DNA from: Caldicellulosiruptor owensensis OL
Lineage (GTDB): Bacteria > Bacillota > Thermoanaerobacteria > Caldicellulosiruptorales > Caldicellulosiruptoraceae
Assembly: GCF_000166335.1 (NCBI RefSeq)
Contig: NC_014657.1
Span: forward strand, 1,108,501 to 1,172,500
Direction: 5' to 3'
DNA length: 64,000 nt
Shown: positions 1-64,000 of the stretch, piece after piece
Numbering within the stretch: the first letter of the stretch is position 1
Layout: each line of letters opens with the position of its first letter
Notes under the pieces: generated by a model
The model's database searches: none
Told to the model about the DNA's origin: nothing
What the model saw: the letters and a program-made list of their open reading frames with translations, nothing else
Position numbers and translations under genes: made by a program

Positions 1-1
1 A

Positions 2-97
2 AAGATGATGAGGGATGCTAAAGTAACTCAGATATTTGAAGGTGCAAATCAAATTCAGAGAAATATTATCGCGTCTGAAATCATAAAAGAGTATTAA
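2..97 (+). CDS. Acyl-CoA dehydrogenase, C-terminal end (partial)
   Basis: Only the last 31 codons are inside the window; the gene begins upstream. The visible peptide contains the C-terminal acyl-CoA dehydrogenase signature around QIFEGANQIQRNIIA, which in this family lies near the FAD and tetramer contacts. The enzyme would oxidise acyl-CoA (or reduce enoyl-CoA in a butyryl-CoA dehydrogenase-type role) and exchange electrons with the ETF encoded next. The 32-nt gap to etfB suggests one operon. Substrate cannot be judged from this fragment. Confidence 0.8.
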   Translation, partial: KMMRDAKVTQIFEGANQIQRNIIASEIIKEY

Positions 98-129
98 ATC
101 TTTAAGACTTTAGGGGGAGTTTTTGAAAG

Positions 130-918
130 ATGAAAATTCTTGTGTGTATAAAACAAGTCGTTAATCCAGAAAAGGTGGAGTATAATCCTGAAACCAGGAC
201 AATAAAAAGAAATGCTCAGCATTTGATGAACAATCCTGCAGACCTTAGCGCTTTAGAATTTGCTCTTAGAATAAAAGACGTTTATAAAGATGTTCATATC
301 ACAACGCTTTCAATGGGTCCTTCAGAATGTGAGAGCAAAATAAAAGAACTTATAGAAGTGGGTTGTGATAGCTGTGTGCTTTTAAGTGATAAAAGACTTG
401 CTGGTTCTGATGCGTATTCTACTGCGTATGCGCTGGCAAAGGCTATTGAAAAGCTTGGCAACTTTGACTTGATACTGTGTGGTGAATCTTCCTTAGATGG
501 TGAGACATCTATTGTCCCACCTCAGATAGCAGAATATCTTAATATTCCTCACATAGCATTTGCAAGTAATATAAAGGTTTTAGAGCTGCAGCGAATAGAA
601 GTTGAAAGAAAAGTTAAAAATACAGTGTTTAAGTTTGAGGTAAACCTGCCGGCATTAATTTCTGTGAAAAAAGAAAGTAGCTATCTTAGGCTTCCAAAAC
701 TAAGCTTCATGATAAAAGCTCTTTCTTATACTCCTCAAGTCTTGAGTTTAGATGATTTAGAAAATTTTGATTTTAGCAAAGTAGGAGCAGAAGGTTCAAA
801 GACCTCGGTCGATAGATTTGTTGAACAATGCTTTGAAGATGTTAAATGTGAAATTTATGAAGAGATTGAAGATGCTCAAATAGAGTGTATAGCTGACCTT
901 GTTACGAGATTCCTATAA
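130..918 (+). CDS. etfB: Electron transfer flavoprotein, beta subunit
   Basis: This is the beta subunit of the soluble ETF heterodimer, which carries electrons to or from acyl-CoA dehydrogenases. The 262-residue length is normal for EtfB. It opens with the family-typical MKILVCIKQV strand, and the nucleotide-binding adenosine-fold region follows, including the segment LCGESSLDGETSIVPPQIAE near residue 120. The ATG is preceded by AGGGGGAG at 112-119. It lies between an acyl-CoA dehydrogenase gene and etfA, so the three probably act together. Whether this ETF is electron-bifurcating cannot be settled by eye. The C-terminal quarter looks more divergent than the rest. Confidence 0.9.
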   Translation: MKILVCIKQVVNPEKVEYNPETRTIKRNAQHLMNNPADLSALEFALRIKDVYKDVHITTLSMGPSECESKIKELIEVGCDSCVLLSDKRLAGSDAYSTAYALAKAIEKLGNFDLILCGESSLDGETSIVPPQIAEYLNIPHIAFASNIKVLELQRIEVERKVKNTVFKFEVNLPALISVKKESSYLRLPKLSFMIKALSYTPQVLSLDDLENFDFSKVGAEGSKTSVDRFVEQCFEDVKCEIYEEIEDAQIECIADLVTRFL

Positions 919-953
919 AAACTTCAATTTCATAAGGGGGACTAAAAAGAGAA

Positions 954-1958
954 ATGGAACATGTGATATTTGTACCGGCAATTTATCATGTTGATGAAAT
1001 CTCACAGCTTGCTTCTCTTCTTTCTTTCATTGATAACAGAATTGCAGTTAAAGATAAAAAGATTATTTTATACCTATATTCAAATAGGCAAGTGGAGGAT
1101 AAAGATATAAATTACCTAAAAACACTTCCAGTAAGTCAAATTGTCATCTATGAAAATGACCTTTTTTCAGACTGGGAACAGCCTTACATCGAAGCTATAA
1201 CCCAGCATATAAATACAATAAAACCTCATGCCGTCATTTCAACATCAAGCGATTTTATAAAGTCAATTTTAGCAAGAGTTGCTGCACGCTTTTCATGTGG
1301 GTTTGCTGTTGATTGTACAGACCTTATTTTTGATGAGAGTACTCACAACTACAGTTTTTTGAAGCCTGCATATGCAGGAAATATAAACGCTAAGATTTCA
1401 GTCAAAAATTCTTCTATTGTCTTTGCTACCTTAAAAATAAAAAATGTAGCTGAATGTTCTTTTGAGGCTGTTGATAGCAAAGTGGAGATTGTTGAAAGTC
1501 TCTTTGAGGACCTTAAGCCTTTTTCTGGCAAAATTAAGATTATTGAAAAAAATTTAGCTCAGAATATTGATAACAAACTTGAAAGTGCTAAAATAGTTAT
1601 TGGTGTAGGAAGAGGAATTAAAGACAAGGAAAATTTAAAATATGCCTTTGAACTTGCAAATCTTTTAAACGGTGCGGTGGGTGTCACGCGGCCGCTTGTT
1701 GACATGGGCTGGCTTGACAAAGAATATCAAATTGGTCAAAGTGGCAAGATTGTATCACCACAGATATATTTTGCTTTTGGTGTTTCGGGTGCAGTCCATC
1801 ATATTTATGGGATTGGCAATCCAAAACTCATAATAGCAGTTAACAAAAACAAAGATGCGCAGATTTTTAAAATTGCTCATTACGGGATTGTAGCAGATGC
1901 TACCTCTATTATGAAAAGTTTTATAAAAGCTTTTAAAAGTAGGCTCAAAGGCTGCTGA
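954..1958 (+). CDS. etfA: Electron transfer flavoprotein, alpha subunit
   Basis: This is the FAD-carrying alpha subunit of ETF. The C-terminal domain has the family signature in order: GVGRGIKD, then TRPLVDMGWL, then the FAD-binding stretch GQSGKIVSPQIYFAFGVSGA and the HHIYGI segment, ending with ADATSIMKSFIKAFK. The length of 334 residues is normal. It starts 35 nt after etfB and shares its direction, which indicates co-transcription. Electrons would pass between this FAD and the upstream acyl-CoA dehydrogenase. The N-terminal domain is weakly conserved, as is usual in this family. Confidence 0.9.
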   Translation: MEHVIFVPAIYHVDEISQLASLLSFIDNRIAVKDKKIILYLYSNRQVEDKDINYLKTLPVSQIVIYENDLFSDWEQPYIEAITQHINTIKPHAVISTSSDFIKSILARVAARFSCGFAVDCTDLIFDESTHNYSFLKPAYAGNINAKISVKNSSIVFATLKIKNVAECSFEAVDSKVEIVESLFEDLKPFSGKIKIIEKNLAQNIDNKLESAKIVIGVGRGIKDKENLKYAFELANLLNGAVGVTRPLVDMGWLDKEYQIGQSGKIVSPQIYFAFGVSGAVHHIYGIGNPKLIIAVNKNKDAQIFKIAHYGIVADATSIMKSFIKAFKSRLKGC

Positions 1959-1990
1959 TTTTTTGAGGTGCACTGGAGGAAGTTTAAGTA

Positions 1991-2878
1991 ATGCAAAGAA
2001 AATTTTCAGTATATGTTCTTTTAATAACAATTGCTTTCTTTCTTTTTTTAAGTGGATGTTCGTATCTATTTCAAAGTTCTGACTTTTGGGGAACAAATTC
2101 AGCCCAGTTTTTAGATAAGCAAGTATGTAGTGTATTTTTTTTGGATGTAGGTCAGGGAGATAGTATACTGATAAAAACACCCGAAAATAAGTTTGTATTG
2201 ATTGACTCAGGGCCGAATTCTGCTGAACAGGATGTTTTACAAACCTTAGATAGATTAAATGTCCAAAAATTGAATGTGGTGATTGCAACTCATCCGCATG
2301 AGGACCATATTGGCAATATGGACAAGATTATTTCTAAATATGACATAGAAAGATTTTATACAACCAATAAAACAACAAATACTCAGACATTTGAGGATAT
2401 GCTAAACGCACTGAAGAAAAAGAACCTAAAAATTTCAATTGCAAGACCATTTGATAGACTGAAATTAAATGGTGTTACATTGACTTTTTTATCACCTCTT
2501 AAAGATTATGATGATTTGAATGATTCAAGTGTGGTTGTCATGCTTGAATTTGCGGGAAAAAGGGTGTTATTTACTGGCGATATTTCAAAGAATGTGGAAT
2601 ATGACGTAGTAAGGAATGTTCATGATATAAAGGCAGATGTTTTGAAGGTTTCTCATCATGGAAGCTATGCTGCAACTTCAAGTTTATTTTTAGAAAAGGT
2701 AAATCCCAAAGTAGCTGTCATAAGTGTGGGGAAAGACAATCCCTATGGTCATCCACACCTATCCACAATAAGGAGATTGGAGAAATTTAAAGTAAAAATA
2801 TTCACAACAGAACAAAATGGCAACATTGCTGCACTGATATTTCCAGATGGCACATTAAAACTCATCACCCAGAGATAG
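1991..2878 (+). CDS. ComEC/Rec2-like metallo-beta-lactamase-fold lipoprotein
   Basis: This is a 295-residue secreted hydrolase resembling the free-standing beta-lactamase domain of ComEC. The N-terminus is a lipoprotein signal with the lipobox LSGC at about residues 20-23, so the mature protein should be tethered to the outer face of the membrane. The fold motifs are visible: FFLDVGQGDSILIKTP, the metal site THPHEDHIGN (about residues 99-108), FTGDIS, and KVSHHGSY. Such proteins are probably nucleases or phosphodiesterases, but the substrate is unproven. The true multi-membrane ComEC channel is not present here. It sits 18 nt before the Wzz-like gene, so it may be read together with the polysaccharide locus. 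Confidence 0.85.
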   Translation: MQRKFSVYVLLITIAFFLFLSGCSYLFQSSDFWGTNSAQFLDKQVCSVFFLDVGQGDSILIKTPENKFVLIDSGPNSAEQDVLQTLDRLNVQKLNVVIATHPHEDHIGNMDKIISKYDIERFYTTNKTTNTQTFEDMLNALKKKNLKISIARPFDRLKLNGVTLTFLSPLKDYDDLNDSSVVVMLEFAGKRVLFTGDISKNVEYDVVRNVHDIKADVLKVSHHGSYAATSSLFLEKVNPKVAVISVGKDNPYGHPHLSTIRRLEKFKVKIFTTEQNGNIAALIFPDGTLKLITQR

Positions 2879-2896
2879 AAAGGAGAAAAGCCAAAA

Positions 2897-3685
2897 ATGA
2901 TTTATATATTCAAAAAGAGAATTAAGGATATAATAGTAATAGTTGTATTATTTTTGATACTATCAGCTGTGATTGTACAATTTTTTACAAAAACTTTGTG
3001 GACAGCTGAGACAAACCTAAGGATTGACAATAATCTTTTAAATCCATTCAACTTCAATACTACTTCATCACCCGGCGTTTCCAATATGGTGCAAGGTTTG
3101 TATTCCAACGTGACTGCATTGGATTTGAACAAAGAATACTTAGAGATGGTGGCGCTAAATCCTCCTTTTATTGACTATGTCACAAGCAGATATGGTGAAG
3201 ATGAGAGATTTGGAGTTTTTATTGAACCTAAAGCTTCAAAGAGCGGGATAAACTATGTTGTTATAAAAGCTGTGGCTGATTCACAGACTGCTGCGCAGAA
3301 TATGCTAAATGAATATCTCAAAGATTTAGATAATCAGGTAATCTCAGATTTGAAAAGTAAGTCAGAAGCTGCTCAAAAACTTTTGGATGAGCTTTTGCTT
3401 GAAAGAAGCAAATATGAAAAGACCAGTTTGACTTCAAGTGAACAAGAACAACTAAGCCAGATTTCAGCTGCTATAAGTCTTATCAAGTGGGTGAATGGAC
3501 ATTACAGCAAAGTGATTGATTTAAAAAGTGCCATTTATCAATATGGAAAAGTAAAGGTATATGAGTCTGCTGGAAGCAAGTTCGAAAAGGCATTGAGAGT
3601 TGTTGCTGGAATGCTGGCAGGTGTGATTATTGCAATTTTGTATGTAATATATAGAGAGAGAGAATATATTATCCATAATTTATAA
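2897..3685 (+). CDS. Wzz/YveK-like polysaccharide chain-length or export protein
   Basis: The 262-residue protein has two membrane segments, about residues 10-30 and 232-251, flanking an extracytoplasmic region with a helical, coiled-coil-like centre (about residues 125-175). This is the layout of Wzz/YveK chain-length regulators that work with surface polysaccharide polymerases. No tyrosine-kinase domain is fused and no separate kinase gene is next to it. The assignment rests on topology and on its position directly before four nucleotide-sugar genes. It could modulate polymer length or anchor the export machine. AAGGAG lies 11 nt before the ATG. Confidence 0.7.
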   Translation: MIYIFKKRIKDIIVIVVLFLILSAVIVQFFTKTLWTAETNLRIDNNLLNPFNFNTTSSPGVSNMVQGLYSNVTALDLNKEYLEMVALNPPFIDYVTSRYGEDERFGVFIEPKASKSGINYVVIKAVADSQTAAQNMLNEYLKDLDNQVISDLKSKSEAAQKLLDELLLERSKYEKTSLTSSEQEQLSQISAAISLIKWVNGHYSKVIDLKSAIYQYGKVKVYESAGSKFEKALRVVAGMLAGVIIAILYVIYREREYIIHNL

Positions 3686-3729
3686 TTTTTTCAAGATATC
3701 AGAATTAGAATGGAGATGAGGATCTAAAA

Positions 3730-4839
3730 ATGATCTCGCTTATTGATTTGAAAAGACAGTACAAAAGCATTTCACAGGAAATAATAGAAAGTGTGAAAGA
3801 AGTCTTTGAAAGCGGACAATATATTTTAGGACCAAAAGTTGCAGAGTTTGAGAAAAAGTGTGCTGAATATCTGAATGTAAAACACACAATAGGTGTTGGA
3901 AATGGTACAGACGCCCTTGTCATAGCACTTGAAAGCCTTGGTATAGGAAAAGGTGATGAGGTTATAACCACTCCTTTTACCTTTTTTGCAACAGCTGAGG
4001 CAATAATGAGAGTGGGTGCAAAACCAGTTTTTGTTGACATTGACCCTCTGTCGTACAACATAGACCCTGAAAAGATAGAAGAGAAGATTTCTGAGCGCAC
4101 AAAAGCTATTATTCCTGTCCATATATTTGGTCAAGTTTGCGACATGAAGAAAATAGTACAAATTGCCAAAAAGTATAACTTGTATATTATCGAAGATGCC
4201 TGCCAGGCATTTGGTGCTGAATTTGAAGGGAAAAAAGCAGGCACAATTGGAGATGTGGGATGTTTTTCGTTCTTTCCTACAAAGAACTTAGGCGGGTTTG
4301 GCGACGGTGGTCTGATTGTAACAGATTCTGACGAGATTGCGGAAAGAGCAAGGATGCTCAGACAGCATGGTTCTAAAAAGAAGTATTTCAATGAAATGAT
4401 AGGATTTAACAGCAGGCTTGACGAAGTGCAGGCAGCAATACTTCTTGTTAAACTCAAATATATTGACAGTTGGAATAGAAGAAGAATAAAAATAGCTCAA
4501 AAGTTTTCTACAGAGCTTAAGCTTGATGGACTTGTCACTCCCAAAAAGTGCAATAGTTTTGAGTTTGGACACATATATCATCTGTATGTTCTACAACATG
4601 AAAAAAGAGAGCTTATAATGGAATATTTAGCCCAGAAAGGAATTGCAACAGGTATATATTATCCTGTACCACTACATTTAACTAAAGCCTTGAGCTTTTT
4701 GGGATATAAAGAAGGTGATTTTGAGGTTGCTGAAAGGCTTTGCAAAAAGTCATTTGCAATTCCAATGTTTCCTGAACTGACAGATGAAGAGATAGAGTAT
4801 ATAACAACTTCAATAAATCAATTTGGAGGGAATTTATAA
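3730..4839 (+). CDS. DegT/DnrJ/EryC1 nucleotide-sugar aminotransferase (WbpE-like)
   Basis: This is a PLP-dependent sugar aminotransferase of 369 residues. Visible landmarks are GVGNGTDAL (about 55-63), the PLP-contacting Asp in IIEDACQAFGA (Asp156) and the Schiff-base lysine in FFPTKNLGGFGDGG (Lys185). In the WbpABED-type pathway this enzyme adds an amino group at C3 of the UDP-3-keto sugar acid. The next three genes match the other pathway steps, which supports that role over another sugar substrate. Its TAA overlaps the ATG of the following dehydrogenase by one base (TAATG), implying translational coupling. Confidence 0.85.
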   Translation: MISLIDLKRQYKSISQEIIESVKEVFESGQYILGPKVAEFEKKCAEYLNVKHTIGVGNGTDALVIALESLGIGKGDEVITTPFTFFATAEAIMRVGAKPVFVDIDPLSYNIDPEKIEEKISERTKAIIPVHIFGQVCDMKKIVQIAKKYNLYIIEDACQAFGAEFEGKKAGTIGDVGCFSFFPTKNLGGFGDGGLIVTDSDEIAERARMLRQHGSKKKYFNEMIGFNSRLDEVQAAILLVKLKYIDSWNRRRIKIAQKFSTELKLDGLVTPKKCNSFEFGHIYHLYVLQHEKRELIMEYLAQKGIATGIYYPVPLHLTKALSFLGYKEGDFEVAERLCKKSFAIPMFPELTDEEIEYITTSINQFGGNL

Positions 4840-6152
4840 TGAATGAAATTGCACAAAAACTTCTTGAGAAGATTGAGAACAAAACAGCAGTAATTGGAGT
4901 TGTGGGGCTTGGGTATGTAGGGCTTCCGCTTGCTGTCGAAAAGGCAAAAGCAGGGTACAAGGTTATTGGATTTGATATACAGCAAAAGAGAGTTGACATG
5001 GTAAACAGAGGCCAAAATTATATAGGCGATGTTGTGGACAAAGAACTTGCTGATCTTGTAAAGGAAGGTAGAATCTTTGCCACAACTGACTACAGCAAAA
5101 TTAGTGATGTTGATGCTGTTGCTATATGTGTTCCCACTCCACTTGATAAATACAAACAGCCAGACATTTCGTACGTTGTAAATTCTACAAGGGAGATTGC
5201 AAAATACCTTCACAGAGGGATGTTGGTTGTTTTAGAGAGTACTACATATCCAGGGACAACTGAAGAAGTGGTAAAACCTATCTTGGAAGAAAGTGGGCTA
5301 AAATGCGGTGAGGATTTCTTCTTAGCTTTTTCACCTGAAAGAGTTGACCCGGGCAACAAGGTGTATAACACAAAGAACACACCAAAGGTTGTAGGCGGTG
5401 TGACAAAAACATGTACTGAGATAGCTGCAAGGCTTTACGAGAATGTGTTAGAAGGAGAGGTATTCAAGGTTAGCTCTCCACGAGTTGCAGAAATGGAAAA
5501 GATTTTGGAAAACACCTTCAGAAATATAAACATTGCCCTTGTAAACGAAATGGCTATTTTGTGCGAAAGGATGAACATTGATATTTGGGAGGTCATTGAA
5601 GCAGCAAAGACAAAACCATATGGGTTTATGGCATTTTATCCTGGACCTGGGCTTGGTGGTCATTGCATACCGATTGACCCGTTTTATCTTACTTGGAAAG
5701 CGCGTGAATATGATTACAATACAAGGCTCATTGAGATAGCTGGTGAGATAAACAACTATATGCCAGAGTACGTGGTTGAAAGAGTTATGAAAATCCTCAA
5801 CAAATTCAAAAAACCTTTGAACGGCTCAAAAATTTTAATTTTAGGCGTGGCATACAAAAAAGATATTGATGATATAAGAGAGTCACCTGCATTGAAAATT
5901 ATAGAGATTTTTGAAAAAGAGAATGCAGAGGTAGAATACAATGACCCATATGTACCGAGTTTTACTTATAATGGCAAACAATATTTCTCGGTAGATTTTA
6001 CAGCAGAGTCGCTCAAAAAGTATGATATAGTTGTTATCACAACAGACCACTCAAAATATGATTATAAGTTTATCGTAGAGAATGCTAACCTCATTTTTGA
6101 TACAAGAAACGCAACAAAAGGCATAAAATCAGACAAGGTTTATAAACTATAA
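4839..6152 (+). CDS. Nucleotide-sugar 6-dehydrogenase (WbpA/WecC-like)
   Basis: This 437-residue NAD-dependent UDP-sugar dehydrogenase oxidises the C6 hydroxyl of a UDP-hexose to a uronic acid. The Rossmann motif VVGLGYVGLPLA occupies about residues 21-32, and the catalytic cysteine is Cys276 in GPGLGGHCIPIDPF. The C-terminal domain shows GVAYKKDIDDIRESP. Among relatives it resembles UDP-GlcNAc (WbpA) or UDP-ManNAc (WecC) dehydrogenases. The neighbouring aminotransferase, Gfo/Idh oxidoreductase and acetyltransferase favour a WbpA-like role on UDP-GlcNAc, which is an inference from context. Confidence 0.88.
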   Translation: MNEIAQKLLEKIENKTAVIGVVGLGYVGLPLAVEKAKAGYKVIGFDIQQKRVDMVNRGQNYIGDVVDKELADLVKEGRIFATTDYSKISDVDAVAICVPTPLDKYKQPDISYVVNSTREIAKYLHRGMLVVLESTTYPGTTEEVVKPILEESGLKCGEDFFLAFSPERVDPGNKVYNTKNTPKVVGGVTKTCTEIAARLYENVLEGEVFKVSSPRVAEMEKILENTFRNINIALVNEMAILCERMNIDIWEVIEAAKTKPYGFMAFYPGPGLGGHCIPIDPFYLTWKAREYDYNTRLIEIAGEINNYMPEYVVERVMKILNKFKKPLNGSKILILGVAYKKDIDDIRESPALKIIEIFEKENAEVEYNDPYVPSFTYNGKQYFSVDFTAESLKKYDIVVITTDHSKYDYKFIVENANLIFDTRNATKGIKSDKVYKL

Positions 6153-6181
6153 AAAATACAAGGTAACGGAGGATTTGTTAC

Positions 6182-7306
6182 ATGGAAAAGTTAAAAATCT
6201 GTCTTGTTGGATGTGGGAGAATATCATTCAAACATGCTGAGGCTTATGCCAACAACTATGACCAGCTTGAGGTTGTGGGATTTTGTGACTTAGATAGCCA
6301 GAAAGCTTTGAGGACAAGACAAAAGTATTATGAACTGCTTGCAACCAAAGGAATTGAAATAAAAAAGGATATACCCATATACACCGATTATATAAAGATG
6401 TTAAAAGATCAAGAATGTGACATAGTTGACATAGCAACATACAGTGGGTGCCATGCTGAGCAGACACTTGTTGCTTTGGATTTTAACAAGCATGTGATTG
6501 TAGAAAAGCCCATGGCACTTTCAATAGAAGATGCAGATTTGATGATTAAAAAAGCAAGAGAAAAGAGAAAAGTACTTGGTGTATGTCTGCAAAACAGGTT
6601 TAATAAAAGTGTGCAAAAACTTAAAAGTACCATCGACAGTGGCAAATTCGGCAAGATACTGTACGCTGTTGCAAGTATTAGATGGAATAGAAACAATGAA
6701 TACTACAGACAAGATAGCTGGAGAGGCACATGGGAACAAGATGGTGGTGCGCTTATGAACCAATGTACCCACAACATTGACCTTTTACAATGGATAATAG
6801 GTTCTGAGGTTGACGAGATTTATGGTGATATAGAAACATTTTTAAGACCGATTGAAGCAGAAGATACAGGATTTGCTATCTTGAAATTCAAAAGTGGGGC
6901 AAGAGGAATTGTTGAAGGGACTACATGTGTTTGGCCTTCAAATTTGGAAGAGACGCTCAGCGTATTTGGTCAAACAGGCACAGCAGTGCTTGGTGGTACA
7001 TCGGTTAACAGAATTGTTGTGTGGCGTGTGCCTGATGAGGATGAAAAAGAGGCTTTAGAAAAGTTTGCCGAAAATCCAGACAATGTATACGGGTTTGGTC
7101 ACACTCCTCTTTTCAGGGATGTTATTGAAGCCATCAAAAGCGGACGGAATCCACTGGTAACTGGAGAGGAAGGTAAAAAGTCGCTTGAGATAATCCTGGG
7201 TATTTATAAATCAGCAATTGAGAAAAGACCTGTAAAACTGCCTGTTACCAACTTTTCGACAATGAATATGAAAAACAGTTATGAAAGGCAGAGATTAGTA
7301 AGATGA
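6182..7306 (+). CDS. Gfo/Idh/MocA oxidoreductase (WbpB-like)
   Basis: This 374-residue NAD(P)-dependent oxidoreductase has the N-terminal dinucleotide motif VGCGRISFKHAEAY and the family hallmark EKPMA at about residues 107-111. A second conserved patch, GGALMNQCTHNIDLLQWI, carries residues typical of the active site. In a UDP-GlcNAc3NAcA pathway the WbpB-type enzyme oxidises C3 of the UDP-uronate to a ketone for the aminotransferase. The stop overlaps the next start by 4 nt (ATGA). Generic Gfo/Idh assignment is certain; the exact substrate is inferred from the gene cluster. Confidence 0.85.
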   Translation: MEKLKICLVGCGRISFKHAEAYANNYDQLEVVGFCDLDSQKALRTRQKYYELLATKGIEIKKDIPIYTDYIKMLKDQECDIVDIATYSGCHAEQTLVALDFNKHVIVEKPMALSIEDADLMIKKAREKRKVLGVCLQNRFNKSVQKLKSTIDSGKFGKILYAVASIRWNRNNEYYRQDSWRGTWEQDGGALMNQCTHNIDLLQWIIGSEVDEIYGDIETFLRPIEAEDTGFAILKFKSGARGIVEGTTCVWPSNLEETLSVFGQTGTAVLGGTSVNRIVVWRVPDEDEKEALEKFAENPDNVYGFGHTPLFRDVIEAIKSGRNPLVTGEEGKKSLEIILGIYKSAIEKRPVKLPVTNFSTMNMKNSYERQRLVR

Positions 7307-8043
7307 GATTTATAAGTGAGAAAGCAAAAATAGCTGAAGACGTTGAAATAGGCTATTTTGTTGTGATAGAAGATGATGTTAAGATAGGTAGCGGATGCAA
7401 GATTGGTCACAACGTAATTATAAAAAAAGGAAGCATTATAGGAGACAATGTCGAAATTTCTGATGGGACAATTATAGGAAAATCTCCTCAAAAGGCTATT
7501 GCGAGCAAAACCACAGAAGAAATTGTTCTTCCACCCGCTAAAATAGGTAACAACGTCAAGATTGGAGCAAATAGCATAATCTACAGGGGTGCTATAATCT
7601 CAGACAATGTCTTTATAGCTGATCTTGTGACAATAAGAGAAAATGTAAGTGTTGGTGAGTACACCATTATAGGTCGTGGTGTTAGCATAGAAAACAAAAC
7701 AATTATTGGAAGTTATTGTAAAATAGAGACAAATGCATATATCACTGCTCTTTCAGAGATTGAGGATTGGGCGTTTATTGCACCGTGTGTTGTTACCTCA
7801 AACGATAATTTTGCGGGAAGAGGGAAGGACAGGGCAAAGTATTTCAAAGGTGTTACAGTGAAACGAGGTGGCAGGATAGGTGCAAATGCAACTGTGCTTC
7901 CCGGCAAGGTTATTGGAGAAGAAGGGTTTGTAGGTGCCGGTAGTGTTGTTACAAAAGATGTCATGCCAAGAAAGATTGTTGTGGGAAATCCTGCAAGGGA
8001 GATAAAAGATGTGCCGGCTGATCAGTTACTTGAAAACCAATAA
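7303..8043 (+). CDS. Hexapeptide-repeat N-acetyltransferase (WbpD-like)
   Basis: The 246-residue protein is built from many imperfect I-G-x-x-x-x hexapeptide repeats (for example VKIGSGCKIGHNVIIKKG and GNNVKIGANSIIYRGAI), which form a left-handed beta helix that binds acetyl-CoA. The C-terminal part, with GRIGANATVLPGKVIGEEGFVGAGSVVTKD in successive turns, is typical of sugar O- or N-acetyltransferases. After a WbpE-like aminotransferase it should acetylate the new C3 amino group. A 35-nt overlap with the next gene suggests tight coupling. Confidence 0.83.
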   Translation: MRFISEKAKIAEDVEIGYFVVIEDDVKIGSGCKIGHNVIIKKGSIIGDNVEISDGTIIGKSPQKAIASKTTEEIVLPPAKIGNNVKIGANSIIYRGAIISDNVFIADLVTIRENVSVGEYTIIGRGVSIENKTIIGSYCKIETNAYITALSEIEDWAFIAPCVVTSNDNFAGRGKDRAKYFKGVTVKRGGRIGANATVLPGKVIGEEGFVGAGSVVTKDVMPRKIVVGNPAREIKDVPADQLLENQ

Positions 8044-9199
8044 GTATGAATTTTTGCTTGCTGCAGGTGCTGCTGCTACTATGCAATTTGTTAGATATTC
8101 GTATTTTCCTGTATATTTGTTCTTCTTGGTGGTATTTTTTACAGCCTTTTATGTCTATAAACTGAAAATAAAATTTGACATTTTGAATTTTGTTCCTATG
8201 TTTTTTTATGTGAGCCTTGCATTGATTTCTCTCTTGTTACTAAATGTCAGTTTAGACAAGGACAAGGCTATTATAGGTGTAATAAATGCTTTTGTATTCC
8301 CAGCAATATTTTATATCTTCCTCATTTCATGTAACGAAGATTGCATTTTGAAAACAGAAAAAATATGGTTGTTTTTATTAGCAATTGCTTCAGTTGTATG
8401 TATTTTCGAATTTTTATACTATATAGCTTTCAAAAGTTTTAGAGAGAGAACTATTTCAATCTTTTTTAATCCAAACACATTTGCGTTTTTTTTAGTTATG
8501 GTTTATCCGCTTGTGATAAACAAGTTAGAAGATGAAAAGTCAAAACTTTTGATATCACTTTTAATATTTACAGAAATCTTACTTTCTGGTTCAAGGACAG
8601 GGTTTGTAGTATATATATTTGAGTTTTTTCTTATAAATATTTACCTTATTAGAAAAAATATCTTAACGGTTTTCTTGGCACTGGCTGGTATATTGACTAT
8701 TTTTCTACCCAAGATTCTTTACAGAATTCCCAAACTGGGTGATATAACAAATCCTAAAACAGCTGTAGGGCAGAGAGTTTTTGTAATTGAGTTTGTCTTG
8801 AAATATTTTTCACACAGAAGCCTGTTTGAAGGAATTGGCGCAGGTCAATTTGATCTATTTTTTAGAAAGTTAAAAGCACCTGGTATAGTTGCCCTTCACT
8901 CGGCACATAATTTGTTTTTAAATGCCCTTATTGAATATGGTATAATAGGATATATGATTTTAGTTTTTATAGTTTATTTTTCGATTTTTCTTTCTGCATA
9001 TAATTTTTTTAAACACAAAGAAGAATATGATAGAAATATTCTTATTGGATTTATTCTTATAACTATTTTTCAGATGTTTGATATGGCTGAAATTACAAAT
9101 AGTAGGATGCTGTTAATTAACATGCTATATACATTTTATCTTTTCTTGCCTATTTACAGATTTAAAAGGTGGAGAGCTATAGATGGAGAATGCATTTAG
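8009..9199 (+). CDS. Polytopic membrane protein, O-antigen polymerase/ligase (Wzy/WaaL) type, copy 1
   Basis: This 396-residue protein consists largely of hydrophobic helices with a longer hydrophilic loop near residues 240-300, the general shape of Wzy polymerases and WaaL-type ligases. The stretch GIGAGQFDLFFRK followed by HSAHNLFLNALIEYGIIGY resembles the conserved ligase-loop and following helix of the O-antigen ligase family. The ATG at 8009 is supported by AAGGGAG at 7995-8001, so the 35-nt overlap with the acetyltransferase gene is probably real. It would polymerise or transfer the surface glycan; which of these cannot be told from sequence. Confidence 0.75.
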   Translation: MCRLISYLKTNKYEFLLAAGAAATMQFVRYSYFPVYLFFLVVFFTAFYVYKLKIKFDILNFVPMFFYVSLALISLLLLNVSLDKDKAIIGVINAFVFPAIFYIFLISCNEDCILKTEKIWLFLLAIASVVCIFEFLYYIAFKSFRERTISIFFNPNTFAFFLVMVYPLVINKLEDEKSKLLISLLIFTEILLSGSRTGFVVYIFEFFLINIYLIRKNILTVFLALAGILTIFLPKILYRIPKLGDITNPKTAVGQRVFVIEFVLKYFSHRSLFEGIGAGQFDLFFRKLKAPGIVALHSAHNLFLNALIEYGIIGYMILVFIVYFSIFLSAYNFFKHKEEYDRNILIGFILITIFQMFDMAEITNSRMLLINMLYTFYLFLPIYRFKRWRAIDGECI

Positions 9200-10466
9200 A
9201 GTTAGATTGAAGCAGCAGGTTATTCCAGCTATTTTTTACTTGACCTTTTTGAGTAGTTTTTTTGGAAGTACGCTTGCGTATCCAAAGTTGAGCTACCTTT
9301 TTGCATATAGAATATTTTTGGCATTTTTGTTTTTTTTCATTTTTATTGACTTGATGTTAAATGGGATTGAGCTGAAAAGTTTTCTTAACTTTTCGACTTT
9401 TTTTCTAATAGGGTGGTGTGCCTACTCACTTTTAAGTTTTTTATGGGCTCAGGATATAAAAAGTGCAGTGAGGGACCAGGTTTTTTTAACAATCAATATA
9501 TTTGTGATACTGATATTTATGTATTACTCAAAATATCTTAGATGGGATGTTTTTGAAAACATAATATTGATTTCATTTATCATCCATCTTGCTGTAGGCT
9601 ATTTAGAAGTAGTGACTGACAAACATTTGTGGACATCTAAGGTACCTTTATACAATCTCCATAGAACTCCTTCAACCTTTTTTGCAAATCCAAACGATTT
9701 TGCAACTTATTTGGTTTTATATTTGCCTTTTATTTTAGCTGTTGCGATAAACAAGAGTGTTAATAATTTTTTCAAAAAGTGGGCAGCCTTTTTAGGCGCA
9801 GTTTTGGCTATCCCACTTTTGATTCTTACCACAAGCAGAGCAAATTACATAGGATTTTTGTTAGCTTTGTTTATTTATTTTCTATTAGCTGGTAAAGACC
9901 AGAAAAAGAGTCTTCTACAGTATGGGGCTATATTTTTATTTTTTTTAATGCTTATAATAGGTTTTAGACTGGACTTTGGAGCGTTTAATAAGGCAGTTGA
10001 AATGATAAAAATTCAGATTTCTTCGCTTGTTGATTTTTCCCAGACTTATCTTTCATCTAATGTGCGGCGAGAACTTTTGATTGTGTATGGTCTTTCGTTT
10101 TTGTATGACTATCTCTTTTTTGGAGTTGGTTCAGGCAACAGCAGGGTTTTGATGGAAAAGGTAAAACAGTATACTGTAAATGTTGAACTTCATAATTGGT
10201 TTTTGGATGTTCTTGTGTGTTACGGCGTGGTAATATTCATCTTGTATCTTATTTGGATAGTCTATATACTTTACAATCTTTTTAAAATAAAAAAGAGCAG
10301 TAATACTTTAAACCTACCAACAATCCCTTTAATAAGCTCTATTTCTGCCTTTTTTATATCAAGCATAAGTTCATCAAAGATGATTGAGATGAGGATAATG
10401 TGGTTTGTATTTGCACTTTCGCTGTTTGTTTTAGCAAAGTCAAAAAAAGAAGAAGGAGAGTATTGA
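9183..10466 (+). CDS. Polytopic membrane protein, O-antigen polymerase/ligase (Wzy/WaaL) type, copy 2
   Basis: This 427-residue protein is again mainly transmembrane helices. It carries FFANPNDFATYLVLYLPFIL, LTTSRANYIGFLLALFIYFL and the loop signature FFGVGSGNSR followed by HNWFLDVLVCYGV, all typical of the O-antigen ligase/polymerase family. It overlaps the previous gene by 17 nt. Two related proteins side by side may divide the labour as polymerase and ligase, or serve two different glycans. The local sequence is strongly T-rich because of the hydrophobic codons. Confidence 0.78.
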   Translation: MENAFRVRLKQQVIPAIFYLTFLSSFFGSTLAYPKLSYLFAYRIFLAFLFFFIFIDLMLNGIELKSFLNFSTFFLIGWCAYSLLSFLWAQDIKSAVRDQVFLTINIFVILIFMYYSKYLRWDVFENIILISFIIHLAVGYLEVVTDKHLWTSKVPLYNLHRTPSTFFANPNDFATYLVLYLPFILAVAINKSVNNFFKKWAAFLGAVLAIPLLILTTSRANYIGFLLALFIYFLLAGKDQKKSLLQYGAIFLFFLMLIIGFRLDFGAFNKAVEMIKIQISSLVDFSQTYLSSNVRRELLIVYGLSFLYDYLFFGVGSGNSRVLMEKVKQYTVNVELHNWFLDVLVCYGVVIFILYLIWIVYILYNLFKIKKSSNTLNLPTIPLISSISAFFISSISSSKMIEMRIMWFVFALSLFVLAKSKKEEGEY

Positions 10467-10468
10467 GT

Positions 10469-11569
10469 TTGAAAAAGGTGCTGGTTTTGTCTTCTGCCCA
10501 TCCATGGGATGATGAAAGAGTGTTCAACAAGATAACAAAGAGTCTTTCGAAAAAGTATGAAACAGCCCTATGTGCTGTTGCAGACAAGCAATTTTTTGAA
10601 GTGGACCAAATAAAGATTTTTGGACTTCCAAAATTGCCCTGCTCAAAAAGATATAAAAATTATTTAAAAATCATAAAGATAATTAAGGAATTTAAACCTG
10701 ACATCATTCACTTTCATGACCCTGACCTTTTGGTTTTATCTTTGTACTTTAAGTTTTTCTTAAAGAAAAAAGTGATATATGACGTGCATGAGGACTATCC
10801 TTTGGCTTTCAAAGACAGAAGATATTTTCCAGGGCCGTTTACCATGTTGTTTTCAATACTTTTTAATCTGGCCGAAAAAACTATAAGCAGACTTTTAGAC
10901 GGTGTTGTGACTGTTACAGAAGACATATATTTAAAATTTAATTGCAAGAACAAGGAGGTTATCAAAAATTATCCTGTTGCTGAGACATTTTTGGAAGAAA
11001 AAGATGGCACTGTTGATGGAACCTTAAACCTCATATATATAGGAAGCGTTTCGCAAAGCAGAGGAATAACAAACTTGATCTTAGCAGTGAAAAGTTTGCA
11101 CGAACTTGACATAAGATTAGACATTGTTGGTCCTGCTGAAAATCAAAAATACTTTGAAGAGATAAAGAAATACGAAGATGAAAAAATAAGGATATGGGGA
11201 AGAGTGCCTAAAAAAGATATTCCTGGAATTTTAAAAAATGCGCATGTTGGGTTTGTAACGCTTTTGCCTCTTTCGCGGTATAAAACTTCACTTCCTTTGA
11301 AACTTTTTGAATACATGGCTGCAAAGGTAGCTGTCGTTGCTTCAAACTTTGAACTTTGGAGAAGAATAGTTGAAGAAGCAGACTGTGGTGTTTTAGTTGA
11401 CCCTACAGATATTCAGTCTATCTGTCAAGCTATATTGTTTTTTTACAACAACAGAGACCAGGTAATAAAGAAAGGTTTAAATGGTCATAAGGCATTTATG
11501 GAAAAGTACAACTGGGCAAAAGAGGAGAAAAAGCTTTTTCAATTTTACGAAAGAATTGTAGAGTATTGA
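10469..11569 (+). CDS. Family 1/4-type glycosyltransferase (GT-B)
   Basis: The start is taken as TTG at 10469, with AAGGAG at 10453-10458; a longer reading frame from 10400 adds a cysteine- and arginine-rich leader with no ribosome site. The 366-residue product starts KKVLVLSSAHPWDDERVFNK, has HFHDPDLL and VIYDVHEDYP in the acceptor domain, and in the donor domain IYIGSVSQSRGI and the SLPLKLFEYMAAKVAVVAS segment that binds nucleotide-sugar phosphates. It would add a sugar to the lipid-linked repeat unit on the cytoplasmic face. It is the only glycosyltransferase visible in this locus, so others must lie elsewhere. Confidence 0.85.
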   Translation: MKKVLVLSSAHPWDDERVFNKITKSLSKKYETALCAVADKQFFEVDQIKIFGLPKLPCSKRYKNYLKIIKIIKEFKPDIIHFHDPDLLVLSLYFKFFLKKKVIYDVHEDYPLAFKDRRYFPGPFTMLFSILFNLAEKTISRLLDGVVTVTEDIYLKFNCKNKEVIKNYPVAETFLEEKDGTVDGTLNLIYIGSVSQSRGITNLILAVKSLHELDIRLDIVGPAENQKYFEEIKKYEDEKIRIWGRVPKKDIPGILKNAHVGFVTLLPLSRYKTSLPLKLFEYMAAKVAVVASNFELWRRIVEEADCGVLVDPTDIQSICQAILFFYNNRDQVIKKGLNGHKAFMEKYNWAKEEKKLFQFYERIVEY

Positions 11570-11600
11570 AAAAGTGCGGGGAAGGAGAAACAAGATTGGT

Positions 11601-12938
11601 ATGGAAAGGACAAGAAATAAAAAGATTGTGATTTCAATTATAATTTCAATTTTGCTTATATGTGTAGCTGTGGGTGGGTACATTTACAAGGTTCTTGTTA
11701 TTGATGCAAAACATATTGAGAAGGTTTTCACAAAAAAAACGCAAACATCTAAAAACTCTTCTTTAAAGTATCCTTTTGATGACAGCAGTGTGAACATTTT
11801 GATTGTGGGACTTGACAAGGCAAGCAACAGAACAGTGTACGATATGCACCGAACAGACACAATTTTGTTTATAAACATTAATTTCAAAGATAAAAAAGTT
11901 AGAGGAATTTCTATTCCAAGGGATACACTTACGCAAATATACAAAGTTGAAAAATGGGACAAGATTAACAGTGCATTTGGTTATGGAGGAGGAGAGAAAA
12001 AAGAAGGTTTTATATATACAATGGAAACTGTGAGCAAGCTCTTGGGTGGGATGCCAGTTGATTATTACGTTGGATTTGACCTTGATGCTATAAGAAAGGT
12101 TGTAAACATATTGGGCGGTGTTTATGTCAATGTTGAGGTACCAGTGAGGGTAAAGACAAAGTGGGTGGACATTGATTTAAAACCGGGGTATCAGAAACTG
12201 AATGGCATAGAAACTCTTTATTACGCTCTTTGGAGAAAAACTCCTGGTGGTGACATAGACAGGATAAAAAGAGATAAAGAGCTAATTCTTTCGGTTTTTC
12301 AGCAGCTTAAAGAAAGTAATAAGATAATAAAACTGCCAGAAATATATTGGAAGATAAGAAAACACTTTTTTACCAATCTTTCTCTTCAGCAGATAACATC
12401 GCTTGCTTATTTTGCCCAGAGCATGAACAAAGAAGATATGATATTTGAGAGTATTCCTGGCACTTATTTTAACCATGCCGGAGTGAGCTACTGGAAACCA
12501 GATTATGAAGGGATAAAAAAGCTTGTAAAGGACCTACTTGGCTATGACATTGAAATAGACCTTCAGCTTCCTGAAAGATTTAAATATACACCGCGAATTG
12601 TAAAACATAAGACCAGTAATTCTTCCCAAAAAACTGTAAAGCAAAGTTTACAGACTACAAGCCAAGGACACCAGAAAACAACAGAAGAGCAAACTCAGCA
12701 AAGTAGTTCAATTGATACTTCCTTGCCTGCACAAAATTCAGATAATCCTTCAACTGGGAATACTACTGCCCAGACCCAGCAATCTTCGCAAGCACTGGAA
12801 AGTCAGCAAACTTTGCCACCCGAAAATACTCAAGATAGCTTGTACAAAAATCAAGGTCAGACTTCATCAGTCCAAAGTGATTCTTCACCCTCTACAGACT
12901 CAGATGTAAATACAAATGTTTATAGTAAGGGCAGGTAG
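11601..12938 (+). CDS. LytR-CpsA-Psr (LCP) family glycopolymer ligase with Q/S/T-rich tail
   Basis: LCP enzymes move glycopolymers from the undecaprenyl carrier to peptidoglycan outside the membrane. There is one N-terminal membrane segment (about residues 8-28), then the LCP domain with NILIVGLDKA, HRTDTILFI, ISIPRDT and KINSAFGYGGG, and arginine-containing GGDIDRIKRDKEL near residue 215. The last ~100 residues are a low-complexity tail rich in Gln, Ser and Thr, likely spanning the wall. ATG 11601 is preferred over GTG 11574, which lacks a ribosome site; AAGGAG at 11582-11587 lies rather far (13 nt) upstream. It closes the polysaccharide locus. Confidence 0.87.
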   Translation: MERTRNKKIVISIIISILLICVAVGGYIYKVLVIDAKHIEKVFTKKTQTSKNSSLKYPFDDSSVNILIVGLDKASNRTVYDMHRTDTILFININFKDKKVRGISIPRDTLTQIYKVEKWDKINSAFGYGGGEKKEGFIYTMETVSKLLGGMPVDYYVGFDLDAIRKVVNILGGVYVNVEVPVRVKTKWVDIDLKPGYQKLNGIETLYYALWRKTPGGDIDRIKRDKELILSVFQQLKESNKIIKLPEIYWKIRKHFFTNLSLQQITSLAYFAQSMNKEDMIFESIPGTYFNHAGVSYWKPDYEGIKKLVKDLLGYDIEIDLQLPERFKYTPRIVKHKTSNSSQKTVKQSLQTTSQGHQKTTEEQTQQSSSIDTSLPAQNSDNPSTGNTTAQTQQSSQALESQQTLPPENTQDSLYKNQGQTSSVQSDSSPSTDSDVNTNVYSKGR

Positions 12939-12947
12939 GAAGAATTT

Positions 12948-12976
12948 TTGACAAAAACTTTTAAATTGGATATACT
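12948..12976 (+). promoter_or_regulatory. Sigma-A promoter of carD
   Basis: TTGACA at 12948-12953 and TATACT at 12971-12976 are separated by 17 nt. This is a near-consensus housekeeping promoter, placed just after the LCP stop and about 45 nt before the carD start. It indicates a transcription unit starting at carD. Confidence 0.75.
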
Positions 12977-13020
12977 TTATTTATGTAAAGTTATTGTAAT
13001 ATAGCATGGGGTGGCAATGA

Positions 13021-13527
13021 ATGTATAAGGTGGGAGATACTATAATACACCCTTTGCATGGAGCAGGCAGGATAGTTGAGATAGTTGAGGAGAAGGTTTT
13101 CGATAGTGTTCAGAAATATTATGTGGTAAAGATATTGTACAATGGAATGAAGGTACTGGTGCCTGTCAAAAGCGCATCAGAGATTGGTATTCGGAACGTG
13201 ATTTCTGAAGAGGAAGCAAACAGGGTATTTGAACTTTTGAAAGACAACAGTTTTAAGGTTGACATAAACAGCTGCGGAAATTATAACAAGCGAATAAGAG
13301 AAAATCAGCAAAAGCTAAAGAGCGGAAATATTTACTGCGTTGTAGAAGTTTTAAAGATGCTTGCAATGAGAGAAAAAATAAAAGGACTTTCGACAAACGA
13401 AAAGATGATGTTCAACACTGCAAAACAGATTTTAGTAAGTGAGCTTGGACTTGCGAAAGGTCTTGACATGGAAGAAGTTGAGAGGATGGTTGACAGTATT
13501 TTATTTGAGCTTGAGACGGCAGAGTAA
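13021..13527 (+). CDS. carD: CarD-like transcriptional regulator
   Basis: The 168-residue protein has an N-terminal Tudor-like RNA-polymerase interaction domain (about residues 1-55: YKVGDTIIHPLHGAGRIVEI, then YYVVKILYNGMKVLVPV) and a helical C-terminal domain. CarD/CdnL proteins bind the polymerase beta subunit and stabilise open promoter complexes, often at ribosomal RNA promoters. GGGGTGG lies 6 nt before the ATG, and a strong promoter lies directly upstream. The next gene starts within 20 nt and is probably co-transcribed. Confidence 0.88.
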   Translation: MYKVGDTIIHPLHGAGRIVEIVEEKVFDSVQKYYVVKILYNGMKVLVPVKSASEIGIRNVISEEEANRVFELLKDNSFKVDINSCGNYNKRIRENQQKLKSGNIYCVVEVLKMLAMREKIKGLSTNEKMMFNTAKQILVSELGLAKGLDMEEVERMVDSILFELETAE

Positions 13528-13541
13528 GGGGGAAGTTTTTG

Positions 13542-14480
13542 GTGGCAGGATTTTTTGGATTCTTTGATTATACAAAGCCTGGGCCGGGTGTACCAGAAAA
13601 CGAGCCTCCAAAATCAAAGTTTATAGTATTTTTTGAAGTACTTGCGAGAAAGTTTTGGAAACTGTGCTGGTTAAATATTTTATACTTTCTTGTTTCATTA
13701 CCAATATTAATATTGCTCTACTTTATAATTGGCAATTATATAGCTCCTATTATCCAGTCTGCAACAAAAGGAGCTGGAAACGTAAAAGATATTCAGTCGC
13801 TGCAAGGTTTTTTGATGACAGCTTTCGGCTTGACACTTTTAAGTGGATTTATGGTGTTTGGTATAGGGCCAACAACTGCAGGTTTTACGTATATTGTAAG
13901 GAACTTTGCAAGGGAAGAACATGCGTGGGTTACAAGTGATTTTTTTGAACATACAAAAAAGAACCTCAAAGAAGGAATAATAAGTTTTATAACAGATTTG
14001 TTGGTGTTGTGGATATTTTCTGTAGCTATACGATTTTATTCAGTTCAAAGTCTTAAATATCCCAGTGTAGGAATTATAAAGTACTTTTTGGTATTTACAC
14101 TTTTCATCTATTTCATGATGCACATATATATCTATCCCATGATGGTAACATACAACCTGAAAGTGAGACACATTTATAAAAATGCTTTTATCTTCACCAT
14201 TTTAAAACTTCCTCATACTATCGGAATGTTTTTGTTGTTGGCAACAGTATGGCTGCTTCCTTTCCTACTTTTATTTGTGACACGATTTATACCGGTGCTA
14301 CTTCTTTATCCCTTGATATGGGTGAGCATAATTGGGCTTGCCCAAAATTTCTACACAAACTATATCTTTGGAATATATCTCAATCCCCAAAAGGAAAATA
14401 AAGAGCAGCTCGAAAGTCAAGAAAATACTGAACTTTCTTCCGATAAAGATGATGACAGTCACAGCAAAGATAGTGTATAA
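13542..14480 (+). CDS. YesL/DUF624-like multi-pass membrane protein
   Basis: The 312-residue product begins with GFFGFFDYTKPGPGVPENEP, then shows about five to six hydrophobic segments (the first near residues 45-65, others near 95-115, 145-165, 175-200, 225-265). The layout and the N-terminal FFDYTKPGPGV motif resemble the YesL/DUF624 family, whose function is unknown; relatives often sit next to sugar-uptake genes, which is not the case here. The C-terminus is hydrophilic and acidic. Start GTG 13542 (or TTG 13539) follows AGGGGG at 13527-13532. Confidence 0.65.
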   Translation: MAGFFGFFDYTKPGPGVPENEPPKSKFIVFFEVLARKFWKLCWLNILYFLVSLPILILLYFIIGNYIAPIIQSATKGAGNVKDIQSLQGFLMTAFGLTLLSGFMVFGIGPTTAGFTYIVRNFAREEHAWVTSDFFEHTKKNLKEGIISFITDLLVLWIFSVAIRFYSVQSLKYPSVGIIKYFLVFTLFIYFMMHIYIYPMMVTYNLKVRHIYKNAFIFTILKLPHTIGMFLLLATVWLLPFLLLFVTRFIPVLLLYPLIWVSIIGLAQNFYTNYIFGIYLNPQKENKEQLESQENTELSSDKDDDSHSKDSV

Positions 14481-14529
14481 TATATAATACTGCGCAAAAA
14501 TTTAATATGCGAAGGGAGGTTGCTTCTTT

Positions 14530-15135
14530 ATGGAACCAGTACTTGTCTACAACAGAAGGGACGTATTTACAAAGAGCAATTTAAACAAACTAAGAAGAGA
14601 AGGGTACATCCCTGCTGTTGCGTATGGTGATGACATAAAGAGCCTTCCTGGGTATGTTTCTAAAAAGGAGTTTGAAAAATTATATCATCAAAAAGGTTTG
14701 GCCGGTAAGATAAAGATTTCAATTGATGGGAAAGAGAGAACTGCTCTTATAAAAGATGTTCAGACACATTATACAAAAGGAAATATAATTCATGTGGATT
14801 TTCAAATACTTTCTGAAAACAAGCCAATCTACGTAGAAGTGCCGATTATATTTGAAAACACAGAGATTTTGAAATCAAGAGGACTTGTACTTCAAAGACA
14901 GATGGATACAGTAGAAATAGAAGGGCTTCCTAAGGACATTCCAGAGCATTTGGTAATTGACTTGATGAGCTATGAAAAACCTACAGCTATAAAGTTGAGA
15001 GATATAAAACTTCCAGAGGGAATAAAAATAACAGAAGATTTAGATGAGGTTGTTGCAGTAATTGACGTAAGTGAAATTACAGAAGAAGCAGCAGAGACTG
15101 AGGAGAAGAAAGAAGAGACTTCTTCAAATGCATAG
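14530..15135 (+). CDS. rplY: Ribosomal protein bL25, CTC/TL5 long form
   Basis: This 201-residue protein binds 5S rRNA in the large subunit. The N-terminal L25 domain (about residues 1-90) contains LRREGYIPAVAYG, and the C-terminal TL5/CTC extension follows (about 95-185) with GLPKDIPEHLVIDLMS. The C-terminus is an acidic Glu-rich tail. The long two-domain form is typical of Gram-positive and thermophilic bacteria. GGGAGG lies about 10 nt before the ATG. A strong terminator follows at 15185. Confidence 0.93.
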   Translation: MEPVLVYNRRDVFTKSNLNKLRREGYIPAVAYGDDIKSLPGYVSKKEFEKLYHQKGLAGKIKISIDGKERTALIKDVQTHYTKGNIIHVDFQILSENKPIYVEVPIIFENTEILKSRGLVLQRQMDTVEIEGLPKDIPEHLVIDLMSYEKPTAIKLRDIKLPEGIKITEDLDEVVAVIDVSEITEEAAETEEKKEETSSNA

Positions 15136-15184
15136 TCACCCAGAAAAGATTAAAAAATGTGACCTATATAAAATTGCAAAAAAT

Positions 15185-15232
15185 AAAGGTGGCAACAACA
15201 AACAAATGTGCCACCTTTCTTTTATTTTATTG
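15185..15232 (+). terminator. Rho-independent terminator after rplY
   Basis: AAAGGTGGCA at 15185-15194 pairs perfectly with TGCCACCTTT at 15209-15218 across a 14-nt loop, and a T-rich run (TCTTTTATTTTATT) follows. The position 50 nt after the rplY stop fits. Confidence 0.85.
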
Positions 15233-15236
15233 TCAT

Positions 15237-15561
15237 TTATTTCAACATCAAATACTCAGTATAAGAATTTGGAGAGTTGTTTTTCTCATAGCTTCTTAAG
15301 AAAAGGTTAATAACAGGTGACTCTGAGTACAGCATGATGTTGTTTGAAAATTCTTTCTGAACTTTCAGGTATGGAAATTTGTAATATTTTAAGTCTTTTA
15401 GTGAAAAGATATAAATGCCATCTTTTAAATAGTTGCCATACCATGAAAGATATCCACCAGAAATATAGGGGTCGGCAAATGTATAGTTTGTAGTATTTTC
15501 TGCAGAATACAGGGATGCAATACAATAATTTTCCATTTATATAATTGTATGGATATGTCAC
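15237..15561 (-). pseudogene. Possible decayed gene fragment (beta-propeller-like)
   Basis: On the minus strand a 99-codon frame (ATG at 15536) has a protein-like composition rich in Tyr, Trp and Ser, with the segment DPYISGGYLSWYG followed by DGIYIFSLKDLKYYKF, which recalls repeats of TolB-type beta-propellers. A stop codon directly precedes its ATG and no ribosome site is seen. A second frame starting at 15561 reads YPYNYINGKLLY, so a frameshift may separate two parts of one former gene. It could also be a chance reading frame; the call is tentative. Confidence 0.3.
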
Positions 15562-15710
15562 ATAAAACTATATTACTCATTGCTGCTTTCTCCCTTTTCT
15601 ATTTCTACATTTTTGGATTTTCTTGCTATGACTATATGCCATTATTAATGTTTTGTTAACTATACTTTTGTATAGTTTTTATAGTCTTTTTTGAAAAACC
15701 AAATAGATTT
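15562..15710. other. Gene-free AT-rich spacer with a small hairpin
   Basis: No credible gene is visible here. AACTATAC at 15658-15665 and GTATAGTT at 15670-15677 form a perfect 8-bp hairpin with a TTTT loop, followed on the plus strand by TTTATAGTCTTTTTT. This could be a weak terminator left from a lost gene. Together with 15136-15561 and the argH terminator this stretch accounts for all sequence between rplY and argH. Confidence 0.4.
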
Positions 15711-15754
15711 TTAATCCAAAAAACAAAAAAAGGTGAGTGCTCAGCACCCACCTT
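15711..15754 (-). terminator. Rho-independent terminator of argG-argH
   Basis: On the minus strand AAGGTGGGTGCT pairs with AGCACTCACCTT (15729-15754, one mismatch, 3-nt loop) and is followed by TTTTTGTTTTTTGG. It lies 27 nt beyond the argH stop. Confidence 0.85.
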
Positions 15755-15780
15755 AAATCCACTTTATTTTCAATATATCA

Positions 15781-17166
15781 TTACATATTTTTTAAAAATT
15801 CCTTTAGATTATCAATTTGTTTTCTTACACTCTCCAGCGAAGTTCCACCATAGCTTTTTCTGCGATTTACACAGGTTTCAATCTTTATAAATTGATAAAC
15901 ATCCTCTTGAATCTTCTCACAGAATCTTTTATATTCCTCTAACGATAAGTCTTCCAATGTTTTGCTACTTTCAATACAGTGCTTTACAATGTTTCCTACA
16001 ATAAAGTGGGCGTCTCTAAAAGCTACTCCTTTTGTCACCAAGTAATCTGCAAGGTCTGTTGCATTTATAAATCCAGATTTGCATGAACTTGCCATATTTT
16101 CTTTGTTAATTTTGAGAGTTTTGAGTATTTCATTTATTATTATTAAGCTCATTTCTACTGTTTCAATGGAATCAAATAAAAATTCTTTGTCTTCCTGCAA
16201 ATCCTTGTTGTATGAAAGAGGCAGACCTTTTAGTACTGTTAAAAGTCCAATCAAGTTTGCATATACTCTTCCTGTCTTGCCGCGGATTAGCTCTAAAGCG
16301 TCAGGATTTTTCTTTTGAGGCATGATGCTACTGCCTGAGCAGAAACTATCGTCAAGTTCAATAAATTTAAATTCATCAGTATTAAAAATAATAAAATCTT
16401 CTGCAAGTCGTGACAAATGCATCTGAATCATGGCAAGTGAGAATAACATATCAAGAATAAAATCCCTGTCAGAGACAGTGTCAATACTGTTCTCTGTCAC
16501 GCTCTCAAAACCAAGTTCATTTGCCACAAAAAATCTGTCTATATCAAATGTGGTTCCTGCCAAAGCAGCACTGCCAAGAGGGCTGTAGTTTATCATACTG
16601 TAGTTTTGTCTTAATCTTAACAAATCTCTTTTTAGCATTTGAGCATATGCAAGAATATAATGAGAAAAAAGTATTGGCTGAGCCTTTTGCAAATGAGTAA
16701 ACCCCGGCATAATTACTTCAATATTTTCTTCAGCCAAGCTTACAATGGTGTTTATTAGCGTTTTTATCAGTTCTTGAAGATGCAAATTCTTTTCACGACA
16801 GAATAATCTCTCGTCAAGAGCAACTTGGTCGTTTCTGCTTCTGGCTGTGTGGACTTTCTTGCCAACTTCTCCTATTCTCTTTATGAGCTCTTTTTCAATA
16901 AGCATGTGTACATCTTCATCAGAAATTTCATATTTGATTTTTCCTAATTTAAAGTCTTCTAATATTTGATAGAGAGCATCTATGATAAGTTTTGCCTCAT
17001 CTTCTGAGATAATATTACACTTTGCAAGCATTTTAACGTGGGCAGTAGACCCAAGGATGTCGTATTCAAAAAGTTTTATATCAGTCATGATAGAAGCATT
17101 AAAAAGGTCAAAAATCTGTGATGTAGACTTTGAAAACCTTCCTTCCCAGAGCTTAATTCTCCTCAT
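15781..17166 (-). CDS. argH: Argininosuccinate lyase
   Basis: This enzyme catalyses the last step of arginine synthesis, splitting argininosuccinate into arginine and fumarate. The 461-residue length is normal. The fumarase/aspartase superfamily signature [12 protein letters not shown] is at about residues 275-286, with the catalytic serine on this mobile loop. Upstream are [13 protein letters not shown] (about 105-117) and HLQKAQP. The ATG lies inside the end of argG, giving a 14-nt overlap in another frame, so translation is probably coupled. A terminator follows. Confidence 0.96.
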
Positions 17167-18370
17167 CCTCCCTTCTGTTTACCATTCCAAATACCTTCAA
17201 AGGCAAGCCAAATAAGTTAATAAATCCTTCTGCATCTTTTTGATTGTACATCTGGTCTTCTTCAAACGTTGCAAGGTCTTTGATGTACAGTGAGTTTGGT
17301 GATTTTAAACCAGCAGAGTAAATATTACCTCTGTACAGCACAAGTTTTACTGTGCCATTTACAACTTCTTGGGTTTTGTCAACAAATGCTGAAAGCGCTT
17401 CTCTTAACGGTGAAAACCAAAGTCCGTCATAAACAAGTTCAGCAAACCTAATTGCAACCATGTCTTTGAAATGCAAAGTAGCTCTGTCAAGGCAGAGGTA
17501 TTCCAATTCCCTGTGAGCATAATAAAGAATTGTTCCGCCAGGTGTTTCATACACTCCACGTGATTTCATTCCAACAAGCCTGTTTTCAACTATATCAGCA
17601 ATGCCAATTCCATGATTTGCCCCTATTTTGTTCAAAGTTTTCAAAAGTTCAACTCCATTCATTTTTTGCCCGTTTACCTTCACAGGAATTCCTTTTTCAA
17701 ATTCAATCTCCACAGTCTCTGGAGAGTCAGCAAGTTTAAGAGGATTTTTTGTAATCTTCAATACCTTATCAAAGTCAGGCATGTTCCATGGATCTTCTAA
17801 GTCAAGTCCTTCGTGAGAAAGATGCCATAGGTTCCCGTCCATGCTATAACTCTCTTCTCTTTTGAAAGGAATATCTATTCCTTTTTGGGCAAGATAATTT
17901 AGTTCATCCTCGCGCGATTTTAAATTCCATATTCGCCAAGGAGCTATTATCTTTATTTGTGGCATAAGCGCTTTAATTGTCACTTCAAACCTTACCTGGT
18001 CGTTTCCTTTTCCTGTTGCACCGTGTGCTATTGCTTCGGCGTTTTCTTTTTTTGCGATATTGACCAGTTTCTTGGCAATTAAAGGTCTTGCCATTGATGT
18101 TCCAAGCAGATATTTGCCCTCATAAATAGCTCCAGCTTTCAAAGTGGGGAATATATATTCATTCACAAACTCTTCTTTGGCATCTTCAATGTAAACCTTT
18201 GAAGCACCCGTCTTGTAAGCTCTTTCTTTTATGGCTTCAAAGTCATCTTCCTGTCCTACATCAACAACAACAGCAATTACTTCACAGTCAAAGTTTTCTT
18301 TAAGCCAGGGAATAATAACTGAAGTGTCAAGTCCGCCTGAATATGCCAAAACTACTTTGTTCAGTTTCAT
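17153..18370 (-). CDS. argG: Argininosuccinate synthase
   Basis: This ATP-dependent enzyme condenses citrulline and aspartate to argininosuccinate. The N-terminal P-loop-type motif [15 protein letters not shown] (about residues 9-23) is the ATP-pyrophosphatase signature, and [14 protein letters not shown] (about 116-129) binds the substrates. The 405-residue length is normal. It is the first gene of a two-gene minus-strand operon with argH, behind a promoter overlapped by an ArgR-type operator. The earlier arginine genes are not in this window. Confidence 0.97.
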
Positions 18371-18411
18371 TTTCTTTATCTCCCCTCACATGATTTAATT
18401 GGTTTTATAAA

Positions 18412-18440
18412 ATTATACACCTAAATGAATAATTATGCAA
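18412..18440 (-). promoter_or_regulatory. argGH promoter
   Basis: On the minus strand TTGCAT (18435-18440) and a perfect TATAAT (18412-18417) are separated by exactly 17 nt. The promoter lies about 40 nt upstream of the argG ATG and its -35 side is covered by an ARG box. Confidence 0.8.
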
Positions 18441-18441
18441 T
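18424..18441. promoter_or_regulatory. ARG box (ArgR/AhrC operator)
   Basis: The plus-strand sequence AATGAATAATTATGCAAT matches the ARG box TGAATWWWWATTCA at 13 of 14 core positions (core 18426-18439). It overlaps the -35 element and spacer of the argGH promoter, the classical place for arginine-dependent repression by ArgR/AhrC. Only one box is evident; ArgR often uses two. Confidence 0.7.
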
Positions 18442-18527
18442 GAGCTAATTCAAATTTTCTTGAGATTTAAAGGGATTTATTTTATTATAATATCTTAGAT
18501 ATGACGAATTTTTCAAGGAGTTTTTGT

Positions 18528-19118
18528 ATGAGGGTGGCTTTATTTGGTGGTACCTTCAATCCTATTCATATTGGACATCTAATTATGGCTCAATATGTTT
18601 TGAATTTTTCACAAGTGCAAAAGGTTATATTTGTCCCCAATGGACATCCTCCGCACAAGATTGAAGATGTAGCAGATGCAAATGATAGGTTTGAAATGGT
18701 AAGACTCTCAATAGAAGATAATCCATATTTTGATATAAGCGACTTTGAAATCAAAAAAAGTGGACCAAGCTGGACTATAGATACGCTTGAGTATTTTTCA
18801 TCTATTTATGAAAGAGTATGTTTTATTATTGGAAGCGACAATCTTTCAGAGATAGTGAATTGGTACAAGGCAGAAGAGATTTTAAGAAGATACCCTCTTA
18901 TTGTTCTTCCACGAGAAAGAGATTTGTGTGCGATAAAAAAGGAAATAGAAAAGCTTTCTTCTAAATATGCTCAAGAGATTACTTTGATTCAGATGCCTAT
19001 TGTTGATATATCTTCAACAGAGATAAGAAAACTAATTCGCCAGAACAAAAGTATAAGATATATGGTTCATCCAAAGGTGGAAGAATATATTAAAAGAAAG
19101 GGGCTTTACAGAAGGTGA
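18528..19118 (+). CDS. nadD: Nicotinate-nucleotide adenylyltransferase
   Basis: This enzyme joins nicotinate mononucleotide and ATP to deaminated NAD in NAD synthesis. The nucleotidyltransferase motif GGTFNPIHIGHL occupies residues 6-17 and the second motif DISSTEIR is near the C-terminus. ATG 18528 is chosen over an upstream ATG at 18501 because AAGGAG (18515-18520) sits 7 nt before it and the protein then starts at the family-typical MRVALFGG. A TATAAT lies at 18486-18491. It overlaps yqeK by 4 nt. Confidence 0.94.
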   Translation: MRVALFGGTFNPIHIGHLIMAQYVLNFSQVQKVIFVPNGHPPHKIEDVADANDRFEMVRLSIEDNPYFDISDFEIKKSGPSWTIDTLEYFSSIYERVCFIIGSDNLSEIVNWYKAEEILRRYPLIVLPRERDLCAIKKEIEKLSSKYAQEITLIQMPIVDISSTEIRKLIRQNKSIRYMVHPKVEEYIKRKGLYRR

Positions 19119-19693
19119 AAATTGAGCAGATTAAAGATAAATTAAAAGAGATATTAGATGAAAAAAGGTATCTGCATTCGATTGGAACAATGGAGTATGC
19201 GGTAAAGCTTGCTGAAAGGTTTGGCGAAGATGTGCAAAAAGCAATGATTGCAGGACTTGTTCATGATGTTGCGAAGTGTCTTGATAAGCAGCAGTTGTTG
19301 AATTGTGCCTTGAAATCTGGTATAGTTATAGATAACATTATGCGCAGTCAAATAGAACTTTTGCACGGTCCTGCTGGAAGCTATTTAGCAAGACAGCTCT
19401 TTGGGATAGAAGATGTTGACATCTTAAATGCTATTGCATATCATACAACGGGAAGAGAAAATATGTCAAAGTTAGAAAAGATAATATATGTAGCTGATTT
19501 GATTGAACCTTCAAGACAATTTGAACATGTAGATAGGTTGAGGGAAAAATCATTTGAAGATTTAGAAAAAGCTGTTATGATGGCCATGGACAATACTTTA
19601 AAGTATGTAATTGAACGTGGAGGTTTAATACATCCCAATACTATATATGCAAGAAATTGGCTTATATTACGAGAAAGCGGGGAAGTAAGGTGA
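19115..19693 (+). CDS. yqeK: YqeK-type HD-domain dinucleoside tetraphosphatase
   Basis: This 192-residue HD-superfamily hydrolase carries the metal-binding motif LVHDVAKC (about residues 48-55) and a later conserved AIAYHTTGRENMSKLEKIIYVADLIE. YqeK proteins hydrolyse Ap4A symmetrically to two ADP in Gram-positive bacteria. The GTG start overlaps the nadD stop by 4 nt, the usual arrangement in Firmicutes (nadD-yqeK-(LCP)-rsfS). Confidence 0.9.
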   Translation: MKIEQIKDKLKEILDEKRYLHSIGTMEYAVKLAERFGEDVQKAMIAGLVHDVAKCLDKQQLLNCALKSGIVIDNIMRSQIELLHGPAGSYLARQLFGIEDVDILNAIAYHTTGRENMSKLEKIIYVADLIEPSRQFEHVDRLREKSFEDLEKAVMMAMDNTLKYVIERGGLIHPNTIYARNWLILRESGEVR

Positions 19694-20901
19694 AGAAGAT
19701 ACGAATCAAGAAAGAAGCAAAAATGTTTTTGGCATCTTTTTTGGCTACTGTAGCAGTTATATTTTTGCTTATTCTTGCTACAGCTTTATATTACAAAAAC
19801 ACAAAAACACTTCCGCCAATAATAAATAGTCTCATTGAAAAGGTTACAAATACTGAGACAAACGGGCTTGAGAATAATTTGCCAATGAACATTTTAGTTC
19901 TTGGAGAAGATGAAAAAGAAGGTGGAAGGTCAGACACCATAATGCTTGTCCGTATCCAGAAAGATTTCCAACCAGTTATTATTTCTATTCCAAGGGATAC
20001 AAGAGTAAAGATAGAGGGTATAAGAGGATATTCAAAAATCAATGCTGCATATGCCTATGGCAAGTCAAAGCTGGCCATAAAAACTGTAGAAGATCTTCTG
20101 GGCATAAAAATTGACAGATACGTTGCCCTAAATTATGAAGCGGTCAAAAAAATTGTTGACGCAGTTGGTGGAGTGGATGTTGAAGTTCCTTTCCATTTAT
20201 ACTATAAAGATACAACACCAGGCAAAGAGCTTTTTATAGATATCCCTGCCGGTCTTCAGCATTTAGATGGTGAAAAAGCAGTTAAGTTTTTGCGCTGGCG
20301 ACACAACTCAAACGGCAAAGAGTATGGCAGAGGCGGAGATTTGGGTAGAATTGAGATGCAGAAGAAATTTGTGTTTGCTTTAATTGAGAAGGTATTAAAA
20401 CCACAAAACCTTATAAAACTTCCAGGTATTATCCAGACAGCTACAAAGTACGTGGATCACAGTTTTACAAGAGATGAAATGGTTTGGTTTATCCAAAATG
20501 CAGGTAAGTTAAGTAACCAAAATATAATGACAGCTGTGCTGCCTGGCTACCCTAAGTATATTGACAATGTTTCTTACTATATATTGGATGAAGAAAAATG
20601 TAAACAGCTTATTGAGGATTTAAATGAGCCAGAGATAATAAAGGAGAATATAAAGATAAAAGTGATAGGAGAAAGTGGCAGCGAAAAGGCAGCTTTGCTC
20701 AAAAGCGGGCTTGAATCAAAAGGGTATGTAAATGTTGTGGTAGGAAGTCAAAAGAGTATTCAAAATGCTACAATTGAACTAAAGAGGATTAACAGAAAAT
20801 ATTTAGAGCTACTAAGAAATGACATTGATCTTTCAACTTTTCAGGTGGTTTATTCACCAGACTATGAGGAAAAGTATGATATTTATATTAAAGTAAAATA
20901 A
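19690..20901 (+). CDS. LytR-CpsA-Psr (LCP) family protein, second copy
   Basis: This is a membrane-anchored LCP glycopolymer ligase of 403 residues from GTG 19690, which overlaps the yqeK stop by 4 nt; a longer frame from 19657 lacks a ribosome site. The membrane segment covers about residues 10-32. The LCP domain shows MNILVLGEDE, GGRSDTIMLVRI, ISIPRDTRVKI and KINAAYAYG, with KFLRWRHNSN and LGRIEMQKKFV further on. A C-terminal LytR_C-like domain (about 315-400) follows. It lacks the Q/S/T-rich tail of the other LCP protein in this window. Confidence 0.88.
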   Translation: MKKIRIKKEAKMFLASFLATVAVIFLLILATALYYKNTKTLPPIINSLIEKVTNTETNGLENNLPMNILVLGEDEKEGGRSDTIMLVRIQKDFQPVIISIPRDTRVKIEGIRGYSKINAAYAYGKSKLAIKTVEDLLGIKIDRYVALNYEAVKKIVDAVGGVDVEVPFHLYYKDTTPGKELFIDIPAGLQHLDGEKAVKFLRWRHNSNGKEYGRGGDLGRIEMQKKFVFALIEKVLKPQNLIKLPGIIQTATKYVDHSFTRDEMVWFIQNAGKLSNQNIMTAVLPGYPKYIDNVSYYILDEEKCKQLIEDLNEPEIIKENIKIKVIGESGSEKAALLKSGLESKGYVNVVVGSQKSIQNATIELKRINRKYLELLRNDIDLSTFQVVYSPDYEEKYDIYIKVK

Positions 20902-20922
20902 AAAAGGGGTGAAAAAAGCAAA

Positions 20923-21255
20923 TTGGAACAAAAAATATATGAGATTGTAAAACTCCTATCTGACAAAAAAGCTCAAGATATAGTGGTTTTGGACATTTCA
21001 AAGCTAACCATAATAGCAGACTATTTTATTATATGCAGTGCTTCGAATGTTCAACACGTGAAAGCCATTGTGGATGAGATAGAAGAAAAAGAACCAGTGC
21101 GTATTTTGAGAATTGAAGGCAAAGAGAGTTTCAGATGGGTTGTTGTAGATTTTGGCGATATAATTCTTCATATCTTCCACGAAAAAGAGAGAGAATTTTA
21201 TAATCTTGAACGATTGTGGATAGATGCTCAAAAGGTTGAGATTGCAGCATTGTAG
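20923..21255 (+). CDS. rsfS: Ribosomal silencing factor RsfS
   Basis: RsfS binds ribosomal protein uL14 and blocks subunit joining when nutrients are scarce. The 110-residue length and segments DIVVLDIS, ADYFIICSASNVQHVKAI and WVVVDFGDIILHIF are diagnostic. The start is TTG behind AGGGGTG. It follows nadD-yqeK-LCP, a common Firmicute order. Confidence 0.93.
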   Translation: MEQKIYEIVKLLSDKKAQDIVVLDISKLTIIADYFIICSASNVQHVKAIVDEIEEKEPVRILRIEGKESFRWVVVDFGDIILHIFHEKEREFYNLERLWIDAQKVEIAAL

Positions 21256-21301
21256 TAATAACTAACTGATTCAAATGAAAAAATCAATGGGGGTATGAGA
21301 A

Positions 21302-23755
21302 ATGGAATATAATTTTAAAGAGATTGAAAAGAAATGGCAGCAAAAATGGTTTTCACAGAACAAATACAAAGTATCAGAGGACAGTCCAAAACCAAAATAT
21401 TATGTCCTTGAGATGTTTCCATATCCTTCAGGAAAACTTCATATGGGGCATGTTAGGAACTATTCAATAGGTGATGTGTTTGCACGTTTTATGAGGTTAA
21501 AGGGCTACAACGTTTTGCATCCGATGGGTTGGGATGCGTTTGGTCTTCCCGCTGAAAATGCTGCTATAAAGCATGGAATTCATCCTTCTGACTGGACATG
21601 GTCAAACATTCAGAATATGAAAAGGCAGCTTATGGAACTTGGAATTAGCTATGATTGGGACAGAGAAGTAGCAACATGCCATCCTGATTATTATAAATGG
21701 ACACAGTGGATGTTCTTGCAGTTTTATAAAGCTGGACTTGCTTATAGAAAGAGATCATATGTGAACTGGTGTCCATCCTGTGAGACTGTGCTTGCAAATG
21801 AACAGGTTGTAAATGGTAGATGTGAAAGATGTAAATCACTTGTTGGTAAAAAAGATTTAGAGCAGTGGTTTTTCAGGATTACTAACTATGCCGAAAGGCT
21901 TTTACGTGATATAGAAAAACTTGATGGTTGGCCAGAGAAAGTAAAAATAATGCAGAAGAACTGGATAGGAAGAAGTGAAGGTGCAGAAATTGAGTTTGAA
22001 ATTGAAGGCTTGGGTAAGAAAATAAAAGTGTTTACTACAAGGCCTGATACCCTTTTTGGTGTCACATACCTTGTTTTGGCTCCAGAACATCCTTTAACAA
22101 AGGAGATAATAGCAGGAAAACCTCAGGAGAAAGAGTGTCTTGAGTTTATCGAAAAGATGCAATATCTAAATGAGATTGAGAGAACTTCTACAGAGATAGA
22201 AAAAGAGGGAAGGTTTACTGGTGGGTATGCTATCCATCCTCTAACAGGTGAAAGAGTGCCAATATACATTGCAAACTATGTGCTGGTTGATTATGGAACA
22301 GGGGCTGTAATGGGTGTTCCAGCTCATGACCAGAGGGACTTTGAGTTTGCTAAAAAGTATAATCTTCCTATTAAAGTTGTGATAAAAGGTGAAGGTGTTG
22401 ACATTGAAAATCTTCAGAGTGCTTATGAAGATGAGGGTGTTTTGATTAATTCTGGAATTTTTGATGGGCTTAAAAACACAGATGCTATGAAAAAGATAAC
22501 ACAGTATCTGGAACAAAAAGGTGTTGGCAGGGCATGTGTAACGTATAAACTCAGAGACTGGTTAATATCCAGGCAACGTTATTGGGGAGCTCCAATTCCT
22601 ATTGTATATTGTGATGAATGTGGGATTGTTCCTGTACCTGAGGAAGATTTGCCTGTTTTGCTACCTTACAATGTTGAGTTCAAACCAACAGGCCAGTCAC
22701 CACTTTCTTACTGTGAAGAGTTTGTTAACACCACATGTCCAAAGTGCGGAAGACCTGCAAAGAGAGAAACTGATACAATGGACACGTTTATATGTTCCTC
22801 GTGGTATTATTTTAGATACACTGACCCCAAAAATGATCAAAAACCTTTCGAAAAATCGCTTGTTTCTTACTGGCTTCCTGTTGACCAGTATATTGGCGGG
22901 GTTGAACATGCTATATTGCATCTTCTATATTCGAGGTTCTTTACAAAGGTGCTATATGACCTTGGCTATGTACCTTTTGAAGAGCCTTTCAAGAACCTCT
23001 TGACGCAAGGCATGGTGTTAAAAGATGGAGCAAAGATGTCAAAATCGCTTGGAAATATAGTCAGTCCTGAAGACATAATAGAAAAGTATGGAGCTGACAC
23101 AGCAAGGCTGTTTATACTCTTTGCTGCACCGCCAGAGAGAGATTTAGAGTGGTCAGACCAAGGGGTTGAAGGATGTTTTAGGTTTTTAAATAGGCTGTGG
23201 AGACTTTATATAGAACTTAAAAACAAACTTGCAGATGATAATCTTGTTGGTGAGTCTGAACTTGATGATGAGCTAAGATATAGATTAAATTATACAATTA
23301 AAAAGGTCACAGAGGATATAGGGGAAAGGTTCAATTTTAACACTGCTATCAGTACTATCATGGAACTTTTAAATTTCTTGTATGAATATAAGGAAAGTGG
23401 AAAATTAAACAAAGATTTAATTATAGATACACTCAGGAATTTATTAATATTGATTTATCCATTTACACCTCACATTGCATGTGAGCTATGGGAGGTTATG
23501 GGGTTTGGTGAGGACATTGAAGAGGTAAGCTGGCCTCAGTATGATGAAGCTGCTCTTGTTCGAAAGAATGTAGAAATTGCTATTCAGGTAAATGGCAAGG
23601 TAAGGTCAAGGATGAATATCTCTGTAGATATGACCGAAGATGAAGTAAAACAGGCAGTTTTGAATGACCAAAAACTGAAATCACTTTTGGATGGAAAAGA
23701 AATTGTGAAATTTGTGTACGTGAAAAATAGACTTGTTAACATCGTGGTGAAATAA
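21302..23755 (+). CDS. leuS: Leucyl-tRNA synthetase
   Basis: This class I synthetase of 817 residues charges tRNA-Leu. The HIGH-type motif appears as [15 protein letters not shown] (about residues 41-55) and the KMSKS loop as KMSKSLGN (about 577-584). The editing CP1 domain between them contains the TTRPDTLFG threonine-rich patch and the conserved [13 protein letters not shown] zinc-type CPSC/CERC pair is present near residue 158. No T-box leader exists in the 46 nt upstream. A bidirectional terminator follows. Confidence 0.97.
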
Positions 23756-23793
23756 AATAAAGAGGGCATTTCGGGATGTGCCCTCTTTATTTT
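23754..23793. terminator. Bidirectional terminator between leuS and dacF
   Basis: AAAATAAAGAGGGCA (23754-23768) and TGCCCTCTTTATTTT (23779-23793) form a perfect 15-bp stem with a 10-nt loop. The AT-rich flanks act as T-tracts in both directions. The stop codon of the convergent carboxypeptidase gene is inside the stem. Confidence 0.9.
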
Positions 23794-25142
23794 AATCTTC
23801 TGTTGTGCAAGTTTGAAAAGTCTATCGTTTTTGTGGCTCTGAGCTTAAGTTTGGCTCTTCTGCGCTTAAATCTAATTATGGTTATTATTGTGAAAAGGAG
23901 TACAAGTAAAATAGCTCCAATCAAAAGTTCTATCACTATTTTAGTGCCCTTTATCAACCCTTTTTTTACATTCTGGAGAATTTTCTTTGCAGGCTGTATC
24001 TCATAACTCTCATATGATAACACAGGAATTGAGTTTATAAGATGCTCTTTGCTGTATATATATACATTTCCAATTACTGTATCTTTGTATATAGGAATTT
24101 TAAGGTCTTTTGAAAAATCAACAGTATACGTAAAATTGGATTCTGCTGGAGAATAAACATTTTGGAGGACATAAACAGGGATTTTGATATACCCATCCAG
24201 CCATTTATGGTTTGTTTTGTCTATTAATACCTTTCCGACAATTTGATTCTCTGAAAAAAGTTTCTCTCTTTTAAAGTTGTTAAAGCCATAATTAAATAGC
24301 TTAATTGCATCTGAAAAAGCATCTTCAGAAAAGAGAATAATAGCAATAAGTTCTATGTCATCTTTTTTAGCAGAGGCAATTAAGCATCTTTTTGCCTGGG
24401 TTGTATACCCTGTTTTTATTCCTGTGGCATATGGGTAATAATATTTAGAGTTTTTTCGCAAAAGCTTGTTTATATTATAAATTATCTGCCACTCAGGTTT
24501 TTCATGCATTGAAGCAGTTGTTATTCTATATTCAACTGTAGAAAATATCTTTCTTAATATTTCATTTTGATAAGCCTGTCTTGCAATAAGGCTCAAATCA
24601 TAAGCAGTTGTATAGTGTTCAGGTGAGTGAAGTCCATGTGGATTCACAAAATAAGAATTTTTAGCTCCAATACTTTTGGCATATTCATTCATTTTCTTTA
24701 CAAATTCGGGGATACTACCTGCTATATTTTCAGCAATCACGTTAGCTGCGTCATTTGCAGATATCAAAAGCATTGCATAAAGAAGGTCCTGGAAAGATAT
24801 AGTCTCACCTGGATTCAAATAATAACTGCTACTTCCTGGTTCAATCATTGTGGCTTTTGAAGAAACTTTAAATATCTTGTTAAGATCATGTTCATATGAT
24901 ATAGCAACAAGTGCTGTGAGAACCTTGGTAGTGCTTGCAGGGAAGCATCTTAAATTAGGATTTTTTTCAAATAAAATCTGCCCTGTATGTGCTTCAACTA
25001 AAATAGCTGACTTTGCGCTCAAACCGAGTTTGTCTGAAGCTTCTTGCTGTGAATATGTGTAAAAGGGGTATGTAAAAAGTATTGCAAAAAAAAGTACTGA
25101 GATAATTAGATATAAGACTACCTTTTTTAGAAACTGAGACAT
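23787..25142 (-). CDS. D-alanyl-D-alanine carboxypeptidase (PBP5/DacF type)
   Basis: This is a 451-residue low-molecular-weight penicillin-binding protein that trims the terminal D-Ala of peptidoglycan stem peptides. An N-terminal signal (about residues 8-30) is followed by the three active-site motifs: SxxK in PASTTKVLTAL, SxN in ISANDAANV and KTG in GIKTGYTTQAK. A C-terminal hydrophobic helix and a basic tail (about 405-450) anchor it in the membrane. A second paralogue is at 47808-48935. GGCGGTGA on the minus strand serves as ribosome site. Confidence 0.92.
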   Translation of the reverse strand: MSQFLKKVVLYLIISVLFFAILFTYPFYTYSQQEASDKLGLSAKSAILVEAHTGQILFEKNPNLRCFPASTTKVLTALVAISYEHDLNKIFKVSSKATMIEPGSSSYYLNPGETISFQDLLYAMLLISANDAANVIAENIAGSIPEFVKKMNEYAKSIGAKNSYFVNPHGLHSPEHYTTAYDLSLIARQAYQNEILRKIFSTVEYRITTASMHEKPEWQIIYNINKLLRKNSKYYYPYATGIKTGYTTQAKRCLIASAKKDDIELIAIILFSEDAFSDAIKLFNYGFNNFKREKLFSENQIVGKVLIDKTNHKWLDGYIKIPVYVLQNVYSPAESNFTYTVDFSKDLKIPIYKDTVIGNVYIYSKEHLINSIPVLSYESYEIQPAKKILQNVKKGLIKGTKIVIELLIGAILLVLLFTIITIIRFKRRRAKLKLRATKTIDFSNLHNRRLK

Positions 25143-25290
25143 TAAATACTGTCACCGCCTTTAAAAGTTCTGTGTGTATATGATAAAATAAGTATATATT
25201 ATGACCAGCTTTTATGTCAATTGCTGGACTTCTGGCAAAATTTTTCACTCTCCTGTCAAGTACCACAATCAAAAAAGAAGGTGTTCTAAA

Positions 25291-25953
25291 ATGCCTGTAT
25301 TTACAAAAAAAGAAAAAGTTATGGTTGTAATTATTGCTGTACTTCTTATGCTCAATATATACCAGTATTTTACATACAATAGTTTTTCGGACAAAAGTAC
25401 CGGCAAAGTGGTTACCATTGAGGCGCAAGAAGGTGACAATGACATTGTGAAGAATGAGAGCAGAAAGACAACTGAGACAAATATCCAAGATTCTCAGCAA
25501 AAATATATTGTCTATGTGTGCGGAAACGTAAAAAATCCAGGAGTTTATGAGCTTTTGTCAGGTAGCAGAATAAACGATGCCTTGATTTTGGCGGGTGGAG
25601 CTTTGCATGGAAGTGACCTGAATTCAATTAATCTTGCCGAAAAAATCTATGATGGGCAAAAGATTTATATTCCAAAGATAGGCGAAATGCAGTCGCAAAG
25701 TAGTTTGTCTTCTTCTACAGGGGGGACAGCACAAGAGACTGTATCTGCAGGTGAAGGAAAAATAAACATCAATACTGCCACAAAGGAGGAGTTGAAAACT
25801 CTTGATAGAATTGGTGATAAACTTGCTGAAAGGATAATAGAATATAGACAAAAGCATGGTCCTTTTAAAAGTATTGAGGAGATAAAAAACGTGAACGGTA
25901 TCGGGGAGAAGATATTCGAAAGTATTAAGGATTCCATCACAGTGCAATCTTAG
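25291..25953 (+). CDS. comEA: ComEA-like DNA-binding competence protein
   Basis: ComEA binds double-stranded DNA outside the membrane during uptake. From ATG 25291 (ribosome site GAAGGTG) the product has 220 residues: a membrane anchor at about 9-24, an SLBB domain (IVYVCGNVKNPGVYEL onward, about 70-125) and a C-terminal helix-hairpin-helix pair (INTATKEELKTLDRIGDKLA and GPFKSIEEIKNVNGIGEKIF). The upstream ATG at 25201 lacks a ribosome site. The final serine and TAG stop are supplied by an inserted IS element; before insertion the frame would have ended CAA TAA. Confidence 0.9.
   Translation: MPVFTKKEKVMVVIIAVLLMLNIYQYFTYNSFSDKSTGKVVTIEAQEGDNDIVKNESRKTTETNIQDSQQKYIVYVCGNVKNPGVYELLSGSRINDALILAGGALHGSDLNSINLAEKIYDGQKIYIPKIGEMQSQSSLSSSTGGTAQETVSAGEGKININTATKEELKTLDRIGDKLAERIIEYRQKHGPFKSIEEIKNVNGIGEKIFESIKDSITVQS
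25940..25948. repeat. Target-site duplication, left copy
   Basis: CAGTGCAAT, identical to 27562-27570, directly abuts the left end of the IS element within the last codons of comEA. Confidence 0.8.
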
Positions 25954-25970
25954 TGTAAAATATTTATAGG
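25951..25970 (+). repeat. IS left terminal inverted repeat
   Basis: TAGTGTAAAATATTTATAGG matches the reverse complement of 27540-27559 at 15 of 20 positions. Confidence 0.7.
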
Positions 25971-25987
25971 ACTTGAGATGGAAAAAA

Positions 25988-26087
25988 TGCTCCCTCCTCT
26001 TGGGAAAAATGAGAGAATGATATAAAATAATGAGCAAAAAAAAGAAGAAGAAAACTGAAAGGAAAAACAAACCAAAGGAGGGAGCAA
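25988..26087 (+). promoter_or_regulatory. IS leader: internal promoter and ribosome-site-sequestering stem
   Basis: TGCTCCCTCCT at 25988-25998 is perfectly complementary (11 bp) to AGGAGGGAGCA at 26076-26086, which contains the transposase ribosome site. A likely promoter lies between them (TTGGGA 26000-26005, 17-nt spacer, TAAAAT 26023-26028). A transcript from that promoter would lack the upstream arm and be translatable; a read-through transcript from comEA would fold and hide the ribosome site. Confidence 0.5.
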
Positions 26088-26088
26088 A

Positions 26089-27528
26089 ATGTTTGATAAT
26101 ATTATAACAAAAATAGAGGAACTTTTAAATAGATTTGGAGAAGGGATAGTGGAGATATTAAGAGGTGAGAAAGATATAGCGATGTATTCAATGGAATTGA
26201 AGGAGAAGATGGATGAGATAGGGAAGGAGATGATAAAAGAGGCATGCGGGCTTGTAGATGAGATTGTAAGGAATGAAAAGAAGAGGAAGGCAAGGTATGA
26301 GGTTGTAAGGAAAGATAAGAGGAGCATAAAGACAATATTTGGAGATGTGGAATATATAAGGACGTACTACAAGAATAAAGAAGAGGGAGGGTATGTGTAT
26401 TTAGCAGATGAAATTTTGGGGATAGAGAAATACCAAAGAATAGACAAAGCAGTCAAAGCAGCAATAGTTGAGAAAGTAGTGGAAATATCATATGAAAAAG
26501 CAGCCAAAGAAGTATTAGGAGAAGAGAAAATGACAAGACAAAGTGTAATGAATATTTTGAGGAGGATAGAGGCAGCTCAGTTAGATAGAATCGAGCATAA
26601 TAAAAAAGGAGTTGCAGGCAGTAAAAAAGTGGTAAAAGAACTTTATATAGAGGCAGATGAAGATCATATTTCGTTACAAAACGGAGAAGGGAAGATAGCG
26701 AAGCTTGCGTACATAAATGAGGGATATAAAGAAGAGAAAGGGATTGTCAAAAGAAAGGAATTAAAAGGGGTGCATTATTTTAGCAGTATTAAAGAGAGAC
26801 CAGAAGATTTTTGGTCAAAAGTAAGTGAATATATAGAGGAGCACTATGAAACGGAGAAGATAGAGAAGATATATTTGTTAGGGGATGGAGCGGCATGGAT
26901 AAAGGAAGGGCTTGAATGGATAGTGGGTGCAGAATTTGTATTAGACAGGTTTCATCTAATGAGAGAGGTAATCAAAATAAGCGGTGGAGATAAGAATATT
27001 TTTGCTGGGATAGTAGAAGCATTGAGGGATAAGGATAGAGAGAAGTTTGAGGGATTGGTAGCTAAAGCGATGGAAAAGGCTGGAGAGGACAAAAGAGCGT
27101 TGAAGAGGATAAATGAAAGTAGGAGATATATAGCCAATCATTGGGATAATATAGTATTAGAGTTAGATAATAGGATTATAAAAGGATGTAGTGCAGAAGG
27201 GCATGTAAGCCACGTATTAGCAGATAGGATGAGTTCAAGACCAAGAGGATGGAGCGAACAAGGAGCAGAAGTGATGGTAAAGTTATTGAGCTTGAAGTAT
27301 AATGGTGTAAACTTGAAAGAAGCATATTTAAAAGAGATTTGTGGCAAGGAAGAGAAAGAAGAAAAAATATTGAAAGAAATTGTGAGAAAAAATGTTAAGA
27401 AGATAAGGAAACAGATTGAGGAGACGAGGAATAATGTGCCAATTTTAGCAAGAGGAAAAGTTGATTTGACGTTTAGAGTACTGAAAGGCCTAAGTACTGG
27501 AGATTTCTTAAATGCAGTCGTATTTTAA
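26089..27528 (+). CDS. ISLre2-family transposase
   Basis: The 479-residue protein belongs to the ISLre2/UPF0236 transposases. Family landmarks are YVYLADEILGIEKYQRID, the acidic residues of EADEDHISLQNG (about 188-199) and LGDGAAWIKEGLEWI (about 264-278), and the C-terminal CSAEGHVSHVLADRMSSRPRGWS patch in two halves; these are likely DDE-type catalytic positions. The frame is uninterrupted from a strong AGGAGGGAG ribosome site to a stop 33 nt from the right end. Codon use is purine-rich (many GAG, AGG, AAG) compared with its neighbours, consistent with acquired DNA. Confidence 0.9.
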   Translation: MFDNIITKIEELLNRFGEGIVEILRGEKDIAMYSMELKEKMDEIGKEMIKEACGLVDEIVRNEKKRKARYEVVRKDKRSIKTIFGDVEYIRTYYKNKEEGGYVYLADEILGIEKYQRIDKAVKAAIVEKVVEISYEKAAKEVLGEEKMTRQSVMNILRRIEAAQLDRIEHNKKGVAGSKKVVKELYIEADEDHISLQNGEGKIAKLAYINEGYKEEKGIVKRKELKGVHYFSSIKERPEDFWSKVSEYIEEHYETEKIEKIYLLGDGAAWIKEGLEWIVGAEFVLDRFHLMREVIKISGGDKNIFAGIVEALRDKDREKFEGLVAKAMEKAGEDKRALKRINESRRYIANHWDNIVLELDNRIIKGCSAEGHVSHVLADRMSSRPRGWSEQGAEVMVKLLSLKYNGVNLKEAYLKEICGKEEKEEKILKEIVRKNVKKIRKQIEETRNNVPILARGKVDLTFRVLKGLSTGDFLNAVVF

Positions 27529-27539
27529 TAAAAAATTTC

Positions 27540-27559
27540 CCTACAAACTCTTGACACTA
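27540..27559 (-). repeat. IS right terminal inverted repeat
   Basis: Read on the minus strand this is TAGTGTCAAGAGTTTGTAGG, the partner of the left repeat at 25951-25970. Confidence 0.7.
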
Positions 27560-27561
27560 TC

Positions 27562-27570
27562 CAGTGCAAT
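27562..27570. repeat. Target-site duplication, right copy
   Basis: CAGTGCAAT directly abuts the right end of the IS element. With the element removed, the joined sequence reads GTG CAA TAA in the comEA frame. Confidence 0.8.
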
Positions 27571-27577
27571 AAATCAA

Positions 27578-27606
27578 TTGACAAAACTCAAATAAAAGTT
27601 TATAAT
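27578..27606 (+). promoter_or_regulatory. Consensus sigma-A promoter of yceD-rpmF
   Basis: TTGACA (27578-27583) and TATAAT (27601-27606) are both perfect matches with a 17-nt spacer. It starts 17 nt outside the IS right end, so it belongs to the host sequence. The start codon of yceD follows 32 nt later. Confidence 0.9.
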
Positions 27607-27637
27607 ACAACCGTTATGATACGAGGTGACTGTAAAG

Positions 27638-28159
27638 ATGAGATTAGATGTATCAAAATTAAAAACAAATGGTGACTCTGAAGAGTTTGAATTTTGTGAA
27701 TCTTGGGAAAAGCTCGAATTTAGAGGTGATATTTTATTTTTTGTTGAACCTGTATATTTTTATGGAGTAGCTACAAAGAAGGGAAATTTAATTGAGGTCA
27801 GTGGCAATGTCAAAACAAAACTGAAAACTATATGTTACAGATGTACAGATGATGCTTATGTTGAAGTTGACGTTCCTTTTTATGAAGAGTACTCCAATAG
27901 AGAAGATACTACAGATGATGAAGTAATTAGGTTTGAAGACGATGTCATTGAATTTGATGATAACATAGTTGCAACAATTGTTCTGTATCTGCCGATGAAG
28001 TACCTGTGCAGAGAAGACTGCAAGGGGCTTTGTCCTGTGTGTGGGACAAACCTAAATGTGAGCTCATGTTCATGTGAAAAAGATGATATTGACCCAAGAC
28101 TGAGCATTTTAAAAACCCTTATCAATCAATTGGACACAGATGAGAAAAAGGAGGTGTGA
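27638..28159 (+). CDS. yceD: YceD/DUF177 family protein
   Basis: YceD proteins accompany rpmF in most bacteria and have been linked to 23S rRNA handling. The product from ATG 27638 has 173 residues (GAGGTGA at 27623-27629, 8-nt spacing; an in-frame GTG at 27626 is less likely). It shows the conserved CYRC pair in the middle and the C-terminal cysteine patch CREDCKGLCPVCGTNLN, probably a zinc site. It is co-transcribed with rpmF, 6 nt downstream. Confidence 0.88.
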   Translation: MRLDVSKLKTNGDSEEFEFCESWEKLEFRGDILFFVEPVYFYGVATKKGNLIEVSGNVKTKLKTICYRCTDDAYVEVDVPFYEEYSNREDTTDDEVIRFEDDVIEFDDNIVATIVLYLPMKYLCREDCKGLCPVCGTNLNVSSCSCEKDDIDPRLSILKTLINQLDTDEKKEV

Positions 28160-28165
28160 AAGGAA

Positions 28166-28342
28166 ATGGCACAACCAAAAAGAAGATGGTCAAAACAAAG
28201 AACACATAAACATAGAGCAAATTGGAAATTGGAAATTCCAAATCTTACAGAGTGTCCACAGTGTCATGAGATGAAACTTCCTCACAGGGTATGTCCAAAT
28301 TGTGGGTATTACAGAAATAGAAAAGTTGTAAACCAAGACTAA
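28166..28342 (+). CDS. rpmF: Ribosomal protein bL32
   Basis: A 58-residue basic ribosomal protein starting MAQPKRRWSKQRTHKHRA, with the zinc ribbon CPQC...CPNCG (Cys30, Cys33, Cys43, Cys46) typical of the zinc-binding C+ form. It follows yceD in the usual order with AAAGGA before the ATG. A terminator follows directly. Confidence 0.96.
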   Translation: MAQPKRRWSKQRTHKHRANWKLEIPNLTECPQCHEMKLPHRVCPNCGYYRNRKVVNQD

Positions 28343-28343
28343 C

Positions 28344-28376
28344 AAAATAGCCCTGATTTATTTTCAGGGCTATTTT
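28344..28376 (+). terminator. Rho-independent terminator after rpmF
   Basis: AAAATAGCCCTGA (28344-28356) and TCAGGGCTATTTT (28364-28376) form a perfect 13-bp stem with a 7-nt loop, and TTTT closes the stem. Confidence 0.88.
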
Positions 28377-28447
28377 ACTTTGAGTACATAAAAGGTATTT
28401 CAATTGTAATAAAAAAGTGATAAATTAATAGAAAAGGGTGATAAAAA

Positions 28448-29047
28448 CTGGTCAAACGAAAAATAAGAAAGGTTATAGGAATCAGGCGAAAATTAGTTGA
28501 ACCAATGAGAAAGTTATATCTTGATATATTGGTATACAGAAACCTAAAAAAACTTCTTTCAACCTTTGAGTTTCAAACCATCTTCATTTACATGAGCCTT
28601 CCATATGAAGTTGATACCAAAAGAATTATGGAATATCTTATCAAAAAAAATAAAAAGGTGTATGTACCCAAAGTTGTAAATAGTGCAGAAATGGTGGCGT
28701 GTGAGTATAAAGAAGAGAATAAACTTCACAGAAATAAGCTTGGTATCTTAGAGCCGTCAAGCACACAGCAGATACCTCCATCACAAATAGATGTCTGTAT
28801 TGTACCAATTGTTGCGTTTGACAAGGATTTAAACAGGGTGGGGTTTGGCAAGGGTTACTACGATAGGTTTTTGAAAAAGGCAGCTCAACATTGTGTAAAA
28901 GTTGGGGTTGCTTACCATTTTCAAAAGGTAAAAAGAATCAAAGCAGAGGAGCATGACGTGAAGCTTGATGTAATTGTGACTGACAGGCTTGTCTTGTTGC
29001 AAAAAAATGCATATAGGGGAGAATATGATGAGAAGGATACTACTTAA
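28448..29047 (+). CDS. 5-formyltetrahydrofolate cyclo-ligase, probable CTG start
   Basis: This enzyme converts 5-formyl-THF to 5,10-methenyl-THF with ATP. The signature GFGKGYYDRFL and the earlier FIYMSLPYEVDTKRI are clear. The first ATG (28505) would remove the conserved basic N-terminal helix and has no ribosome site. In-frame codons extend upstream to CTG at 28448, preceded by AAGGGTG (28434-28440) at 7-nt spacing, and an in-frame TAA lies just before it at 28442. The extended product of 199 residues starts VKRKIRKVIGIRRKLVEPM, as expected for the family. Confidence 0.82.
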   Translation: MVKRKIRKVIGIRRKLVEPMRKLYLDILVYRNLKKLLSTFEFQTIFIYMSLPYEVDTKRIMEYLIKKNKKVYVPKVVNSAEMVACEYKEENKLHRNKLGILEPSSTQQIPPSQIDVCIVPIVAFDKDLNRVGFGKGYYDRFLKKAAQHCVKVGVAYHFQKVKRIKAEEHDVKLDVIVTDRLVLLQKNAYRGEYDEKDTT

Positions 29048-30098
29048 AAATGCAAAAGAGGGTATGGTGCTTGCACGGGACATATACAGTGAGGATGGAA
29101 AGGTTTTGATTGCAAGTGGTCAGAAACTTACAAATAGTGTTATAAAAAGGTTAAAAGAATTTGGAGTTTATGACATTTACATTGTAGATGACAATACCGA
29201 GATTTACATAGAGGATGTTATAACCAAAGAGATAAAAGAAGAAGCATTTCAGATTGTAAATGATGTTTTTTCATCAAAATATATAAATACTCAAGAAATT
29301 ACTCCGGAAATTAAGGAGCTTGTTAGCAAAATAATTTCTTCTCTCTTAAACCAAAAAGAGATTATTTTAAACCTATGTGATATACGTACAGTTGGGAACT
29401 ATACACTTTTTCATTCACTCAACACAACCGTGCTCTCAATTCTGATTGGGATAAAACTGGGATATGATTTTGATAAACTCATGGTACTTGGTATGGGCAC
29501 TTTACTTCATGATGTTGGTAAGATAAAAATTCCCAAAAATATTTTGAGCAAGAGAGGACCTCTTCAGGAAAAGGAATATGAGATGATAAAGATGCACACA
29601 ATTGTTGGATATGATATCTTGAGCTCTGAGTACAAATTTGAACAGAATGTTGCAGAGATTGCACTTTTCCATCACGAAAGATTAGATGGCAGTGGTTATC
29701 CGTTTGGCAAAACCAGAGATGAAATTCCGCAAATGTCTAAAATTGTGGCTGTGGCAGATGTGTTTGACGCTTTGGTTAGTGACAGAGAATTTAGAAAGCG
29801 ATTAAAACCTCACATGGCAATAGAATATCTGCTAAATTCATGTTCAACACACTTTGATAGTTATATTGTTTCCAAATTTGTAACATTTATTTCTCTTTTT
29901 CAGGTAGGAACACCTGTTGTGCTCAACTCTCGAGAAAAAGGAATAGTTGTGCACAACAATCCCAAGTTTCCATCCAGACCAATTGTTAGAATTTTTTATG
30001 ATAGTGAAGGTAAAAGGCTTGCATTTCGCAAGGATATAGATTTAGCTTTAAATTTCCACTATTATATTGTTGATGTATTAGATGATTTAGAGATATAA
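29028..30098 (+). CDS. HD-GYP domain phosphodiesterase
   Basis: This is a likely cyclic-di-GMP phosphodiesterase of 356 residues. An N-terminal segment (about residues 1-60) resembles DUF3391, with KEGMVLARDIYSEDGKVLIASG. The HD-GYP domain follows: LLHDVGKIKIP (HD, about 160-170) and FHHERLDGSGYPFGKTRDEIP, which retains the GYP triad. ATG 29028 has GGGGAG 6 nt upstream. The start overlaps the end of the cyclo-ligase gene by 20 nt. A C-terminal beta-rich region of about 60 residues has no evident family. Confidence 0.87.
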   Translation: MRRILLKNAKEGMVLARDIYSEDGKVLIASGQKLTNSVIKRLKEFGVYDIYIVDDNTEIYIEDVITKEIKEEAFQIVNDVFSSKYINTQEITPEIKELVSKIISSLLNQKEIILNLCDIRTVGNYTLFHSLNTTVLSILIGIKLGYDFDKLMVLGMGTLLHDVGKIKIPKNILSKRGPLQEKEYEMIKMHTIVGYDILSSEYKFEQNVAEIALFHHERLDGSGYPFGKTRDEIPQMSKIVAVADVFDALVSDREFRKRLKPHMAIEYLLNSCSTHFDSYIVSKFVTFISLFQVGTPVVLNSREKGIVVHNNPKFPSRPIVRIFYDSEGKRLAFRKDIDLALNFHYYIVDVLDDLEI

Positions 30099-30130
30099 AA
30101 CCATGGAAAGAAGAAAGGTGTAAAAGAGAA

Positions 30131-33100
30131 ATGAGTTTTGTTCATCTTCACCTTCATACCGAGTATAGTTTATTGGACGGGGCTTGTAGGATTGATAGGC
30201 TTTTTGAAAGAGTAAAAGAGCTAAATATGAATGCTGTGGCAATAACTGACCATGGAGCAATGTATGGTGTTATAGATTTTTATAAAGCTGCCAAGGAAAA
30301 TGGTATCAAACCTATCATTGGATGTGAGGTATATTTAGCTCCACGGACTCGCTTTGATAAAGAAGCAAATATCGATAGTGATATCCACCATCTTGTCCTT
30401 CTTGCTATGGATAATGATGGCTATAGAAATCTTTCCAGGATAGTTTCAATTGGATTTGTTGAAGGATTTTACTATAAACCGAGGGTTGACAGAGAAGTTT
30501 TGAGTAAGTATTCAAAAGGGCTTGTGGCACTTACAAGTTGTCTTGCGGGGGAGATTCCCAAGTTTATTTTGAGAGAGCAAAAGGAAAAATTGTATGATGC
30601 AATTAGTTTTTATAAAGAGGTGTTTGGAGAGAACTTTTACTTTGAACTTCAAAATCATTACATTGATGAGCAAAGGTTTGTAAATAATGAACTTATAAGG
30701 TTGTCCAAAAAGTATCAAGTTCCGCTTGTTGCAACAAATGATGTTCACTATTTGAAAAGAGAAGATAGAAACCTTCATGACATATTGCTTTGTATTCAAA
30801 CAGGAAAGACTATAAGCGATTCTAACAGAATGGAATTTCCAACCGATGAATTCTACCTCAAATCGCCTGAAGAGATGCACCAACTTTTTGGTTACATTCC
30901 AGAAGCACTGAAAAATACATTAGAAATTGCTGAAAAATGCAACGTTGAGTTTGAGTTTGGTAAGATTAACCTTCCGAAATTTCAACTGCCAGAAGGTAAA
31001 AACGATCCTTTTGAATACCTTAAAGAGTTGGCTTTTGAAGGATTTAAGAAAAGATATTCAAAAGATGACAAAGCTGCATATGACAGGCTTATGATGGAGC
31101 TTCAAGTGATAAAGGATATGGGATTTGTTGAATATTTTTTGATAGTTCAGGACTTTATAAACTATGCTAAACAAAACAACATAATGGTAGGTCCTGGAAG
31201 AGGTTCTGCAGCTGGGAGTATTGTTGCATACTGTCTGGGTATTACAAATGTTGACCCAATAAAGTATGACCTTCTTTTTGAAAGATTTTTAAATCCAGAA
31301 AGAGTCTCCATGCCTGACATAGATATTGACTTTTGTTATCAAAGAAGACAAGAAGTGATTGACTATGTCACTCGCAAATATGGAGAGGATAGAGTAAGTC
31401 AGATAATAACCTTTGGGACAATGGCTGCAAGAGCTTCAATCAGAGATGTTGGAAGGGTTCTGGGAATTCCATATTCTCAGGTGGACGAAATTGCGAAGAT
31501 GATTCCGTTTTCTCCTGGGATGACCATTGACAAGGCACTTGAGATAAACCATGAACTTAAAAAGATTTACGAACAAAATGATACGGTAAGAAAAATAATT
31601 GATACGGCAAGGAATCTTGAAGGTATGCCAAGACATGCATCTGTTCATGCTGCCGGTGTTGTAATTTCAAACTGTCCAATTACAGATTTGGTGCCGTTGG
31701 CAAGGACTGATGATGCTATTGTCACTCAATTTCCAATGACAACTTTAGAAGAACTTGGGCTTTTGAAAATGGATTTTCTTGGTTTGAGAACACTCACTGT
31801 CATTCAAAATACGTTGGAGCTTGTGAAAAAAAATAGAGGTATTGAGATTGATTTAGACAGGATAGACTATAATGACAAAAATGTTTATGAATTTATATCA
31901 GAAGGAAACACGAATGGTGTGTTCCAGCTTGAAAGCAGTGGCATGAAACAGTTTATGAAAGAACTCAAGCCTGAAAACTTGGAGGATATTATTGCAGGAA
32001 TATCCCTATTCAGACCTGGACCAATGGACCAGATTCCAGTTTATATCCAGAACAAAAATAACAGAGAAAAAATTGAATACCTTCATCCCAGCCTGGAACC
32101 AATTCTAAATGTTACCTATGGATGTATTGTGTATCAAGAACAAGTTATGCAAATTTTCAGAACACTTGCCGGATATTCACTTGGAAGAGCTGACCTTGTT
32201 AGAAGAGCGATGGCTAAGAAAAAAGCTGACATTTTGATGGAAGAAAGAGATAGGTTTATTGAGGGAGCAGTTGCAAATGGGGTGAATAGAGAAACAGCAG
32301 AAAAGATTTTTGCTATAATAGAAGATTTTGCAAGTTATGCATTTAACAAGTCACATGCTGCGGCATATGCTATATTAGCATATCAAACTGCGTATTTAAA
32401 AAAATATTATACCATAGAGTTTATGACAAGTTTAATTACAAGTGTTATGAATTCGAATGAGAAGGTTGGGATGTATATTGAAGAGTGCAGGAGGTTTGGA
32501 ATATCTATTTTGCCGCCTGATATAAACAAAAGTAGTTATGACTTTACAATTGAAGGAAATAGCATAAGATTTGGACTAAGAGCTATAAAAAGTTTGGGTG
32601 AGAATGTCATTGCTCACATCTTAAGCGAAAGAGAGGAAAAAGGTACCTTTAAGGATTTGTATGATTTTATAATGAGAGTTGACACCAATACTGTGAACAA
32701 AAGAATTATTGAAAATTTGATACGCTCGGGTGCATTTGACTTTACAGGGATTAACAGAAATTCGCTTTTAGCTTCAGTAGAAGACATTCTTGTATTAAAA
32801 CAAGCTAAAAAGAAGAATGCAAATCAGTTTAGTTTTTTTGAAATATCCGGCAACGAAAATGAAAGTTTTGAGTACAAAAGCTTACCACAACCAACTGCTC
32901 AAGAACTCATGAAAATGGAAAAGGATAGTATTGGAATATATATAAGCAGTCATCCACTTGAAAGGTACACAGAGGAAATTTCAAGATACAATGTAACTCC
33001 TCTTTCTGAGATATCTACTATGTCCGAAGAAGATGAATATAAATTTGAACAGATACTTGTGTGCGGGATATTAAAAGAAGTAAAAGTAAAGCTTACAAAG

Positions 33101-33553
33101 AATAATCAAACAATGGCATTTGGGAAGTTAGAAGATTTAACAGATTCGGTTGAGGTATTGTTTTTTCCAAGCGTTTATGAAAAGTATTCTCATTTGATAA
33201 GAGAAGATATAATTGTATTAATTGAGGCAAAGGCAACTTTTAGAGAGGATGAAGGGGTAAAAGTTATTGCTCAAAAAGTAGATAGACTTGGCAGTAATAT
33301 TTCTGGAGAGACTCAAACCAATAAAGAAAAGGCTATAGCTATAAGGGTGAGTGACGATAAAATATTAAAGTCAAAGAAATTTTTAGCATTTGTAAAGTTC
33401 TTTGCAGGGAAGTCTAAAATAATTCTTTATTACAACCAAAAAAGGCTGATTTCCAAGTCAAATTTGTGTATAGAAATAAATCCTACAGTGATTGAACAGC
33501 TCAAAGAGTGGTTTGGCGAGGAAAATGTTTGGATAGAAGATATAGATTCTTGA
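30131..33553 (+). CDS. dnaE: DNA polymerase III alpha subunit, DnaE type
   Basis: This is a replicative-type polymerase of 1140 residues. The order is: PHP domain at the N-terminus (VHLHLHTEYSLLDGA, ITDHGAMYGV), palm with VGPGRGSAAGSIVAYCLGIT and the catalytic acidic cluster MPDIDIDF at about residue 395, fingers with DLVRRAMAKKKAD and FNKSHAAAYAILAYQTAYLK, then tandem helix-hairpin-helix and a C-terminal OB fold (ILVCGILKEVKVKLTKNNQTM). Firmicutes use DnaE alongside PolC for lagging-strand priming extension. Location beside pfkA and pyk is common in Firmicutes. Confidence 0.96.
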   Translation: MSFVHLHLHTEYSLLDGACRIDRLFERVKELNMNAVAITDHGAMYGVIDFYKAAKENGIKPIIGCEVYLAPRTRFDKEANIDSDIHHLVLLAMDNDGYRNLSRIVSIGFVEGFYYKPRVDREVLSKYSKGLVALTSCLAGEIPKFILREQKEKLYDAISFYKEVFGENFYFELQNHYIDEQRFVNNELIRLSKKYQVPLVATNDVHYLKREDRNLHDILLCIQTGKTISDSNRMEFPTDEFYLKSPEEMHQLFGYIPEALKNTLEIAEKCNVEFEFGKINLPKFQLPEGKNDPFEYLKELAFEGFKKRYSKDDKAAYDRLMMELQVIKDMGFVEYFLIVQDFINYAKQNNIMVGPGRGSAAGSIVAYCLGITNVDPIKYDLLFERFLNPERVSMPDIDIDFCYQRRQEVIDYVTRKYGEDRVSQIITFGTMAARASIRDVGRVLGIPYSQVDEIAKMIPFSPGMTIDKALEINHELKKIYEQNDTVRKIIDTARNLEGMPRHASVHAAGVVISNCPITDLVPLARTDDAIVTQFPMTTLEELGLLKMDFLGLRTLTVIQNTLELVKKNRGIEIDLDRIDYNDKNVYEFISEGNTNGVFQLESSGMKQFMKELKPENLEDIIAGISLFRPGPMDQIPVYIQNKNNREKIEYLHPSLEPILNVTYGCIVYQEQVMQIFRTLAGYSLGRADLVRRAMAKKKADILMEERDRFIEGAVANGVNRETAEKIFAIIEDFASYAFNKSHAAAYAILAYQTAYLKKYYTIEFMTSLITSVMNSNEKVGMYIEECRRFGISILPPDINKSSYDFTIEGNSIRFGLRAIKSLGENVIAHILSEREEKGTFKDLYDFIMRVDTNTVNKRIIENLIRSGAFDFTGINRNSLLASVEDILVLKQAKKKNANQFSFFEISGNENESFEYKSLPQPTAQELMKMEKDSIGIYISSHPLERYTEEISRYNVTPLSEISTMSEEDEYKFEQILVCGILKEVKVKLTKNNQTMAFGKLEDLTDSVEVLFFPSVYEKYSHLIREDIIVLIEAKATFREDEGVKVIAQKVDRLGSNISGETQTNKEKAIAIRVSDDKILKSKKFLAFVKFFAGKSKIILYYNQKRLISKSNLCIEINPTVIEQLKEWFGEENVWIEDIDS

Positions 33554-33600
33554 TTTTTAGACCGTTTTGTTATAATATTTGAAAAGAGGTGAGATGAAAT

Positions 33601-33849
33601 ATGGAAAATGAAAATGTATACGAATACAAAAATGGTGACTATATAGTAGTCAAGGCACTTGAAAATGGAGTAAATGTCATAGGGCTTACAAGAGGAAAGG
33701 ACACAAAACTTCATCACACAGAAAAACTTGACAGTGGTGAAGTTTTACTTGCTCAATTTACTGAAGTTACGTCGGCAATTAAGGTAAGAGGTAGAGCAGA
33801 GATCTATACAAAGTTTGGACTTATTGTTTCAGAGTCCCAGAATAAATGA
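33601..33849 (+). CDS. mtrB: Trp RNA-binding attenuation protein (TRAP)
   Basis: TRAP is an 11-mer ring that binds tryptophan and wraps (G/U)AG-repeat RNA to control trp gene expression. The 82-residue product is strongly like Bacillus [53 protein letters not shown]. The RNA-contacting basic residues are kept (Lys36, Lys61, Arg63 here). No trp gene, anti-TRAP gene or visible triplet-repeat leader is near. It has its own ribosome site (GAGGTGA) 48 nt after dnaE. Confidence 0.93.
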
Positions 33850-33868
33850 TAGTGTAGAAGGTGTTTTT

Positions 33869-34060
33869 ATGTGGGAAGTTGTTTATATAACCTCCAATAG
33901 TGAGATTGCCAACAGAATCAAAGAAGAACTTGAGAAGGTAGGGATACTTGCAAAGATCAAATCTATTTCTCAGGAAGGTAAAGAAGGTTATTTTGAAATA
34001 ATAGTGCCAGAAACAGACGTCAATGAAGCACACAACATAATAATCGAGAAAGGATTTTAA
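33869..34060 (+). CDS. Small conserved-looking protein, function unknown (DUF2007-like)
   Basis: This is a 63-residue protein from ATG 33869, with GAAGGTG upstream at 33857-33863. It starts WEVVYITSNSEIANRIKEELEKVG and alternates beta-alpha-beta-beta-alpha, a ferredoxin-like pattern resembling DUF2007 putative signal-transducing proteins. It lies between mtrB and pfkA and overlaps neither. I do not recognise a specific function. Confidence 0.6.
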   Translation: MWEVVYITSNSEIANRIKEELEKVGILAKIKSISQEGKEGYFEIIVPETDVNEAHNIIIEKGF

Positions 34061-34084
34061 ACTCAAAAGAAAGGGGTACAAACT

Positions 34085-35053
34085 ATGCCAGAAGTGAGAA
34101 CTATTGGTGTTTTGACAAGTGGTGGAGACGCACCAGGAATGAACGCTGCTATACGTGCTGTTGTGAGAACTGGTATATACTATGGGTTTAGAGTGATGGG
34201 TATAAGACGCGGGTATAACGGTCTTATTGAAGGTGACATTTTTGAGATGAACCTGAGGTCTGTTTCAGATATAATCCAACGTGGTGGAACAATACTTTTG
34301 ACTGCAAGGTCTCCTGAGTTTATGACAGAAAATGGGCTTAAAAAAGCTGCTTCAATGTGCAAGATATTCAAGATTGATGCTCTTGTCGTAATTGGTGGAG
34401 ACGGGTCTTTCAGAGGAGCAAGAGATTTGAGTAAATATGGTATTAATGTTGTTGGGATTCCTGGAACCATTGATAATGATATTGCATGTACAGATTACAC
34501 AATAGGTTTTGATACAGCATTGAATACTGTACAGGATGCAATTAACAAGATAAGGGACACAGCAACTTCCCATGAAAGGGTTAGTATTCTTGAAGTAATG
34601 GGGCGTCATGCTGGATATATAGCTCTTTACAGTGGTATTGCAGGAGGAGCAGAGTCAATAGTAATTCCTGAAAAAGGTCTTGATAAGGAGGAGATAATCA
34701 GAAGAATAATTGATGGCAAAAACAAAGGAAAGTTACACAACTTGATTATATTAGCTGAGGGAATTGGTGGAGCAACAGAGCTTGCAAAGGAGATTGAAGA
34801 AGCAACGGGAATAGAGACAAGAGCGACCATCCTTGGGTATATCCAGAGAGGTGGTTCACCAACTGCGTATGACAGAGTTGTTGCAAGTTTGATGGGAGCA
34901 AAAGCTGTTGAGGTTATCAAAGAAGGGAAGCAGAACAGGATAATTGCAATGAAGGATGGTAAGATTGTTGATTATGATATTGACGAAGCACTTTCTATGC
35001 AAAAGTCAATTGATGAGTACATGTACAACTTAGCTACTATTCTTTCTTTATAA
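34085..35053 (+). CDS. pfkA: ATP-dependent 6-phosphofructokinase
   Basis: This enzyme commits fructose-6-phosphate to glycolysis. The 322-residue protein has the ATP-binding [17 protein letters not shown] (about 8-24) and GGDGSFRGA (about 102-110), the catalytic base region [12 protein letters not shown], and [14 protein letters not shown] for substrate and effector contacts. The Gly in GGDGS is of the ATP-using type. It forms a tandem with pyk, as in many Firmicutes. Confidence 0.97.
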
Positions 35054-35074
35054 ATTTTTTTGGAGGGTTTCAGT

Positions 35075-36826
35075 TTGAGAAAAACAAAAATAATTTGTAC
35101 ATTGGGTCCAGCGAGCGACTCAGAGGAGATAATAAGAAAACTTGTTGAAAATGGAATGGACGTTGTGAGATTAAATTTTTCTCATGGTACTCATGAAGAA
35201 CATAAGAAAAAGATTGACATGGTAAAAAAAATAAGAGAAGAACTTGACAAGCCTATTCCCATTTTGCTTGACACCAAGGGTCCAGAGATAAGAATAGGCT
35301 TTTTTAAGGATGGCAAAGTAGAACTAAAAGAGGGCCAGAAATTTGCGCTGACTACGGAAGAAATCTTGGGAAATGAAGAAATTGTGAGTATAACTTATAA
35401 AGAACTTGTTGAGGATGTGAAACCAGGTGATAAAATCCTGATAGATGATGGACTTATTGAGCTTATTGTTGAGGACAAGACAGAAAAGAATATAATCTGC
35501 AAGGTAAAAAATGGAGGAGTTTTAACCAACCAGAAGGGGGTAAATGTACCGGGTATACCCATAAGACTTCCTGCACTTACCCAGAAGGATAAAGAGGATA
35601 TTCTGTTCGGAATAGAAAACGATGTAGATTTTATTGCAGCCTCATTTATAAGAAAGGCAAGTGACGTTGTTGAAATCAGAGAGTTTCTGAACAAAAATGG
35701 TGGAAAGGACATTTTAATAATTGCCAAGATAGAAACTCAAGAAGGTGTTGCCAACTGCGACGAAATAATAAGGGTTGCAGATGGAATTATGGTTGCAAGA
35801 GGAGATTTAGGGGTAGAACTTCCTTTTGAGGAAGTTCCCCTTGTTCAAAAGATGCTGATTGAGAAGTGTTACAAAGCAGGAAAGCCTGTTATAACAGCAA
35901 CCCAGATGCTTGAATCTATGATACGAAATCCAAGACCTACCAGGGCAGAGGTTAGCGATATTGCCAATGCCATATTTGATGGCACTTCTGCCATAATGCT
36001 CTCTGGCGAGACAGCAATGGGCAAGTATCCCGTTGAAAGTGTTGCTACAATGGCAAAGATTGCCGAGAGGGTGGAAAATCAGATTGATTATATCAAGAGA
36101 TTTCAGTCTCAGGTATTTGATATGCCTGTTAATGTGACAAATGCTATTTCGCACGCAACTTGTACAACTGCGCATGATCTTGGTGCAAAGGCTATTATAA
36201 CTGTAACAAAGTCAGGTAACACTGCAAGAATGGTTTCGAAATTTAGACCTGCTTGTCCGATTATTGCAACCACACCTTGTGAGAAGGTAAGAAGACAGTT
36301 GAATCTGTCATGGGGTGTGTATCCATTTTTGGCAGAGTATAAAAGCTCAACCGATGACATATTTGACCATGCTGTTGAAATAGCTGTGAAATCCAAGATT
36401 GTAAAAAATGGAGATTTAGTTGTTATCACTGCCGGTGTTCCTGTTGGTGTTAGTGGAACAACAAATATACTTAAAGTTCACGTTGTAGGACATGTTCTGG
36501 TTGAAGGGCGTGGCTGGGGAAGTGGAAAAGTAACAAGCAGGGTCTGTGTTGTAAAAACCATTAATGATTTAAAGCTGAATTTTGAAGATGGAGATATTAT
36601 TGTTACAAATCAAACAAATAACGAGTTTATACCATATATGAAAAGAGCATCTGGAATTATCACAGAAGAAGGTGGACAGAACTCTCATGCTGTAATTGTA
36701 GGTGCTGCACTTGATATTCCTGTAATTACAGATGCCAAAAATGCACTGGAAATACTAAAAACAGGAATTGTAGTTACGATTGATACTCAAAAGGGTATTG
36801 TATTTAGTGGAGAACAGAAAATATAA
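35075..36826 (+). CDS. pyk: Pyruvate kinase with C-terminal PEP-utilizer domain
   Basis: This enzyme makes ATP and pyruvate from phosphoenolpyruvate. The start is TTG 35075 with GGAGG 8 nt upstream, giving RKTKIICTLGPASDS at the N-terminus. Active-site segments MDVVRLNFSHGTHE, LLDTKGPEIR, IIAKIETQEGV, MVARGDLGVELPFE and KPVITATQMLESM are present. After the usual C-terminal domain an extra PEP-utilizer mobile domain (about residues 490-583) ends with GGQNSHAVIVGAALDIPVI; its histidine is kept. This extension is typical of Bacillus-type enzymes. Confidence 0.96.
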   Translation: MRKTKIICTLGPASDSEEIIRKLVENGMDVVRLNFSHGTHEEHKKKIDMVKKIREELDKPIPILLDTKGPEIRIGFFKDGKVELKEGQKFALTTEEILGNEEIVSITYKELVEDVKPGDKILIDDGLIELIVEDKTEKNIICKVKNGGVLTNQKGVNVPGIPIRLPALTQKDKEDILFGIENDVDFIAASFIRKASDVVEIREFLNKNGGKDILIIAKIETQEGVANCDEIIRVADGIMVARGDLGVELPFEEVPLVQKMLIEKCYKAGKPVITATQMLESMIRNPRPTRAEVSDIANAIFDGTSAIMLSGETAMGKYPVESVATMAKIAERVENQIDYIKRFQSQVFDMPVNVTNAISHATCTTAHDLGAKAIITVTKSGNTARMVSKFRPACPIIATTPCEKVRRQLNLSWGVYPFLAEYKSSTDDIFDHAVEIAVKSKIVKNGDLVVITAGVPVGVSGTTNILKVHVVGHVLVEGRGWGSGKVTSRVCVVKTINDLKLNFEDGDIIVTNQTNNEFIPYMKRASGIITEEGGQNSHAVIVGAALDIPVITDAKNALEILKTGIVVTIDTQKGIVFSGEQKI

Positions 36827-36849
36827 GAACAGTTCAGGGGTAATAAGTA

Positions 36850-37269
36850 ATGGTAGAAATAGAACTAATAGTAAGGTATGCTGAAACAGACAAAATGGGT
36901 ATTGCACATCATTCAAATTATTTTGTGTGGTTTGAAGCAGCTCGTACAGAGCTTATAAAAAAGGTGGGTATCTGTTATTCACAGATTGAAAATGAGCTTG
37001 GAGTATATCTGCCACTTATAAGCTGTTCTTGCGATTTTAAGAGAGCTTGCTTTTATGAAGACAGAATAATGGTGAGTGCAAGGGTTAATAATTTAACACC
37101 TACGAGAATAAAATTTTACTATGAAGTTAAAAGAGATGGAGTTTTATGTGCAACAGGTTTTACAGAACATGCCTTTGTAGATAAAAATTTTAAACCAATA
37201 AATCTGCAGAAAAAAAACAAAGATTTGTTTTTGGATTTTGAAAAGCTGTGGGTGGAAGACAAATTGTAA
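36850..37269 (+). CDS. Hotdog-fold acyl-CoA thioesterase (YbgC/FcbC type)
   Basis: The 139-residue protein has the 4-hydroxybenzoyl-CoA thioesterase pattern: VRYAETDKMGIAHHSNYFVWFEAART at the N-terminus in two parts, with the catalytic Asp of AETDKMG and the following HHSNY. It continues with the central helix and a beta sheet. The likely substrate is a short acyl-CoA; which one is unknown. It starts 23 nt after pyk and may be read with it. Confidence 0.85.
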   Translation: MVEIELIVRYAETDKMGIAHHSNYFVWFEAARTELIKKVGICYSQIENELGVYLPLISCSCDFKRACFYEDRIMVSARVNNLTPTRIKFYYEVKRDGVLCATGFTEHAFVDKNFKPINLQKKNKDLFLDFEKLWVEDKL

Positions 37270-37282
37270 TATTTAAAACTGT

Positions 37283-37312
37283 TTGACATATCTTAAATAA
37301 GTGAGTTATAAT
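37283..37312 (+). promoter_or_regulatory. Sigma-A promoter of rpsU
   Basis: TTGACA (37283-37288) and TATAAT (37307-37312) are separated by 18 nt. The rpsU ATG follows 55 nt later, behind GGGGAGGGAG. Confidence 0.85.
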
Positions 37313-37367
37313 AATACCATAATCCTGAGGTAGTGTTTTTGAGCCTGGTTTGAGGGGAGGGAGATTG

Positions 37368-37544
37368 ATGTCAGAAGTAAGAGTGGGTGAGAACGAATCA
37401 CTCGATAGTGCCCTCAGAAGATTTAAAAAGAAATGTGCAGAAGCTGGGGTTTTAGCTGAGCTCAGGAAAAGAGAGCACTATGAAAGCCCAAGCGTTAGAA
37501 GAAAGAAAAAATCAGAAGCTGCACGTAGGAGAAAGCGCAGATAA
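37368..37544 (+). CDS. rpsU: Ribosomal protein bS21
   Basis: A 58-residue small-subunit protein with [20 protein letters not shown] and the strongly basic C-terminus [18 protein letters not shown] 37368 is preferred over an in-frame ATG-like start at 37350 because of the GGGGAGGGAG ribosome site. It is followed by yqeY, the classical Firmicute pair. Confidence 0.95.
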
Positions 37545-37563
37545 GGAGTAGGAGGCGTTTTTG

Positions 37564-38025
37564 TTGAGTCTCAAAGATAAGCTCCTTGAAGATTATAAAA
37601 CTGCTATGAAAGAAAAGGATGTTGTCAGAAAAAATGTTGTTGGTATGGTGAGAGCTGCTATATTGCAGTTTGAAAAGGACAACAAGGTGGTTCTTGACGA
37701 CAATGGTGTGCTGAGTGTCATTGCGAAGGAGATTAAGAAGAGAAAAGACAGTTTACCTGAATATATAAAAAGTGGCAGACAGGATTTGATTGATGAGTTG
37801 AACAAAGAGATTGAAATTTTGACTTCTTATCTTCCACCTATGTTAAGCGAGGAAGAAATAGAACAGATTGTAAAAGAAACAATAGAAATTGTAAAACCGA
37901 CTGGAATGAAAGATATGGGAAAGGTTATGCAAGAGGTTATGAAAAAGGTAAGTGGAAGGGCAGAAGGAAAAGTAGTAAGTGAGATTGTTAAAAAATTTTT
38001 ATCAAGGGATAAGGGAATAGAATAA
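37564..38025 (+). CDS. yqeY: GatB/YqeY domain protein
   Basis: The 153-residue protein corresponds to the YqeY family, related to the tail of the amidotransferase subunit GatB. Conserved segments are KDKLLEDYKTAMKEKD, LEKD-like IAKEIKKRKDSLPEY, LTSYLPPMLSEEEI and GMKDMGKVMQEVMKKVSGRAEG. It may bind tRNA, but its role is not established. TTG 37564 has GGAGG 8 nt upstream; TTG 37561 is possible. A terminator follows. Confidence 0.9.
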   Translation: MSLKDKLLEDYKTAMKEKDVVRKNVVGMVRAAILQFEKDNKVVLDDNGVLSVIAKEIKKRKDSLPEYIKSGRQDLIDELNKEIEILTSYLPPMLSEEEIEQIVKETIEIVKPTGMKDMGKVMQEVMKKVSGRAEGKVVSEIVKKFLSRDKGIE

Positions 38026-38033
38026 TTAAAGAT

Positions 38034-38073
38034 AAAAAAGTGACCTTCTGGAAATGAGAGGGTCACTTTTTTG
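38034..38073 (+). terminator. Rho-independent terminator after yqeY
   Basis: AAAAAAGTGACC (38034-38045) and GGTCACTTTTTT (38061-38072) form a perfect 12-bp stem ending in a T run. It closes the rpsU-yqeY unit. Confidence 0.88.
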
Positions 38074-38145
38074 TTTTGGATAAGTTATAAAAGAATTACA
38101 GGAAAAATAAAATAGATGTGAATCCTAATTTTTTAAAAAGCCTTT

Positions 38146-38442
38146 ATGATAAAGAGGTCGAAGAGAGATCTAAAACAGATTGCTTTATTATCTCAACTTC
38201 CACCAGAAGTGATAACAGACCAGCCGAGGATTACTATTATAGGCGATTTTGAGATTGTGATTGAAAATCACAAAGGACTTATCGGGTATGAGGATACACT
38301 TGTTAAGATAAACACAAATGTTTCTCCTCTTTTAATTGAGGGTAATAAACTTGTAATTGAGAGGATGGACAATGAAATAATTGTTGTAAGAGGAGAGATA
38401 AGATCACTTAAATATTTTCCAGAATCAGACTGGGAGAAGTGA
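38146..38442 (+). CDS. yqfC: YqfC-type sporulation protein
   Basis: The 98-residue protein carries the YqfC pattern: LPPEVITDQPRITIIGD, then IENHKGLIGYED and IRSLKYFPE near the end. YqfC belongs to the mother-cell sporulation set in Bacillus and Clostridia. No convincing ribosome site precedes the ATG, so the start is less certain. It lies 7 nt before yqfD, the universal arrangement. Confidence 0.87.
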   Translation: MIKRSKRDLKQIALLSQLPPEVITDQPRITIIGDFEIVIENHKGLIGYEDTLVKINTNVSPLLIEGNKLVIERMDNEIIVVRGEIRSLKYFPESDWEK

Positions 38443-38449
38443 TTAAAGA

Positions 38450-39595
38450 ATGTGCGCTGGTAAACTAATATTAAAAGTAGATGGAGAAAATTTTGGCAAA
38501 TTTTTAAATATACTTGTTTTCAATAAAATTTTGTTGAAACTGTACTCCAAGCAAAACAACTCTATTATTATAAGCGTTTCAACTGAGGATTTTAGAAAAG
38601 TAACAAAGATAGCAAAAAGAACAAATTGCAAAGTAAGTATTTTAGAGAAAAAGGGAATATATTTTTATTTAAAACAAATAACGCTGTATAAAATAGCAAC
38701 AGTTGTGCTATGTATACTTTTTTTAATAATTTTTTATCAATTCATTTTTGACATAGTTTTTATAAACCATGGGTCTGCAAACGTATTGTTAAATAAAAAA
38801 ATAAAAGAAAAACTTTACCAGTATAATGTAAAGCCTTTTATGCTAAAAAATAAAATTGATGAGAAAAGAATTGAGACCAAGCTTCTTGCTGATTTGAATA
38901 ATTTGATGTGGGTTAAGGTCAAAAAAGAAGGTGCTCGCTTGTTTGTGGAATATGTAGATAGAGAAACAGAGCAAATAAAGAGTGAAAAAGGAAGGATATT
39001 TGCAGGAAGTAGTGGTATTATTAAAAAAATAATACTAAAATCAGGGAATTTGCTTGTTAAAGAAGGTGATACGGTAGTTTCTGGTCAGCTTCTTGTGGAT
39101 AATAGAGTAATTTCTAAAGATGGAATTGAATATTTTGAGGATGCCAACGCTCAGATTGAAGCAATAACATTTTATAATGTTTCTACAAGTTTTTACTTAC
39201 CTTTATATCAAAAAGAGTACATTTCAAAAACTACTCTTCCGTATATAGTAGTAGGAAACCATGAAATTAAACTCAAAAATATGGTTACTAAAAACGAGAA
39301 TTGTGATAAAATTAAAATAAAAGAGTATAAACTTTCTCCTTTGCCCATTAAGGTGGAAGTATATGAAATCAAAAGATACAAATTAAAAAAATTTGTTCCT
39401 ACATTAGAACAGATAAAAGAGAGGGCTCAGAAAGAATGTGATATTAAGTTTGCACTCCTTACAAAGAACAAGAAAATTTTGAATGTTTTGTCAACGCGAA
39501 CATATATTAAAATTAAAAAAGAAAAAAGTGAGATAAAACAGATTGAATGCAAAAGAGATTACGAATGTTTGGAAGAGATTAGTATAAAAAAATAA
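38450..39595 (+). CDS. yqfD: YqfD-type stage IV sporulation membrane protein
   Basis: The 381-residue protein resembles YqfD. A cytoplasmic N-terminal domain of about 75 residues is followed by one membrane segment (about 82-103) and a large extracytoplasmic part with INHGSANVLLNKKIKEKL, DLNNLMWVKVKKEGARLFVEY and a GIIKKIILKSGNLLVKEGDTV stretch like a biotinyl-type hammerhead. It is expected to act in spore cortex or coat stages. It is an odd find if the organism does not form spores. Confidence 0.87.
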   Translation: MCAGKLILKVDGENFGKFLNILVFNKILLKLYSKQNNSIIISVSTEDFRKVTKIAKRTNCKVSILEKKGIYFYLKQITLYKIATVVLCILFLIIFYQFIFDIVFINHGSANVLLNKKIKEKLYQYNVKPFMLKNKIDEKRIETKLLADLNNLMWVKVKKEGARLFVEYVDRETEQIKSEKGRIFAGSSGIIKKIILKSGNLLVKEGDTVVSGQLLVDNRVISKDGIEYFEDANAQIEAITFYNVSTSFYLPLYQKEYISKTTLPYIVVGNHEIKLKNMVTKNENCDKIKIKEYKLSPLPIKVEVYEIKRYKLKKFVPTLEQIKERAQKECDIKFALLTKNKKILNVLSTRTYIKIKKEKSEIKQIECKRDYECLEEISIKK

Positions 39596-39617
39596 AACCG
39601 TAGGAGGGTAGGAATAT

Positions 39618-40595
39618 TTGGAAGAAAGACTTATTTCAACTGTAAATATTGAAGATACTCAAGAACTCTGGAATATCTTTGGAGAGTTTGATTCCAAGGT
39701 AAGGACATTAGAAGAGCTTTTGAATGTAAATATTGTCTTTAGAGACAACAGCATAAAAATTATAGGCAGCAGTCCAGAAAATATAAATAAGGCTGAAAAG
39801 ACAATAAAAATATTACATGACATGGAGAAGAAAAAATTAGATATTGATGAACATACCATCCGCTATATAGTAGAGACCTTAGAAAATGAAGAGATAAGAA
39901 GCTTAGAAAACGATGTTATCTTTATAACTCATAGAGGCAAACAGGTAAAACCTAAAACCCTTGGACAAAAACGATATATAAGTGCAATTATGAACAATAC
40001 TATTGTTTTTGGCATTGGACCTGCCGGTACCGGAAAGACTTATTTGGCTATGGCAATGGCTGTTCACTACCTTAAAAAGAAAGAGGTAAGCAAGATTATT
40101 CTCACAAGACCAGCTGTTGAGGCAGGAGAAAAATTAGGTTTTTTGCCGGGAGATTTGCAAACAAAGGTAGACCCTTATTTAAGACCAATTTATGATGCGC
40201 TGCACGACCTAATCGGCACAGAAACATATCAAAGATATATGGAAAGAGGAGTAATTGAAGTTGCACCGCTTGCGTACATGCGTGGGAGAACCTTAGATGA
40301 TGCTTTTATAATCCTGGACGAAGCTCAAAATACAACTTCAGAGCAGATGAAGATGTTTTTGACAAGGCTTGGTTTTGGTTCAAAAGCAGTGGTGACTGGT
40401 GATATTACTCAAATTGACTTGCCAAGCGGCGTAGAGTCGGGTCTTGTCCAGGTAACAAAGATACTGAGGGATATTGAAGGAATAGAATTTGTGTTTTTGA
40501 CATATCAGGATGTTGTTCGTCATCAGCTGGTTCAGAAAATTATAAATGCTTACAACAGGTACGAAGAAAAACGAAAGGAGAAACAAAAGGTATAG
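39618..40595 (+). CDS. phoH: PhoH-like ATPase
   Basis: A 325-residue P-loop ATPase with the Walker A motif GPAGTGKTYLAMA (about residues 134-146) and Walker B FIILDEAQNTT. An N-terminal KH-like domain precedes the ATPase core (about residues 15-75). PhoH proteins are thought to act in RNA metabolism together with YbeY, encoded two genes later. The start is TTG behind GGAGGGTAGG. Confidence 0.92.
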   Translation: MEERLISTVNIEDTQELWNIFGEFDSKVRTLEELLNVNIVFRDNSIKIIGSSPENINKAEKTIKILHDMEKKKLDIDEHTIRYIVETLENEEIRSLENDVIFITHRGKQVKPKTLGQKRYISAIMNNTIVFGIGPAGTGKTYLAMAMAVHYLKKKEVSKIILTRPAVEAGEKLGFLPGDLQTKVDPYLRPIYDALHDLIGTETYQRYMERGVIEVAPLAYMRGRTLDDAFIILDEAQNTTSEQMKMFLTRLGFGSKAVVTGDITQIDLPSGVESGLVQVTKILRDIEGIEFVFLTYQDVVRHQLVQKIINAYNRYEEKRKEKQKV

Positions 40596-40597
40596 AT

Positions 40598-42109
40598 ATG
40601 TTTAAAAACTTTGGACGATGGCAAGAAAGAAAGAGAATATATTTGTACCGATTTGTTCTTTTTTGCTCGTTTTTTGTAACCTCATTGCTCCTTATAGCAC
40701 TGTCAAAGAAAAGAGAAACGCCCATAATTTTAGATAAAGTTTTTCGGTTTTTTAATTTTGAGGGCAAATACTCTAATTTTAAAACAGCAAGCGATTTGTC
40801 AGCAGCTATTTTATTGATTTTAATACTTTCTCTCATAATGGGAGTGTACTTTTATCTTTTTGAAAGAAAATTTATAGACAGCTGCAGGGATATGGCAACA
40901 GCAAGTGCTATTATAGTTTTAAATCTGCTATTAATAAAATTTCTTCTTCCCATACCAACATTTGCTGTACCGGTATTTGTAGGGGTTATTTTGATTTCTC
41001 TTTTGATTGACGTTAGAGTTTCAATTATTTTTAATATGGTACTCTCAATAGTATCACTGCTAATTGTGGGGACAGATAATCTCAGTTTCGCTCTTTATCT
41101 TTTTGTAGCAGGAAGTTTATGTGCAATTGTATCACACAGTATTCATAACAGATTGCAATTTATATCTCATGGATTTTTGGCGAGCTTAATATCCTTACTT
41201 TTTGTTTTATCAGCCGAACTGGTATTTAAAATAAATGACGCTGAGGTGTTGACCGCTTCAGTAAACTCTTTTATTGGAACAGCACTTTCGTTTGTTATTG
41301 CATATGGAACTTTACCTGTGTGGGAATACTTGTTTGATTTTACAACTCCGATTAGACTTATGGAGCTTTCTAATCCCAACCATCCGCTGTTAAAAAGACT
41401 CTTATTTGAAGCGCCAGGAACTTACCACCATAGTTTAATAGTTGGAAATTTAGCTGAGATTGCATGTGAGGCGGTTGGAGGCAATTACCTTCTTGCCCGC
41501 ATAGGTGCTTATTATCACGACATAGGAAAACTAAAAAGACCCTTTTATTTTAAAGAAAACCAGATTATTGAAGAAGACCCACATAACAGGATAACTCCTA
41601 CCCTCTCAGCTCTTATAATAATCTCACACACAAAAGATGGGGTAGAGATTGGAAAGGAATACAGGCTGCCGAGGCAGGTTCTTGACATTATAAAACAGCA
41701 TCATGGGACTACTAAGGTAGCGTTTTTTTATGGAAAAGCACTCAACCAAAATCAACAAGTAAGTGAAGAAAAATTTAGATATGATGGACCTATTCCTCAA
41801 AGTAAAGAAGCTGCAATTGTGATGTTGGCTGACTCTGTTGAGGCAGCTGTCAGGGCTCTTTCTTCTCCGACCCCTCAGCTAATTGAGGCTACCATAAGAA
41901 ATGTTATACAAGAAAAGCTTCTGGATGGGCAGCTAAATAGCAGTGATTTGACGTTTAGAGAGCTGGAGGTTATATCTGAAAGTTTCGTCAAAGTTTTAAC
42001 TGGTGTTTTTCACAAGAGGGTTAGTTATAATATCTTTGAGGATTCTTCAAACAAAGAAGATGAGGTGATGGTAAAAAGTGAAAATATTCATTCAAAATCA
42101 GCAGGATAA
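40598..42109 (+). CDS. PgpH-like 7TM-HD cyclic-di-AMP phosphodiesterase, lacking the extracellular domain
   Basis: The cytoplasmic HD domain is intact: APGTYHHSLIVGNLAE (about 272-287), YYHDIGKLKRPFYF with the HD pair near 305-307, and the later IKQHHGTTKVAFFY. It should hydrolyse c-di-AMP as PgpH does. It is unusual that the first membrane segment (about 18-38) is followed by only about 30 residues before the next helices (about 70-215). The family normally carries a 7TMR-HDED extracellular domain of about 200 residues or more there; full PgpH proteins are about 700 residues, this one 503. The downstream ybeY start overlaps by 32 nt. Confidence 0.85.
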   Translation: MFKNFGRWQERKRIYLYRFVLFCSFFVTSLLLIALSKKRETPIILDKVFRFFNFEGKYSNFKTASDLSAAILLILILSLIMGVYFYLFERKFIDSCRDMATASAIIVLNLLLIKFLLPIPTFAVPVFVGVILISLLIDVRVSIIFNMVLSIVSLLIVGTDNLSFALYLFVAGSLCAIVSHSIHNRLQFISHGFLASLISLLFVLSAELVFKINDAEVLTASVNSFIGTALSFVIAYGTLPVWEYLFDFTTPIRLMELSNPNHPLLKRLLFEAPGTYHHSLIVGNLAEIACEAVGGNYLLARIGAYYHDIGKLKRPFYFKENQIIEEDPHNRITPTLSALIIISHTKDGVEIGKEYRLPRQVLDIIKQHHGTTKVAFFYGKALNQNQQVSEEKFRYDGPIPQSKEAAIVMLADSVEAAVRALSSPTPQLIEATIRNVIQEKLLDGQLNSSDLTFRELEVISESFVKVLTGVFHKRVSYNIFEDSSNKEDEVMVKSENIHSKSAG

Positions 42110-42554
42110 GGTTGATGTTGCTGAACACATCTCAAAGATAATTGAGGCTTCGGTTGCAAATACCATTAAGATTTTTTTGCAGGAAGAAAATTTTGAAGTC
42201 AGTGTACTCATAGTTGATAACAACTTAATAAAAGAGTTAAATAGAAAATACAGAAATATTAACAAAGAGACAGATGTACTATCATTTCCTATATTTGAAT
42301 TCAAAAATGGACAATTACAGGAAGATATAGTAATTGTTGAGGATGAAATTCCCCTTGGGGATATTGTAATTTCTATCGAAAAGGCACTGCAGCAGGCGGA
42401 AGAATTTGGTCACTCGTTGGAAAGAGAAGTTGCATATTTAACTGTGCATTCTGTTTTGCATCTTTTAGGTTTTGACCACATAGAAGAAGATGATAGAAAA
42501 GTAATGAGAAAATATGAAGAACAGATTTTAGATAGCATGGGGTTGACAAGATGA
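42078..42554 (+). CDS. ybeY: YbeY endoribonuclease / rRNA maturation factor
   Basis: The 158-residue metalloprotein has the zinc site HSVLHLLGFDH (about 123-133), and an N-terminal NRKYRNINKETDVLSFP that is typical of the family. YbeY acts in 16S rRNA 3' end maturation and ribosome quality control. The start is GTG 42078 with GAGGTGAT 8 nt upstream, inside the end of pgpH. The order phoH-pgpH-ybeY-dgkA is conserved in Firmicutes. Confidence 0.94.
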   Translation: MKIFIQNQQDKVDVAEHISKIIEASVANTIKIFLQEENFEVSVLIVDNNLIKELNRKYRNINKETDVLSFPIFEFKNGQLQEDIVIVEDEIPLGDIVISIEKALQQAEEFGHSLEREVAYLTVHSVLHLLGFDHIEEDDRKVMRKYEEQILDSMGLTR

Positions 42555-43249
42555 ACAAAAGAAGGACCCTGCTGGAGAGCTTTGACAATGCAATAAACGG
42601 TATAATAATAGCATTTAAAACCCAAAGAAATATGAAAATTCATTTTATAATAGCTTTTATAATTCTTTTTTTGACAATTGTTTTCAAATTGAACAAAATT
42701 GAAACGATATTGGTGTTGATCTGCGTCGGATTGGTTATAGCAACAGAGCTTATAAATACAGCAGTAGAAAATACCGTGGACCTTGTAGCAAAAGAATTTG
42801 AGCCGAAAGCAAAAATTGCAAAAGACGTAGCAGCGGGAGCTGTTTTGGTATCTGCACTGATGTCCTTGACTATAGGATATTTTCTTTTTTACGACAGAAT
42901 AAAGCTTCCTATAGAAATAACCCTTAAGCACATAAAGGGTATTTCTTTTCATGTAGTGTTCTTATCCCTTATAATTGTTGCAATGGTGATAATAGTTGTA
43001 AAAGCTGTAACAAATAGAAAAAAATTTATGCAAGGTGGAATGCCAAGTGGTCATACTGCTTTAGCTTTTGCTGCGGCAACTGCTATTTTAATGCTCACAA
43101 ACAACCTCATTATAGTGTCGCTTGCTGTTTTTATGGCTTTATTGGTACTTGAGAGCAGGATAGAAGCAAAGATTCACACAGTTTGGGAAACAATTGTAGG
43201 TGCACTTATTGGAATTCTTGTAACACTTTTAATATTCAAAATAAAGTGA
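42551..43249 (+). CDS. Fused undecaprenol/diacylglycerol kinase (DgkA) and PAP2 phosphatase
   Basis: The 232-residue membrane protein has two halves. Residues about 1-120 are DgkA-like: SFDNAINGIIIAFKTQRNMK and the active-site patch ATELINTAVENTVDL. Residues about 130-232 are PAP2-like: KAVTNRKKFMQGGMPSGHTALA (PSGH motif) in two parts and SRIEAKIHTVWETIVGALIG (SR...H motif). One half would phosphorylate a lipid alcohol and the other remove phosphate, suggesting a recycling module for undecaprenyl phosphate. The ATG overlaps the ybeY stop by 4 nt. Confidence 0.85.
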   Translation: MNKRRTLLESFDNAINGIIIAFKTQRNMKIHFIIAFIILFLTIVFKLNKIETILVLICVGLVIATELINTAVENTVDLVAKEFEPKAKIAKDVAAGAVLVSALMSLTIGYFLFYDRIKLPIEITLKHIKGISFHVVFLSLIIVAMVIIVVKAVTNRKKFMQGGMPSGHTALAFAAATAILMLTNNLIIVSLAVFMALLVLESRIEAKIHTVWETIVGALIGILVTLLIFKIK

Positions 43250-43262
43250 AAGAGGGACCTTT

Positions 43263-44333
43263 ATGAAATGCCAGAAAAGGCCTTGTTTAAAAAAGATTTT
43301 AACGCTTATAATAGTTGGAATACTATTTTTTTCTTTATCAGCGTGTGGTAAGAAAAATAGTCAAAAAGTTAATATCTCAAAAGCAGATAAAACTCTGCAA
43401 GCAGACAAAAAAGAAAAAGAGAAAAATGCTCAAACTGAACAATTTGACTATCTTTGCAAATTTACCGGAGAGGCCATTTACCAAAAAGATGAACATCAAG
43501 TAATAGCAGTTATGATTAATAATGAACCTGGAGCAATTCCTCAATCCTCATTAAATCAGGCTGAGTATCTTTATGAAGCTTTGATTGAAGGTGGAGCAAC
43601 ACGAATTATGGCAATATACCATCATACATATCCTAAGAAAGTAGGACCTATAAGAAGTGCAAGACCATATTTTATGCAAATAGCAAAGTCACTCAAAGCT
43701 TACTTTGTACACTGTGGTGGGAGTCCACAGGCTTATAGACTTTTTAATCAGAATTTTATACCTCATATCGATGCTATATATACAGATGGGGGAATTTTCT
43801 ACAGAACTTCGGACAGGAAAGCGCCACACAATCTCTATTCATCGATGGAAAAACTCATAGCCTTTTTTGATAGAAAAGGGTACAGGATACAAAAGACTTA
43901 TAAAACATATCCTTTAACAGATAATGTTGTTAATAAATGGAATTCTGAAAATTCAAAGATAAAGATTACTTTTTCAGGGTGGTATTATATTACTTATAAC
44001 TATGATTCTCAAAAAAAAGTTTACAAAAGATTTATTAAAGAAAAACCTCATCTTGACAAAGAAACAGGAGTTCAACTGACTGCTAAAAACTTGGTAATAA
44101 TAATTGCTCATTATGATACAATAAAAAACGATGACAAAGGTAGACAAGAAGTAGATTTTTCAAAAGGAAAAGGGTATGTTCTACAAATGGGGAAAACAAT
44201 TCCAATCACTTATGAATTTGATATGGAAAATTCATTTACACTAAAAGATGGAAGCGGTCAAGAAATTAAACTTTTGAAAGGAAATACATGGTTTGAAATT
44301 GTACCACAATACGGTAAAATTGTTATTGAATGA
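43263..44333 (+). CDS. yerB: YerB-like lipoprotein (DUF3048)
   Basis: A 356-residue secreted lipoprotein with a lipobox LSACGKK (Cys28) and a lysine-rich linker. The core shows VIAVMINNEPGAIPQSSLNQAEYLYEA in two parts, GATRIMAIYHHTYPKKVGPIRSARPYF and GGSPQAYRLF, all matching the DUF3048/YerB family. Function is unknown; YerB lies near pcrB-pcrA-ligA in Bacillus, whereas here it follows dgkA. ATG 43263 is 13 nt after the fusion gene. Confidence 0.85.
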   Translation: MKCQKRPCLKKILTLIIVGILFFSLSACGKKNSQKVNISKADKTLQADKKEKEKNAQTEQFDYLCKFTGEAIYQKDEHQVIAVMINNEPGAIPQSSLNQAEYLYEALIEGGATRIMAIYHHTYPKKVGPIRSARPYFMQIAKSLKAYFVHCGGSPQAYRLFNQNFIPHIDAIYTDGGIFYRTSDRKAPHNLYSSMEKLIAFFDRKGYRIQKTYKTYPLTDNVVNKWNSENSKIKITFSGWYYITYNYDSQKKVYKRFIKEKPHLDKETGVQLTAKNLVIIIAHYDTIKNDDKGRQEVDFSKGKGYVLQMGKTIPITYEFDMENSFTLKDGSGQEIKLLKGNTWFEIVPQYGKIVIE

Positions 44334-44349
44334 GAGGAGAGAAGAGGGT

Positions 44350-45972
44350 TTGAAAATAACATTTATTGGTGGTGCCCAGAGCGTAACAGGTTCATGTTTT
44401 CTTTTTGAATTTGAAGGGATAAAATTTCTGATAGATTGTGGTATGTTTCAAGGAGGTTTAACTGAAGAGCTGCTCAACTATGAAGCGTTTCCTTTTAATC
44501 CGTCAGAAATTAAGTTTGTTATTCTTTCTCATGCACATATTGACCATAGTGGAAGAATTCCCAAACTTTATAAGGATGGTTTTAGAGGAGTAATATACAC
44601 AACAGATGCAACAGTGGACCTGTGTAATATTATGTTGCCCGACAGTGCTCATATTCAGGAGAGCGAGATTGAATGGAAGAATAGAAAGAGAAAAAGAGAA
44701 GGTAAAGAACAATTAAAGCCGCTTTATACTTTAGAAGAGGCAGAAAATGTTCTCAAGCATTTTAGAGGTGTAAAATATGATCAAAAAGTTCAAATAAACA
44801 AAAATTTAAGTTTTGTATTTAAAGATGCAGGACACATGCTTGGTTCAGCAATAATTGAGTTATATATAACAGAAGATAGCAAAGAATATACGCTTGTTTT
44901 TTCTGGTGATTTAGGAAATAGAAATGTTCCTATTTTAAAAGACCCTACCATTATAGATGGTTGTGATTATCTGTTTATTGAAAGCACATATGGCAATAGA
45001 TTTCATGGTGATGTTGAAAACAAATCTAAAAAGCTTATAGACATAATTTGCACTACCATATCAAATGGGGGAAAGGTTATAATCCCTTCGTTCGCAGTTG
45101 GGAGAACGCAAGAGATATTATATGAAATTGCAAAAGAGATTGTGACCCATTCCGAAAAAGCCAAAGTTATAAGAGATGTAGAAATTTTTGTTGACAGTCC
45201 ACTTGCAACTTCTGCGACTGCCATCTATAAAAAACATATAGAGTATTTTGATGCAGAAGCAGCTATGTTCATAAAAAATGGTATATATCCTCTTGAACCA
45301 CCTAATTTGAGGTTTATAAAGTCTGTTGACGAATCCAAGTGGTTAAATGAGTACGACAAGAGCTGTATAATAATTTCTTCGAGCGGGATGTGCGAAGCAG
45401 GAAGAATAAAGCATCATCTTAAACATAATTTATGGAACGAGAAAAACACTGTGCTTTTTGTTGGATATCAGGCACCAAACACGCTTGGGAGAAAGCTTTT
45501 GGAGGGGCAGAAAAAGGTAAAGATATTTGGTGAGGAAGTAGAAGTAAAAGCCAAGATAGAGTATATTGAGGCTTATTCAGGGCATGCAGATAAAGGTGGT
45601 CTTTTTTCGTGGATAGAATATATGAGCGAAAAACCAAAGAAGATTTTTGTGGTCCACGGTGAAAAAGAGGTACAATTGGAGTTTGCAGAAGAACTAAAAA
45701 ACAGGTTTGGAGCAGATGTCATTGTTCCTGCCCGCGGCGAGATGTATGAAATTGGACCTGAATATGTTTTATCAAAAGAAAGGTTGTTCTCAGAACTTCC
45801 TTCCTTTATCAATCTTTCAATACTTGCTCAGATTGAGGATATTGAATATGAACTTAGCAGGTTGAAAGAAGGTATAAAAAACTCTGCTATTTCTTCAGAA
45901 AGGTTACTTGCTCTCAATTCAAATTTAGAAGAATTGAGGTATCTCCTCAATCTGGCTTTGAACGACTACTAA
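44350..45972 (+). CDS. Metallo-beta-lactamase/beta-CASP ribonuclease
   Basis: The enzyme resembles bacterial homologues of CPSF73/RNA-specific MBL nucleases. From TTG 44350 it has 540 residues: FIGGAQSVTGSCFLFEF at the start, the metal motif SHAHIDHSGRIP (about 60-71), DAGHMLGSAIIEL, FSGDLGNR, the beta-CASP part with IIPSFAVGRTQEILYE and ISSSGMCEAGRIKHHL, and SGHADKGGLFSWI then VVHGEKE. A C-terminal helical extension of about 80 residues is unusual. An upstream in-frame ATG at 44293 lies within yerB and is unlikely. Confidence 0.88.
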   Translation: MKITFIGGAQSVTGSCFLFEFEGIKFLIDCGMFQGGLTEELLNYEAFPFNPSEIKFVILSHAHIDHSGRIPKLYKDGFRGVIYTTDATVDLCNIMLPDSAHIQESEIEWKNRKRKREGKEQLKPLYTLEEAENVLKHFRGVKYDQKVQINKNLSFVFKDAGHMLGSAIIELYITEDSKEYTLVFSGDLGNRNVPILKDPTIIDGCDYLFIESTYGNRFHGDVENKSKKLIDIICTTISNGGKVIIPSFAVGRTQEILYEIAKEIVTHSEKAKVIRDVEIFVDSPLATSATAIYKKHIEYFDAEAAMFIKNGIYPLEPPNLRFIKSVDESKWLNEYDKSCIIISSSGMCEAGRIKHHLKHNLWNEKNTVLFVGYQAPNTLGRKLLEGQKKVKIFGEEVEVKAKIEYIEAYSGHADKGGLFSWIEYMSEKPKKIFVVHGEKEVQLEFAEELKNRFGADVIVPARGEMYEIGPEYVLSKERLFSELPSFINLSILAQIEDIEYELSRLKEGIKNSAISSERLLALNSNLEELRYLLNLALNDY

Positions 45973-45980
45973 AAAGATAT

Positions 45981-46496
45981 TTATTTTATATCAACATTCT
46001 GGAGGATAAACAATCTTCCTGCAAATTTAAAGTAGATATTTATTGAAATAGTATCATGTGGTAAAGGCTGAAATTTAGCATAGAATTTTGCTTTATGTAA
46101 AAGAGGTTGTTCTTGGGGAAAGTTTTCTATTTCAAAATAAGGAATTGGATAATATTTTTGTTTTGTGGTTGTATCTTCAATATAAATATATTCAAATGCA
46201 GTCTTATCAATCTTCTTTTTCTCTAAGTTGTCAATGATAAGCGTTAAACCAAAATAACTTTGATTTCCGATAACTTGTGACCATGTGATGAAAAATTTTT
46301 CTTTTGTCACTTTTTCAAGACTTACTTTTAGGTTTTGTACTATTGATGAATATTGCGACTCGCCGTATTGGACAGATAAATTCGAAGGTTCGTGGTAGAC
46401 ATATTTATAATTTTCTGAGTTTTTGGTGATAAGTATGCTCAAGATTATGTAAACCACTATCAAAGTAGAAATTATACTAACAAGCTTTCTTTTCAT
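45981..46496 (-). CDS. Membrane-anchored extracytoplasmic protein of unknown function
   Basis: This 171-residue protein is on the minus strand, convergent with the beta-CASP gene (8-nt gap). The N-terminus has a basic start and a membrane segment at about residues 6-25; the rest is outside and beta-rich with many aromatic residues (VYHEPSNLSVQYGESQYSS, YPIPYFEIENFPQEQP, ISINIYFKFAGRLFILQ). I do not recognise a family. A few segments recall Ig-like DUF4352-type domains, but this is only an impression. It has its own unit, divergent from aroC. Confidence 0.6.
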   Translation of the reverse strand: MKRKLVSIISTLIVVYIILSILITKNSENYKYVYHEPSNLSVQYGESQYSSIVQNLKVSLEKVTKEKFFITWSQVIGNQSYFGLTLIIDNLEKKKIDKTAFEYIYIEDTTTKQKYYPIPYFEIENFPQEQPLLHKAKFYAKFQPLPHDTISINIYFKFAGRLFILQNVDIK

Positions 46497-46596
46497 CTTT
46501 TTACCTACCCAAACACGATAAGGATTGGTATATTATCATTATATTTAAAAAGGGTAATTTGTTTGATACAAAAACAAAAGAAGCTGAGGTGAAACA

Positions 46597-47745
46597 ATGA
46601 GGTTTTTAGACGCTGGTGAGACCCACGGAAAAGCTTTAATAGCTATAGTGGAAGGGTTTCCTGCACATGTGAAAATAGATATCGAAAATATAAATCGTCT
46701 ATTGCAACTGCGACAGAGAGGTTACGGCAGAGGAAAACGAATGGAAATAGAAAAAGACGGAGTAATATTTCTTTCTGGAGTTAGAAACTCTTATACCACA
46801 GGAGCTCCAATTACATTAATGATTGAAAACAGAGACTATGAAAACTGGAAAGATTTTATGGACGCAATACAATGTGATCTCGAAACAAAAAAAGTAACAG
46901 TTCCACGACCTGGTCATGCAGATTTGGCTGGTTGTTTAAAATATGGGTTTGATGATGCAAGAAATATATTGGAAAGAGCAAGTGCAAGAGAAACTGCTAT
47001 AAGGGTTGCAGTTGGAGCTATTTGTGAAGAACTTTTAAAAATGTTTGGAATTAAGTTTTACAACCACGTTGTGGAGATAGGCAAAGTTAGACTTACAAAA
47101 TCATATTCCACTGACAACATAGATCTTTTTGAAAAAGCTTTATCTTCTTCAGAGCTATTTTGTATTGATGAAGAGACAGAAAACCGGATGAAGCAGGAGA
47201 TTGATATAGCAAAACAAATGGGTGACAGTGTAGGTGGGGTTGCTGAGGTGATTTGCAAAAATGTCCCATATGGGCTTGGCAGTCATGTTCATTGGGATAG
47301 AAAACTTGATGCACTGATTGCTCAGGCTGTGATGAGTATCCAGTCTGTCAAAGGTGTTGAAATTGGTATGGGTTTTGAAGCGGCAAGACGGTTTGGTTCT
47401 GAAGTTCATGACGAAATTTATTATGATGGTGAAAGAAGTTTTTATCGAAAAACAAACAATGCAGGTGGCATAGAAGGTGGAATTTCAAACGGTATGGATA
47501 TTGTCGTCAGGGCTGCTTTCAAGCCAATACCAACCCTTTATAAACCTCTCAAAAGTGTGGATATACAGACTTTTCAACCTGCTGAGGCAGCTGTCGAAAG
47601 ATCTGATATATGTGCTGTACCGGCAGGAAGCGTAGTTATGAGAGCAGCAATTGCATATGTGTTAGCAAATGCTTTGATAGAGAGGTTGGGCGGAGACTCA
47701 GTCAAAACAATGTTAGAGACTTTCAAAAGAATCTATAACAAATAA
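46597..47745 (+). CDS. aroC: Chorismate synthase
   Basis: The enzyme catalyses the last step of the shikimate pathway, EPSP to chorismate, using reduced FMN. The 382-residue protein has the three family signatures: DAGETHGKALIAIVEG at the start, KVTVPRPGHADLAGCLKYGFDDARNILERASARETA in two halves (about 105-140), and RSDICAVPAGSVVMRAAIAYV near the end. GAGGTGA is upstream. The gene stands alone among cell-wall genes; a hairpin follows. Confidence 0.96.
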   Translation: MRFLDAGETHGKALIAIVEGFPAHVKIDIENINRLLQLRQRGYGRGKRMEIEKDGVIFLSGVRNSYTTGAPITLMIENRDYENWKDFMDAIQCDLETKKVTVPRPGHADLAGCLKYGFDDARNILERASARETAIRVAVGAICEELLKMFGIKFYNHVVEIGKVRLTKSYSTDNIDLFEKALSSSELFCIDEETENRMKQEIDIAKQMGDSVGGVAEVICKNVPYGLGSHVHWDRKLDALIAQAVMSIQSVKGVEIGMGFEAARRFGSEVHDEIYYDGERSFYRKTNNAGGIEGGISNGMDIVVRAAFKPIPTLYKPLKSVDIQTFQPAEAAVERSDICAVPAGSVVMRAAIAYVLANALIERLGGDSVKTMLETFKRIYNK

Positions 47746-47761
47746 ACTTGAAGGTACATAG

Positions 47762-47809
47762 ACCCTCACATCAGTGGATATACTAAATGGATGTGGGGGT
47801 GCTCTTTTT
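47762..47809 (+). terminator. Hairpin with T run after aroC, overlapping the dacF ribosome site
   Basis: ACCCTCACATC (47762-47772) pairs with GATGTGGGGGT (47790-47800; 10 Watson-Crick pairs and one G-U) around a 17-nt loop, followed by GCTCTTTTT. It looks like a terminator, but the GGGGGT arm is also the ribosome site of the next gene at TTG 47808, so it may act as an attenuator or a translational switch. Confidence 0.6.
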
Positions 47810-48935
47810 GAAAGTAAGGGTATTTGTTTTGATACTTCTTATGATAGTAAACACAGAAGTTGCTGTAACATGCTATGCAAGTGAAAAGAACTTGCCACAG
47901 GTGAGTAGCAAATCTGCCATTGCCATTGAATGGATGACAGGAAAAATTCTTTTCAGAAAGAACGAGGATTTGAAACTTCCAATGGCAAGTACTACAAAAA
48001 TAATGACAGCAATTTTGGTATTAGAAAACTGTGATGTAAACAAAGAAATTGAAATTCCTCCGCAGGCTGTAGGAGTTCAAGGCTCATCTATGTACCTCGA
48101 AAAAGGAGAAAAACTGAAAATAATAGACCTTCTATACGGACTTATGCTTTCTTCTGGAAATGATGCTGCTGTAGCCTTGGCAATAGTAACAGCAGGTGAT
48201 GTAAAAAAATTTGTTAATCTTATGAACAAGAAAGCAAAAGAGCTTGGACTTTCAAATACCGTATTTTCATCACCGCATGGTTTAGAACAAGGTCAACACT
48301 ATACAACAGCTCATGACCTGGCACTTCTAACAGCATATGCCATGAAAAATCCCATTTTTCGGCAGATTGTAAAGACCACAGAAAAAGAAGTACCATGGAC
48401 AACTAGGCCTTACAATCGAATACTAAGAAACAAAAACAAGATGTTAAGATTATATCCGGGGGCTGAAGGTGTAAAGACTGGATTTACGAAAAAGGCTGGT
48501 AGATGTCTTGTCACTTCTGCTTGCAGAGATGATTTTAGAGTCATATGCGTAGTTTTAAATGCTCAGGATATGTGGAATGATACGCGAAAGATTCTTGACT
48601 ATTCTTACCGTAATTTTAAAGTGTTAAAATTCCCACCAGGCGAGATAGGTTATGTAAAGGTTAATAATGGCAAAATGGGTTGGGTAAAAGTAGGAACAAC
48701 ACATCAAAAATACTGGGTGGTGGACTCAGATTGTTTCCCAAGAATAGATGTGCTGATACAACCGCTGGATGCACCTGTTGAGAAAAACAAGGTAATTGGG
48801 ATGGTGAATGTGTATCTCAAAAGTGAAAAGCAAATTATTCCAATTGTCACTTTACAAGAATGTGACAGGAAATCCTTATGGGACAGAATGAGAGAGAGGT
48901 TATTTGGGAAAAGAATGAGACAAAAACAAATTTAG
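47808..48935 (+). CDS. D-alanyl-D-alanine carboxypeptidase (PBP5/DacF type), second copy
   Basis: This low-molecular-weight PBP has 375 residues from TTG 47808. A signal segment (about 4-22) precedes SxxK in MASTTKIMTAI, SxN in SSGNDAAVALA and KTG in GVKTGFTKKAG. A C-terminal beta domain follows, and the chain ends in a basic amphipathic stretch (WDRMRERLFGKRMRQKQ) that could bind the membrane. ATG 47787 is also possible but lies in the hairpin. The stop codon is inside the terminator stem. Confidence 0.9.
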   Translation: MKVRVFVLILLMIVNTEVAVTCYASEKNLPQVSSKSAIAIEWMTGKILFRKNEDLKLPMASTTKIMTAILVLENCDVNKEIEIPPQAVGVQGSSMYLEKGEKLKIIDLLYGLMLSSGNDAAVALAIVTAGDVKKFVNLMNKKAKELGLSNTVFSSPHGLEQGQHYTTAHDLALLTAYAMKNPIFRQIVKTTEKEVPWTTRPYNRILRNKNKMLRLYPGAEGVKTGFTKKAGRCLVTSACRDDFRVICVVLNAQDMWNDTRKILDYSYRNFKVLKFPPGEIGYVKVNNGKMGWVKVGTTHQKYWVVDSDCFPRIDVLIQPLDAPVEKNKVIGMVNVYLKSEKQIIPIVTLQECDRKSLWDRMRERLFGKRMRQKQI

Positions 48936-48965
48936 CGTGGACTTAAATCCACGCTAAATTTGTTT
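48924..48965. terminator. Bidirectional terminator between dacF and the HPr-like gene
   Basis: AAACAAATTTAGCGTGGA (48924-48941) and TCCACGCTAAATTTGTTT (48948-48965) form a perfect 18-bp stem with a 6-nt loop (CTTAAA). T-rich sequence follows on both strands. The dacF TAG is part of the left arm. Confidence 0.92.
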
Positions 48966-48969
48966 ATTT

Positions 48970-49200
48970 TTATTTTTCCATAAACGGTTCAAGCTCTTTA
49001 AGCAGATCGTCGCAATTGTCTGAATGAATTTCTACCTTAATAGGTTTGCTGAGGTCCAAGCTAAATATTCCCATGATGGATTTGGCATCAACAACATACC
49101 TTCCTGATGTAAGATCGATGTCAAATGGATACTTGCTAACAATGTTCACAAAGTTCTTAACAGCGTCAATTGTGTTCAACTTTACTGTTACTGTTTTCAT
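48970..49200 (-). CDS. HPr-fold protein without the phospho-histidine
   Basis: This 76-residue protein aligns with HPr over its whole length, most clearly at VDAKSIMGIFSLDLSKPIKVEI, the region around the regulatory serine Ser46 of HPr. The active-site loop GIHARPA of HPr reads TIDAVKN, so the phosphorylatable His15 is replaced by Asp12 (my alignment) and the following Arg and Pro are lost. It therefore cannot carry phosphate from enzyme I in the usual way. The serine is kept, so a Crh-like regulatory role is possible. GGGAGG precedes the ATG. Confidence 0.8.
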   Translation of the reverse strand: MKTVTVKLNTIDAVKNFVNIVSKYPFDIDLTSGRYVVDAKSIMGIFSLDLSKPIKVEIHSDNCDDLLKELEPFMEK

Positions 49201-49342
49201 TTTAAATTCCTCCCTTCACAACAAAAATAATACTCATTATTTATAATATCATGTTTATTGGGCTTAAATCAATTAACTCCTTACACATTTTCTATACCCT
49301 TTTTTCATAGAAAAATAACAATTGAAGATAAATTTTTAGCTC

Positions 49343-49371
49343 TTCACTAATTGACTGCTAAATATTATAAT
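49343..49371 (+). promoter_or_regulatory. Probable sigma-A promoter of mtaB
   Basis: TTCACT (49343-49348) and a perfect TATAAT (49366-49371) are 17 nt apart, 32 nt before the TTG start of mtaB. Confidence 0.55.
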
Positions 49372-49402
49372 ATAACTTAAATGTGGAGGTGAATAAATTA
49401 AA

Positions 49403-50707
49403 TTGAAGATTGCCTTTTATACACTTGGATGTAAGGTGAACCAGTATGAAACCCAAGCAGTAGCTGAACTTTTTAAAGAAAGCGGGTTTGAAATTGTCGA
49501 CTTTGACAGCAAGGCAGACGTGTACGTGATAAATACATGTACAGTTACTAATATGAGTGATAGAAAGTCAAGGCAGGCAATAAAAAAGGCTAAAAAACTT
49601 TCTCCGGAAAGTATCGTAGTTGTAATGGGATGCTATCCTCAAGTGTATCCACATGAGGTTGAGAAAATAAGAGATATAGACATTATAATTGGAACTAAAG
49701 ATAGACAAAAAATTGTTGATTATGTTAAAGAATATTTAGAGAACAAAAAGAAAATTGTAGCAATAGATGAAGGATATAAAAGGGGAACATTTGAAGAGCT
49801 CAAGATATCGGAATTTAATGAGCGCAGCCGAGCTTTCATAAAGATAGAAGAAGGTTGTGATCAGTTTTGTTCTTATTGTATAATTCCATATGCAAGGGGG
49901 GCAGTTAGAAGCAGAAGTTTAGAGAGCATTGAAGAGGAAGTTAGAAGACTTGTTTCAAATGGATATAAAGAATTTGTCATAACAGGAATTAACATCTCAG
50001 CTTATGGGAAGGATTTAGACGGGAAGATAACCTTGATAGATGTGATTGAGAGAATAAATGAGATTGAAGGGGTCAAGAGGATTAGGCTAAGTTCTCTTGA
50101 ACCACTTATCATGAGCGAACAGTTTATAAGTAGGCTATTGAGTTTTGATAAGCTGTGCCATCATTTGCATCTTTCCCTTCAAAGTGGCAGTGACAAAATA
50201 TTGAAATTTATGAACAGGCATTACACTACAGCACAGTACCAAGATATAGTAGACAGAATAAAAGAAAAATGGGATGATGTAGCATTCACCACTGATATTA
50301 TAGTGGGTTTTCCGGGCGAAACAGAGGAAGATTTCAATGCTACTTTGGAATTTGTTCAGAAGATAGGTTTTTCACGAATTCATGTTTTTAGATTTTCGCC
50401 AAAAAAAGGTACTAAAGCCTATGATATGCCAAATCAAGTAGATAGCAAAGAAAAAGAACGGCGAAGCAAAGTAATGAAAGAAGTGGCAGCGAACCTTTCA
50501 TATCAATTTCACAGAAAGTTTGTTGGCAAGTGGTTAGAGGTTTTAATTGAACAAGATTCTGATTTTGATGGATATTACGAAGGGTATTCAGGAAATTATA
50601 TCCGTACGGTAGTAAGGAAAAATCATTTTATAGTACCTGGTGAAATTTACAAGGTTAAGATTACACAGGCTTATGAACAATATGTCAAAGGAGAAATAAT
50701 CCAATAA
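49403..50707 (+). CDS. mtaB: tRNA t6A37 methylthiotransferase MtaB
   Basis: This radical-SAM enzyme adds a methylthio group to N6-threonylcarbamoyladenosine 37 of tRNA. The 434-residue protein has the N-terminal UPF0004 domain (KIAFYTLGCKVNQYETQA, with NTCTVT and MGCYPQ cysteines), the radical-SAM cluster CDQFCSYCIIPYARG (about 150-164) and a C-terminal TRAM-like region. The sequence TLGCKVNQYE is typical of MtaB rather than MiaB or RimO. Start is TTG behind GGAGGTGA. Confidence 0.92.
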   Translation: MKIAFYTLGCKVNQYETQAVAELFKESGFEIVDFDSKADVYVINTCTVTNMSDRKSRQAIKKAKKLSPESIVVVMGCYPQVYPHEVEKIRDIDIIIGTKDRQKIVDYVKEYLENKKKIVAIDEGYKRGTFEELKISEFNERSRAFIKIEEGCDQFCSYCIIPYARGAVRSRSLESIEEEVRRLVSNGYKEFVITGINISAYGKDLDGKITLIDVIERINEIEGVKRIRLSSLEPLIMSEQFISRLLSFDKLCHHLHLSLQSGSDKILKFMNRHYTTAQYQDIVDRIKEKWDDVAFTTDIIVGFPGETEEDFNATLEFVQKIGFSRIHVFRFSPKKGTKAYDMPNQVDSKEKERRSKVMKEVAANLSYQFHRKFVGKWLEVLIEQDSDFDGYYEGYSGNYIRTVVRKNHFIVPGEIYKVKITQAYEQYVKGEIIQ

Positions 50708-50732
50708 AAATACAAAAAGGTGGTGTGTAATA

Positions 50733-51755
50733 TTGAACACTGATATAGCAAATTTAAAAAGCCAATGTATGGAAGAACTATCAAAAATAAAAAATTTGAA
50801 AGAACTTGAAGATTTTCAGATCAAATATTTAGGTAAAAAAGGCATTTTGAAAAGTAAACTGAAAGAGCTTTCTTCACTTGAACCAGAAATTCGAGCTCAA
50901 ATGGGAAAAGAACTAAATAGTCTGAGAGAGTACATTGAGGAAAACATCGCTAACTTGCGAAAAAGGTTTTTAGAGGAAGAAAAGCAAAGAAGGATACAAA
51001 GTGAACGCATTGACGTTACTGTACCGGGGAAGAGAGTGGAAATAGGAGCTATTCACATCCTCTCTCAGGTTCAAAATGAAATAGCTGAAATTTTTCTGAA
51101 TATGGGATATGAAATTGCAGAAGGACCGGAAATAGAACTTGATTTTTACAACTTTGAAGCACTGAATATCCCTGCTGATCATCCTGCAAGAGACACTCAA
51201 GATACTTTTTATATTTCCGATGATGTGCTTTTGAGGACACATACCTCCCCTGTTCAGATCAGGGTTATGAAAAGCAAAAAACCTCCAATCAAGATAATTT
51301 CTCCCGGAAGGGTATACAGGTCGGACGAGGTAGATAGCACACACTCTCCTATTTTTCATCAGATAGAAGGTCTATTTGTTGATAAAGGGGTTACAATGGC
51401 TGATTTGAAAGGGACACTTGAAGTGTTTGCCAAGAGATTTTTTGGCAAAGAAACAATGGTCAGGTTCAGACCACATCATTTCCCTTTTACTGAGCCATCA
51501 GCTGAGGTTGATATTTCGTGTATCTTCTGTGGTGGGAAAGGATGTAGAACATGTAAGGGTGAGGGCTGGATAGAAATCTTAGGTGCAGGAATGGTTCACA
51601 GAAAAGTTCTTTTAAACTGTGGAATTGATCCTGATGTATACACTGGTTTTGCTTTTGGTATGGGAGTTGAGAGAATAGCACTTTTGAGATATGAGATTGA
51701 AGATATTAGACTATTTTATGAAAATGATCTAAGATTTTTGAAACAGTTTAGATAA
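50733..51755 (+). CDS. pheS: Phenylalanyl-tRNA synthetase, alpha subunit
   Basis: This is the catalytic class II subunit of 340 residues. An N-terminal coiled coil (about 5-85) contacts tRNA. Motif 2 is in HTSPVQIRVM...ISPGRVYRSDEVDSTHSPIFHQIEG, and motif 3 is GFAFGMGVERIALLRYEIEDIR in two halves near the end. FTEPSAEVD is also present. A zinc-finger-like CIFCGGKGCRTCKGEGW insert is typical. Start is TTG after AGGTGGTGT. No T-box leader is seen in the 25-nt gap upstream. Confidence 0.96.
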   Translation: MNTDIANLKSQCMEELSKIKNLKELEDFQIKYLGKKGILKSKLKELSSLEPEIRAQMGKELNSLREYIEENIANLRKRFLEEEKQRRIQSERIDVTVPGKRVEIGAIHILSQVQNEIAEIFLNMGYEIAEGPEIELDFYNFEALNIPADHPARDTQDTFYISDDVLLRTHTSPVQIRVMKSKKPPIKIISPGRVYRSDEVDSTHSPIFHQIEGLFVDKGVTMADLKGTLEVFAKRFFGKETMVRFRPHHFPFTEPSAEVDISCIFCGGKGCRTCKGEGWIEILGAGMVHRKVLLNCGIDPDVYTGFAFGMGVERIALLRYEIEDIRLFYENDLRFLKQFR

Positions 51756-51783
51756 AAACTTTATACAAAAGGAGTGAAAAGTA

Positions 51784-54159
51784 TTGAAGGTTTCATTGGA
51801 ATGGCTAAAAAGCTTTGTTGATATAGAATGTTCGGTAGAAGAGCTTGTTGACAAGCTTACTATGAGCGGAACAAAAGTAGAGGGATATGAAAAAAGACTT
51901 GAAAATATTAAGAATGTAGTAGTGGGTAAAGTTTTGGAAATTTCTTTGCACCCTCATAACCAAAATCTTTTTGTTTGTCTTGTTGATACAAAAGATAAAA
52001 TACTGACCATAATTACTGCAGCAAAGAATGTAAAAGTAGGTTCATATGTTCCTGTGGCAAAGCCAGGAGCAGTTTTGGCAAATGGCAAAACAATTGATGT
52101 TCTTGAGTTCAAAGGAATAGTATCAGAAGGAATGTTGTGTTCATTGGATGAGCTTGGACTTACCCGCGGTGAGTTTTCATATGCTGATGAGAATGGCATA
52201 TTTATCCTTGATGGTATGAACGACAACTTGATAGGAATTGATATAAAAACTGCACTGGGAATAGATGATGTAATAATTGATTTTGAAATAACCTCAAATA
52301 GGCCTGACTGTTTGAGTGTTGTGGGTATTGCAAGGGAAATAGCTGCCATTTTAAACAAGCCGTTGAAATTTCCAAACATGAATTTCAAAGAGACAGATGA
52401 ACCAGTAAAAAATTATTTGGACAGTATTGAAATCCAGGACAAAAAGATTTGTAGAAGATATATGGGAAGGGTGATAAAAAACGTAAAAATTGAGGAGTCA
52501 CCTCTGTGGTTAAGAAAAAGACTTGTAGCTTGCGGTGTAAGACCAATAAATAATATTGTCGACGTGACAAATTATGTAATGCTTGAGATGGGTCAGCCTC
52601 TTCACGCGTTTGACCTCAACAAGATTTGTGGCAGGAACGTTTTTGTAAGACTTGCTAGCGACGGCGAAAAGATTGTAACTCTTGATGGCGTGGAGAGGGT
52701 TTTGCGGTCATCTGACATTGTTATTGCAGATGAAAAAAGGGCTATAGCAGTTGCAGGCGTGATGGGTGGATTAGATACTGAGGTTGACGAGAATACCACA
52801 CTTGTACTTTTAGAATCTGCAACTTTTAATCCTGCAATGATAAGAAGGACAGCACGATATTTAGGGCTTAGAACAGAGGCTTCAAACAGGTTTGAAAAAG
52901 GTTTGAGCCCCTACTTTGCAGAGGTTGCAATTCAAAGAGCATGTGCTCTCATTGAACAAATAGGGGCAGGCGAAGTTGTAGAAGGAACTGTTGATACGTA
53001 TGTTGACCCATGGCAGCAAGTGGAAGTGAAAGCTGATTTTTCATATATACAGAAGCTTCTTGGACTTGAAATTGAAAAAAATGAAGTGATAAATATTCTT
53101 AATAGACTTGAAATAAAATATGACGAAAAAAAAGAGGTATTTATAATACCACCTTTTAGGACTGATATTGAAAATATGGCCGATATCTCTGAAGAGGTAA
53201 TAAGGATATATGGCTATGATAAACTGCCTTCAAGGGTTTTCATGGGGAATGCTATATCTTCTGGACTTACTCAAAAGCAAAAAATGGTAAATAATATAAA
53301 GAATTTTCTTGCTCATAGTGGTTATTATGAGATTTATTCATATTCATTTGAATCGCCAAAGGTTTATGAGATTTTAAGAGGATATAATTTAGAGGATGCA
53401 GTCAGAATTTTAAATCCGCTTGGTGAGGATTTTTCGGTTATGCGAATGCAGCTATTGTCTTCTATATTAAAAGCAATTTATCTTAATATATCTCGTAATA
53501 TAAAAGATGTAAAAGTATTTGAATTATCTACAGTATTTAAAAAGTCAGATGAGAAACTTCCGCAAGAAAAACTTGTATTAGCTATTGGAAGTTCGGCTCA
53601 GGATTTTTATTCTGTCAAAGGAGTACTTGAAAATCTCTTTGACATGCTGAGAATCAAAGAGGTTAGATTTTCATCACAGCATCAAAATCCAAATTTGCAT
53701 CCAACACGTTCAGCAAAAATTTACACCGACAATCAGTTGTTCTTAGGTTACATTGGAGAAGTTCATCCTGATATATTAGAAAAGTTTGACATACCAGCAA
53801 GAATTGTGTATGCCGAGATTTATATAGATGCGCTAATAAAAGCTGAAAAGAAAGATAAGAAATATACTCAACTTCCCAAATATCCTGCAGTTGAGAGAGA
53901 CTTTGCATTTGTTGTGCCAGACGATGTGGAAAGCAGGGTAATTGAAGAAATATTCAAGAAATATAGTTCTGATATCTTAGAAGAGTTTTATCTTTTTGAT
54001 ATATACAAAGGACAACAAATCAAACCAGGTTTTAAAAGCTATGCCTATAAAGCAATCTTTAGATCAAAGTCAAAAACACTTTCGGATGGTGATATTAATC
54101 AAGTTCAAGAGAAGATCTTAGATGAGTTAAAAAATTACAATATAAGTTTACGGGAGTAG
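51784..54159 (+). CDS. pheT: Phenylalanyl-tRNA synthetase, beta subunit
   Basis: The 791-residue subunit holds, in order, the EMAP/tRNA-binding domain (about 40-150, with PHPHNQ-like SLHPHNQNLFVC), the B3/B4 editing domain (NNIVDVTNYVMLEMGQPLHAFD), B5 (FEIEKNEVINILNRL region), the class II-like core and a C-terminal FDX-ACB anticodon domain (YPAVERDFAFVV onward). TTG start behind AAAGGAGTG. It forms a two-gene unit with pheS. Confidence 0.96.
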   Translation: MKVSLEWLKSFVDIECSVEELVDKLTMSGTKVEGYEKRLENIKNVVVGKVLEISLHPHNQNLFVCLVDTKDKILTIITAAKNVKVGSYVPVAKPGAVLANGKTIDVLEFKGIVSEGMLCSLDELGLTRGEFSYADENGIFILDGMNDNLIGIDIKTALGIDDVIIDFEITSNRPDCLSVVGIAREIAAILNKPLKFPNMNFKETDEPVKNYLDSIEIQDKKICRRYMGRVIKNVKIEESPLWLRKRLVACGVRPINNIVDVTNYVMLEMGQPLHAFDLNKICGRNVFVRLASDGEKIVTLDGVERVLRSSDIVIADEKRAIAVAGVMGGLDTEVDENTTLVLLESATFNPAMIRRTARYLGLRTEASNRFEKGLSPYFAEVAIQRACALIEQIGAGEVVEGTVDTYVDPWQQVEVKADFSYIQKLLGLEIEKNEVINILNRLEIKYDEKKEVFIIPPFRTDIENMADISEEVIRIYGYDKLPSRVFMGNAISSGLTQKQKMVNNIKNFLAHSGYYEIYSYSFESPKVYEILRGYNLEDAVRILNPLGEDFSVMRMQLLSSILKAIYLNISRNIKDVKVFELSTVFKKSDEKLPQEKLVLAIGSSAQDFYSVKGVLENLFDMLRIKEVRFSSQHQNPNLHPTRSAKIYTDNQLFLGYIGEVHPDILEKFDIPARIVYAEIYIDALIKAEKKDKKYTQLPKYPAVERDFAFVVPDDVESRVIEEIFKKYSSDILEEFYLFDIYKGQQIKPGFKSYAYKAIFRSKSKTLSDGDINQVQEKILDELKNYNISLRE

Positions 54160-54167
54160 AAAGAGAA

Positions 54168-56312
54168 ATGGAATGGTTAAAAGAACTAAATGAACAGCAG
54201 AAAGAGGCGGTTCTTTCAACAGAAGGGCCGCTTTTAGTATTAGCTGGTGCAGGTTCGGGTAAAACTCGTGTAATAACATACAGAATAGCATATATATTGA
54301 GTATGGGATTAGCAGATCCAGACAATATTCTTGCTATTACATTTACGAACAAAGCTGCTGATGAGATGAAAGAAAGGATAAAAAAGCTTGTTAGTACTAA
54401 GTCTTTTGCAGAGATGTGGGTGTCTACTTTTCACGCTGCATGTGCAAGGATTTTGAGAATGGAAGCTCATAACATAGGATTTTCAAATAACTTTGTAATA
54501 TTTGATACACAAGATAGAAATCAAATTTTAAGAGAATGTTTTAACAAGCTAAACATAGATACAGAGAAGCTTGATATTAGATATGTGTCAAGGCTGATTA
54601 GTAATTATAAAAATCAATTAATTGGACCTTCTGATGTCTCCAGATATAGTGATGTTGATGCTCGTATTATTGAAGTGTATAAACTTTACAATAAACTTTT
54701 AAAAGAGTACAATGCATTTGATTTCGATGATCTTCTATATTATACTGTAGTTCTTTTTGAAACAAACCCTGACATTCTTGAGAAGTATCAGAATAAGTTT
54801 AAATACATCCTGGTGGATGAGTATCAGGACACTAATTATGCCCAGTTTTATTTTATTTATTTGCTTTCCCAAAAACACATGAATGTCTGTGTTGTCGGTG
54901 ATGACGACCAGAGTATATACAGTTTCAGAGGAGCAAATATAAAAAATATTTTAGAATTTGAAAAGGTTTTTAGCAATGCTAAGGTAATAAAATTAGAAAA
55001 AAACTACAGGTCTACAAAGACAATACTCTCAGCTGCGAACGAGGTTATAAAACACAACTATTACAGAAAATCCAAAATGTTATGGACAGACAACCATGAG
55101 GGTGAAAAGATTTTTCTATACTCAGCTTTTGATGAAGTGAATGAAGCAGAGTTTGTTGCAGCAAGTATAAAGAATCTAATAGAAAATGGAGTTTTACCTT
55201 CTCAAATAGGAGTTCTTTACAGAACAAACGCTCAGTCTGTAAATTTTGAGAATGCACTTTCGGCTTATTCTGTACCATATAAAGTTGTAGGTGCTTTGCG
55301 ATTTTATGAAAGAAAAGAAATAAAAGATATTATTGCTTATTTGAGACTCATTACAAATTCGCATGACGATTTGAGTCTATTTAGGATTATCAATGTTCCC
55401 AGAAGAGGAATTGGGAACAGTACCTTAGAGAAAATAAAAGTTTTGAGTGAAGAGTATGGCGTTTCAGCGTATACAATTTTACTCGAGCGAGCAAAATTTG
55501 ATTTTGACAAAAAGACATATGAAAAACTAAATAGCTTTGTATCTCTGATAGAAGATTTAAAAGCTGAGGCAGAAAATTTGTCTGTAAGTCAGACTATTAA
55601 ACTTGTGCTTGACAGGACGGGGTACTTAGAAAGTTTGCTCAGTAGCAAAAGTGAAGAAGAGTTTCAAAGAGCCAAGAATATTGAGCAACTTATAAGTGCT
55701 GCAGCTATTTTTGAAGAAGAGAATGAAGAGCCTACTGTGCAAAACTTTCTAAACTCTATTACTTTGAGCTCTGAAGAAGAAGATACTCAAAAAGAAGAAA
55801 AAGTTTCGCTTATGACTGTTCATGCAGCCAAAGGATTAGAATTTGAGGTCGTTTTTCTTACTGGGTTGGAAGAGGGATTATTTCCGCTTGTTAGGGCAGA
55901 AGAAGCTCTTGAGGCTGAAAAAGAACTCGAAGAGGAAAGAAGACTGTGTTATGTAGCAATTACAAGAGCCAAAAAGCTTCTTGTTCTGACATATGCTAAT
56001 AATCGAAGAGTGTTTGGCAGGTTTTCTTTTCGACAAAAATCATGTTTCATTGACGAGATTCCACAAAAATATATTCAAAATATTTATGGACCTATTACCA
56101 AGATTTGTCATACATTATCTGCCGGGATTAATCAAGTTGATGATGCTTCTATCAGCAATCTACAAGTTGGAAACAAGGTCCAGCATGGCAAGTTTGGAGT
56201 TGGGAAGGTTATTTGGCTTTCAGACGATATGAAAGAGGTAGTAGTAGAGTTTGAAGAGATTGGTCAGAAGAGGTTGCTTCTGTCCTATGCAAATCTTAAA
56301 AGGATTGGTTGA
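54168..56312 (+). CDS. pcrA: UvrD/PcrA-type DNA helicase
   Basis: This SF1A helicase of 714 residues has Walker A GAGSGKTRVITYR (about 27-39), Ia ITFTNKAADEMKER, II VDEYQDTNYAQF (about 216-227), III GDDDQSIYSFRGA, IV YRSTKTIL, V MTVHAAKGLEFEVVFL and VI CYVAITRAKKLL. The C-terminal Tudor-like region has VGNKVQHGKFGVGKVI. PcrA acts in plasmid replication, repair and removal of transcription blocks. It starts 8 nt after pheT. Confidence 0.95.
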   Translation: MEWLKELNEQQKEAVLSTEGPLLVLAGAGSGKTRVITYRIAYILSMGLADPDNILAITFTNKAADEMKERIKKLVSTKSFAEMWVSTFHAACARILRMEAHNIGFSNNFVIFDTQDRNQILRECFNKLNIDTEKLDIRYVSRLISNYKNQLIGPSDVSRYSDVDARIIEVYKLYNKLLKEYNAFDFDDLLYYTVVLFETNPDILEKYQNKFKYILVDEYQDTNYAQFYFIYLLSQKHMNVCVVGDDDQSIYSFRGANIKNILEFEKVFSNAKVIKLEKNYRSTKTILSAANEVIKHNYYRKSKMLWTDNHEGEKIFLYSAFDEVNEAEFVAASIKNLIENGVLPSQIGVLYRTNAQSVNFENALSAYSVPYKVVGALRFYERKEIKDIIAYLRLITNSHDDLSLFRIINVPRRGIGNSTLEKIKVLSEEYGVSAYTILLERAKFDFDKKTYEKLNSFVSLIEDLKAEAENLSVSQTIKLVLDRTGYLESLLSSKSEEEFQRAKNIEQLISAAAIFEEENEEPTVQNFLNSITLSSEEEDTQKEEKVSLMTVHAAKGLEFEVVFLTGLEEGLFPLVRAEEALEAEKELEEERRLCYVAITRAKKLLVLTYANNRRVFGRFSFRQKSCFIDEIPQKYIQNIYGPITKICHTLSAGINQVDDASISNLQVGNKVQHGKFGVGKVIWLSDDMKEVVVEFEEIGQKRLLLSYANLKRIG

Positions 56313-56319
56313 GGGAAAG

Positions 56320-56766
56320 ATGAAAGAGGTTGTGTTAGAGATTTTAAAGAATAAGGCGCTTGAGGTTGGTGTTGTCAGCTGGTTTGCTGCACAGTTTTTA
56401 AAAATTGTGATAGCATTTATCATGACACAAAAAATTGACCTTAAATGGTTCATAAGCTCTGGGGGGATGCCAAGTTCTCATTCAGCGTTTGCATGTGGGC
56501 TTTCAACTGCTGTGGGACTAATAGATGGTTTTAGTTCCACCAATTTTGCTATATCATTAACATTTACATTAATTGTGATGTACGATGCGGCAGGAGTAAG
56601 AAGAGAGGCTGGAAAACAGGCACAGACTTTAAACGAGATAATTGAGATGTATCTTTCACCACATTACAAGCCTCAATATAAACTAAAAGAGCTCATAGGA
56701 CACAAACCTACAGAGGTCTTTGCAGGAGCTGTAGTTGGAATATTAATTGCCACAATAATGATTTGA
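56320..56766 (+). CDS. YuiD-like divergent PAP2 membrane protein (DUF212)
   Basis: The 148-residue product is of the DUF212/divergent PAP2 family, with SSGGMPSSHSAFACGLSTAVG (PSSH motif, about 46-66), YDAAGVRREAGKQAQTLNEI and a C-terminal GHKPTEVFAGAVVGIL. ATG 56320 follows GAGGGAAAG; a longer frame from 56251 overlaps pcrA and is less likely. It starts 8 nt after pcrA. Phosphatase activity is only presumed. It lies just upstream of the OLE RNA promoter. Confidence 0.85.
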   Translation: MKEVVLEILKNKALEVGVVSWFAAQFLKIVIAFIMTQKIDLKWFISSGGMPSSHSAFACGLSTAVGLIDGFSSTNFAISLTFTLIVMYDAAGVRREAGKQAQTLNEIIEMYLSPHYKPQYKLKELIGHKPTEVFAGAVVGILIATIMI

Positions 56767-56791
56767 AGCAAAGCAAAAGCTGTGATATAAT
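56763..56791 (+). promoter_or_regulatory. Sigma-A promoter of the OLE RNA - oapA unit
   Basis: TTGAAG (56763-56768) and a perfect TATAAT (56786-56791) are separated by 17 nt. The -35 overlaps the stop codon of the upstream gene. Transcription should begin near 56798, about 30 nt before the first helix of the RNA. Confidence 0.75.
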
Positions 56792-56827
56792 ATTATTCTG
56801 AAAACTAAATAATCAAGAACGTTAAAA

Positions 56828-57442
56828 TGGGATAGGGTGATGCAGTATCCTAGTCAGAGTGGCTGCTTTCGAAGGCGGGCCTAAAAATCCGCCAAAGGGC
56901 ACACCGATGAAGTTCCTGGTTTCGGCTTCTGACGCCCAGTCAGGGGTTGGAGCTGGGAGTAAGGGTTAAGGGAGTCCTGCAATGGCATGCAGGATGCAAC
57001 CCTTTTCCCGTGGAGGCTAACGCACAAAAAGACAGAACTTTTTGTGCGTTAGTAAAACCTACCGCCAGGTGCGTCCTTTTTGAGAAAGGATGTGCTTGGG
57101 GTAGTGTAGCCTGCCTTGAGCGGAATAGACGGATGGCCGAATTTCTGGCCTTCCTAAAAATAGGGCCCGTTTTTAGGAAGGTCTTGAGGCCTGAAATCTA
57201 TTTCGCAAAAGAGGCTAGAAAGCATGCCCTCTGTCGAGGAAAGCTCCTAGGCTGTGCCAGGTATTTGGCTTTACGAAGGGGATTAAAGTGCGGACTAAGT
57301 GGCGATCTGGTTGTGTGTTGGGCAACCGCACACCCAAACTTTTAAAGGGAAACCGCCTCCTGGCGACGGGAGGTAAGTTTGGGGGAAATCCTACCAGACC
57401 TTAAGCCGCAAAATTTACCCTTCGTAAAATCACCCTATCCCA
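56828..57442 (+). ncRNA. ole: OLE RNA (ornate, large, extremophilic RNA)
   Basis: A ~615-nt structured RNA fills the space between the YuiD-like gene and oapA. Its ends form a perfect 14-bp helix: TGGGATAGGGTGAT (56828-56841) with ATCACCCTATCCCA (57429-57442). Inside are many helices, for example CTAACGCACAAAAAG (57017-57031) with CTTTTTGTGCGTTAG (57038-57052), CCTTCCTAAAAA (57149-57160) with TTTTTAGGAAGG (57170-57181), TCCTGC/GCAGGA at 56975-56994, and CCCAAACTT (57333-57341) with AAGTTTGGG (57375-57383) enclosing CCTCC/GGAGG. GC content is well above its neighbours. Size, position before the OapA gene and linkage to dxs and tlyA match OLE RNA known from extremophilic Firmicutes, which binds OapA at the membrane and helps with cold, alcohol and Mg stress. 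Confidence 0.93.
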
Positions 57443-57486
57443 ATAAATTTATATATTTTTCAAAAGTGTGTTTTGGGAGATGAAAA

Positions 57487-58038
57487 ATGAAAAATAAGAA
57501 AAAAATGCAGAATAAAAAGAGAGAATATTTCAAATGGACACTAATATTGTTTATTTTATCGTTTTTACTGTCGGCTACTCTAAACTACATTTCAAGCTAT
57601 GTATCAGAAAGATTACCTGTGACAATTTCATTCATACTTTTATTTTGTATAATTTTATTAGGAATAATCTTTGACATAATTGGGATTGCTACAACCGCAG
57701 CTGATGAGGTTCCTTTTCACGCAATGGCTGCAAAGAAAGTAAAAGGTGCAAAGGTGAGTGTATGGCTCATAAAAAATGCAAGCAAAGTATCTTCTATTTG
57801 CAACGATGTTATAGGAGATATATGCGGAATATTGAGTGGAGCACTTTCTGCAAGTATTGTGTTTTATATATCAAAAAATAGCAAAGCCAATCCCATTCTT
57901 CTTTCAATACTTTTGACTGCAATGGTTGCTGCTATAACAATATCTGGCAAATCGATTGGAAAATATTTTGCAATCAAAAAGAGTAATGAGATTGTAAAAA
58001 TAAGCGGAAAGATTCTTGGAATATTTCTAAAAATGTAG
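57487..58038 (+). CDS. oapA: OLE-associated membrane protein OapA
   Basis: This 183-residue protein has a very basic N-terminus (about residues 1-15), hydrophobic segments at about 17-36, 44-62, 109-128 and 136-153, and basic loops. Conserved-looking acidic/small-residue motifs are FDIIGIATTAADEVPFHAMAA (in two parts, 62-82) and NDVIGDICGILSGA (about 106-119). OapA binds OLE RNA and brings it to the membrane. It follows the RNA by 44 nt with a GGGAG ribosome site and no terminator between, so RNA and mRNA are probably one transcript that is processed. Confidence 0.9.
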   Translation: MKNKKKMQNKKREYFKWTLILFILSFLLSATLNYISSYVSERLPVTISFILLFCIILLGIIFDIIGIATTAADEVPFHAMAAKKVKGAKVSVWLIKNASKVSSICNDVIGDICGILSGALSASIVFYISKNSKANPILLSILLTAMVAAITISGKSIGKYFAIKKSNEIVKISGKILGIFLKM

Positions 58039-58056
58039 TTTGGGAAGTGAGAGGTA

Positions 58057-59907
58057 TTGGGTATATTAGAAAAGGTAAACTATCCTGAAGATATAAAAAG
58101 ATTGAGTATATCCGAACTCTATAAACTTGCCGAAGAAATAAGAGAATTTCTGTTATATAACATCGCCAATACAGGTGGACATTTGGCAGCAAATTTGGGG
58201 GTTGTTGAACTGACTCTTGCTCTGCTAAAAGTATTTGACCCACCAAAAGATAAAATTGTGTGGGATGTAGGGCATCAGTGTTATGTTTACAAGATATTGA
58301 CAGGGCGAAAACAAAAATTTAATACTTTAAGGAAATTTGGTGGCTTGAGCGGTTTTCCAAAATCAAAAGAGAGTATTTTTGATGCATTTGATACTGGTCA
58401 CAGTTCTACTTCTATTTCTGTTGCACTGGGATTTGCAGTTGCGCGCGATCTTGAAAATGAGCACTATAATGTAATTGCAGTAATAGGAGATGGAGCTTTA
58501 ACTGGAGGACTTGCATATGAAGGACTCAATAATGCCGGCAGGTACAATGGTAAGCTTCTTGTAATTTTGAATGACAACGACATGTCAATCTCCAAAAATG
58601 TTGGTGCGATTGCAAAATATCTATCAAAGGTACGAACAAAACCACGTTATTTTAAATTGAAAAAAGCTGCTGATAGCTTGGTAGAAGGAATCCCGGTTGT
58701 TGGCAAAAATCTTAGCAGCTTTGTAAGAAAGGTAAAAGGGAGTTTAAAATACTTTTTCTTTCCTGGAACTTTGTTTGAAGCGCTTGGATTTGAATATTAT
58801 GGACCTATTGATGGTCATGACATAGAAAGACTTTGTGAAGTATTTGAAAGTGTTAAGGATTTTGAAAGACCTGTTTTGGTTCATGTGGTTACACAAAAGG
58901 GGAGAGGATATGAACATGCTGAAAGATTTCCAGAAAAATTCCATGGTGTTCCGCCATTTGACATAGAAACAGGAAATCATCTGTCTGACAATACTTCAAA
59001 GACATTTTCAGAGGTTTTGGGTGATAAACTTTGCGAGCTTGCCAAGAATAATCCGAAGATATTAGCAATCACAGCTGCAATGCCAGATGGTACTGGTCTT
59101 AGCAGGTTTGCAAAGATGTATCCTCAAAGGTTTTTTGACGTTGGAATAGCAGAAGAACATGCAGTTACTTTTGCAGGTGCTCTTGCGAAAGAGGGATTTA
59201 AACCGTTTGTTGCCATATATTCAACCTTCCTACAAAGAGCTTTTGACCAGATTATTCATGATGTGTGTCTTCAAAATTTGAATGTGGTCTTCTGTGTAGA
59301 CAGAGCGGGTCTTGTTGGCGAGGATGGAGAGACGCACCATGGAAGTTTTGATATATCGTATTTGAGCCTAATTCCTAACTTAACATTGATGGTGCCAAAG
59401 GATACAAAAGAATTTGAAATGATGATAGAATTTGCAGCTTTCTATCAGGACGGACCTATTGCGATAAGATATCCGCGCGGAAGCTGCAAACAGGTAGGTC
59501 TTTATGATGAAATTAAACTTTCTGAACCGGAGATATTAAAAGAAGGAAAATACTTGGCCATATTTTCTATTGGAAGACATGTTTCAATGTTGTATGATAT
59601 TATTAGCAAAAACAAGTTGGATGTAACACTGGTAAATGTAAGATTTATAAAACCCTTAAATACTGAGATTATAAAAAGAATACTCACTGTACACCCGAAA
59701 ATTCTAATTGTAGAGGACAATAGTGTTATCGGTGGGCTTGGTGAAAAAATAAAAAGTATTATAGCTGAAGAAAAATCAGCAGAGATTAAGCACATAGCTA
59801 TACCTGATAGATTTATTCCTCATGGTTCAATTTCTCAGCTTTATTCCATGCTTGGGATGGATAGAGAAAACTTAACAAGAGTAATTATGGAGTTGATAGA
59901 AAGTTGA
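58057..59907 (+). CDS. dxs: 1-deoxy-D-xylulose-5-phosphate synthase
   Basis: The enzyme condenses pyruvate and glyceraldehyde-3-phosphate in the MEP isoprenoid pathway, using thiamine diphosphate. The 616-residue protein shows GGHLAANLGVVELTLAL, WDVGHQCYVYKILTGR, the ThDP motif VIGDGALTGGLAYEGLNNAG in two parts (GDG...N), and the transketolase part with DVGIAEEHAVTFAGALA and YSTFLQRAFDQIIHDV. TTG start behind GAAGTGAGAGG. Linkage with OLE-oapA is conserved in other OLE carriers. Confidence 0.96.
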   Translation: MGILEKVNYPEDIKRLSISELYKLAEEIREFLLYNIANTGGHLAANLGVVELTLALLKVFDPPKDKIVWDVGHQCYVYKILTGRKQKFNTLRKFGGLSGFPKSKESIFDAFDTGHSSTSISVALGFAVARDLENEHYNVIAVIGDGALTGGLAYEGLNNAGRYNGKLLVILNDNDMSISKNVGAIAKYLSKVRTKPRYFKLKKAADSLVEGIPVVGKNLSSFVRKVKGSLKYFFFPGTLFEALGFEYYGPIDGHDIERLCEVFESVKDFERPVLVHVVTQKGRGYEHAERFPEKFHGVPPFDIETGNHLSDNTSKTFSEVLGDKLCELAKNNPKILAITAAMPDGTGLSRFAKMYPQRFFDVGIAEEHAVTFAGALAKEGFKPFVAIYSTFLQRAFDQIIHDVCLQNLNVVFCVDRAGLVGEDGETHHGSFDISYLSLIPNLTLMVPKDTKEFEMMIEFAAFYQDGPIAIRYPRGSCKQVGLYDEIKLSEPEILKEGKYLAIFSIGRHVSMLYDIISKNKLDVTLVNVRFIKPLNTEIIKRILTVHPKILIVEDNSVIGGLGEKIKSIIAEEKSAEIKHIAIPDRFIPHGSISQLYSMLGMDRENLTRVIMELIES

Positions 59908-60713
59908 AAAAAAGGGCTGATATACTCCTTGTTGAAAAGGGACTGGCAGCATCACGTGAAAAGGCAAGAGCATTAATTTTGAGTGGCAACGTTTATGTGA
60001 ATAATCAAAAGATAGAAAAAGCAGGAGAGATGATAGATGAAAGCAGCCAGATAATAATAAAAGAACCACTAAAATATGTTAGCAGAGGCGGCCTTAAACT
60101 TGAAAAAGCTTTAGAGTTTTTTCAGATTGACGTTGAAGGTAAGATTGCCCTTGACATTGGTGCTTCAACAGGAGGTTTTACAGACTGTTTGCTCCAACAT
60201 GGCGCTAAAAAGGTCTATTGTGTGGATGTTGGGTATGGTCAGCTTGCATGGAAGTTGAGAGAAGACCCGAGGGTAGTAAATTTTGAAAAGACTAATTTTA
60301 GGTACTTTGATAGAAAAAGTATTCAGGATAAGATTGATATTATAGTATGCGATGTCTCTTTTATTTCTTTGAACCTAATTTCGGAAAAGATAAAGGAGTT
60401 TATGGAAAATGGTACAGAAGGCGTTTTGCTGATAAAACCCCAGTTTGAAGCGGGAAGAAAGGAGGTTGGAAAAAGAGGAGTTGTAAAGTCTAAAGATACT
60501 CATAAAAATGTGATCAAAAAGGTAATTGATCACTATTTTTCAGTTGGAATCTCAATTAATGGTCTGACATATTCGCCAATCACAGGACCAGAGGGAAATA
60601 TAGAATATCTTCTCTATATTAAAATGGGGGAAGAAGCAAAAAATTGTGTGAATGATATGTCAATAGAAGAAATTGTCAATCAGGCGTTTGAAGTATTAGG
60701 TGAGAAAAAGTAA
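59904..60713 (+). CDS. tlyA: TlyA-type rRNA 2'-O-methyltransferase
   Basis: A 269-residue protein with an N-terminal S4 RNA-binding domain (about 3-60: RADILLVEKGLAASREKARA) and an FtsJ-like SAM methyltransferase domain starting with KIALDIGASTGGFTDCLL (about 80-97), followed by DVGYGQLAWKLREDPRV and IIVCDVSFISL. TlyA methylates cytidines of 16S and 23S rRNA in some bacteria. TTG start overlaps dxs by 4 nt. dxs-tlyA is a common pair. Confidence 0.92.
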   Translation: MKKRADILLVEKGLAASREKARALILSGNVYVNNQKIEKAGEMIDESSQIIIKEPLKYVSRGGLKLEKALEFFQIDVEGKIALDIGASTGGFTDCLLQHGAKKVYCVDVGYGQLAWKLREDPRVVNFEKTNFRYFDRKSIQDKIDIIVCDVSFISLNLISEKIKEFMENGTEGVLLIKPQFEAGRKEVGKRGVVKSKDTHKNVIKKVIDHYFSVGISINGLTYSPITGPEGNIEYLLYIKMGEEAKNCVNDMSIEEIVNQAFEVLGEKK

Positions 60714-60733
60714 AAATTTGGGGGTTATTTGTT

Positions 60734-61087
60734 ATGAAATTAACAAAGATCAAGGAACTTTTAAACTGCAAGGTTTATTTCGAGCCGGAAGAACTATGTA
60801 GCGAAGAATTTTTAAATGCATGTGGTTCTGATCTTATGAGCGACGTTTTGGCATTTGTAAAAGAGAAGGTGATTTTATTGACAGGTCTTGTAAATCCTCA
60901 AGTGATAAGGACTGCAGAGATGATGGATATAAAAGCAGTAATAATTGTTCGGGGTAAACAGCCATCCGAAGAAATGTTAAAACTTGCAAAGGAGAAATGC
61001 ATAGCCCTTCTTGGAACGGATTATCCTATGTTTCAAGCATGTGGAATACTTTATGAAAACGGACTTGGGAAAGAAGGGTGTTGCTAA
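60734..61087 (+). CDS. DRTGG-domain protein, copy 1
   Basis: The 117-residue protein is an isolated DRTGG-like domain: MKLTKIKELLNCKVYFEPEE leads into VLAFVKEKVILLTGLVNPQVIRTAEMMDIKAVIIVRGKQP, with a terminal CGILYENGLGKEGCC. DRTGG domains are probable ligand-binding regulatory modules found in PTA and CBS-domain proteins. In clostridial genomes small DRTGG genes are found with sensory hydrogenase homologues, as here. The last codons overlap the next gene by 10 nt. The cysteine pair at the end is unexplained. Confidence 0.8.
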   Translation: MKLTKIKELLNCKVYFEPEELCSEEFLNACGSDLMSDVLAFVKEKVILLTGLVNPQVIRTAEMMDIKAVIIVRGKQPSEEMLKLAKEKCIALLGTDYPMFQACGILYENGLGKEGCC

Positions 61088-61512
61088 GAAAGATGCTGCT
61101 TGAGCTGGAGTTTGAGATTGAGCCGGGCAATTTTATATTAGCTGGTGAAGCTTCTTCTAAGATTAAAGAAACTTTAAAAAAACTTGGAGTAAAGCCAGAT
61201 ATACTGAAAAAAGTTGCCATTGTTTCTTATGAAGCTGAGATGAATATAGTTATACATTCTATTGGCGGTATTTTGAAAGCCATAATTTCAAAGGACAAGA
61301 TTGAAATAATAGCTCAAGACAGTGGACCGGGTATTGAAAACATTGAGCTTGCCATGAAAGAAGGATATTCCACTGCTCCGGAAGAGATAAGAAACTTGGG
61401 ATTTGGAGCCGGTATGGGTTTACCGAACATGAAGAAGTACTCAGATTATTTTGAGATTGACTCACAAAAAGGCAAAGGTACAAAGGTGTATATGATCATT
61501 TACAATAAATAA
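61078..61512 (+). CDS. Stand-alone GHKL ATPase (RsbW/anti-sigma-factor-like)
   Basis: This protein is just an ATP-binding domain of histidine-kinase type, 144 residues from GTG 61078 (ATG 61093 is an alternative). The N box is EAEMNIVIHS (about 51-60), the G1 box AQDSGPGIENIEL and the G2 region NLGFGAGMGLPNMKKYSDYF. There is no sensor or phospho-acceptor histidine domain. RsbW-like proteins are serine kinases or anti-sigma factors; which applies is unknown. The operon position before the hydrogenase homologue suggests it relays a redox signal. Confidence 0.82.
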   Translation: MLLRKMLLELEFEIEPGNFILAGEASSKIKETLKKLGVKPDILKKVAIVSYEAEMNIVIHSIGGILKAIISKDKIEIIAQDSGPGIENIELAMKEGYSTAPEEIRNLGFGAGMGLPNMKKYSDYFEIDSQKGKGTKVYMIIYNK

Positions 61513-61547
61513 TGACCATCTTCAAAATGTGAGGAAGTGAACTATAG

Positions 61548-62879
61548 ATGAAAAATTTGCACTCTATAATGCTTGACAAAGATAAGTGTAAAGGGTGTAC
61601 AAACTGTATTAAAAGATGCCCAACTGAAGCCATTAGAGTACGAAACTCAAAAGCAAGGATTATTGATCAGAGATGCATCGACTGCGGAGAATGTATAAGA
61701 ACATGTCCATACCATGCGAAATATGCTGTAACAAATAGTTTGGAAGAAATAAGAAAATTTGAATATAAAATTGCTCTGCCTGCACCTTCGTTTTACGCCC
61801 AGTTTGAGGTTGATGATGTAAATAAGCTACTGTATGCTTTGCTTGAACTGGGATTTGATGATGTGTTTGAGGTAGCAAAAGCAGCTGAAATAGTAACCCA
61901 CTTCACAAAGCAGTTTATTCTATCTGAGAAAAACAAAAAACCAATAATTTCTTCTGCATGTCCGGCAGTTGTCAGGCTTATCCAGACAAAATTTTCAGAC
62001 CTTATAGAGAATATCCTGCCAATCGCCTCACCTATGGAAGTTGCTGCATATATTGCTAAGAAAATGATACAAAAAGAAAAGGGAATTGAAGAAGGTAAAA
62101 TAGGAGTTTTTTTTATCTCTCCATGTGCAGCAAAGATGACATATGTAAACAGTCCCCTTGGTTTTAAACGCTCATATGTGGATGGGGTAATAGCGATAAA
62201 AGATGTTTATGGACTTGTAAGAAGTAAGCTAAGAGAAATAAGAGATGTAAAACACCTTTCAATTGCCTCGGGCAAAGGTATTGGTTGGGCAGCATCAGGC
62301 GGTGAAAGCTTGGCGTTGGAAATTGAAGAGTATGTAAATGTAGATGGTATTCACAATGTAGTAAAAGTTTTAGAAGAGATTGAAAATGGCAGACTCAAAG
62401 ATATTGTATATTTTGAAGGTCTTGCTTGCAGCGGTGGGTGTGTCGGAGGACCGCTTACAGTGGAAAATCCGTATGTTGCTAAAAATCGTATTAAAAGATT
62501 GTCTTCCAAATTAAAAGACAAAGAAGAGAGTTTTTCATCGTGGACAGAGGAGATTATTAATAGTTTTTCTCTCAAGCTTGAGGATGTTCTTTTTGAAAAA
62601 GAATTAGAAACAAACCCCGTCCTTGAACTTGACTCTGATATTGAGAGAGCTATGGAAAAGTTTGAAAAGTTAAATAATATCCTTAGTATGTTGCCGGGTT
62701 TGGACTGTGGGGCTTGTGGTTCACCTACATGCAAAACTCTTGCTGAGGATATAGTGCGTGGTTTTGCCAATGACACAGACTGTATCTTTATTCTCAGAGA
62801 AAGCATAAAAGAGCTTGCAAACAAGATGGTTGAGCTTTCAAATAAACTACCACCATCACTTGAAAGGAATGATGAATAG
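61548..62879 (+). CDS. Sensory-type [FeFe]-hydrogenase homologue
   Basis: The 443-residue protein starts with two [4Fe-4S] ferredoxin motifs (CKGCTNCIKRCP, about 14-25; CIDCGECIRTCP, about 43-54). The H-domain follows with H-cluster loops SSACPAVVRLI (about 133-143), FISPCAAKM and GLACSGGCVGGP; the four cluster cysteines appear kept. The cysteine used for proton transfer in catalytic enzymes (TSCCP) is Ala here, as known for sensory HydS types. A C-terminal CGACGSPTCKTL motif (about 386-397) binds another cluster. There is no PAS domain. It is likely a redox or hydrogen sensor rather than a main hydrogenase. Confidence 0.82.
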   Translation: MKNLHSIMLDKDKCKGCTNCIKRCPTEAIRVRNSKARIIDQRCIDCGECIRTCPYHAKYAVTNSLEEIRKFEYKIALPAPSFYAQFEVDDVNKLLYALLELGFDDVFEVAKAAEIVTHFTKQFILSEKNKKPIISSACPAVVRLIQTKFSDLIENILPIASPMEVAAYIAKKMIQKEKGIEEGKIGVFFISPCAAKMTYVNSPLGFKRSYVDGVIAIKDVYGLVRSKLREIRDVKHLSIASGKGIGWAASGGESLALEIEEYVNVDGIHNVVKVLEEIENGRLKDIVYFEGLACSGGCVGGPLTVENPYVAKNRIKRLSSKLKDKEESFSSWTEEIINSFSLKLEDVLFEKELETNPVLELDSDIERAMEKFEKLNNILSMLPGLDCGACGSPTCKTLAEDIVRGFANDTDCIFILRESIKELANKMVELSNKLPPSLERNDE

Positions 62880-63229
62880 TGCCAAGCATTTTGGATTTAG
62901 GCAGGTATTTTGAATTGGCAAATGGGATTGTAAAGGATGAGCAGTATGAAAATGTGTACATTGGAGATGTTTTGAGTTTTGCAATATCGCATATTAAGGA
63001 CAACAGTATCTGGATTACCATTCAAAACAATGTGAATGTGGTTGCCATAGCAACTCTCAGAGAAGTGAAAGCAATAATTTTGACAGAAGGAGTAAAACCC
63101 GACCCTGATATGCTTAAAAAATCAATAGAGCAGCATATTCCAATTTTTACAACAGAACTTTCACATTTTGAAACAGCAAGGCTGCTGATTCTTAAAGAAA
63201 AGGGAGATAAAAATGAAGCTTTATTATGA
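62879..63229 (+). CDS. DRTGG-domain protein, copy 2
   Basis: The 116-residue protein has a second DRTGG-like domain: VYIGDVLSFAISHIKDNSIWITIQNNVNVVAIATLREVKAIILTEGVKPD read in several segments. It is only distantly like copy 1, so an old duplication is likely. Start GTG overlaps the hydrogenase stop by one base, and its end overlaps the PHP gene by 17 nt; the unit is tightly packed. Ligand unknown. Confidence 0.78.
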   Translation: MPSILDLGRYFELANGIVKDEQYENVYIGDVLSFAISHIKDNSIWITIQNNVNVVAIATLREVKAIILTEGVKPDPDMLKKSIEQHIPIFTTELSHFETARLLILKEKGDKNEALL

Positions 63230-63914
63230 CCTTCACATTCATTCGTTGCTTTCTCCATGTGCAGACAATGATATGACCCCGCATAATATAATAAATATGG
63301 CTAAGTTAAAGGGATTAGATGTTATATCTGTGACAGACCATAACTGCACCTTAAACCTTGAAAGTTTTTTAGAAGTGGCAAACTTGCTTGATATCTTGTT
63401 TATACCTGGGGTTGAGATAGAAACAGAAGAGGAGATTCATGTATTACTGTATTTTAAGCACAAAGATGTTTGTATTATAAGAGAATTTCAGGGCATTATT
63501 GAAAAGCATCTACCTTTTATAAAGCTCAGAGAAGATATTTATGGTAATCAGTATATTGTTGATACCCAGGACAATGTAATTGGAAGCTATGAAAAACTTC
63601 TTCTTCAACCGCTTTCACTAAGCTTAAAACAAATTTATGAGATTTCTAAATTCTATAATATGGTTTTTGTACCTGCACACATAAACAGACAGTCTTTTGG
63701 TGTAATTGGGAGGCTTGGCTTTTTGCCCGAAGAGCTAATTGACTTGACCTTTTTAGAGGTTTCTAAGATCACTGAAATAGAATTTGCCAAGTTTCTTCCT
63801 CAAAACAGAAACTATGTCTTCTTACATTCATCAGATGCTCATCATCTGTGGGAGATAAACGAAAGAGAGTTTTTTATTGAAAGTGATATACTGTATACAA
63901 TATTTTTCGATTAA
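63213..63914 (+). CDS. PHP-domain phosphoesterase
   Basis: The 233-residue protein is a stand-alone PHP domain: YYDLHIHSLLSPCADNDMTP (metal residues His, His, Asp), VISVTDHNCTL, GVEIETEEEIHVLLYF, VPAHINRQSFGVIG and the late SSDAHHLWEI. Such proteins hydrolyse nucleotides or phosphoesters; the YciV/RNase AM group acts on short oligonucleotides. The substrate here is unknown. AAAGGGAGA lies before the ATG. This is the last gene in the window. Confidence 0.83.
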   Translation: MKLYYDLHIHSLLSPCADNDMTPHNIINMAKLKGLDVISVTDHNCTLNLESFLEVANLLDILFIPGVEIETEEEIHVLLYFKHKDVCIIREFQGIIEKHLPFIKLREDIYGNQYIVDTQDNVIGSYEKLLLQPLSLSLKQIYEISKFYNMVFVPAHINRQSFGVIGRLGFLPEELIDLTFLEVSKITEIEFAKFLPQNRNYVFLHSSDAHHLWEINEREFFIESDILYTIFFD

Positions 63915-64000
63915 ATTCTCCAAAATTTATACTTCATTTATAACCCTTTGTATGTTACAATATTAACAGTAGTTTTAACTCAGTATGTTAAATTTCTAAC

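Follow-up and report, generated by a model that had tools for sequence, protein, structure and literature searches.

A complete OLE RNA with a 14-bp closing helix, and its predicted protein partners, in Caldicellulosiruptor owensensis

What occupies the 720-nt intergenic stretch upstream of the gene at 57487 in the 64-kb stretch of DNA analysed here (the window)? The earlier note, made from the letters and their open reading frames, read it as OLE RNA closed by a perfect 14-bp helix and followed by the gene for its partner OapA, and it named the Rfam OLE covariance model as the check. We address here the identity of this RNA, the genes that surround it, the helices from which it is built and the particle that it may form.

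Identity and distribution of the RNA

The Rfam OLE model RF01071, with a gathering score of 50 bits, matches the locus over model positions 1-616 at 542.5 bits (E = 5.6e-157), a full-length match that bears out the OLE assignment and the sole Rfam match in the window. It extends slightly beyond the closing helix on both sides (56821-57449 versus 56828-57442).

56821..57449, + strand: OLE RNA, full-length type (RF01071 match)

On its sequence elements this RNA is of the full-length type, and not variant 1 or 2, since it has P7, P8, P9 and the P12-P13 hairpin. The locus is a complete, ordinary member of an already known family rather than a new kind of RNA. Database-wide collections already hold 8,585 non-redundant OLEs (PMC12286853) and 2,822 OLE hits from Bacillota (PMC11332333), so this copy has probably been catalogued; our literature search found no mention of OLE RNA together with Caldicellulosiruptor. 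A single copy is present in the genome, which is one contig of 2.43 Mb. Every genome searched in the family (13) and in the class (36) has OLE, as do 290 of the 398 sampled from the phylum, against none of the 14 control genomes.

The description of the locus as a GC-richer, hairpin-dense structured RNA also holds. Its G+C fraction is 0.51, against 0.35 for the window, and the minimum free energy (MFE) of the enclosed 615 nt is -304.7 kcal/mol, 12 standard deviations below that of 20 dinucleotide-preserving shuffles (-213.7 +/- 7.45; z = -12.2). In the MFE fold the closing helix forms together with a long P3 and helices P4-P9, and the 3' part is multi-branched; helix names were assigned by position after the literature numbering rather than by comparison with a published diagram.

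Among the other genomes surveyed, several (G198, G227, G245 and G270; loci L273-L276 and L279-L283) show OLE matches in pieces, often broken near model position 278. Split OLE genes were considered for genomes with two to three matches and rejected, as most of the partial matches lie at contig starts. Strong hairpins probably broke the assemblies at these points, and the genes themselves are unlikely to be split.

Transcription, neighbouring genes and protein partners

The elements of the locus that bear on its expression and its proteins are as follows.

56763..56791, + strand: predicted OLE promoter, TTGAAG, 17-nt spacer, TATAAT, with TGn (extended -10); consensus scan
57487..58038, + strand: oapA, 183 aa, predicted membrane protein partner of OLE (CNNM match, synteny, invariant residues)
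37374..37538, + strand: rpsU, encoding bS21 (Ribosomal_S21, 2e-23)

The predicted promoter overlaps the end of the upstream DUF212 gene and is conserved in the alignment of the genus. Its extended -10 form recurs widely, the motif TGnTA(A/C/T)AAT lying upstream of 93 of 110 OLEs as against 1.9% in shuffles. Across OLE loci the motif stands at varied distances from the closing helix, and in this genus an extra leader of about 30 nt separates the predicted start from P1.

No terminator-like site was found on the + strand in 56600-58100, so OLE probably also shares a transcript with oapA-dxs-tlyA. The RNA would then be trimmed from that longer transcript, as has been reported for H. halodurans, where OLE is co-transcribed and trimmed (PMC9723947). 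The same arrangement raises another reading, in which the RNA is a long structured 5' leader of oapA that acts in cis, much as a riboswitch does; oapA starts 45 nt past the closing helix, with no terminator-like site on the + strand in between. However, the family is known in H. halodurans as an abundant, separate RNA of ~630 nt with its own RNP (PMC9723947), a conserved helix closes the ends of OLE, and co-transcription and a free RNA are compatible with each other. We consider a cis-acting leader very unlikely and retain a complete OLE RNA that would work within a particle of its own.

The adjacent gene had been called oapA, and our results agree, given its synteny, a weak CNNM match and an invariant DxxxD pair. 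The CNNM match reaches 25.1 bits, against a curated cut-off of 28.4 (E = 1.6e-5). An OapA relative is present in all 37 genomes of the class and within the fetched flank of each of 110 OLE loci. Residues D63, G87, D107, G110, D111 and G118 are invariant, and the DxxxD pair occurs in 111 of 111 aligned sequences. D107 and D111 appear, by spacing rather than direct alignment, to correspond to D100 and D104 of H. halodurans, mutation of which gives the PM1 phenotype (PMC9723947). A comparison with solved structures returned no sequence match for OapA. The likeness of OapA to MpfA has been published, as has an anticorrelation between MpfA and OLE (PMC11332333). Here, a CNNM search of the genome returned OapA as its sole match and no protein of the MpfA type (CNNM + CBS + CorC), which fits the reported anticorrelation.

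Candidates for the other known partners are encoded elsewhere in the genome. A 93-aa KOW-type protein between map and infA matches the OapB structure 7k9b (E = 1.9e-10) and is probably OapB. Similarly, an L7Ae/YbxF-type protein encoded between rpoC and rpsL is the probable OapC. The small ribosomal protein bS21 is a reported OLE partner (PMC12054373). Its gene, rpsU, is also in the window, ~19 kb upstream of ole.

On the 3' side of tlyA, at 60734-63914, are genes for DRTGG, HATPase, iron-hydrogenase-like Fe-S, DRTGG and PHP domain proteins. This region takes the place of the NAD kinase, argR and recN genes found in a record from Pusillibacter faecalis, a 504-kb replicon filed as a conjugative plasmid (NZ_AP023421.1). 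Its OLE-like stretch (200854-201470; locus L268) has the usual chromosomal set of neighbours, namely the CNNM/OapA gene, dxs, tlyA, NAD kinase, argR and recN. The replicon may be either a chromid or a plasmid to which a core locus was transferred. A viral origin was considered and rejected; IMG/VR yielded no match to the OapA query or to the OLE motif, and one plasmid record holds a distant OLE.

Internal helices, the closing helix and the length of P3

Between its ends the RNA is organized into the following elements.

56842..56853, + strand: P2, 5' strand; proposed partner 57247-57255, 9 bp with a UAU bulge
56855..56870, + strand: P3, 5' strand (16 nt); partner 57218-57233
57218..57233, + strand: P3, 3' strand; pairs with 56855-56870
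56874..56893, + strand: P4 hairpin with A-rich loop (sequence and fold)
56913..56959, + strand: P5 hairpin, 21 bp, loop GCCCA (Rfam match, fold)
56968..57004, + strand: P6 hairpin, loop with UGG (Rfam match, fold)
57016..57053, + strand: P7 hairpin, 16 bp (sequence, MFE fold)
57059..57104, + strand: P8 hairpin, with a 17-nt tip insertion relative to the Rfam consensus
57107..57217, + strand: P9 arm; tip 57147-57183 with palindromic loop GGGCCC
57355..57374, + strand: P13-type hairpin, GGCGAC loop (Rfam match, fold)

Both internal stems singled out in the earlier note are recovered. Its 15-bp stem (57017-57052) is P7, present as 15-16 bp at 57016-57053, and its 12-bp stem (57149-57181) is the tip of the P9 hairpin. 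P2 was paired manually, with a duplex fold of -8.4 kcal/mol, and the MFE fold pairs part of its strand elsewhere. For P3, 15 bp are possible with one bulge per strand (duplex fold, -20.9 kcal/mol).

Solved OLE dimers (PMC12286853; PMC12265935) show A-A pairs between P4 loops, which are A-rich (PMC12286853), kissing loops of P5 and P6 (for P5, PMC12265935) and a palindromic P9 loop. The sequence elements of these contacts are all present here, in an A-rich L4, complementarity of L5 with L6 (GCCCA, UGG) and a palindromic L9. P6 is also the bS21 binding site in H. halodurans (PMC12054373). In our RNA it carries UCCU, without the full CCUCCU anti-Shine-Dalgarno mimic of H. halodurans; the mimic being only partial, bS21 binding may differ here. 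The P13 hairpin region is bound by OapB in H. halodurans (PMC9723947).

In this genus the P9 loop (57162-57168; in the same place in L002-L031) carries the palindrome GGGCCC, where other genera of the class have GAGCTC. Each is self-complementary over six bases, compared with the four-base GGCC, GAUC or AGCU of the solved dimer contact (PMC12286853). The loop finder is noisy outside the class, and the wider count was excluded from the evidence.

Could the hairpins instead be incidental to a protein-coding gene? A frame of 132 aa is open at 56947-57345, and two relatives, near-identical or close, keep it open too. Elsewhere in the genus, however, the long frame is interrupted or shifted, the sister genus and more distant groups lack it, and the stretch that it covers fits the RNA covariance model at 542.5 bits. 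The frame not being conserved, we take this reading as refuted and leave it next to no probability.

The ends of the RNA form the closing helix described in the earlier note.

56828..56841, + strand: closing helix (P1), 5' strand (reverse complementarity, MFE fold, covariation in relatives)
57429..57442, + strand: closing helix (P1), 3' strand (reverse complementarity, MFE fold, covariation in relatives)

The sequence TGGGATAGGGTGAT (56828-56841) is the exact reverse complement of ATCACCCTATCCCA (57429-57442). When the 64-kb window is scanned for exact inverted repeats of at least 14 nt whose arms lie within 1 kb of each other, this is the only widely spaced one (587 nt), and none of at least 14 nt with a gap above 400 nt arose in 2000 shuffles of the 720-nt intergenic stretch. 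Unconstrained MFE folding recovers the helix. The RF01071 consensus structure leaves both ends unpaired and thus does not model it.

Relatives make clear how general this helix is. In 69 non-redundant OLEs, positions 1-7 are paired in 94-100% and positions 8-10 in 75-86%, with several pair types, and pairing from position 12 onward is close to that of slid controls, percentages that are biased upward because the 3' strand was placed by best pairing inside a conserved stretch. The inner letters of P1 (ACCAC and its changed partners) occupy identical sites in all OLEs compared. The helix covaries over ~10 bp, which is also its median length in the non-redundant set; it spans 14-16 bp in this genus, 12-14 bp in a second group within the class and 8-12 bp in others, with 12-16 bp in many relatives within the class. 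The claim of a perfect 14-bp closing helix is exact to the base. We judge the helix itself to be a general OLE feature, its 14 bp being a modest clade-level extension and not peculiar to this copy. P1 has been counted within 'domain 2' of OLE (PMC12265935), and we infer that the closing helix described here is the P1 of the literature. An effect of temperature on P1 length was considered and set aside; the genus has 14-16 bp, yet warm-growing species with 8-12 bp also occur among the named records, and we make no claim.

That exact inverted ends flank a G+C-richer island might suggest a mobile element or its remnant with 14-nt terminal inverted repeats, but each genome has a single OLE, which lies next to oapA in all relatives examined, and its end repeats change together as a helix, so that single copy and conserved synteny refute this reading and its probability is negligible.

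The length of P3 deserves separate mention. Its 5' strand measures 15 or 16 nt in every one of the 128 distinct sequences, with letters that vary (mean identity 0.46-0.53). The P5-P8 stretch taken together spans 160-215 nt, and the P9 arm 42-110 nt. A 'typical' P3 has been given as 12 bp (PMC12265935). The fixed length fits the published membrane-spanning model of OLE, itself a proposal, without amounting to proof. We rejected P3 length as proof of membrane crossing, as the P5 arm hardly varies in length either (42 nt in 104 of 115); a rigid core accounts equally well for the constancy of P3. It is tempting to picture P3 as a length-fixed, membrane-crossing strut in all OLEs, with the longer P1 and six-base P9 palindrome of this clade further stabilizing the particle, although we regard this as rather unlikely. 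Any membrane-spanning proposal should account for a fixed P3 beside freely varying P7-P9.

A proposed particle and its relation to known OLE systems

As a whole, we hold with high confidence that the locus encodes a complete OLE RNA, closed by P1, which would form a dimeric RNP at the membrane with a role in stress. Our analysis contributes to this the RNA family, its structure, the partner genes, the lack of an MpfA match and the dimer loop sequences.

For transcription, dimerisation, protein binding, membrane location and the stress role, relatives serve as the guide. We propose a model where an extended -10 promoter of its own probably drives OLE, with additional read-through into oapA-dxs-tlyA. 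The 14-bp P1 would bring the RNA ends together, and two OLE copies would pair through their P4, P5/P6 and P9 loops. OapA would anchor the dimer at the membrane near P2-P4, with OapC (at the kink-turn), OapB (at P12-P13) and bS21 (at P6) joining afterwards. The membrane RNP may then aid adaptation to stress, including Mg2+ and energy stress, in a genome that shows no MpfA-type Mg2+ exporter to substitute for it; the stress roles associated with the OLE family cover Mg2+, cold, alcohol and carbon stress.

OLE is one of the largest structured RNAs of bacteria, and each well-placed copy aids comparison. This genome is a compact case, having one OLE, one OapA, a probable OapB and OapC, bS21 and no MpfA-type protein. 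The class, gene order and composition suggest a heat-loving host. If it is indeed a heat-loving anaerobe, its RNP may have the stability needed for structural studies of the 3' domain.

Several known systems offer points of reference. With the full-length OLE of H. halodurans, and those of Clostridium acetobutylicum and C. botulinum from which structures come, our RNA shares P4-P9 and P12-P13, the whole of RF01071 being matched. It is also alike in having oapA directly downstream, followed by dxs and tlyA, in its probable OapB and OapC, in bS21 and in the lack of an MpfA match. It differs in a P1 of 14 bp (general median ~10), a 17-nt insertion at the tip of P8, the six-base P9 palindrome GGGCCC, a P3 of up to 15 bp versus the typical 12, the partial anti-Shine-Dalgarno mimic of P6 and a DUF212 gene as upstream neighbour. 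OLE variants 1 (TANB77) and 2 (RF39) (PMC11332333) share the RNA family and its conserved nucleotides; in them P7-P9 are shortened or missing, or the OapB site is absent, whereas this copy has all of these. Finally, OapA shares a weak CNNM match with the CNNM and MpfA-CorC Mg2+ transporters. Unlike MpfA, its 183 aa leave no room for CBS and CorC domains, and it is tied to an RNA gene.
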